This document shows positions 1-26,014 of a stretch of 26,014 nt of DNA, piece after piece; position 1 is the stretch's first letter, and each line of letters begins with the position of its first letter. Made by a program: the position numbers and the translations under genes. Origin of the DNA: a virus; IMG/VR virus record IMGVR_UViG_3300034106_004295, positions 1 through 26,014 of that record. One strand, written 5' to 3'. The notes beneath the pieces were generated by a model. It made no database searches. It worked only from the letters and a program-made list of their open reading frames with translations, and was not told the DNA's origin.

Positions 1-2
1 AG

Positions 3-323
3 CCCGAGGCGAATTTGATTCGCGTGCGCCATGCCGAGCGGATTGCCGAGGTGGCCCGCGTCTATGCGAAAGCCGGTCAGGCCAACCTGGAGGCCACTGT
101 CACGGCATTGGTGCGCAGTCGCTGCAACCTGCCGGCCTGGACGCTGGATGACACGCGCAAGATGGACAAGCCCTTGTTTGATGGCCTCTGGCAGCTGGCG
201 CAGGATGAGCAGGCCGCCGAGGAGCTGCCCAGTACACCACCAAGCGAGGAAGAACTGGGAAAGCCGCAGCCGGTCACGCCGACCGGCCACAAACGGACTG
301 GGCGGCGCTCTTCTGGGAACTAG
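3..323 (+). CDS. Tail assembly chaperone-like protein, zero-frame product (5' partial)
   Basis: The reading frame is open to the left edge, so the true start lies outside the window. A TTG at 15 is the first possible start inside it, but the frame runs upstream of that. The visible part is mostly helical and charged, ending in a Pro/Glu-rich linker and a TAG at 321-323. I call it the zero-frame (lambda G-like) half of a tail chaperone. The reason is a lambda-type slippery heptamer at 257-263, in the correct phase, followed by a hairpin; together they would fuse it to the frame that continues to 940. In long-tailed phages the short product and the fusion help assemble the tail tube around the tape measure. 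The sequence family itself is not one I recognise, so the function rests on architecture. Confidence 0.6.
   Translation, partial: PEANLIRVRHAERIAEVARVYAKAGQANLEATVTALVRSRCNLPAWTLDDTRKMDKPLFDGLWQLAQDEQAAEELPSTPPSEEELGKPQPVTPTGHKRTGRRSSGN
257..287 (+). promoter_or_regulatory. Programmed -1 frameshift site (slippery heptamer plus hairpin)
   Basis: The heptamer GGGAAAG at 257-263 sits as G-GGA-AAG relative to the upstream frame, the same sequence used by the lambda G/GT gene. After a 5-base spacer comes a perfect 7-bp stem, GCCGGTC (269-275) with GACCGGC (281-287), closing a 5-base loop. Slipping back one base moves ribosomes into the frame that stays open from 263 to 940. Seen in sequence; that it is used is inferred from the match to known sites. 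Confidence 0.85.
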
Positions 324-940
324 CGCGAGGCTTCCCCGGTCAGTTCCAGCGACGCACCTACAGCCGCGAACTGCGGGTGACGGTGCTGACGGCCTGGAAG
401 GCGCTGCAGACCCTCAAGCGCGAGGAAATGGCGCTGGCTGAGCTGCCGGTTGCCAACCTTGCGGCGCTGACCGCCAACATCAACCGCGACCCCAACAAAA
501 GCAAAGCCTTCTCACCCGCCGATTTTGCGCTGTTCCGCGAGCAAGAGCAGCAGAAGGCGCAGCTATCACCCGAGGTGGCTGCTGTGGCCTTGGCGCTGCG
601 GCATGAGGGCAAAGCGCCGCCTGTTCTGCTGGTGGCGTGGCGTGCCGTGCTGGCCAGTGCCAGCGAAAGCGCCAAGGCGCCAAGCATCCGCGCCCTGCGC
701 AGTGATGACGGCCGGGTGTGGGTGCTGGCCCCCAGCTGGGAGGGACGCAACATCCGTGGCGGCCTGGTGATGACAACCGGCTGCGCTCACGGTGATTTCG
801 TGCTGAGGGACATAGACCGCAGCCTTGCCACCTATGAGGTGCAGGTGCCGAAGCGACCACTGGCGGGTTGGCTAGAAGCCGGGTTGTTGCTGGTCTCGGG
901 GGCAACCTCGGGGCATGAACGTGCTGACGCTACGAACTGA
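263..940 (+). CDS. Tail assembly chaperone-like protein, frameshift extension (T-like part)
   Basis: This frame has no stop from 263 to 937 but its first usual start codon is the GTG at 377. The stretch before it reads as good protein (motif DWAALFWELARGFPGQF), so translation most likely enters by -1 frameshifting at 257-263 rather than by initiation. The fused protein would be at least 310 residues. The middle part (KREEMALAELPVANL and on) is helical; the C-terminal third is a mixed alpha/beta stretch ending in a Gly-rich region. The end overlaps the next gene by 26 bases. No tape-measure gene follows, which is unlike lambda order; the gene could therefore be another frameshifted tail protein. 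Confidence 0.65.
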   Translation, partial: AAAGHADRPQTDWAALFWELARGFPGQFQRRTYSRELRVTVLTAWKALQTLKREEMALAELPVANLAALTANINRDPNKSKAFSPADFALFREQEQQKAQLSPEVAAVALALRHEGKAPPVLLVAWRAVLASASESAKAPSIRALRSDDGRVWVLAPSWEGRNIRGGLVMTTGCAHGDFVLRDIDRSLATYEVQVPKRPLAGWLEAGLLLVSGATSGHERADATN

Positions 941-1316
941 GCTGGAAACCACGCTGGTGGATGTGCTCGGTGTCTACAGGCTGGCCAATGGGGCCACAAC
1001 ACCAGCGATCAGCGTTCGCGCCACCGGTGAAAGCCTGCCGGCAGGCACCACCGTGACGGGGCTGGAATGCGTGATCGTGCGCGACCCTGAGCTGGTGCCG
1101 ATCCGCCAGTACAGCAAGGAGCACGCTTTCACTCGCTGGACGCTGTACCTGGTGCAGTGGACTGATGAGGGCGTGAGCTTGCAGGAGGTGGCTGGCCGCC
1201 TGCTGTGGGCCTATCCCGGCAGCAATGCGATCAGCATCAATGTGCCGCAGGGTGTTGGGCCACGGGCGCAGATGCGCGTGGACATCCAGGCCAACTCAGA
1301 GAAGATCGTGGATTGA
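915..1316 (+). CDS. Small virion/tail-associated protein, unknown
   Basis: A 133-residue protein starting at ATG 915, with a G-rich possible ribosome site (CTCGGGG) just upstream, overlapping the end of the frameshift frame by 26 bases. It has an alternating alpha/beta pattern (VTGLECVIVRDPELVPI, FTRWTLYLVQW), no membrane segment and no Cys motif. Size, position and fold-like pattern would suit a tail-completion or tail-terminator protein, but I see no diagnostic motif. It lies between the chaperone-like gene and putative baseplate/fiber genes in one run of plus-strand genes. Confidence 0.7.
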   Translation: MNVLTLRTELETTLVDVLGVYRLANGATTPAISVRATGESLPAGTTVTGLECVIVRDPELVPIRQYSKEHAFTRWTLYLVQWTDEGVSLQEVAGRLLWAYPGSNAISINVPQGVGPRAQMRVDIQANSEKIVD

Positions 1317-1342
1317 GCCTGTGGCGGCAGGCAACTTTGAGT

Positions 1343-1690
1343 ATGGCGATCACACCCGCGTCACTCCTGATCAGGCCGCAGCGGCGGGCGGATTATCCGC
1401 TGGCCGTCACGTTCAAGGACAGCACCGGCGCAGCCATCAACCTGACCGGCTGGACGGTGGTGGCCCAGATGTGGGACAAGGCCCGCACTGCAAAGGTGGG
1501 TGATTTCACCGTCACCGTTACCAGCGCGGCCAATGGCCAGGTGTCGCTGAGGCTGCCGCACACCGTGACGGTCAACATGACCGCTGCGGAGTATTACTAC
1601 GACGTGATGCTGATCAACCCGAGTGGGTTGCGTGAGTATTACCTCGAAGGCATCGCTAGGCCGAGCGAGGGCTATTCAGCACCGGCATGA
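1343..1690 (+). CDS. Baseplate/fiber-associated beta-sandwich protein (BppU-N-like)
   Basis: A 115-residue protein. ATG 1343 is chosen over upstream in-frame starts because it follows the previous stop by 26 bases and gives a clean N terminus (MAITPASLLIRPQRRADYPL). It has the pattern of small phage Ig-like domains: an early 'DYPLAVTFKDSTGAAINLTGWTV' segment split by Gly turns, then a VTVTSAANGQVSLRLP strand pair, then YYYDVMLINPSG and a final strand. Such domains occur in upper-baseplate and fiber-attachment proteins. Family assignment is by pattern only. Confidence 0.65.
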   Translation: MAITPASLLIRPQRRADYPLAVTFKDSTGAAINLTGWTVVAQMWDKARTAKVGDFTVTVTSAANGQVSLRLPHTVTVNMTAAEYYYDVMLINPSGLREYYLEGIARPSEGYSAPA

Positions 1691-1935
1691 ACATGGCAAC
1701 CGAAATCACCACGACACAGCAGGTGCTGGTCACCGAGACGGCTCTCAATGTCATCGAGCTGATCACGCCAGGCCCGCAGGGACCGCCGGGGTCGTCTGGC
1801 ACTAGCGGAGGCAGCCCGACGTTCATTCAAGCGACGCAGCCAAGCGCCGGCCAGATCAGTGGCCTCACCACCTACGCCTGGTGGGACACCTCAGGCAATG
1901 ACCTCACGCTCTGGATCGAGGACGGACTTTCCTAA
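1687..1935 (+). CDS. Small collagen-like virion protein
   Basis: An 82-residue protein from ATG 1687, overlapping the stop of the previous gene by 4 bases (ATGA); an alternative ATG lies 6 bases on. After an N-terminal strand-like part (TALNVIELITPGPQGPPG) it has a very short collagen-like run, GPQGPPGSSGTSGGS, then a C-terminal module with 'YAWWDTSGNDLTLWIEDG', a pattern common in phage fiber and adhesin parts. The stop overlaps the ATG region of the large fiber gene. Probably a trimeric linker or tip component; inferred. Confidence 0.65.
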   Translation: MNMATEITTTQQVLVTETALNVIELITPGPQGPPGSSGTSGGSPTFIQATQPSAGQISGLTTYAWWDTSGNDLTLWIEDGLS

Positions 1936-4292
1936 TGGCACTCCGCAACGCTTTTGGGGCGCTCGCCCTTGACGCCACAGTCACTGCAATCAAGACCTGG
2001 CTGGAGGCTCGCACTGGCGCGAAGACCACCGCCAACAGCGTCTCGGTCAACATTGCCAACGACCAGACCGTGCCGGTGTCTGGCACCTTCTGGCAGGCCA
2101 CGCAGCCGATCAGCGGCAGTGTGTCACTCAGCGGCACACCGGCAGTCTCAATCAGCGGCACTGCTGCCGTTTCAGGCCCCCTCACCGACACTCAGCTCCG
2201 CGCCGCGGCAGTGCCTGTCAGTGGCCCGCTTACGGACACGCAACTCCGCGCCACGGCGGTGCCGGTGTCTGGCACGTTCTGGCAGGGGACTCAGCCGATC
2301 AGTGGAACTGTTTCGATCAGTGGAACTCCTGCGGTCACTATCAGTGGAACCCCCACGGTCTCTGGCCCGCTGACTGACACCGAGCTACGAGCCACGGCAG
2401 TGCCGGTGAGCGGCACGTTCTGGCAGGCCACGCAGCCGGTGAGCGCCAGCGCCCTACCGCTCCCGACTGGCGCCGCAACAGAGACGACGCTGGCAGCAGT
2501 GAACGGAAAGCTTCCAGCGCTGGACAGCGGCCGGCTGCCGGTGGTGTTGCCGGCTGGCGGTGGCGGACTGACTAACAGCGAGCTGCGGGCCTCGCCTGTG
2601 CCGGTCACCAACAGCAACCCGGCATTCATGCGTGCGGGCTTTGCTGAAGTCGGCAGCGGGATCGTCGGCAAAGCGGCTGAGGATTTCACCCTGCTGCAGA
2701 CGGGCAGCGGCATGACGGTGAACCAGTCGGCCGGGAACCTTGTCATCACGACCGGCACCACCGCCAACAGCGAAACGGTGATCCGCTCGATTGATACGTT
2801 CTCAGGCTCGTTGCTGGCACGCCTGAAGGTGATCCTGTCTCAGAGGATCGCCAACCAGACATTCAGGTTTGAGCTGGCTGATCTGATTGGTGAGGCGCTG
2901 TCCTACGCAATCAACAGCGCCACCAGCGTCACGGTCACTTTCCCCACTATCAACCCGTTCACAGCGGCCAATGTCGGCCAGAGCGTGCGACTGTCGCGAA
3001 TCACTGGCGCCGCTGGCATCCCAGGCCGCTATGCCATTGCCAGCGTCTCAGGGCTCACAGTCACCTTCACCGTCGCAGCATGGCCGGCATCCGGCAGCGG
3101 CACCCTGACCCTGTACGGCTGGAACTACATCCAGTTGGAGTACAGCGGCACTACTGCGACCAATGCCAGCTTCGACTCACAACGCCGCGGCTGGAACAGT
3201 GGCAACACGACCGCCACGATCAACACCACTGCATCGCCTGGCCATGTCGGGCAGATCAACTTCGACGTATTCACGGCCGGATTCTCTGATGCGCTGGTGG
3301 CCAGCAACACCGGCTATCAGTGGACAAACCGAGCCAGCAGGATCGAGAACGTCCCCGATCCCGAGACGGTGCTGTACCTGTTCATCGTGGTGCAGAACGG
3401 CAGCACTGCGCCGGCCAGCACCACCACACTGACGACTGGATTCATTCAGATTGAGGATCAGGGACGGCAGAAGATCCGAGTAGCCAGTAGCGATCCTGTC
3501 GGCAGCAATGCGCTGCCGGTGCAGGTGCTGGGCGGTGCGTTGGGCACCCAGCCGGTGAGCGGCACCGTCACCGCCAACATCGGCACCGGCACCGTCGCAG
3601 CCGTCACCTCCGCCAACCTGGCGTTGCCGGGCATCATCGCGGATGTGGCCTCAGCCGCGTTGACAACAACCACGACCACGGCGGCGTTCACACCGACGTT
3701 TGGCACCAGCTACAGCGTCAGCATCCCGGTCACTGCAGTCAGCGGCACCACGCCAACGCTGGATGTGGCGATCGAAGAATCCGACGATTCGGGCGGCAAC
3801 TGGTTCAAGGTCTACGACTTCCCGCGAATCACCGGCACAGGCATCTACCGCTCACCGCTCATCAGGATTGTCGGCAACCGGGTGCGTTACGTGCAGACCG
3901 TGGGCGGCACCAGCCCGAGCTTCACCAGGGCAATCAACCGCCTGCAGAACAGCAACAGCTCTGAGGCCGTGCGCCAGCTAATTGACCGCTCGATCGTGCT
4001 CACCACGCTCAACAGCACAACGCCAAGCCTGGACACCAGGGATGCCGGCAACCGCGCCCAGCTGGTGGTCAACGTCGGCGCAATCACCACCACGGCACCA
4101 GCGCTTCAGATGGAGGGCAGCGACGACAACGGCGCCAGCTGGTACGCGATCGGCACCCCGCTCACCGCTGTGGCCAGCTCCACGGTGCAGCTGACGGTGC
4201 AGGACATCAACGCAGCACTGATGCGCGTCAGGGTGAGCACCGCCGGCTCAGGCGTGACGAGCGGCTACGTGATGATCAAGGCGCACGATTGA
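1935..4292 (+). CDS. Large repeat-bearing tail fiber / receptor-binding protein
   Basis: A 785-residue Thr/Ser/Gly/Val-rich protein typical of fibrous phage adhesins, with almost no Cys. Residues 46-220 hold two interleaved repeats: PVSGTFWQ(A/G)TQP at about 47-58, 110-121 and 157-168, and GPLTDT(Q/E)LRA at about 81-90, 97-106 and 144-153, with a decayed copy near 211-219. This GPLTDTELRA/PVSG style repeat is common in phage tail proteins. Two C-terminal modules (about 560-660 and 670-785) look like duplicated beta domains, each with 'S(D)DDxGxxW(F/Y)' motifs (ESDDSGGNWFKVY and EGSDDNGASWYAI). It follows small tail genes and precedes lysis genes, the usual fiber position. Host-receptor binding is inferred. 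Confidence 0.75.
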   Translation: MALRNAFGALALDATVTAIKTWLEARTGAKTTANSVSVNIANDQTVPVSGTFWQATQPISGSVSLSGTPAVSISGTAAVSGPLTDTQLRAAAVPVSGPLTDTQLRATAVPVSGTFWQGTQPISGTVSISGTPAVTISGTPTVSGPLTDTELRATAVPVSGTFWQATQPVSASALPLPTGAATETTLAAVNGKLPALDSGRLPVVLPAGGGGLTNSELRASPVPVTNSNPAFMRAGFAEVGSGIVGKAAEDFTLLQTGSGMTVNQSAGNLVITTGTTANSETVIRSIDTFSGSLLARLKVILSQRIANQTFRFELADLIGEALSYAINSATSVTVTFPTINPFTAANVGQSVRLSRITGAAGIPGRYAIASVSGLTVTFTVAAWPASGSGTLTLYGWNYIQLEYSGTTATNASFDSQRRGWNSGNTTATINTTASPGHVGQINFDVFTAGFSDALVASNTGYQWTNRASRIENVPDPETVLYLFIVVQNGSTAPASTTTLTTGFIQIEDQGRQKIRVASSDPVGSNALPVQVLGGALGTQPVSGTVTANIGTGTVAAVTSANLALPGIIADVASAALTTTTTTAAFTPTFGTSYSVSIPVTAVSGTTPTLDVAIEESDDSGGNWFKVYDFPRITGTGIYRSPLIRIVGNRVRYVQTVGGTSPSFTRAINRLQNSNSSEAVRQLIDRSIVLTTLNSTTPSLDTRDAGNRAQLVVNVGAITTTAPALQMEGSDDNGASWYAIGTPLTAVASSTVQLTVQDINAALMRVRVSTAGSGVTSGYVMIKAHD
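2070..2450 (+). repeat. Imperfect coding repeats in the fiber gene
   Basis: Three copies of a roughly 50-base unit coding VPVSGTFWQxTQPxSG begin near 2070, 2259 and 2400, interleaved with three copies of the GPLTDTxLRA unit. Spacings are 189 and 141 bases, so copy number could change by recombination without loss of frame (both are multiples of 3). Confidence 0.75.
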
Positions 4293-4329
4293 TCAGTCGG
4301 GGCAACTTAGGCACAGATGCCGGTTCCTC

Positions 4330-4506
4330 GTGACGCTGCCTTCGGCTGAAGACATCAGTGCCATTGCCGTAACCCTGCTGGCCGGCAGCGAGCTGCTGAG
4401 CCTGGCCCCCGGCATCAAGGCCAACGGCTGGATTCAGCTGATCGTTGGCGCCATCAGGGGCATGGCTGAAGCCAACAGCCAGACCAAGCGCAGGGGCCGG
4501 CGGTGA
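4330..4506 (+). CDS. Small protein before the lysis genes (58 aa)
   Basis: An ORF of 58 residues starting at GTG 4330: MTLPSAEDISAIAVTLLAGS, then a moderately hydrophobic middle (ELLSLAPGIKANGWIQLIVGAI) and a basic tail ending KRRGRR. Its stop TGA overlaps the next start (GTGA at 4503-4506), which supports translation. ATG 4317 is in another frame and stops after ten codons. It may be a small cassette partner of the holin/endolysin; no family assigned. The segment GIKANGWIQLI is not hydrophobic enough to call a sure membrane helix. Confidence 0.65.
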   Translation: MTLPSAEDISAIAVTLLAGSELLSLAPGIKANGWIQLIVGAIRGMAEANSQTKRRGRR

Positions 4507-4745
4507 TTGAGATCTGGGCAGCAGTGGTGGGCGCCTGCTGCGCTATCGGTGCCAGCAGCGTTGGCAACTTCATGCGGCGCGATGACGAGGCCGCCAAGTC
4601 TGTGGTGCGCCTGACTGCGGCGGTCGAGCACATTGCCGGTGAGGTCAGCTTGCTCCGCGCCGAGATCAAGAGCGACCGCCAGGAGCTGTACCCACGGCTG
4701 AACACATTGGAGCAGCGGGTCGCCGTGCTGGAGTCACGCCAGTGA
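4503..4745 (+). CDS. Small membrane protein with coiled coil (holin or inner-spanin candidate)
   Basis: An 80-residue protein from GTG 4503. Residues 2-23 (IEIWAAVVGACCAIGASSVG) form one membrane helix; the rest is a charged heptad-like coiled coil (VVRLTAAVEHIAGEVSLLRAEI...LNTLEQRVAVLESR). The gene directly precedes the endolysin and overlaps its start by GTGA. An N-terminal anchor plus coiled coil is the layout of inner-membrane spanins, while a single-helix membrane protein beside an endolysin can also be a holin. I cannot decide between the two; no outer spanin lipoprotein was seen. Confidence 0.65.
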   Translation: MIEIWAAVVGACCAIGASSVGNFMRRDDEAAKSVVRLTAAVEHIAGEVSLLRAEIKSDRQELYPRLNTLEQRVAVLESRQ

Positions 4746-5917
4746 TCCGGCTGACAGACGCGGCGCGGCATTACCGCGAGCTGCCGCATCAGATCGCCGC
4801 GTGGAATGCCCTGCAGGAGAAGGTGCCGCCGCAGCTGCTGGAGGAGTTTGCGCAGCTGTACCGCTCCGCACCAGCAACCAAGGACAGCCCACCACCGGCC
4901 TGGCTGGCGCCAGCGCTGAAGATCATCCAGACCTGGGAAGGCTGCCGCTTGAGTGCCTACAAGGACGCAGCAGGCGTGCCAACCATCGGCTACGGCACCA
5001 CCCGCCATGGCAATGGTGCGGTGCGGATGGGCGAGACGATCAGTCAGGCCCAGGCCGATGAGTTGCTGCGCAACGATGTCGAGAATCTGTTTGGCCCTGG
5101 CGTGCTGCAGCTGCTGCCGCTGGCCGCAAAGTGGCGCCGTGAGCAGGTGGCAGCGTTGATCAGCTTTGCCTACAACGTCGGCCTGGGGGCATTGGAAACA
5201 AGCACGCTGCGCAAGCGGCTGCTGGCTGGCGAAGAACCCTGCAAGGTGGTGCGCGAGGAGCTGCCCCGCTGGCGTCATGCCGGTGAGGCCGTGCTGCCGG
5301 GACTGGAGCGCCGCCGCGCTGCAGAGGTGGCCTTGTTCTGCGGGACTGCCCCCCCAGTGCAAGCAGCGTCGCCAAGCAATCCGCTGAAGGTGCCGTACTA
5401 CAGCCAGCGCGATAGCCAGGTGGCTGGTCAAGCCTCGCGCATGTGCTTCAGCAGCAGCTGCGCCATGCTCGTGGCCACCGTGCGGCCGGGACTGCTGAGC
5501 GGCCCCAACGGCGATGATCAATACCTGAAGCGGGTGATGCAGTTCGGCGACACCACCGACCCTGCCGCGCAGATCAAGGCACTGGCCAGCTACGGCATCA
5601 AGGCCAGCTTTCGACAGGATTGCACGTGGAGCGACCTGGAGCAGCAGATCGCCAAGGGCGTGCCGGTGCCGTGCGGCTTCCTGCATCACGGCCCCAGCTC
5701 TGCACCCACCGGCGGCGGGCACTGGTTGATCGTGATCGGCACCACGCCAACGGCGGTGATCGTCAACGATCCCTGGGGCGAGATGCTGGTTGCCGAGGGC
5801 ACCTATGCCGGCAACCGTGGCGCTGGCCTGGCCTACAGCCGCAAGAACTGGGGGCCGAGGTGGATGGTGGAAGGCCCCGGCACTGGCTGGGCGATTATCG
5901 CTAGCCCAGCAACCTAG
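4742..5917 (+). CDS. Endolysin: GH24 lysozyme plus C39-like cysteine peptidase
   Basis: A 391-residue two-domain lysin. Residues about 55-200 are a T4-lysozyme-type (GH24) muramidase: E66, D75 and T81 in 'TWEGCRLSAYKDAAGVPTIG' keep the 9- and 6-residue spacing of the T4 Glu/Asp/Thr catalytic set. Residues about 212-391 look like a C39-type papain-fold peptidase: Cys in 'MCFSSSCAM' (235 or 240), His327 in 'GGGHWLIVIG', and Asp343 in 'VNDPWGE'. The first domain should cut the glycan strand; the second may cut peptide bonds in the wall. The N-terminal 50 residues are helical, with no signal peptide, so release depends on a holin. GTG start overlaps the upstream stop. Confidence 0.88.
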   Translation: MIRLTDAARHYRELPHQIAAWNALQEKVPPQLLEEFAQLYRSAPATKDSPPPAWLAPALKIIQTWEGCRLSAYKDAAGVPTIGYGTTRHGNGAVRMGETISQAQADELLRNDVENLFGPGVLQLLPLAAKWRREQVAALISFAYNVGLGALETSTLRKRLLAGEEPCKVVREELPRWRHAGEAVLPGLERRRAAEVALFCGTAPPVQAASPSNPLKVPYYSQRDSQVAGQASRMCFSSSCAMLVATVRPGLLSGPNGDDQYLKRVMQFGDTTDPAAQIKALASYGIKASFRQDCTWSDLEQQIAKGVPVPCGFLHHGPSSAPTGGGHWLIVIGTTPTAVIVNDPWGEMLVAEGTYAGNRGAGLAYSRKNWGPRWMVEGPGTGWAIIASPAT

Positions 5918-5927
5918 AGGCAGCACC

Positions 5928-6797
5928 ATGGCGCTGCGTCTTGTGACTTTATCCTCAATCCGCAGGACGCCCGAGCTGCTAGAGCTGCGCATCCCTTATT
6001 CAACCTTTAGCGAAACAGCGACATTCCTGCTGCTGAGTGACATCCACTTAGACAACCCGAAGTGTGACCGCAAGCTGCTAAGTAAACACCTCGATGAATG
6101 CCGCGCCCAGAACGGCCACGTCCTTATGTTCGGAGACGTGCTCTGTTTGATGCAAGGTAAGAAAGACCGCAGAGCAAGCAAGGGCGACATTCGCCCCGAG
6201 CATTTAGGCGGCAACTATTTCGACCTTGTATTTAGTGAGGCGGCAGAGTTCTTCAAGCCATGGCAAGACATTATTTTGATGGCAGGCGACGGCAATCATG
6301 AAACAGCAGTTAGCAGCAACCAGGAAATCGACCCGCTGGAGAATGTTGTGCGGCTGATGCGCAACAACGGCAGCAACATTGAGCACATGGGCTATCAGGG
6401 TTGGCTTAGGTTCAGCTTTACACAAGACGGCAATAGCAGGACCAGGCGCTGCATGTTGTTCTTCCATCACGGCGCATGGGGTGGCATTGTTACGAAGGGC
6501 ACCATGGGCGGTGGCCGCTATGCCTCGATCGCTCCAGACGCCGACATTCTCGTAAATGGCCACAACCACGAGCGCAGTGTTGTCGCACACTCCTGTTATC
6601 GCGTCGATCAAAACGGCCGCGCCTGGGTGGAGCAGCGCTGGCACGTTCAATGCGGCACCTACAAGCAAGAATTCGGAGGAACTGGCGGTTGGGCGGTGGA
6701 ACGCATCGTGATGCCAAAATCGCTGGGTGGCATCTGGCTCACACTGCGTCCCCGCAATCGCGGGGGCGTTGAAATCACTTGCACCCCGACTGTGTAG
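5928..6797 (+). CDS. Calcineurin-like metallophosphoesterase
   Basis: A 289-residue protein from ATG 5928, 10 bases after the endolysin stop, with AGAGG at 5916-5920 as ribosome site. The metallophosphoesterase motifs are complete and in order: D38-x-H40 (LSDIHLD), GD at 69-70, GNHE at 122-125, HH at 180-181 and GHNH at 211-214. It should bind two metal ions and cleave a phosphoester; the substrate cannot be read (DNA ends, RNA or a nucleotide signal are all possible). It is richer in A/T than its neighbours, suggesting separate origin. Its last 23 bases overlap a convergent small gene. Upstream in-frame starts inside the endolysin are less likely. Confidence 0.85.
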   Translation: MALRLVTLSSIRRTPELLELRIPYSTFSETATFLLLSDIHLDNPKCDRKLLSKHLDECRAQNGHVLMFGDVLCLMQGKKDRRASKGDIRPEHLGGNYFDLVFSEAAEFFKPWQDIILMAGDGNHETAVSSNQEIDPLENVVRLMRNNGSNIEHMGYQGWLRFSFTQDGNSRTRRCMLFFHHGAWGGIVTKGTMGGGRYASIAPDADILVNGHNHERSVVAHSCYRVDQNGRAWVEQRWHVQCGTYKQEFGGTGGWAVERIVMPKSLGGIWLTLRPRNRGGVEITCTPTV

Positions 6798-6951
6798 ACA
6801 AGCCTTTGGCCACCAGCAGGCATTCCAGCAGCACTTCAGCCTGCCACCGCTGGCGGTGTTCTGTGCAGTAACCAAGACCGCACACCCGCCAGACTTCTTC
6901 ACCGTTGCGCTCTAATCTTTCCACAATTATTTTATTTTCCACCGGAAACAT
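6775..6951 (-). CDS. Small conserved-looking protein (58 aa)
   Basis: A minus-strand ORF whose plausible start is the ATG at 6951, giving MFPVENKIIVERLERNGEEV and then VWRVCGLGYCTEHRQRWQAE. The composition is protein-like, unlike the opposite frame. A longer frame to 7020 adds Arg/Pro-rich residues typical of noise. It is convergent with the phosphoesterase (23-base overlap) and divergent from the gene at 6976. The two Cys are not a full metal site. Function unknown. Confidence 0.55.
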   Translation of the reverse strand: MFPVENKIIVERLERNGEEVWRVCGLGYCTEHRQRWQAEVLLECLLVAKGLSTQSGCK

Positions 6952-6975
6952 AGAGAACAGCTGCCTAGGTTCCCT

Positions 6976-7188
6976 ATGACGTGGGGCGAGTGGATGATCC
7001 CGCAGCCGGGGCCAGAGCACCTGTTGACGCTGGAGCGTCAGCGGCGAGCTGTTGAGGGCTACGACTTAGCGCAGGCGCAGAAGCTGCTGCTGCAGCTGTG
7101 TGAGTTGGCCATGCACCAGGATCTGATCATCCGCAGCGCTACACGGCATATTGCAGCTCTGGAGTGCCAAGCAGCTCTGCGCGATTGA
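6976..7188 (+). CDS. Small helical protein, unknown (70 aa)
   Basis: ATG 6976 opens a 70-residue, mostly helical protein (LTLERQRRAVEGYDLAQAQ..., MHQDLIIRSATRHIAALE). The pattern 'LxxLxxLAMxQDxIIRxAxxHIxxLE' resembles short hypothetical proteins in cyanobacterial phages. Its last 50 bases overlap the 3' end of the sigma-factor gene on the other strand, so the two messages would be antisense there. No function assigned. Confidence 0.6.
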   Translation: MTWGEWMIPQPGPEHLLTLERQRRAVEGYDLAQAQKLLLQLCELAMHQDLIIRSATRHIAALECQAALRD

Positions 7189-8047
7189 GCTGCAGGCGCA
7201 GGCGACGCAAGGCATTGCGATGCCTCAGGCTGATCGCCTGGCGGGACACGCCAAACTCCTGAGACAGTGAGTTGAGGCTGCAGCTTTCGCCGTTGGGGTT
7301 CATGTAGAGCCGCTGCACGATGACGCGATCCATCTCGGGCAGATCGGCCAGCAGTTGCTGCACCAATGGCGCCATGTGGCCGTATTCGTCCAGGTCATTG
7401 GTGGCCACCTCGTCGGCGATCAGCTCCAGCAGGGTTGACGACTCCGAGCGGCTGTCGTTGCGGGCGCGATCGTCCAGGGAGATCACCGGGGCGCCGTGCG
7501 GCAAATAGCCGCGCAGGGTGTGCGGGCTGGTGTTGCAGTGCTCGGCCATCTGTTCCAGCGTCGGCCGGCGGCCATGCTGCCGCTCGTAAGTGGTCATGTA
7601 GTCGAATGCCTTCTTGATCACCAAGATGGCGTTATCCGGCAGGCGGATCGTGCGGCTCTTGCTGCTGAGGCTGCGGTTGATGCTCTGGCGGATCCAGTTG
7701 AAGGCATAGGTCGAGAACTTGTAACCCCGCGTCGCGTCGTATTTGACGATCGCCCGCTCCAGGCCGATCAGGCCCTCTTGGATCAGGTCGTCAAGGCCGA
7801 GAGTGCCGGTGAAACGCTGATAGCGGTTCGCCATGTGAACCACCATGCGGATGTTGGAGAGGAAGAAGCGGTCGTAGGCGCGGCGACCTCGCCGAATGAT
7901 GGCCTGCTCCCGTGTTGAGGGGTTGGCCGCATTGCGCAGCAGCAGCCATTGCTGGATGTGGCGGCTGAAGATGATCTCCTGCTCAGCGGTCAGCAGTGGG
8001 TAGTTGTGCGATTGGTGCAGCAGCCAATCGGCAGAGCTGTCGTGCAT
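7139..8047 (-). CDS. Phage-borne sigma-70 family factor, cyanobacterial group-2-like
   Basis: About 302 residues from ATG 8047; GTG 8065 would add six. The ATG lies one base past the upstream gene's stop, so I prefer it. Counted from the GTG, region 2 spans about 65-140 with 'LDDLIQEGLIGLERAIVKYD' and 'RGYKFSTYAFNWIRQSINR', the core-binding and -10 recognition part in the cyanobacterial sigma style. Region 3 is about 145-200. Region 4 is about 236-297, with a -35 recognition helix-turn-helix (SLNSLSQEFGVSRQAISLRH). Region 1.1 is absent. It would redirect host RNA polymerase, most simply to late genes, since it ends the leftward early operon. The final 50 bases overlap a convergent gene. A captured host sigma factor is the alternative origin. 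Confidence 0.9.
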   Translation of the reverse strand: MHDSSADWLLHQSHNYPLLTAEQEIIFSRHIQQWLLLRNAANPSTREQAIIRRGRRAYDRFFLSNIRMVVHMANRYQRFTGTLGLDDLIQEGLIGLERAIVKYDATRGYKFSTYAFNWIRQSINRSLSSKSRTIRLPDNAILVIKKAFDYMTTYERQHGRRPTLEQMAEHCNTSPHTLRGYLPHGAPVISLDDRARNDSRSESSTLLELIADEVATNDLDEYGHMAPLVQQLLADLPEMDRVIVQRLYMNPNGESCSLNSLSQEFGVSRQAISLRHRNALRRLRLQLNRAELLGTPELQYAV

Positions 8048-8048
8048 G

Positions 8049-8213
8049 TCAGGGCTTGATTTCACGGGACTTCATGGCCAGCAGCCACGACGCAAATTGC
8101 GTCATAAGGGCAGCGGTCTGGTTGTTGATCGGGGCGGCGTGCGGATAGGAATCGCGCCACCATTCAGCCAGCAGATCCTCGATTGCTGGGGTTGGCTTTG
8201 CTGAGGCAGTCAT
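8049..8213 (-). CDS. Small protein upstream of the sigma factor (54 aa)
   Basis: ATG 8213 gives 54 residues: MTASAKPTPAIEDLLAEWWR, then a soluble helical remainder ending in MKSREIKP. Its start lies 50 bases inside the previous gene, in another frame, and its stop is one base before the sigma ATG, so coupling is likely. It is short but fills an otherwise empty gap in a packed operon. Function unknown; a sigma-factor partner is only a guess from position. Confidence 0.55.
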   Translation of the reverse strand: MTASAKPTPAIEDLLAEWWRDSYPHAAPINNQTAALMTQFASWLLAMKSREIKP

Positions 8214-8352
8214 AGGCCGTGGTGAGGGTGAGCGCGGTGTAAAGGCCGCGCATGGGGTGAGGCTTGATGTTGCTGCCGCGACCGTTGAGCATGTAGGCCG
8301 CTTCCAGGAGGTCTTGGCGTGCCTGCTGCACGAGCGGATCGCAAGGATTCAT
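8164..8352 (-). CDS. Small hypothetical protein (62 aa)
   Basis: ATG 8352 overlaps the stop of the upstream gene (ATGA). The 62-residue product begins MNPCDPLVQQARQDLLEAAY and is helical without a membrane segment. It overlaps the next ORF by 50 bases. No known motif; kept because of tight coupling and protein-like composition. Confidence 0.55.
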   Translation of the reverse strand: MNPCDPLVQQARQDLLEAAYMLNGRGSNIKPHPMRGLYTALTLTTAYDCLSKANPSNRGSAG

Positions 8353-8684
8353 CAGATGACGGTGCGTGTCTGGTAGTTCGGGTCGGTCTCGTCCAGGCCG
8401 TGGACTTCAGGGCCAAACCCGGTGGCCAGCAGTTCAGGGCTGAGGCCATCGGGTCTAGGTTGCTGCCGCTTGGCGTCCTGATCGCTCAGGGCCGCAAGCC
8501 AGCTGTCCAAGCGTTCCCGCATTGGCAAACCTTTGGGCACCTTGAGGAACCGCCGTAGCTCTGGCAGGTCTCGGATGAACACGCAGGCGCCGTCGTTGTA
8601 GGCGATGAAGCACCGGCCGTTGTGATCGCGGTAGGTCTCAACGGCCTGGTAGCGACTGAGCGCCAGACGCTCACGCTGGGCCAT
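8352..8684 (-). CDS. Hypothetical protein of the early operon (110 aa)
   Basis: ATG 8684 overlaps the upstream stop by ATGA, so it is preferred over the TTG one codon earlier. The N-terminal half looks like a small beta domain ('ETYRDHNGRCFIAYNDGACVF'-style strands with a Gly turn), then 'IRDLPELRRFLKVPKG' and a charged, Pro-rich tail. No family recognised. It sits between the SSB-like candidate and small genes leading to the sigma factor, so it is probably an early protein. Confidence 0.65.
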   Translation of the reverse strand: MAQRERLALSRYQAVETYRDHNGRCFIAYNDGACVFIRDLPELRRFLKVPKGLPMRERLDSWLAALSDQDAKRQQPRPDGLSPELLATGFGPEVHGLDETDPNYQTRTVI

Positions 8685-9013
8685 CAAAAGGGCATGTTGG
8701 CCGGCAGGGCTGCGGTGTTGGCAGCCGGGTTGATAGTGCCGAAGTCGCCGCCGTTGCCCTCGCGGCCTTTGCCGTTGATGTAGAAGCCTTGGACTTCCAC
8801 CTCGGCCTTCTTGTCGTAGTCCCAGACCTTGCCGGTCTTCTGGCGCTCGTTGTCGTCAGCGCTGTTCATGATGTATTGCGCCAAGGCCACCGCCGAATCG
8901 CGGGGAATGAACAGGCTCAGCGCACGCGGCTGCTTGCCGGTCTGGTCGTAGCGGTTGTCGCTGGTGCTCCACTTAAGGGGGATTGGCAGGGCGGCTTTGA
9001 AATCAGAAGACAT
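8684..9013 (-). CDS. Hypothetical protein, possible ssDNA-binding protein (109 aa)
   Basis: ATG 9013 lies 2 bases after the RHH gene's stop. The 109-residue protein opens with KAALPIPLKWSTSDNRYDQ and has strand-like segments (ALSLFIPRDSAVALAQYIM, VEVQGFYINGKG). A flexible Gly/Asn/Ala-rich tail ends in NMPF. A flexible tail ending in PF recalls the partner-binding tip of bacterial SSB (usually acidic, ending IPF), and the gene shares an operon with a single-strand annealing protein. The tail here lacks the acidic residues, so the SSB idea is tentative. Confidence 0.6.
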   Translation of the reverse strand: MSSDFKAALPIPLKWSTSDNRYDQTGKQPRALSLFIPRDSAVALAQYIMNSADDNERQKTGKVWDYDKKAEVEVQGFYINGKGREGNGGDFGTINPAANTAALPANMPF

Positions 9014-9015
9014 GA

Positions 9016-9207
9016 TCAGTTGATGGAAGGAAGCTTGAAGTAACGGCGCAGGCAGTCATGCACGGCGCCGCTGGGGGTGAGCTGATGCTCGTCTGCGTGC
9101 TGGCGAATCAGCTCCATCACGTCAGGCCAGAGGTGAACACCGACCTGGACGCTGCGGGTGCTGCGGGCATAGCGGCGACGTGGCTGGGCCTCGCTAGTGC
9201 TAGTCAT
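9016..9207 (-). CDS. Ribbon-helix-helix DNA-binding protein (early operon)
   Basis: The ATG at 9207 is chosen because ATGACTAG overlaps the upstream stop by 8 bases; an upstream ATG at 9255 would add 16 residues. The 63-residue product has a basic N terminus (EAQPRRRYARSTR) and then a CopG/Arc-like core: strand 'RSVQVGVHL', helix 'PDVMELIRQHADEH', helix 'TPSGAVHDCLRRYF'. RHH dimers bind operators through the strand. It may control its own operon or the promoters to the right. It is distinct from the RHH gene at 12971. Confidence 0.7.
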   Translation of the reverse strand: MTSTSEAQPRRRYARSTRSVQVGVHLWPDVMELIRQHADEHQLTPSGAVHDCLRRYFKLPSIN

Positions 9208-9436
9208 CGCAGGCACACCAGAGTTGAGGGCTGGAGCGGTGGGCATAGAAATCAACAGGGCGAATTGACAAGCCGTCAGCTTGCACTGCAGCGATTTCCT
9301 TTAGGCGAAGCCAAATCGTTTTGGCATGGTTAAAGCTAGAAAAGCGATGTTCCAGCGGTACAGCGTCCGCATTTGCATCCCATTGCAGCGTTGTGCCGCA
9401 AATCTGTGTCAAATAGAAGCCATCACGATTCAGCAG
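9200..9436 (-). CDS. Hypothetical protein with unclear start (about 78 aa)
   Basis: The minus-strand frame ending at 9200 has clear protein character from about residue CWLLNRDGFYLTQICG to the end (FSSFNHAKTIWLRLKE, GLSIRPVDFYAH), but no ATG, GTG or TTG sits near its apparent beginning. The nearest usual starts lie deep inside the upstream gene, where the frame reads as noise. CTG codons at 9436 and 9433 are possible, or it may be reached by frameshift from the 77-residue gene that ends at 9423. It is somewhat richer in A/T than its neighbours. Coordinates at the 5' end are therefore approximate. Confidence 0.5.
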   Translation of the reverse strand: MLNRDGFYLTQICGTTLQWDANADAVPLEHRFSSFNHAKTIWLRLKEIAAVQADGLSIRPVDFYAHRSSPQLWCACDD

Positions 9437-9656
9437 CCAGCAGACCCGGTGCAGATACGGAGCGCTGGAGCAGGTTGAGATCGGCGCGGATCCGCTGGAG
9501 CAATGCCCGCTTGGCGCAGATGTTGCCATAGGCCGTGATGCGGGCATCGTATGCAGCATTTGCGTAAGCCTCGTGGATTGTTCGCTCAAGGCCCTCGCAG
9601 GCAGCGGATACATGCGCGAGAGCAAGTCGGATGTGGTCATCAGGCGGCTGCGGCAT
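9423..9656 (-). CDS. Hypothetical helical protein (77 aa)
   Basis: ATG 9656 starts 17 bases before the end of the annealing-protein gene, in another frame. The product is helical (HIRLALAHVSAACEGLERTI, ANAAYDARITAYGNICAKR) with no membrane helix. No family recognised. Its tight overlap with the SSAP gene suggests a shared message and possibly a shared recombination role. Confidence 0.65.
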   Translation of the reverse strand: MPQPPDDHIRLALAHVSAACEGLERTIHEAYANAAYDARITAYGNICAKRALLQRIRADLNLLQRSVSAPGLLAAES

Positions 9657-10338
9657 GGATCTGTGCCATCAGGAAATCGCGGTGCGCGGCGGTCTTGATG
9701 TAGTCGGCGGCCTTCTTGTCAGCCGGCAGGCAGAAGTGCTCCTGAAAAGCGGCGACCACACCGGTGCGCTGCTCTTCGCTGAGCCTGACCACCGCCTGCA
9801 CCAGCTCCTGCACTTCGGCAGCGCTGAGGCGTACGCCGCCAGGGGCTGGGTTGCCGGGTAGGCGGTTGGCTGGGGTGGTTTTGGCGGGCTGCGCCTTGGC
9901 AGCGCTAGCCGCCGGTGCGTCGTCATCGCGCATGGGGTTTTCCACCTCGACACGCGCCCACAGCTCGTAGCCAAGGCCAAAGGTGAAGGCCGCAGCGGTG
10001 CAGAGGCAGCGGCGGTGGGTGTCGGTCAGCGTCCGCGCCGTAATGCGCTCAGACGCAATGGGGTTGTTGCGGTTGTCCATGCACGCCTGCGGAAAATCAG
10101 GCGTGATCTGGTCGCCGTTCTGGAAATAGCCGACCACGTAGCCGGAGCCATCAGGCGCCTGCCAGGCGTGGCCACCATCGGGGGCAGTGCGCAGCGCAAA
10201 CTGCCAGCCGGGGGCATGGACGTGGAGCAGGTGGGCGATTTTGGCCCAGTTCACATAGTCAGCGGCATAGCTGCCGGTGCCTTTGCTGGAGATGTCATCG
10301 GATGTGATGACACCTCCCAAGTTGGGGAAGTCAGTCAT
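9640..10338 (-). CDS. Single-strand annealing protein, Sak3/DUF1071-like
   Basis: A 232-residue protein that heads the leftward operon. Residues about 20-135 fit the DUF1071/Sak3 pattern: 'YVNWAKIAHLL' (the YxxWAxaw part), a strand region with 'SGYVVGYF', 'QACMDNRNNPI' (the xxMDxRNK part), then 'RTLTDTHRRCLCTAAAFTFGLGYELWA' as the family's NxxxxRCLxKAxxxxGLGLYLW helix. A low-complexity Ala/Pro linker and a helical C-terminal domain follow. Such proteins anneal complementary single strands in phage recombination, usually with a nuclease and an SSB; a PD-(D/E)XK nuclease and RusA are encoded elsewhere in this window. Family call is by motif reading, not search. Confidence 0.75.
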   Translation of the reverse strand: MTDFPNLGGVITSDDISSKGTGSYAADYVNWAKIAHLLHVHAPGWQFALRTAPDGGHAWQAPDGSGYVVGYFQNGDQITPDFPQACMDNRNNPIASERITARTLTDTHRRCLCTAAAFTFGLGYELWARVEVENPMRDDDAPAASAAKAQPAKTTPANRLPGNPAPGGVRLSAAEVQELVQAVVRLSEEQRTGVVAAFQEHFCLPADKKAADYIKTAAHRDFLMAQIHAAAA

Positions 10339-10405
10339 GGATGCGGGTTCTCGGTGCCGCGTCGCTGCGGCATCCCGATCACACTAGGCTAGCTTCCCCT
10401 AGTAG
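10339..10405 (-). promoter_or_regulatory. Intergenic control segment before the leftward operon
   Basis: This 67-base gap between the repressor-like gene and the SSAP gene holds a perfect 6-bp hairpin, TGCCGC (10355-10360) and GCGGCA (10367-10372), with no T run after it. It also has a CTAG-rich element near 10381-10405 (GGCTAGCTTCCCCTAG) resembling GGTAGCTTACCCCTAG before the repressor-like gene. Likely promoter/operator; no clear -35/-10 pair seen. Confidence 0.5.
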
Positions 10406-11065
10406 TCAAGCCTTCTCCCACGCCGCTAGCGCATCCGCAACCGGGTCGCTGTTGGTGCCGCAGATCGCTTCCCATTCCTGCGGTGTCCAGCTGTGCCAAC
10501 CCGACAGGACATTGCGCAGCAGATCGCGCTGGCTGGCCGTTAGGCCCTGGCAGCAGGCATCCAGCTCGCGCCAGCCGGCCGCAGGCGTGACCCCCTTGGC
10601 CGCAGCAATCGACTCAAAGCGGGCTTGGTGCTCACGGCTGAGGTCTGCCGCTTCCTCAACCGATAGGGGCTTTGGGCCGGTGGCCCAGTCCGGTGCGTCC
10701 AGCTCGCCCACGAAGTGGCCAAAGAACTCCATGGCACCCCACGGCTTGCCGCTCGGGTCGGCGATGGCTTCGGACTCCTTGAGCCGGTCCTTCAGCTGAC
10801 GGTCTGTGATGCCGCTGTAGTCCCCCTCGGCCACGCGGACATTGGCCAGGGCCAGCTGGATGAACGTGAGCGGCGAGGGCTGCTCGGTCTTGGCGTTCTG
10901 CAGGCGGTTAAAAGAGGAATCGCGCACGGCGGGAAAGCCGGCCTGCTCGCCCCACTCGTGCAGCGTGCTGTGAATCCAGCCGTTGCGGTTGGCCCAGGCC
11001 GTCAGGGTGCGGCCAAAGCGTTGGCGGGCGGCTAGCGAGGGGTGCTGGTACCGGTCGTGTTCCAT
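10406..11065 (-). CDS. Repressor-like protein with XRE-type helix-turn-helix candidate
   Basis: ATG 11065 (219 residues) is preferred; the frame runs up to 11152 but those residues overlap the operator and the recombinase end. Residues about 14-76 look like an XRE-type DNA-binding domain: 'FGRTLTAWANRNGW', 'HSTLHEWGEQAGF', 'SSFNRLQNAKTEQPSP' and 'LTFIQLALAN'. The rest is helical and acidic without a recognisable LexA-like peptidase Ser/Lys pair. Beside the recombinase and a shared operator-like element, it is the best candidate for the lysogeny repressor. That role is inferred. Confidence 0.6.
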   Translation of the reverse strand: MEHDRYQHPSLAARQRFGRTLTAWANRNGWIHSTLHEWGEQAGFPAVRDSSFNRLQNAKTEQPSPLTFIQLALANVRVAEGDYSGITDRQLKDRLKESEAIADPSGKPWGAMEFFGHFVGELDAPDWATGPKPLSVEEAADLSREHQARFESIAAAKGVTPAAGWRELDACCQGLTASQRDLLRNVLSGWHSWTPQEWEAICGTNSDPVADALAAWEKA

Positions 11066-11070
11066 TGGTT

Positions 11071-11100
11071 TGGCTGCGGTAGTGGGTAGCTTACCCCTAG
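11071..11100 (-). promoter_or_regulatory. Operator-like element before the repressor-like gene
   Basis: The segment 11071-11100 aligns with 12564-12593 before the recombinase: GGCT(G/A)CGGTAGT(G/A)GGTAGC, then CTTACCCCTA or CCTGCCCTA. It ends 6 bases from the repressor-like ATG and abuts the recombinase stop. A shared site for one regulator is likely. Confidence 0.6.
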
Positions 11101-12515
11101 GCAGGCACAGCCGCATCGCCGTGTTTATCCAGCCGCAGCACCACGGTTTCAACTGCGCGATCGCGCACCAGCACCCGTTCCACGTAATCCGTGAACATGC
11201 GCCGCGTCAGCTGCGGGTCGTTCTGTGCCAGCTCCCAGTAGCGCTGATCCCCGAGCGCTTGGCGCATCTGTTCGGGCGTGTGCTCCATTTCCTCGTTCCT
11301 CGCCTGCTCCTGCAGCAGCACATCCAGTCGCTGCAGCTTCCGATCAATCGCGGCCTGCAACTCTGGGTCGGCCATCGCCCGCAGCTCGCGAATCTGGCGT
11401 TCCAGCCGCTGCGCTTCCACCAAGCGTTCGGCACTGAGGCCGTGGCCTACCTGCACCGCCACCAGCTCCTCGCGTGCCTGGCGCAGTCGCGCCCAGATCG
11501 CAGCCTTCACCACGGCCACCTTGATCCTGTTCTTCGGCTTGGCGCTGCAGGTGAAGTACACGCAGCGCAGATACACCGGCCCCAGGCGGACGTGGTGCTG
11601 GTAGCCCATGACCCGACCGCAATGGGCGCAATGCACCAGCTTCGTCAATTCCCGCACGTAGCCAGGCAGCAGAGGCGAGCGCTTGCGGTTGGCGTGCTCT
11701 GCCAGCAAGGCTGCCGCCTGCGCCTGCTCCAACGGCGTGATCAGCGGCTCATGGGCGCCGGGGATGACCTCGCTGTAGACGCCAGGCTTTTTGCGTCGCG
11801 TCTTCATCCGGCCGTCCTTGTCTCTGTATTTCTCGTCGTGGCCGTAGACTCGGCAGCCGATCAACGACGGATTCACCAGCCAGGCACGCAGGCCGATCAC
11901 GCTGCTCCACTGGCACCTGGGCAGACTTTGCGCCATGCGCAGGGTTGGATTCAGCTGGCCACTTTCCAAGAACTTGGCCATCACGGCGCGGGCGTGCTCG
12001 GCCGTCTCTGGATCCAGCTCGTAGTTGCTGCGGTCCGCATTGAAGCGGTAGCCATACGGGGCGACCGGCCCCAGCGGAATCAGATTGCGCCGCTGAAACG
12101 CTCGGCCGTGGCTGACCCGTTCACTGAGGCGCTCCGTTTCGGCCTGCCCCAGGCTGATCAGCATCCGCGCCACCAGGCGCCCGCCCACCGTGGCCAGATC
12201 CAGCGAGTCATCCAAGGCCAGCAGGCTTGGTGTGTCGTCGGCGCTGAAATAGCTCAGCAGCTGCGCCCCGTGGGCCATGGAGCGGCTGAGGCGATCGAGG
12301 CGGGTGCAGATCACCCGGTCAACTTCACCCCGTTTGCACGCGGCCAGCAGCGCTGCCAGCTGGGGGCGATCGTCGCGGGCGCCGCTCATCACGTCAATGA
12401 ACTCGCGCACCTCCTGACCTGCGGCAGCGCCACGCAGGCGGTCGAGCTGCTGCACCAGCGCCTGCTCCTGTTCTTCGCTACCGGTGGACACGCGGGCATA
12501 CAGGGCAACGCGCAT
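11097..12515 (-). CDS. Large serine recombinase / integrase, XisF-like
   Basis: About 472 residues from ATG 12515 (MRVALYARVST), the usual start point of the family; ATG 12563 would add 16. The resolvase domain has the catalytic Ser in 'YARVSTGSEEQ', followed by 'DRVICTRLDRLSRS'. A recombinase domain ('PLGPVAPYGYRF...' to 'NPSLIGCRVYG') and a Cys4 zinc ribbon (HCAHCGRVMGYQ...LRCVYFTC) follow, then a long coiled coil. This is the large serine recombinase layout, and the style resembles cyanobacterial excision recombinases such as XisF. It should integrate and excise the phage at att sites. A run of nine G (12518-12526) sits just before ATG 12515. Confidence 0.9.
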   Translation of the reverse strand: MRVALYARVSTGSEEQEQALVQQLDRLRGAAAGQEVREFIDVMSGARDDRPQLAALLAACKRGEVDRVICTRLDRLSRSMAHGAQLLSYFSADDTPSLLALDDSLDLATVGGRLVARMLISLGQAETERLSERVSHGRAFQRRNLIPLGPVAPYGYRFNADRSNYELDPETAEHARAVMAKFLESGQLNPTLRMAQSLPRCQWSSVIGLRAWLVNPSLIGCRVYGHDEKYRDKDGRMKTRRKKPGVYSEVIPGAHEPLITPLEQAQAAALLAEHANRKRSPLLPGYVRELTKLVHCAHCGRVMGYQHHVRLGPVYLRCVYFTCSAKPKNRIKVAVVKAAIWARLRQAREELVAVQVGHGLSAERLVEAQRLERQIRELRAMADPELQAAIDRKLQRLDVLLQEQARNEEMEHTPEQMRQALGDQRYWELAQNDPQLTRRMFTDYVERVLVRDRAVETVVLRLDKHGDAAVPA

Positions 12516-12563
12516 CACCCCCCCCCGCGAGGGCTTTTCATTTCGGGCGTTCTCTTGGGCCAT

Positions 12564-12593
12564 AGGCTACGGTAGTAGGTAGCCTGCCCTATT
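12564..12593 (-). promoter_or_regulatory. Operator-like palindrome before the recombinase
   Basis: AGGCTAC (12564-12570) and GTAGCCT (12579-12585) form a 7-bp inverted repeat around 8 bases, directly upstream of the first recombinase ATG. It shares its sequence with the element at 11071-11100 and the motif GGCTACC with repeats at 13310-13350. Probable binding site of a regulator. Confidence 0.6.
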
Positions 12594-12632
12594 TGAATGG
12601 GGTTGGTGTCCAGCCACTCCCCGAGATCCCGC

Positions 12633-12884
12633 ATGAACACTGCGACCCTGCCGATTACAGCGCAGCAGATCAGCCGCGCAACCCTCGCTGAACTGCTCGG
12701 CTCCAGCGGCCCTGCTTACGAGGCCCTTGGCGCTGGTGCTGCCGCTGCCCTGGACTGCCTGCGCACTGCGCGGGAGTTCTATGCCCTGCCGCCGGAGCTG
12801 GAGCCTGACCTGCACGCTTTTGCGTTGCACCTGCACGAGGCGCTGGAGGCACTGGAGCGAGCCAAGCGGCAGGTGGGCGCATGA
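12633..12884 (+). CDS. Small helical protein divergent from the recombinase (83 aa)
   Basis: ATG 12633 gives 83 residues, mostly Ala/Leu-rich helices (ISRATLAELLGSSGPAYEAL, HEALEALERAKRQ). An upstream start at 12597 adds 12 residues that overlap the control region. No known motif. It is divergent from the recombinase, so it shares the intergenic control region, and may be an accessory (directionality factor or regulator); that is conjecture. The opposite-strand ORF over the same bases looks like noise. Confidence 0.5.
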   Translation: MNTATLPITAQQISRATLAELLGSSGPAYEALGAGAAAALDCLRTAREFYALPPELEPDLHAFALHLHEALEALERAKRQVGA

Positions 12885-12911
12885 TGCAGATGCGCGGCAG
12901 TCGGGAAATGT

Positions 12912-12949
12912 CGGCTAGCCAAGCCTAGTTTTCAAGAGTTGGCTAGCCG
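12912..12949. repeat. 11-bp perfect inverted repeat with GGCTAGCC core
   Basis: CGGCTAGCCAA (12912-12922) and TTGGCTAGCCG (12939-12949) are perfect inverted copies around 16 bases. Each arm contains the self-complementary GGCTAGCC. It lies in the short gap before the RHH gene at 12971. No T run follows the right arm, so a terminator is unlikely; a dimer-binding operator or a recombinase site are the options. Confidence 0.7.
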
Positions 12950-12970
12950 TCGGCTGGCCCCCTCGACCTC

Positions 12971-13177
12971 ATGACTCCGAACACCGCACCGATGATGCGC
13001 ACGCCCAAGCGGGTGAGTATCACCGTTTCCAATTCCGTCCTTGATCGCCTGCAGCGGCTCAGCGATGAGCAAGGCCGCAGCACCAGCAACCTGGCCGCCC
13101 ACCTGCTGGAGGTGGCCCTTGACGCCATGGAAGGCGCCCCGCCAATCCCGAAACGGTGGCCGAACAAGGCTGCCTGA
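12971..13177 (+). CDS. Ribbon-helix-helix transcriptional regulator (CopG-like)
   Basis: A 68-residue protein from ATG 12971. After a short basic lead it has strand 'RVSITVSNSV', helix 'LDRLQRLSDEQG' and helix 'STSNLAAHLLEVALDAM', a clear MetJ/Arc/CopG pattern. The dimer would bind DNA through the paired strands. The inverted repeat at 12912-12949 lies just upstream, and GGCTACCT repeats lie just downstream past the terminator, so it is a good candidate for binding one or both. It is followed by an intrinsic terminator. Confidence 0.75.
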   Translation: MTPNTAPMMRTPKRVSITVSNSVLDRLQRLSDEQGRSTSNLAAHLLEVALDAMEGAPPIPKRWPNKAA

Positions 13178-13183
13178 TGCCTC

Positions 13184-13203
13184 GGCCCCGACCGGGGCTT
13201 TTT
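13184..13203 (+). terminator. Intrinsic terminator after the RHH gene
   Basis: GCCCC (13185-13189) pairs with GGGGC (13194-13198) around GACC and is followed by TTTTT (13199-13203). It lies 7 bases after the RHH stop codon and separates that gene from the replication operon. Confidence 0.75.
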
Positions 13204-13214
13204 CATGTCAGCCG

Positions 13215-13353
13215 CCTGGCTAGCAGGGCGGGATTCATGGGACGCAGCCAGCGCCGCGCTAGTGGGGTTGATCTGCGGCTAGCTGCCGCTAGTGTCTGAC
13301 GTAGCCGATGGCTACCTCTCGGCTACCTCGCATCACCCTTTCAGCTACCTGCC
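13215..13353 (+). promoter_or_regulatory. Operator-rich control region of the replication operon
   Basis: No gene is seen here. The first half has GCTAG elements at 13218-13225, 13258-13263, 13277-13284 and 13287-13292. The second half has GTAGCC at 13301-13306 facing three direct copies of (G/A)GCTACCT at 13310, 13321 and 13343. Their spacings of 11 and 22 bases put them on one DNA face. The GTG start of the replication gene follows 3 bases after the last copy. I see no convincing -35/-10 pair. Confidence 0.65.
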
Positions 13354-13974
13354 GTGCCACAGCTCAATTTCACGATTCCAGCGGACCTGCTGGACAGAAT
13401 CGACGCCGCAAAGCCCAACTACCTAGACAGGAAGGGCTTTATCTGCCTGTTGCTCTCAGAGCAGTTGACAGAGGGGAGTACAGTACGCGCCTACCGTGTC
13501 GGTGCGGGAACCAGTCCTCTAGTAGGACCATCCATGCAAGACCTGCCAACGGAGCAGGTCAAGCAAGGATCGCCTGCTCAGCAGGGGCTGTTGGATTCCG
13601 GGTTTGTGGAAACCCTTGAACCAAAAAAAAAGAATAAAACCAAGGGTAGAAATGAGGGTAAAAAGCGCCCTGACTACACCCTTGAGTTTGAAGCCTTCTG
13701 GCGGGTCTATCAGTCGCTTCCGGTGAAGGCGGCGAAGCAGTCCAAGCCCCTGGCCCTAGCCGCTTGGATCGAGGCCACCGCCCACTGCCCCGCTGAAGAC
13801 CTGCAGCGGGCCGTGCAGGCGCAGCTGGACGTGCAGGAGCGCGAACTGCGCACCGAGCGTGCGTTCACTGTGGCCATGCCTGATGCGTTTCGCTGGCTAA
13901 GAGACGAGTGCTACCTAGCCCTACTGGAGCGGCACGAGCCTGCGCAGTCCTCCAAGCCCTCGTGGATGCTCTGA
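13354..13974 (+). CDS. Replication protein: RHH-like N terminus plus helicase-loader-like C terminus
   Basis: A 206-residue protein from GTG 13354. Residues 1-40 (QLNFTIPADLLDRIDAAKPN, FICLLLSEQL) look like a ribbon-helix-helix unit. A disordered linker with a Lys-rich stretch (about 91-105) leads to residues 107-190, which match the C-terminal region of phage replication initiators/DnaT-like loaders: 'EFEAFWRVYQSLPVKAAKQS', 'ALAAWIEA' and 'AMPDAFRWLRDECY'. It likely marks the replication origin and recruits host helicase. Inside the linker a run of nine A (13623-13631) forms A-AAA-AAG in phase, with a -1-frame TAA one codon later. Confidence 0.7.
   Translation: MPQLNFTIPADLLDRIDAAKPNYLDRKGFICLLLSEQLTEGSTVRAYRVGAGTSPLVGPSMQDLPTEQVKQGSPAQQGLLDSGFVETLEPKKKNKTKGRNEGKKRPDYTLEFEAFWRVYQSLPVKAAKQSKPLALAAWIEATAHCPAEDLQRAVQAQLDVQERELRTERAFTVAMPDAFRWLRDECYLALLERHEPAQSSKPSWML
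13626..13637 (+). promoter_or_regulatory. Possible -1 frameshift site in the replication gene
   Basis: A-AAA-AAG (13626-13632) is in phase with the replication frame; a -1 slip gives GAA then TAA (13635-13637), a 94-residue product holding only the RHH-like part and linker. Weak nested pairing follows (AAGGGT 13642-13647 with ACCCTT 13678-13683). Sequence seen; use not shown. Confidence 0.4.
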
Positions 13975-13975
13975 C

Positions 13976-14278
13976 ATGAAGCTCTACGAACCTCAGGCGG
14001 CCAACCATTTCGTGTTTGCCACCGTGTCCATTGCCGCCCGCGAAGGCACGCCGCCGGACTACAAGGCCATCGCGGCCCAGTCCATTGACGCTGCCCTGAA
14101 CCAGCTGGATGCCTCGCGGCTGCGCAGCGCCTATCCCTACCCGCTCGGTCGCTACGACGAGTTCGGCCGCTACTGCACCTACACGCCGCCGGTGGAAGGC
14201 GTCACGCCAGGACGCTTTGTCCTGCACTCCTTGGCCGAGGAAGAGCACAAGCGGGAGCGGATGCACGCATGGCACTAA
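13976..14278 (+). CDS. Hypothetical protein (100 aa)
   Basis: ATG 13976 lies one base after the replication gene's stop. The product has an N-terminal helix-rich part ('NHFVFATVSIAAREG') and a Tyr/Pro/Gly-rich middle ('YPYPLGRYDEFGRYCTY'). No membrane segment and no motif I recognise. It overlaps the next gene by 10 bases, indicating one transcript with the replication gene. Confidence 0.65.
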   Translation: MKLYEPQAANHFVFATVSIAAREGTPPDYKAIAAQSIDAALNQLDASRLRSAYPYPLGRYDEFGRYCTYTPPVEGVTPGRFVLHSLAEEEHKRERMHAWH

Positions 14279-14544
14279 AACCTGTCAGCTCGGCATTGGC
14301 TGCCCGCAAGCTGCTGCAGCGCCTGGTCGATTCCGGTCGCTGCCAGCTGGAGCACTTCGACTACCCGACCGTTGCGCACTGCAACCCTTCGACCTACCGC
14401 AACCTCCTGCGAGACCCCGAGCCTGAAGAGGCGGTTGCCATCAGTGACCCGCGTGATTTCATCCCAGCGACCGGGCCGACACCAGCTGAAGCCCCAGAGC
14501 TGCCGTTGACCTTGGAGCAGCCGCTCACGGAGGCGCCATGGTGA
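14269..14544 (+). CDS. Hypothetical protein (91 aa)
   Basis: ATG 14269 overlaps the preceding gene. The N-terminal half is helical (SSALAARKLLQRLVDSGRCQ); the C-terminal half is acidic and Pro-rich, probably disordered. Its end overlaps the next start by 7 bases. Function unknown; likely a small early protein. Confidence 0.6.
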   Translation: MALKPVSSALAARKLLQRLVDSGRCQLEHFDYPTVAHCNPSTYRNLLRDPEPEEAVAISDPRDFIPATGPTPAEAPELPLTLEQPLTEAPW

Positions 14545-14894
14545 CGCAACTCGCCCTGGTGCTTGACGGTGAGGCCAACAAGGCTGATGGCATGTCCCGC
14601 GCTTGGGATGCTGCCAACAGCGACTGGAAAGCGGCTGCCACGGCAATCGTGCAGCACCTGGCTGAAACGCAAGCGGAGTTCACGGCCGATCAGGTCTGGG
14701 CCGAGCTGGATGACCTGGGCTTCACCACCCGCGAGCATCGCGCCATGGGTGCCGTGATGCGTGCTGCGGCTGTGGACGGCCTGATTGTCAAGACGGACCG
14801 CGTGACTCCAACCAGCCGCCCATGCGCCAACCGCCGCCCGGTTGCGGTGTGGCAGTCATTACTCACTAGGACTAGCTATGCCCCTATCGACTGA
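14538..14894 (+). CDS. Winged-helix-like early protein (118 aa)
   Basis: Residues about 20-90 read as a small winged helix: 'WKAAATAIVQHLAETQAEFT', 'ADQVWAELDDLGFTT', 'HRAMGAVMRAAAVDGLI'. A basic C terminus follows ('RPCANRRPVAVWQS'). This layout occurs in small phage proteins coded beside nucleases and replication genes. It overlaps the nuclease gene by 17 bases in another frame. DNA binding is inferred. Confidence 0.65.
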   Translation: MVTQLALVLDGEANKADGMSRAWDAANSDWKAAATAIVQHLAETQAEFTADQVWAELDDLGFTTREHRAMGAVMRAAAVDGLIVKTDRVTPTSRPCANRRPVAVWQSLLTRTSYAPID

Positions 14895-15561
14895 GACCGC
14901 TGTGACCTTGACCCCAACTGCAGCCACCTGGCTCAACCCCCTCCCCATCACCCGCGACGAGGCGCACGTCTACCGCCTGGCCGATGGCCACGTCTTCCCT
15001 ACTTCCGTCACCTCCCTGATCTCTGCGGTCACCAAGACCCCCTCCCAAATGGAGGCGATCATGGCCAGCCGTCACACCTGGGAACCACGCGGCAACACCA
15101 TTCACCAAACGCTGGAAGCTATGGCTCACCAGCGCTGGAACCCTTCGCCGCCTGATTTCCAGCCACCTGATCCAACCGACTACACCGCCTGGATCGACCC
15201 GCTCCTGGCCCACCCGCTCTGGGATCAAGTGCAGGTCATCGGCGCTGAAGTGATGGCCTACAGCCTGCGCCGCAACGTGGCCGGCACCGCTGACCTCGTG
15301 CTCAAGTTCCCTGACGGCACCTATGCCGCCGCTGATCTCAAGACACAAGGCAGCGCGGGCAGCAGCGCCTACGACACCAGGCCCCAGCTCGGCGCCGGTG
15401 TCGAAATGATCGGCGACCACTACGGCCTGTTCTTCTCGCGTTGCCTCACGCTCTGGTCCAAACCCGGCAGCCTCACCATCCAGACCCACACCGCAGACGA
15501 ATGCCTGCAGGCTTGGCTGGATGCGTGCGACCTCTATGCAGAGCGCTTCAGGCCGTTCTAG
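14878..15561 (+). CDS. PD-(D/E)XK nuclease, RecB/Cas4-like exonuclease
   Basis: A 227-residue protein; ATG 14878 is preferred to the in-frame ATG 14842 inside the previous gene. Motifs in order: 'RGNTIHQTLE' (residues 71-80, the R-G-x-x-x-H element of RecB-family nucleases), E124 in 'VIGAEVMAY', D139 in 'GTADLVLKF', and D153-x-K155 in 'YAAADLKTQ'. A later 'RPQLGAGVEMI' fits the conserved Q-x-x-x-Y helix only loosely. It should be a metal-dependent DNA exonuclease, a natural partner of the Sak3-like protein for strand annealing. There is no Cas4-type Cys cluster. No CRISPR locus is near, so a phage recombination role is favoured. Confidence 0.82.
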   Translation: MPLSTETAVTLTPTAATWLNPLPITRDEAHVYRLADGHVFPTSVTSLISAVTKTPSQMEAIMASRHTWEPRGNTIHQTLEAMAHQRWNPSPPDFQPPDPTDYTAWIDPLLAHPLWDQVQVIGAEVMAYSLRRNVAGTADLVLKFPDGTYAAADLKTQGSAGSSAYDTRPQLGAGVEMIGDHYGLFFSRCLTLWSKPGSLTIQTHTADECLQAWLDACDLYAERFRPF

Positions 15562-15772
15562 CCGCTGATTAGCCGCGCCTAGCTCCCTCTCCCTTCATCC
15601 CATGGCACCATTGGCCTGCCGGGATGGTCGGAATACAACACCCTCACGGGGAATCAGGACAGGGCATGCGGCCCATCGGAATCCCGGCACCCTCTTCCCT
15701 AGTCAGCCCTTGACGGCTGCACTGGGCTAGCCTATTGTCTGAACACGGGGGCGACCCCACCGCATACCAGCC
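15562..15772 (+). promoter_or_regulatory. Intergenic region with a sigma-70-type promoter
   Basis: No convincing gene is seen in these 211 bases. TTGACG (15710-15715), a 17-base spacer and TATTGT (15733-15738) form a good promoter for the next operon of small genes; the spacer contains GGGCTAGCC (15724-15732), which may be an operator. The segment before it holds CTAG elements and C-rich sequence with no other structure I can support. Confidence 0.7.
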
Positions 15773-15979
15773 ATGCAGCATCCGCTCTGCACCGTCCTGC
15801 CCGATACCCCGCCCAGTCAGCGGGAGGCAGAACGTGTGACCTTCGTCAATGCCCTGCGCTCCGACTGGAGTCATCAGCACGACGCTGGTGACTTGCACGA
15901 CGCCTTCCAGGCAGACGGCATCCCCTACACCGTGCAGCTCACTCCCGGCATGGAAACCCCATCCTTTCCGTGGTTATGA
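15773..15979 (+). CDS. Hypothetical protein (68 aa), first gene after promoter
   Basis: ATG 15773 lies 34 bases after the TATTGT box. The product is acidic and His-rich in places (REAERVTFVNALRSDWSHQH), with no membrane segment. Its stop overlaps the next ATG by 4 bases (ATGA). It starts a run of very small coupled genes. Function unknown. Confidence 0.6.
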   Translation: MQHPLCTVLPDTPPSQREAERVTFVNALRSDWSHQHDAGDLHDAFQADGIPYTVQLTPGMETPSFPWL

Positions 15980-16146
15980 CTAGCCCTAACGAGCTGCAAG
16001 CCCTGCTCAAGCAGGCCGTCCACGACGACTGCCACGAGGAGCCCGCTGTCGAGTTCCTCCAAGACCACGGCATCCGCTACTTCAGCCACAGCCGTCAGTA
16101 CCTGATCGAACTCGCCTATCGCAACGGCTGGAGGCCCGCGTCATGA
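15976..16146 (+). CDS. Small hypothetical protein (56 aa)
   Basis: ATG 15976 overlaps the preceding stop and the stop TGA (16144-16146) overlaps the next ATG. The product (MTSPNELQALLKQAVHDDCH, then VEFLQDHGIRYFSHSRQYLI) has clear helix and strand pattern. Chained ATGA overlaps on both sides support it. Function unknown. Confidence 0.6.
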   Translation: MTSPNELQALLKQAVHDDCHEEPAVEFLQDHGIRYFSHSRQYLIELAYRNGWRPAS

Positions 16147-16316
16147 CCTTCCTCCTCACCTACGTGCCAGCCCTTGAGCGTTGCGCGACCAGCAAGATCA
16201 CGCCCATCAGCGAAATGCTCTGCGCCGATGCGTCCTGGTCCCCCGAGCAGGTATCTGCCGCCTTCCTTCGTCATCACCCCGGCATCGAACTGATCGCCTG
16301 CACCCAGCAGCCATGA
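16143..16316 (+). CDS. Small hypothetical protein (57 aa)
   Basis: ATG 16143 overlaps the previous stop and its TGA (16314-16316) overlaps the next ATG. Product: MTFLLTYVPALERCATSKIT, then 'ADASWSPEQVSAAFLRHHPG'. Soluble and short, coupled to neighbours on both sides. No function assigned. Confidence 0.55.
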   Translation: MTFLLTYVPALERCATSKITPISEMLCADASWSPEQVSAAFLRHHPGIELIACTQQP

Positions 16317-16498
16317 GCTACGCCATCCAATCCCTCACCGCTACCGGTTGGTCCTCCACCTTTCCCCTCCTCGATACACCCCTCAACCCCGACGCCAATG
16401 TCTTCCAACAGCAAGAGCAGGCCACACGTCTCGCTGCCGACCTTCATGACCTCTGGCCCGACGCGCTCTTCCGTGTCATCCGCGTTGACGACGACTGA
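16313..16498 (+). CDS. Small hypothetical protein (61 aa)
   Basis: The ATG at 16313 (ATGA overlap with the previous stop) is preferred over the longer in-frame start at 16181, whose extra residues overlap the neighbour. The product contains 'EQATRLAADLHDLWPDALFR', a plausible helix, and ends in an acidic DDD. Unknown function, same message as the genes before it. Confidence 0.6.
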   Translation: MSYAIQSLTATGWSSTFPLLDTPLNPDANVFQQQEQATRLAADLHDLWPDALFRVIRVDDD

Positions 16499-16655
16499 GC
16501 CCACGCTTCCAACCTTCTCCCATCGCCCAATCCGTCATGCCCGCCGCACGCACCGCCAAGCCCGCCGCAGCTTCCTCAGCCGCCACGCTGATGCCATCCT
16601 CTTCCTCTGGTCCTGCCTGCTCATCGCTGGAATCATCATCCTTGCCCTCACTTGA
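16398..16655 (+). CDS. Possible small membrane protein in overlapping frame
   Basis: This frame ends in a convincing single membrane helix (AILFLWSCLLIAGIIILALT) after an Arg-rich stretch. However, it has no ATG, GTG or TTG after 16500, and its N-terminal part (from 16398) overlaps the 61-residue gene and reads as noise. It may use a rare start or be a chance frame. It overlaps the N-terminal part of the coiled-coil gene that starts at 16537. Confidence 0.3.
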   Translation: MSSNSKSRPHVSLPTFMTSGPTRSSVSSALTTTEPTLPTFSHRPIRHARRTHRQARRSFLSRHADAILFLWSCLLIAGIIILALT

Positions 16656-16941
16656 GGCCACACTGGATGAGTTGACGGAGCTGGCCCACAGTGAAAAGGC
16701 CCTTCAAGCGCGACGACAAGAACTCCTTGACGCGCTGGATCAACTGGTGGAAGCAGGTGAGGCAGAGGAGGCAATGGAATGGAACGACTACAAAATCACC
16801 CGCCGTTGCCGCAAGTCCTACACCTACCCTGAGCACATCCTTGATCAGCGCCAGCAGCTCAAGGCCGCAGAGCAGCTCGCCGTTGCTCTAGGCGAAGCTG
16901 AGACAACGATCAAACACTTCTGGGAGGTGCGTGGGGCATGA
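16537..16941 (+). CDS. Coiled-coil protein, unknown (134 aa; start uncertain)
   Basis: From about residue 38 on this is a charged, helical, probably coiled-coil protein (LDELTELAHSEKALQARRQE, then KITRRCRKSYTYPEHILDQR). The first 35 residues are Ala/Ser-rich and overlap a better-looking membrane frame, so the true start may be TTG 16642. Its end overlaps the next start by ATGA. The KITRR...SYTYPE segment between the helices is reminiscent of phage proteins with two helices around a short loop. Function unknown. Confidence 0.6.
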   Translation: MPAARTAKPAAASSAATLMPSSSSGPACSSLESSSLPSLEATLDELTELAHSEKALQARRQELLDALDQLVEAGEAEEAMEWNDYKITRRCRKSYTYPEHILDQRQQLKAAEQLAVALGEAETTIKHFWEVRGA

Positions 16942-17186
16942 CCAGCATCACTGAACACGTCCTGTTCAATAGCCTCAGCAATGGCACACACTTGCGCATC
17001 ACCGCACGTCGGGGCCTAGCCCCAGGCATCACCTTGGTGCGTTTCCTGAAGACCACGCCAAGGCGCAAGCTGCTTGATCAGATCGCTGAATGGGGGCCAG
17101 CCGGCTGGGTCTCCAATCGCTGGGTGCCGCGCCCGCCAGCCGTACCCGAGAACATCATCTGCCAGGTGGAGGCACTTCTTTTGTGA
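16938..17186 (+). CDS. Hypothetical protein (82 aa)
   Basis: ATG 16938 overlaps the preceding stop (ATGA). The N-terminal part has strand-like segments (THLRITARRGLAPGITLVRF), followed by 'LLDQIAEWGPAGWVSNRWVP', basic and Trp-rich. No motif known to me; the stop overlaps the next ATG by one base. Confidence 0.6.
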   Translation: MTSITEHVLFNSLSNGTHLRITARRGLAPGITLVRFLKTTPRRKLLDQIAEWGPAGWVSNRWVPRPPAVPENIICQVEALLL

Positions 17187-17407
17187 TGACCAACCTCTCC
17201 CGCGCCGCGCAGGCGGTGATGGATGCTGCTTTCTCTGCCTATTGGTCTGCCGAACAGGAGGCCCCCAACGACGAAGGGATGATTGCAGCCGCCGCCCTGC
17301 GAGCTGCTGCGGATCAGGTGGTGCCGGCAAACGGATCCCGCAAGAACAACGAGATCCGCGTCGAGCTTCTCGCCATCGCCGCCGAGCTGGAGGGTGGCAA
17401 TGACTGA
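17186..17407 (+). CDS. Small hypothetical protein (73 aa), prophage type
   Basis: ATG 17186 uses the last base of the previous stop. The helical product carries 'IAAAALRAAADQVV' and 'IRVELLAIAAELEG', a pattern I associate with small proteins found repeatedly in Synechococcus prophage-like regions. No enzymatic motif. It overlaps the next gene by 8 bases. Confidence 0.65.
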   Translation: MTNLSRAAQAVMDAAFSAYWSAEQEAPNDEGMIAAAALRAAADQVVPANGSRKNNEIRVELLAIAAELEGGND

Positions 17408-17615
17408 CATCACTCGCTACAAGCTTGACGCTGCCTTTGCACCGCTGAGCAAGTTCGATCATCTCGCCAAGCCTGATGATTTCATCGAGGTGTCGCTATG
17501 GCACAACGGCGAAGGCTTTGATGCTCACCTGAGTAGCCATGCCGAGCAAGCCATCAGGCTCTCGTGGGGCGAGTTCAAAGCGCTGAAGAAACTGATCAAG
17601 GAACTGGATCAATGA
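17400..17615 (+). CDS. Small hypothetical protein (71 aa)
   Basis: ATG 17400 is chosen for its short overlap with the previous gene; the frame upstream of it reads as noise. The middle has 'FIEVSLWHNGEGFDAHLSSH', a beta-hairpin-like stretch with Gly-Glu-Gly turn, then helix 'WGEFKALKKLIKEL'. This pattern occurs in small cyanobacterial/cyanophage proteins of unknown function. It is coupled to the next gene by ATGA. Confidence 0.65.
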   Translation: MTDITRYKLDAAFAPLSKFDHLAKPDDFIEVSLWHNGEGFDAHLSSHAEQAIRLSWGEFKALKKLIKELDQ

Positions 17616-18172
17616 CTGACTTTCGTGCGCTGTGCGCCCGCATGGCTGACGAGCTGGATCATTATCGACAGCTCCTGATGGATGATCGCCGCGAAACTCA
17701 TGCGTTGGCAACTGAAGCCCGCGCCGCCCTGGCCCAGCCCGAGCCGCAGGGGCCGACGCAAGTGGAAGCAGTGGCTTTGTACTCAGAGGTCATGGCTGTT
17801 CACGATTGCCAGACCCTTGGAGAGATGGCCGAACACTTCGCCCGCGCCGTCCTCGCCCGCTTTGGCCGCCCCGCTATCGAGCCAGATGGACCGGCTGTGC
17901 CCGACGGCAGGGAACCGGCCTCTGTCACTGACCAGCCTACCGACAAAGAGCTGCTGGAGCTGATGCCCGAGACCATGCGGGATGAGTTCTCCTATGCCGC
18001 CAGAACATGCTCAGACGCGATGGGTGGCAGGGTGAAGCCAGGCATCTTCCGCGTGGCACTCAACACCGCTGCACTGGAGTACGCCCGCGCCGTCTTAGCC
18101 CGCTATGGCCGCTCCTCCATCAAGCCGGTGCCTGGGGTGGAGGGTGGCGAGCTGGATGGGAAAAATGGTTGA
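17612..18172 (+). CDS. Hypothetical protein with internal duplication (186 aa)
   Basis: ATG 17612 overlaps the previous stop. The N terminus (RALCARMADELDHYRQLLMD) is helical and followed by an Ala/Pro linker. A motif is present twice, 'FARAVLARFGRPAIEP' and 'YARAVLARYGRSSIKP', about 90 residues apart. Each is preceded by a helical segment, so the protein seems to have arisen by duplication of a small module. Such ARAVLARYGR repeats are familiar from small cyanobacterial prophage proteins. No function is known to me. Confidence 0.65.
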   Translation: MTDFRALCARMADELDHYRQLLMDDRRETHALATEARAALAQPEPQGPTQVEAVALYSEVMAVHDCQTLGEMAEHFARAVLARFGRPAIEPDGPAVPDGREPASVTDQPTDKELLELMPETMRDEFSYAARTCSDAMGGRVKPGIFRVALNTAALEYARAVLARYGRSSIKPVPGVEGGELDGKNG

Positions 18173-18389
18173 ACCCAATTCCAGTCGCATTGGGCCCGCA
18201 AGTGACCCATACCCACTCTGGAAGCACATGAAAAACGCAGCCATCGCAGAACCACCTTCCCCGCTAGGGCCTCAGCGCCGTTACGCAGCCATGCTTCGCA
18301 TCGTGGCTGGATTTCTCAACACTCAGGGTCATCAACAAGCCGCTTTCCTGCTTCTTGACCAAGCGGATCAGGCCTGGCCTCTGCAATGA
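18165..18389 (+). CDS. Small hypothetical protein (74 aa)
   Basis: ATG 18165 overlaps the previous stop by 8 bases; ATG 18228 is an alternative that would leave 53 residues. The core 'RRYAAMLRIVAGFLNTQGHQ' and 'AAFLLLDQADQAW' is helical. The stop overlaps the RusA start by ATGA, so the two are probably co-translated. Function unknown. Confidence 0.6.
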   Translation: MVEPNSSRIGPASDPYPLWKHMKNAAIAEPPSPLGPQRRYAAMLRIVAGFLNTQGHQQAAFLLLDQADQAWPLQ

Positions 18390-18835
18390 CAGCACAAGCG
18401 CAGCCTGAGGCCGTCACCTTCACCGTCGCCGGCATGGCACCGCAACCGCAGGGCAGCAAACGCCACGTGGGCAACGGTGTGATGGTCGAATCCTGCAAGA
18501 ACCTCAAGCCCTGGCGTTACCTCGTCCAGCAGGCCGCCATTGCCGTCAATCACCCCACCATCACCGGCCCCGTCTCCCTCTCCTGCGTCTTCCTCTTTCC
18601 CCGTCCCAAGTCGCACTACACCGCCAAAGGCACCCTCAAGCCCTCAGCGCCAACCTTTCACAGCGTCAAACCCGATGGCAGCAAATGCCTCCGCTCTACT
18701 GAAGATGCTCTTGTCGATGCTGGCCTCCTTCAAGACGACGCCCGCATCGCCATCTCCTCATTCACCAAGCGCTACACCGTCGCCGCAGAGCACCCCGGCG
18801 CTCTCATCACCATCATCCCCCTCGCGGCAACCTAA
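18386..18835 (+). CDS. rusA: RusA-type Holliday junction resolvase
   Basis: A 149-residue protein with the RusA pattern: N-terminal strand 'VTFTVAGMAPQPQGSKR' (the family's P-x-PKxR element), central 'LSCVFLFPRPKSHY', and the conserved acidic section 'KPDGSKCLRSTEDALVDAGLLQDD' in which the family's D-x-DN-x-x-K-x-x-x-D-x-L motif is recognisable: D671-like first Asp in KPDGSK, then D in TEDALVDAG and the DD pair. RusA dimers cut Holliday junctions symmetrically. In phages this resolves recombination intermediates or branched DNA before packaging, and the gene lies shortly before the terminase genes as expected. Confidence 0.85.
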   Translation: MTAQAQPEAVTFTVAGMAPQPQGSKRHVGNGVMVESCKNLKPWRYLVQQAAIAVNHPTITGPVSLSCVFLFPRPKSHYTAKGTLKPSAPTFHSVKPDGSKCLRSTEDALVDAGLLQDDARIAISSFTKRYTVAAEHPGALITIIPLAAT

Positions 18836-18851
18836 CCACAACGCCACGACC

Positions 18852-19169
18852 ATGGAACCATGGAGCATCGTCGCTAATCACCCCTTCGATGGGGATCCCT
18901 TCGGCCTGGTCATTGATCTGCCCGAGCTGACCATGGCCGATGCTGAGCACGTCGCCATCAACCTCCTCGGCTCCTTTCGGCTGACCGGTGCCTACGTTCC
19001 CTCTTCCCTGGTTCATCCCCTGCAAGGGCAATACCTCTTCCTCTACCGCGTTGCGCCAGAGCGCATCAACCGCATGGCCACCGTTTGGGCTGAAAACCTG
19101 GATGATGCCGAGCTGCGCCTCAACATCCTCGCGGCTGATGGCATCCTCCTGATGCCCGCTTCCGGTTAA
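18852..19169 (+). CDS. Hypothetical protein between rusA and terminase (105 aa)
   Basis: ATG 18852 is chosen since the long upstream frame overlaps rusA. The product opens 'MEPWSIVANHPFDGDPFGLV', then has helix 'ADAEHVAINLLGSFRL' and strand 'GQYLFLYRVAP'. Compact alpha/beta, no membrane segment, no catalytic motif seen. The last residues precede the small terminase start by 9 bases. Function unknown. Confidence 0.6.
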   Translation: MEPWSIVANHPFDGDPFGLVIDLPELTMADAEHVAINLLGSFRLTGAYVPSSLVHPLQGQYLFLYRVAPERINRMATVWAENLDDAELRLNILAADGILLMPASG

Positions 19170-19178
19170 ACTCCGGCC

Positions 19179-19502
19179 ATGGCAAAGAAGAGCACCAACG
19201 TAGAAATTGACGAGCGGGTCAACGCTGTCTACGACCTGCTACTTCGTGCGCACAGTAGGCATCAAATTGTTCAGCACGCTGCAAATACCTGGGATGTGTC
19301 AGCTCGTCAGGCTGATGATTACATCGCTCGCGCACGCCAGTTGATGCAACTGGACGCCGAGCTGGAGCGCCCGCAATGGCTAGCTGCTGCCATCGCCCGC
19401 CTCGTTGAATACGAGCGCCGCGCATCAGAAGCCAACCAGCTCAGCGTTGCCCTGAAAGCCTTGGAAGACCAGGCACGTCTGCTGCGCTTTGAGATGAGCT
19501 GA
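19179..19502 (+). CDS. terS: Terminase small subunit-like protein
   Basis: A 107-residue protein that directly precedes the large terminase and overlaps its ATG by one base. Residues about 26-56 look like a DNA-binding helix-turn-helix (HQIVQHAANTWDVSARQADD, then YIARARQLM), and residues 57-107 form a long helix (EYERRASEANQLSVALKALE) suited to oligomer formation. This is the usual small terminase plan: bind the packaging site and feed DNA to the motor. Family call rests on layout and position. Confidence 0.75.
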   Translation: MAKKSTNVEIDERVNAVYDLLLRAHSRHQIVQHAANTWDVSARQADDYIARARQLMQLDAELERPQWLAAAIARLVEYERRASEANQLSVALKALEDQARLLRFEMS

Positions 19503-20854
19503 TGCCCAGCCTGCTGGACGGCATCACCACTCACTCTGGCCTGCTTGACTTTCTCAACCCAGAGATTGACTCGTCAACGCCATCAGCGGCTGACGCCCTG
19601 GCCCGCGTTCGCGCCAGCCTCCTGCCCCATCAACTCGCCTTCTGCGATGACATCACCCACCGCAAGATTGGCCTGGTCTGCGGCTTCGGTGCTGGCAAAA
19701 CCCACGGCCTGGTCGCCAAGGCCGTCACCCTGGCCGCGCAGAACATCGGCTATGCCTCAGCCCTGTTTGAACCCGTCGCGCCGATGCTGCGCGACATCCT
19801 GGAGCGCACCTTTGACGACCTGCTGACAGAGTGGGAAATCCCTTTCACCTTCCGCGTCAGCCCGCTGCCTGAATACACCCTCACCTTTGCCGAGGGGCAG
19901 CACACGATCCTGCTGCGCACCATGGAAACCTGGAACCGCATCCGGGGTCAGAACCTCTGCGCCATCGGCTTTGACGAGGCCGACACCGCCCCGCAACGTG
20001 TGGCCGAAAACGCAGCCCGCATGGCCCTGGCCCGTCTGCGTGCTGGCCACGTCCGCCAGTTCTATGCCGCCACCACACCAGAGGGCTTCGGCTGGGCCTA
20101 CCAAACCTTCAAGCGCGATGCCAAAGACGACACGCGCCTGATTCAGGCTCGCACCGCAGACAACCCGCACCTGCCCGACGACTTCATCCCCAGCCTGATT
20201 GCCAACTACCCGGCCAACCTGATTCAGGCGTACCTGAACGGCGAGTTCGTCTCGCTGACCACCGGCACGGTCTACGACCGCTTCAACCGCAACCGCCATG
20301 TGCTGCCCATCGCCATTGAGGATGACGAGACGATCCTGATGGGCTGCGACTTCAACGTCGGCAACACCAATGCGGTGCTGGGTGTGCGCCGTGGCCGCGA
20401 GCTGTTCATCGTTGACGAGATCGCCGCCGCTCACGACACCGACGCATTGGGCAAGGAGCTGCGCCGCCGTCACCCCCAGGCGCGGGTGCTCGGCTACCCG
20501 GATGCCTCAGGCCGCAACCGCAGCACCAACAGCAGCCGCAGCGACATCGCCATCCTGCAGAGCTACGACATCAGCAACATGGCCCCGGCAGCTAACCCGC
20601 CCATCCGCGATCGGGTGGCTTCGGTGCAGGCGCTGCTGGAGAACGGCAACGGCGAAACCCGCCTGTGGATTGATCCGCGCTGCCGCAAGCTGATCGAGTG
20701 CCTGGAGCTGCAGAGCTACACCGACAAAGGTGAGCCCGACAAGCAGGCTGGCTACGACCACATGGTTGATGGACTGGGCTACATGTGCCACCGCCTGTTT
20801 GAGGTGGGTCGGCCAACGGCCGGGCGTGCTGTGCGCGGCGTGCGGCTCTACTAG
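19502..20854 (+). CDS. terL: Terminase large subunit
   Basis: A 450-residue protein with a complete packaging motor: Walker A 'GFGAGKTH' near residues 61-68, Walker B with catalytic Glu 'CAIGFDEAD' near 153-161, and an RNase-H-like nuclease domain. The nuclease Asp residues are in 'MGCDFNVGNTNAV' (about 280), 'GYPDASG' (about 331) and 'YDHMVDGLGYM' near the C terminus. The ATPase domain pumps DNA into the capsid and the nuclease cuts concatemers. The ATG shares a base with the terS stop. Full length, no lesion seen. Confidence 0.93.
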   Translation: MPSLLDGITTHSGLLDFLNPEIDSSTPSAADALARVRASLLPHQLAFCDDITHRKIGLVCGFGAGKTHGLVAKAVTLAAQNIGYASALFEPVAPMLRDILERTFDDLLTEWEIPFTFRVSPLPEYTLTFAEGQHTILLRTMETWNRIRGQNLCAIGFDEADTAPQRVAENAARMALARLRAGHVRQFYAATTPEGFGWAYQTFKRDAKDDTRLIQARTADNPHLPDDFIPSLIANYPANLIQAYLNGEFVSLTTGTVYDRFNRNRHVLPIAIEDDETILMGCDFNVGNTNAVLGVRRGRELFIVDEIAAAHDTDALGKELRRRHPQARVLGYPDASGRNRSTNSSRSDIAILQSYDISNMAPAANPPIRDRVASVQALLENGNGETRLWIDPRCRKLIECLELQSYTDKGEPDKQAGYDHMVDGLGYMCHRLFEVGRPTAGRAVRGVRLY

Positions 20855-20940
20855 CTCGACATAGCGGAGCCTATGGGCTAGTGTTTGGTAGTCGGAAGCG
20901 ATGGGCAGCGCCCACCACCGACCACCACTGCATTGACCCC

Positions 20941-21129
20941 ATGACCACCATCACCTGCGCAGCCGTGTGGCTGCTGCTGCCGCTGATTGTCCTGATCGGC
21001 GTGGCGCTCTGGCTCAGCGAGAGCCGCCAGCAACGCATCCAACGCCTGCACCGCTCCGGCTACAGCCAGACACGCATCGCCCAGCACCTCAACATCAGCC
21101 GTTATGCCGTGAGGAAAGCCCTGGCCTAG
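20941..21129 (+). CDS. TM plus helix-turn-helix mini-protein (62 aa)
   Basis: ATG 20941 gives 62 residues; a GTG at 20881 would add 20 residues of unlikely composition. Residues about 5-25 (TCAAVWLLLPLIVLIGVALW) are a strong membrane helix. Residues about 38-62 (RSGYSQTRIAQHLNISRYAV) look like a resolvase- or Hin-type helix-turn-helix. A membrane-anchored DNA-binding mini-protein between terL and portal is unusual. The gene follows an 86-base gap with CTAG-bearing inverted sequence (AGCC-TATG-GGCT), where a promoter could sit. Confidence 0.6.
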   Translation: MTTITCAAVWLLLPLIVLIGVALWLSESRQQRIQRLHRSGYSQTRIAQHLNISRYAVRKALA

Positions 21130-21151
21130 CGGAAACCTAGGCCAAAAGCGC

Positions 21152-22600
21152 GTGCATAATTTCGCCGCCAGCCTGAACAACCTGTCTCTCACCACTGTCG
21201 AAGAGCTGCAGGTTCACGATCCATCGCTGGCCTGGCAGCGCATGGAGCCACGCTGGCGGCTCATCGAGCAGCTTGGCCTTGGCACGCTCGGAATGCAGGC
21301 CGCTGGCAAGCGCTACCTGCCGCAGGAGCCCCGCGAAGACGACGAGGCCTACAGCGCCCGCCTGGCCCGCAGCGTGTGCCCGCCCTACATGCTGCGTCTG
21401 GAGCAGATGCTGGCCGGGATGCTGTGCCGCAAGCCGGTGCGCCTCGACAACGTGCCCGATCCGATCCAGGAGCACCTCTTTGACACAGACCTAGCCGGCA
21501 ACGATCTCAACGCCTACCTGCAGGAGCTGGCCCGCACCTGCATCCGCTACGGGCATGTTGGCGTCCTGGTGGACTACCCACGCGGCGACGAGGGCGATGA
21601 CACCCCGGTCACTGACTTCAGCCGGCCTTACTGGGTCAGCTACACGCCGCGTGACATCCTCGGCTGGCGCACTGATGTGATCGGCGGCAGCCAGAAGCTG
21701 ACGCAGCTGCGCCTGCTGGAACGGGTCACTGTGCCCTACGGCGAGTTCGGCGAGGAAGTCTGCGAGCAGGTGCGCGTGCTGGAACCCGGCCGCTTCCGTC
21801 TGTTCCGCAAGCAGGCATCCAAGAGCCGCAACTGGGAGCTGATCAGCGAAGGCGCCACCACGCTTGACGAGATCCCCTTCGCCGTGGCCTATGCCAACCG
21901 CACCGGCCTGATGGAATCCACTCCGCCACTGGAGGAAGTGGCCTGGCTGAATCTCAAGGCCTACCGCGCCGAATCCGATCAGGCCAACATCCTCCACGTT
22001 GCAGCTGTTCCCCGCTACAACCTGTTCGGCGTGCCGGCTGAACTTGACGAGCTGGACGCTGGGCCAGCGTCAGCCATGGCATTCCCGGTGGACGCACGCG
22101 CTGAGTTCAGCGAGCCCACCGGCACTAGCTATCAGGCCCGCTTTACCGAGCTGGACCGCATTGAAAAGCAGATTGCCGAGCTGGGTCTAGCTGCCGTGCT
22201 CGGTCAGAACATGACCAACCAGGCCGCCGAATCCAAGAGCATCGACCGCAGCCAGGGTGATGCTGCGCTGATGGCTGTGGCCCTGGGCCTGCAGAACCTG
22301 ATTGATACCTGCCTGCGGTTTCATGCGGCCTACCTGAACCTGCCCACAGCGGGCAGCAGCATGGTCAACAACGACTTCGTGGCGCACAAGCTGGAGCCCT
22401 CGCATGTGGCCGAGCTGATCAAGCTGCGCGTCGGCGGTGACATCACTCAGGAAACGCTGCTGATCCAACTGGCTGATGGCGAATGGCTCTATGACGACTT
22501 CGATGTGGATGCCGAGCTGGAGGCCACGGCTGCGCAGCAGGAGCGGCGCCTGGGGGCACAAGAGCAGCAACTCAGCGCCAACCTGCAGCAGCTGCCATGA
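21152..22600 (+). CDS. Portal protein (DUF4055-like)
   Basis: A 482-residue protein from GTG 21152, 22 bases past the mini-protein. It has the DUF4055-type portal pattern: N-terminal 'AWQRMEPRWRLIEQLGLG', 'GKRYLPQEP...DDEAYSARL' (family has RYLPxxxGExxxxYxxRL), 'VDYP' in 'YGHVGVLVDYPRG', 'PYWVSYTPRDILGW', and C-terminal helices 'DRIEKQIAELGLAAV' and 'AESKSIDRSQGDAAL'. The portal forms the dodecamer at the capsid vertex through which DNA is packaged. Position after terL supports it. Confidence 0.85.
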   Translation: MHNFAASLNNLSLTTVEELQVHDPSLAWQRMEPRWRLIEQLGLGTLGMQAAGKRYLPQEPREDDEAYSARLARSVCPPYMLRLEQMLAGMLCRKPVRLDNVPDPIQEHLFDTDLAGNDLNAYLQELARTCIRYGHVGVLVDYPRGDEGDDTPVTDFSRPYWVSYTPRDILGWRTDVIGGSQKLTQLRLLERVTVPYGEFGEEVCEQVRVLEPGRFRLFRKQASKSRNWELISEGATTLDEIPFAVAYANRTGLMESTPPLEEVAWLNLKAYRAESDQANILHVAAVPRYNLFGVPAELDELDAGPASAMAFPVDARAEFSEPTGTSYQARFTELDRIEKQIAELGLAAVLGQNMTNQAAESKSIDRSQGDAALMAVALGLQNLIDTCLRFHAAYLNLPTAGSSMVNNDFVAHKLEPSHVAELIKLRVGGDITQETLLIQLADGEWLYDDFDVDAELEATAAQQERRLGAQEQQLSANLQQLP

Positions 22601-22734
22601 GCGAGCGGATGCAACGCCTGCTCAAGGCGCTGGAGATCGCCGACAAGTGCGGCAACACCTTCATGGTTGCCAACATCCTCGCTGCGATCCGCGAGCAGGA
22701 ACGCCAGGAACGCACCGGTAGTCACCGGCTGTGA
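22597..22734 (+). CDS. Small protein after the portal gene (45 aa)
   Basis: ATG 22597 overlaps the portal stop (ATGA). The 45 residues (MSERMQRLLKALEIADKCGN, then FMVANILAAIREQERQ) are helical. The tight overlap and lack of another gene in this gap support translation. Function unknown; possibly a head assembly helper. Confidence 0.5.
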   Translation: MSERMQRLLKALEIADKCGNTFMVANILAAIREQERQERTGSHRL

Positions 22735-22772
22735 CGGCAACCTAGGCCGCACCTTTGACCCTGTGGGTCTTC

Positions 22773-23462
22773 ATGCCTGACAACGACACCGCTCCTGTGG
22801 AGCAGTCTGCACCTGATGCCTCGGCCCTGGAAGCTGAGCTGAACCTGCTGCGCAGCAAGAACAAGGAACTGCTGGAAGAAAAGCGCAAGCTGCGCAAATA
22901 CGAGCAGATGGCAGCAGAGTTGCCTGATGGCACCGACGTGCGGGCGCTGCTGGAGTTCAAGCAACGCGCCGAGCAGGCTGAGCTGGAACAGCAGGGCAAC
23001 TACAGCGAAGCCCGCCAGAAGCTGGAGCAGCAGTACCGCGAGCGCGAAGGCACGCTGCAGCAGCGCCTTGATGCTTTAGAGGCCGAGAACCGCGAGCTGA
23101 AGTTGATCGGCCCTGCGGTCGCTGCCCTGGCAGACATTGTTCACGACCCTGACGAGGTGATCCGCCTGCGCCTCAAGCCGGAGCAGATCGAACGCGAGCC
23201 CGATGGCACCGTTGTTGTGGTGGATGGCTATCAGCGCACACCAATCAACGACTGGGCCAAGACCAGCCTGCCGCAGTATCGGCTCAAAGCACCCAAGCCA
23301 CAGGGCACCGGCGCACCGGCCGGAAGTCGCAGCGCTGCGGTTGTTCCATCAGGCACCAAGAACCCGTTCAGCGCTGAGCACTACAACCTCACCGAACAGG
23401 GCCGCCTGTTCAAAACAAACCCCGAGCTATACGCCAAGCTCAAATCAGAAGCCAAGCGGTAA
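22773..23462 (+). CDS. Capsid scaffolding protein
   Basis: ATG 22773 gives 229 residues; TTG 22755 is less likely. Residues 20-115 are a long charged coiled coil (LEAELNLLRSKNKELLEEKR...EGTLQQRLDALEAENRELKL). A small folded part follows (RLRLKPEQIEREPDGTVVVV). The C-terminal end 'NPFSAEHYNLTEQGRLFKTN' resembles a signature I know from phage scaffold/head proteins placed just before the major capsid gene. Scaffolds guide capsid assembly and leave before maturation. It is not a host protein by any sign. Confidence 0.8.
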   Translation: MPDNDTAPVEQSAPDASALEAELNLLRSKNKELLEEKRKLRKYEQMAAELPDGTDVRALLEFKQRAEQAELEQQGNYSEARQKLEQQYREREGTLQQRLDALEAENRELKLIGPAVAALADIVHDPDEVIRLRLKPEQIEREPDGTVVVVDGYQRTPINDWAKTSLPQYRLKAPKPQGTGAPAGSRSAAVVPSGTKNPFSAEHYNLTEQGRLFKTNPELYAKLKSEAKR

Positions 23463-23536
23463 TCTATAGCGTAAGGGAAGGCTGTGCTGACCCGTGAAGG
23501 CCTGTGGCCGCGTCCCAATCCTCTTAAACCATCATC

Positions 23537-24562
23537 ATGGCAACCCTTCGGAGCGACATCATTGTCCCCGAGGTGTTCACTGCCTACGTTGACGAGGCTG
23601 TCACCACTCGGTCGGCCTTCATCAACAGCGGCGTGATCCAACCTCTGGACATCCTCAATGCCACAGAAGGCGGCGACTATGTGAACGTCCCTTCCTGGTC
23701 CGCCAACCTCAGTGGCGACGCCGAAGTTCTGAGCGACACCACCAGCTTGATCCCCGGCAAGATCGGTGCTGAAAAGCAGATCTGCCCGGTCCTGCACCGT
23801 GGTCGCGCTTGGGAAGTGCGCACTCTGGCTGCGCTGGCCGCTGGCGACGACCCGATGCAGGCCATTGGCCGCAAGGTCGCCGACTACATCAGCCACCAGC
23901 AGCAAAAGGATGTGTTCTCCATCCTGCGCGGTGTCTTTGGCCCGCTGACCAGCAACACCACCGGTGCGCTGCGTGCGTTGGCCATCGACTCCAACGCAAC
24001 AGCGGCTGTCCTGTCGCCCGGCAAGGTGGCTGAAGCCCGCGCTGCTCTTGGCGATCAAGGCGAAAAGCTGAGCGTCATTGCGATGCACAGCAAGTGCTTC
24101 TACGACCTCGTAGAGCGCAAGGCGATCGACTACGTGACCAACGATGAGGCACGTGGCGGCGGCACTGAAGCCACCACCGGCATTGCTCCGGTGTTTGGCG
24201 GCAGTATGGCCGCAGCCTTTGCCAGCGACCTCACCGTTCCCTTCTACATGGGGATGCGCGTGATCGTCTCTGACGACGTGAACAACGATGGCACCAACTT
24301 CGCCTCATACCTGTTCACCCCTGGCGCCATGGCCTCCGGCACCCAGTCGGGCCTTGTGACCGAGACCGACCGTGACATCCTCGCCTTGAGCGATGCCATG
24401 TCGGTGCATTGGCACAATCTCTATCACCCCCTCGGTGTGTCCTACACCTCTGGTGGCGTGAACCCTTCCCGCGCCACGCTGGAAGCGGCCAGCAACTGGA
24501 CGCAGATCTACGAGACCAAGAACATTGGTGTCGTCAGCATCGTTTCCAACCCCAACTTCTGA
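23537..24562 (+). CDS. Major capsid protein
   Basis: A 341-residue protein from ATG 23537 after a 74-base gap. The N terminus (MATLRSDIIVPEVFTAYVDE) and 'EGGDYVNVPSWSANLSGDAE' match a major capsid group common in prophages, and there is a loop 'RGRAWEVRTLAALAAGDDPM'. Later 'GEKLSVIAMHSKCFYDLVE' and 'SDDVNNDGTNFASYLFTPGA' give the strand-turn pattern of HK97-fold coat proteins. It follows the scaffold gene. No N-terminal cleavage motif is evident. The fold call is by pattern. Confidence 0.85.
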   Translation: MATLRSDIIVPEVFTAYVDEAVTTRSAFINSGVIQPLDILNATEGGDYVNVPSWSANLSGDAEVLSDTTSLIPGKIGAEKQICPVLHRGRAWEVRTLAALAAGDDPMQAIGRKVADYISHQQQKDVFSILRGVFGPLTSNTTGALRALAIDSNATAAVLSPGKVAEARAALGDQGEKLSVIAMHSKCFYDLVERKAIDYVTNDEARGGGTEATTGIAPVFGGSMAAAFASDLTVPFYMGMRVIVSDDVNNDGTNFASYLFTPGAMASGTQSGLVTETDRDILALSDAMSVHWHNLYHPLGVSYTSGGVNPSRATLEAASNWTQIYETKNIGVVSIVSNPNF

Positions 24563-24573
24563 GGTAACTAACG

Positions 24574-24954
24574 ATGGCTTCCATCTTTGAACTGGAGCAG
24601 GCCAACTTCGGCCGCGCTACCCAGGGCCGCGTGCTGCTGGCCGGCGGCAACGCTGACACCACCCTCACCGCTGCCCAGAGCGTTGAGAGCCTGATCACGG
24701 TGACCCCATCCACAGGCCGCACCTACACCACCGCCACCGCTGCTGAGATCATCAGCGAGCTGGGCGACAGTGCCATGGTCGGCCAGTGCTTTGAGGTGAC
24801 GATCGTCAACCTCGCAGGTGCGACTCACGCCATCACATTTGCTGGTGGTGCAAGCGTGAGCGTGTCCGGCTCTGTCACCGTGGCAGCAGCCAGCTCGGCC
24901 ACCTTTATTGGCCGCGTGGCGTCCAGCTCCACTGTCATCTTCTACCGGAAGTGA
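24574..24954 (+). CDS. Head decoration-like virion protein (126 aa)
   Basis: ATG 24574 lies 11 bases after the capsid stop, with a weak ribosome site (GAGG at 24561-24564). It is Ala/Thr/Val/Ser-rich with alternating beta strands ('HAITFAGGASVSVSGSVTVA', 'STVIFYRK') and no Cys-rich motif, typical of small capsid-stabilising or head-fiber proteins. Position right after the coat gene supports a head role. Confidence 0.65.
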   Translation: MASIFELEQANFGRATQGRVLLAGGNADTTLTAAQSVESLITVTPSTGRTYTTATAAEIISELGDSAMVGQCFEVTIVNLAGATHAITFAGGASVSVSGSVTVAAASSATFIGRVASSSTVIFYRK

Positions 24955-24957
24955 TCA

Positions 24958-25113
24958 GTGGGATTGTTCGCGTTCAGGCGACTGCGTGAACAGCTGGAGG
25001 CTGCCTCTGCGGAGGCGGCCTCTTTTGCTGTTGAGCAGACCTCGCCAAAGGAAGAGGCCAGGCCTCGCCGCCGTGGTCGGCAACCTAAGGAAATCCAGGT
25101 GACAGAAGACTGA
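24958..25113 (+). CDS. Small head-region protein (51 aa)
   Basis: GTG 24958 gives 51 residues (MGLFAFRRLREQLEAASAEA, then a basic part 'EEARPRRRGRQPKEIQ'). The stop overlaps the following ATG by one base. It fills the gap between two head genes; a basic short protein of this type might contact DNA or the capsid interior, but nothing specific can be said. Confidence 0.5.
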   Translation: MGLFAFRRLREQLEAASAEAASFAVEQTSPKEEARPRRRGRQPKEIQVTED

Positions 25114-25661
25114 TGGCCACCTTTCTGGGCGGCGGCGAGGCTGCAGTAGAAGCAAGCGGTGTCGCTTATCGCGCTGCGGTCACCATCACGCGCCCCAGCA
25201 ATACCACGGCCTACACCGCCGGTGATGTGATTGGTGTGGCTGATGGCGTCACGCCCGCCAATGCGGGCAGCGCCATCATCACCCTGCCCAGCATCGGCCC
25301 CAGCGGTGGCTACGTGCTAGTGCAGTCGGTGCGCCTGATGATTGCAAGCACCACGGTGCCCAGCGGCATGGCCGGATTCCGGCTGCACTTCTACACCGCC
25401 ATTCCCACCGCGATTCTGGACAACGCCGCGTTTGATCTGGTGAGCGGCGAAGTGGGTGCCTATGCGGGGTTTGTCGATCTTTCAGCGCCGCAAGACCTGG
25501 GCAGCACGTTGTTCACGCAATCTGACTACTGCGGCACGGCAATCAAGCTGGCAGCCGGCAGCAACATCCTTTATGCCGAACTTGAAACCCGTGGCGCGTA
25601 CACCCCAGCCAGCGGCACTGCTCACAGCCTGCGGGTAGTGACACTGGAGGCTGGCCTGTGA
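25113..25661 (+). CDS. Virion protein, head-region beta-rich (182 aa)
   Basis: ATG 25113 shares a base with the previous stop. A beta-rich protein with 'TAYTAGDVIGVADG', 'GGYVLVQSVRLMIAS' and 'MAGFRLHFYTAIPT', a pattern that recurs in phage head-associated proteins (the tYaaGDvig motif). There is no membrane helix. It sits between the coat gene group and a spike-like gene, so it likely decorates or stabilises the head. Its stop overlaps the next GTG. Confidence 0.7.
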   Translation: MATFLGGGEAAVEASGVAYRAAVTITRPSNTTAYTAGDVIGVADGVTPANAGSAIITLPSIGPSGGYVLVQSVRLMIASTTVPSGMAGFRLHFYTAIPTAILDNAAFDLVSGEVGAYAGFVDLSAPQDLGSTLFTQSDYCGTAIKLAAGSNILYAELETRGAYTPASGTAHSLRVVTLEAGL

Positions 25662-26014
25662 CGTTGATACTGCCATCGCGCCGCGCTGCGTTGATGCCAG
25701 GCCTGTGGGTGCACAACGCCCTCTGGCGCAGCGCAAAAGCGGTGCCAAGCCTTGATCTGCGCTTTGCGGACAGCAAATCGCTGGTTGACTCCAGAACGGG
25801 GCAGAGCCTGATTACCTTCACCCGCGCCAGCAGCGCGACCTTCATCGACAGCGCGGGAACGCTGCAGACGGCGGCTGTGGATGTGCCGAGGTTTGACCAT
25901 AACCCCACGACCGGCGAAAGCCTGGGCCTGCTGGTGGAGGAGCAGAGGACGAATCTGCTACTGAATACAGCAACGCTATCGACTCAATCAGTCACCGTTA
26001 CAGCAGCCGCTCAC
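25658..26014 (+). CDS. Phage spike/fiber protein, N-terminal part (3' truncated by window)
   Basis: GTG 25658 overlaps the previous stop by GTGA, and 119 codons run to the right edge without a stop. The visible part holds a signature common to phage head-spike and fiber proteins: 'PSLDLRFADSKSLVDSRTGQ', 'ITFTRASSATFIDSAGTLQT', 'VPRFDHNPTTGESLGLLVEE' and 'RTNLL'. In many phages this module precedes lectin-like or repeat domains on a large adhesin. The real length cannot be known here. Confidence 0.8.
   Translation, partial: MTLILPSRRAALMPGLWVHNALWRSAKAVPSLDLRFADSKSLVDSRTGQSLITFTRASSATFIDSAGTLQTAAVDVPRFDHNPTTGESLGLLVEEQRTNLLLNTATLSTQSVTVTAAAH

Follow-up and report, generated by a model that had tools for sequence, protein, structure and literature searches.

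Among described phage sigma factors, T4 gp55 and SPO1 gp28/gp34 are essential, tested switches that redirect the host core RNA polymerase to later phage promoters (PMC5780444, PMC9429907). The sigma factor analyzed here may share that role, although its role is predicted and the comparison made here is one of role. In cyanosiphoviruses, gene timing has been little studied, and their sigma factors have been noted mainly as host-like extras. S-CBS3 gp29 and S-CBS1 gp27, both named 'rpsD4', are group 2 sigma factors of the same family and in the same genomic slot as the gene described below. The report on P-SS2 (PMC2784084) likewise records a group 2 sigma factor in a cyanosiphovirus, ORF113, and proposes that it modulates the host RNA polymerase; ORF113 differs, however, in being very divergent in sequence and in adjoining ssb and dCTP deaminase genes instead of converging on a lysozyme gene. 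The kind of gene is therefore known, as cyanosiphovirus sigma genes have already been recorded in relatives. What is new here, at the level of sequence comparison, is a variant clade with changed DNA-reading residues, the exchange of sigma genes at one slot, a convergent overlap with an NblA-like gene, and a conserved TTGAC-N17-TAGTGT site.

We analyzed a 26,014-bp virus record from IMG/VR, hereafter the window. Its proteins mark it as a contig of a cyanosiphovirus, with KBS-S-2A, S-CBS1, S-CBS3 and S-LBS1 as relatives; because its terminase (54% identical to that of KBS-S-2A) and its Sak protein (46-60% identical to the S-CBS1, S-CBS3 and KBS-S-2A proteins; 45.8% to that of S-CBS3) resemble the proteins of those cyanophages, we take a Synechococcus or Cyanobium-like host to be very probable. 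Some near-identical contigs extend past the ends of the record, which is therefore probably incomplete. The leftward gene run (Table 1) opens with a serine recombinase, which suggests a temperate potential, and the part that carries the sigma gene has its own promoter-like site. Many GGCTAGCC/GCTAG repeats, possibly operator sites, lie at 12880-13300 in the divergent region between the integrase and the rightward operon. The original prediction placed the sigma gene last in the leftward operon, next to late lysis genes. The first half of this description was confirmed, as the run leads from the Sak-like recombinase to the sigma gene, with the lysozyme gene converging from the other side; the second half holds only in part, because the sigma gene does converge on the endolysin gene but an NblA-like gene and a phosphoesterase gene intervene. 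The latter, a metallophosphoesterase-like gene at ~5893-6797 with a GC content of ~55% against 63%, is missing in the near-identical relatives L002-L004, L017 and L122, and was probably inserted recently between the lysis genes and the NblA-like gene.

Table 1. Features of the window around the sigma gene, with the evidence for each
Feature	Position	Strand	Evidence
Endolysin (phage lysozyme + C39-like peptidase), the final conserved late gene ahead of the convergence	4742..5917	+	Pfam
NblA-like gene, 70 aa (phycobilisome degradation adaptor family, sub-threshold)	6976..7188	+	Pfam, PDB profile
Sigma-70 family factor, 302 aa	7139..8047	-	Pfam, PHROG 351, NCBIfam, alignment of relatives, AlphaFold
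Small 54-aa ORF that stops 1 nt short of the sigma ATG	8049..8213	-	ORF
Small operon ORF, 62 aa	8164..8352	-	ORF
Operon gene, PHROG 37139; homologues in S-CBS3 and S-CBP2	8352..8687	-	PHROG, homology
Operon gene, 109 aa, kept in relatives including G018 and G019	8684..9013	-	ORF, relatives
Operon gene, 79 aa, kept in relatives	9016..9255	-	ORF, relatives
Operon gene, function not assigned	9200..9640	-	ORF; no family match
Sak-like single-strand annealing protein, first gene of the sigma operon	9640..10338	-	PF06378 (1.3e-6), PHROG
Promoter-like site TTGACT-N17-TAGTGT upstream of the operon from Sak to sigma	10382..10409	-	Motif kept in relatives
Serine recombinase/integrase, upstream in the leftward run	11097..12563	-	Pfam, PHROG, NCBIfam
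Promoter-like site TTGACG-N17-TATTGT, GGGG-GCGA-CCCC hairpin leader ~9 nt on	15710..15738	+	Motif comparison

The predicted open frame of 308 aa (7139-8065, minus strand) is present in the ORF list, but homologues begin at the ATG at 8047, so that translation probably starts there, giving 302 aa, rather than at the upstream GTG at 8065. Dinucleotide shuffles of the window reach stop-free runs of ~340 codons, so length alone is no proof of a gene; it is homology and dN/dS that mark the sigma gene as real and not a chance frame. The dN/dS values against four relatives (0.09-0.34) indicate purifying selection, that is, divergence under constraint and not decay, and the frame is intact in every relative seen with full coverage. 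The protein matches PHROG 351 (1.4e-54) and contains Sigma70_r2 (7e-15), r3 (5.9e-6) and r4 (1.4e-7), all above the Pfam cut-offs and in the order that characterizes the sigma-70 family. Region 1.2 gives a weak, sub-threshold match (21.2 bits against a cut-off of 22), and region 1.1, the hallmark of group 1 (housekeeping) sigma factors, is absent in both the Pfam search and the homologue alignment, in which the protein begins at region 1.2; the domain content is thus as first proposed. Its top NCBIfam model, TIGR02997 (1.6e-52), represents the cyanobacterial RpoD-like subfamily, which makes the cyanobacterial group 1 and 2 sigma factors the closest host family by profile, and upholds the prediction of a phage-coded factor of cyanobacterial type. 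Because this is the best model but the score of 178.7 bits lies below the curated cut-off of 384.5, we regard the protein as a divergent relative of that subfamily and not as a member. PDB sigma-A chains match it by both sequence and fold, and the AlphaFold model aligns with these chains at E 8e-14 (Synechococcus Syn7942 SigA, 9dvu, at 2e-13); the model supports a sigma fold, although the whole-chain TM is just 0.39 because the placement of the domains is uncertain.

The position of the gene recurs in its relatives. The annotated sigma factors of four isolates (S-CBS3 gp29, S-CBS1 gp27, KBS-S-2A CPKG_00011 and S-LBS1 A33) are 32-38% identical to that of the window; each closes the early run or lies close to its end, and the genes that come next point towards it from the lysozyme side. 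In the window, L007-L009, L012-L014, G018, G019 and these isolates, a sigma gene points towards the endolysin side, and the same position is seen in at least eight IMG/VR lineages. The window gene accordingly belongs to the early-operon sigma type of S-CBS1, S-CBS3 and KBS-S-2A, in which the sigma gene is the distal early gene and converges on lysozyme; the portions of the literature on cyanosiphovirus sigma genes available to us do not remark on this shared position. A sigma gene at the end of the early operon across lineages fits a delayed switch, and the proposed timing role is a reasonable prediction. Our best reading, to which we assign a probability of about 0.55, is that a group-2-like phage sigma factor would bind the host core through its conserved region 2 and move part of it to phage promoters as such a delayed switch. 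A sigma gene is not universal in the wider group: many cousins by structural genes, among them the isolates S-H1 and MED4-184, yielded no sigma match, several of these records being fragments, and phages with 51-69% identical terminases, some near full length, have no clear sigma gene. Because of these cousins, late expression of such a structural module appears to need no sigma factor of its own.

The occupant of the slot varies among close cousins. G018 has a terminase 81% and a capsid protein 84% identical to those of the window but a sigma factor just 29% identical; in G019, the terminase is 78% and the sigma factor just 34% identical. The sigma factors of these two genomes form a separate clade (100/100) that keeps W433, T440, E585 and R588. 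L014 carries two tandem sigma genes, one of the window type and the other grouping with S-LBS1 A33 at 100/100, and G041 also has two in tandem, plus a further fragment with an internal TGA. Tandem pairs are located at 6001-7699 of L014 and 8782-10421 of L149. Since near cousins have distant sigma factors and tandem pairs occur, the sequences indicate that non-orthologous sigma genes have been exchanged or stacked at one slot, a behavior first described here. The exchangeability of different sigma factors in the slot also suggests that the timing role probably predates any single specificity.

Some cyanosiphovirus papers call the gene host-like (PMC3751600), and a recently captured host sigma factor with no settled phage role would fit that label. 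The relationships of the protein make such an account very unlikely. Its nearest sequences are phage genes, it is 31-34% identical to cyanobacterial plasmid sigma factors, and a scan of genome contigs gave one distant Armatimonadetes match only. In trees whose host rows were cyanobacterial SigA (PDB chains), plasmid group 2 and Armatimonadetes sigma factors, picocyanobacterial sigma factors not being included, all sampled phage proteins fall outside the sampled hosts with modest support (84/65 and 91/87), the exception being that of Microcystis phage MaAM05, which groups with SigA; the P-SS2 protein was left out of the last tree owing to its long branch. The phylogeny thus does not place the gene as a recent intact host gene, and recent host capture is unlikely. 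An old origin from a picocyanobacterial host, whose sigma factors lie outside the tree sample, may apply.

The residues expected to read DNA were compared with those of cyanobacterial SigA and group 2 sigma factors, in E. coli numbering. Here the original prediction of host-like -10 and -35 recognition fails, as the window protein carries W433N, T440N, H455N, E458L, E585Q, R588S and Q589L, while retaining W434, Q437, R451 and R584. W433, T440, E585 and R588 are invariant among the cyanobacterial sigma factors compared, whereas a few plasmid sigma factors differ at positions 455, 458 and 589. All group 1/2 factors compared (SigA; SigB-E) have W433, W434, Q437, T440, R584, E585 and R588, of which the window protein has W434, Q437 and R584 only. 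It thereby lacks the W-dyad (W433/W434) typical of group 1, with N at 433, and shows N, R, Q and S where host-like group 2 factors have T440, R584, E585 and R588. W433 is the melting wedge at the upstream edge of the bubble, and the W-dyad is invariant in group 1 (PMC4593229); sigma32, which has His at the wedge position 433, opens promoters more weakly (PMC10216364). T440I alters -12 reading, and E585Q and R588H relax -33 specificity (PMC2613000). The sigma factors of S-CBS1, S-CBS3 and KBS-S-2A keep the W-dyad and the RE..R of the -35 helix, that of KBS-S-2A differing at H455; in that of S-LBS1 the W-dyad is intact but the -35 residues are gone. The window clade, for its part, has W433N, T440N and, except in L014, E585Q and a changed R588. 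N433 is common to eleven phage sigma factors, comprising all of the window clade and the L018-L020 clade. Because E585 and R588 are still present in L014, which branches at the base of the window clade, the -35 change probably arose later.

These substitutions bear on two further explanations. Key residues unlike those of active sigma factors could reflect loss of function in a decaying gene; given the intact frames, the dN/dS range and the fixation of W433N in eleven sequences, we consider decay scarcely credible. Alternatively, the protein might be an auxiliary factor that switches on a host stress regulon during infection, much as Bacillus phages carry sporulation-like sigma factors that target host programmes and that lysis does not require (PMC9429907). 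Cyanobacterial RpoD-like ancestry would suit such reprogramming, but the protein is altered at the residues with which host promoters are read, and the gene sits within the core early operon in many lineages and is no loose accessory, so that we think it improbable. For the mimicry of a host stress sigma factor suggested originally, we found nothing in support.

Promoter-like sites offer candidate targets. Upstream of the sigma operon, TTGAC and TANNNT are kept in six lineages (L008, L121, L117, L120, G018 and G019), with an 18-bp spacer in G018 and G019. The pattern TNGAC-N17-TAKTGT, chosen after inspection, occurs 3 times in the window against a shuffle mean of 0.03, the sites being those of the sigma operon itself and of early or insertion promoters, while sigma-lacking cousins mostly have TTGACA-N17/18-TATACT. 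The TAKTGT form may be the signature of promoters that the phage sigma factor reads; it may also merely reflect GC content and ancestry, by which the link is confounded (GC 52-56% vs 57-63%). The same distribution would suit a factor that, instead of acting as a late switch, reinforces early or middle TTGAC-N17-TAKTGT promoters, including that of its own operon, in a feed-forward manner. We hold this to be a possible but doubtful alternative: TTGAC and TANNNT would be readable by host SigA too, and the TAKTGT form is shared by G018 and G019, whose sigma factors are host-like at most recognition positions, which also argues against a tight link to W433N. Separately, a GCGA-tetraloop hairpin, usually followed by ACC, lies ~6-9 nt past the -10 element at 15748-15762 of the window and at 25 places elsewhere. 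Pairing is maintained across differing stems (GGGG/CCCC, GGGA/TCCC, GGCA/TGCC), although pairing was a requirement of the search, and the hairpin may be an element at the 5' terminus of mRNAs that travels with the promoters of accessory genes.

In the intergenic regions of the late operon, compared with those of relatives, no late promoter specific to this sigma factor was found. A site between the terminase (TerL) and portal genes was rejected, as it belongs to a variable insertion: the gap at 20855-20942 is a variable insertion site, and its TCGACA-N17-TAGTGT comes and goes with the insert. The leader of the major capsid gene was likewise rejected, being shared with phages that lack a sigma gene. 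This conserved non-coding leader (23463-23536) has two successive small GC hairpins, occurs in more than 20 contigs, including KBS-S-2A and S-H1, and has no match in Rfam. Scans of the sequence for canonical promoters and terminators gave no excess over shuffles.

The gene that meets the sigma gene tail to tail, overlapping it by 50 bp, is suggestive of a relationship to NblA. Its product matches PF04485 (NblA) with E 1.1e-4 and 23.1 bits, just under the cut-off of 25, and five of the nine members of its family hit this model; a profile search against the PDB places NblA chains at E 0.03-0.19, behind one ribosomal protein (0.013), and a fold search with its model found nothing. We therefore call it NblA-like only. 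In other cyanophages, NblA genes are expressed and have been tied to the breakdown of phycobilisomes (PMC5780444). The neighbors at this place in S-CBS1, KBS-S-2A and S-LBS1 are only 27-34% identical. The tails overlap by 24-98 bp in seven relatives (eight genomes with the window), the S-CBS1 genes abutting, and a terminator scan picked out no terminator at the overlap.

Under the delayed switch that we favor, the sigma protein would appear with a delay because its gene is distal in an operon read from the TTGAC-N17-TAGTGT promoter. With the altered wedge (W433N) and altered -12 and -35 contacts, it would then read promoters not of the host type, for which the TAKTGT -10 form in sigma-encoding phages, including that of the sigma operon itself, is a candidate target. 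Late transcription running past the lysis and NblA-like genes would be antisense to the sigma gene and could limit sigma production. More tentatively, we speculate that the junction of the early and late operons is a fixed slot in which sigma factors with differing DNA-reading residues are swapped or stacked, such that promoter specificity behaves as a swappable cassette, and that the overlapping antisense NblA-like gene couples sigma shut-off to late transcription.

For the cyanosiphoviruses, the comparisons establish a fixed sigma position across deeply diverged phages, a clade with a changed wedge and -35 helix, and the exchange and doubling of sigma genes. If active, these proteins would form a naturally occurring panel of sigma factors of different specificities for a cyanobacterial polymerase, of use in the study of phage timing and as tools for gene expression.
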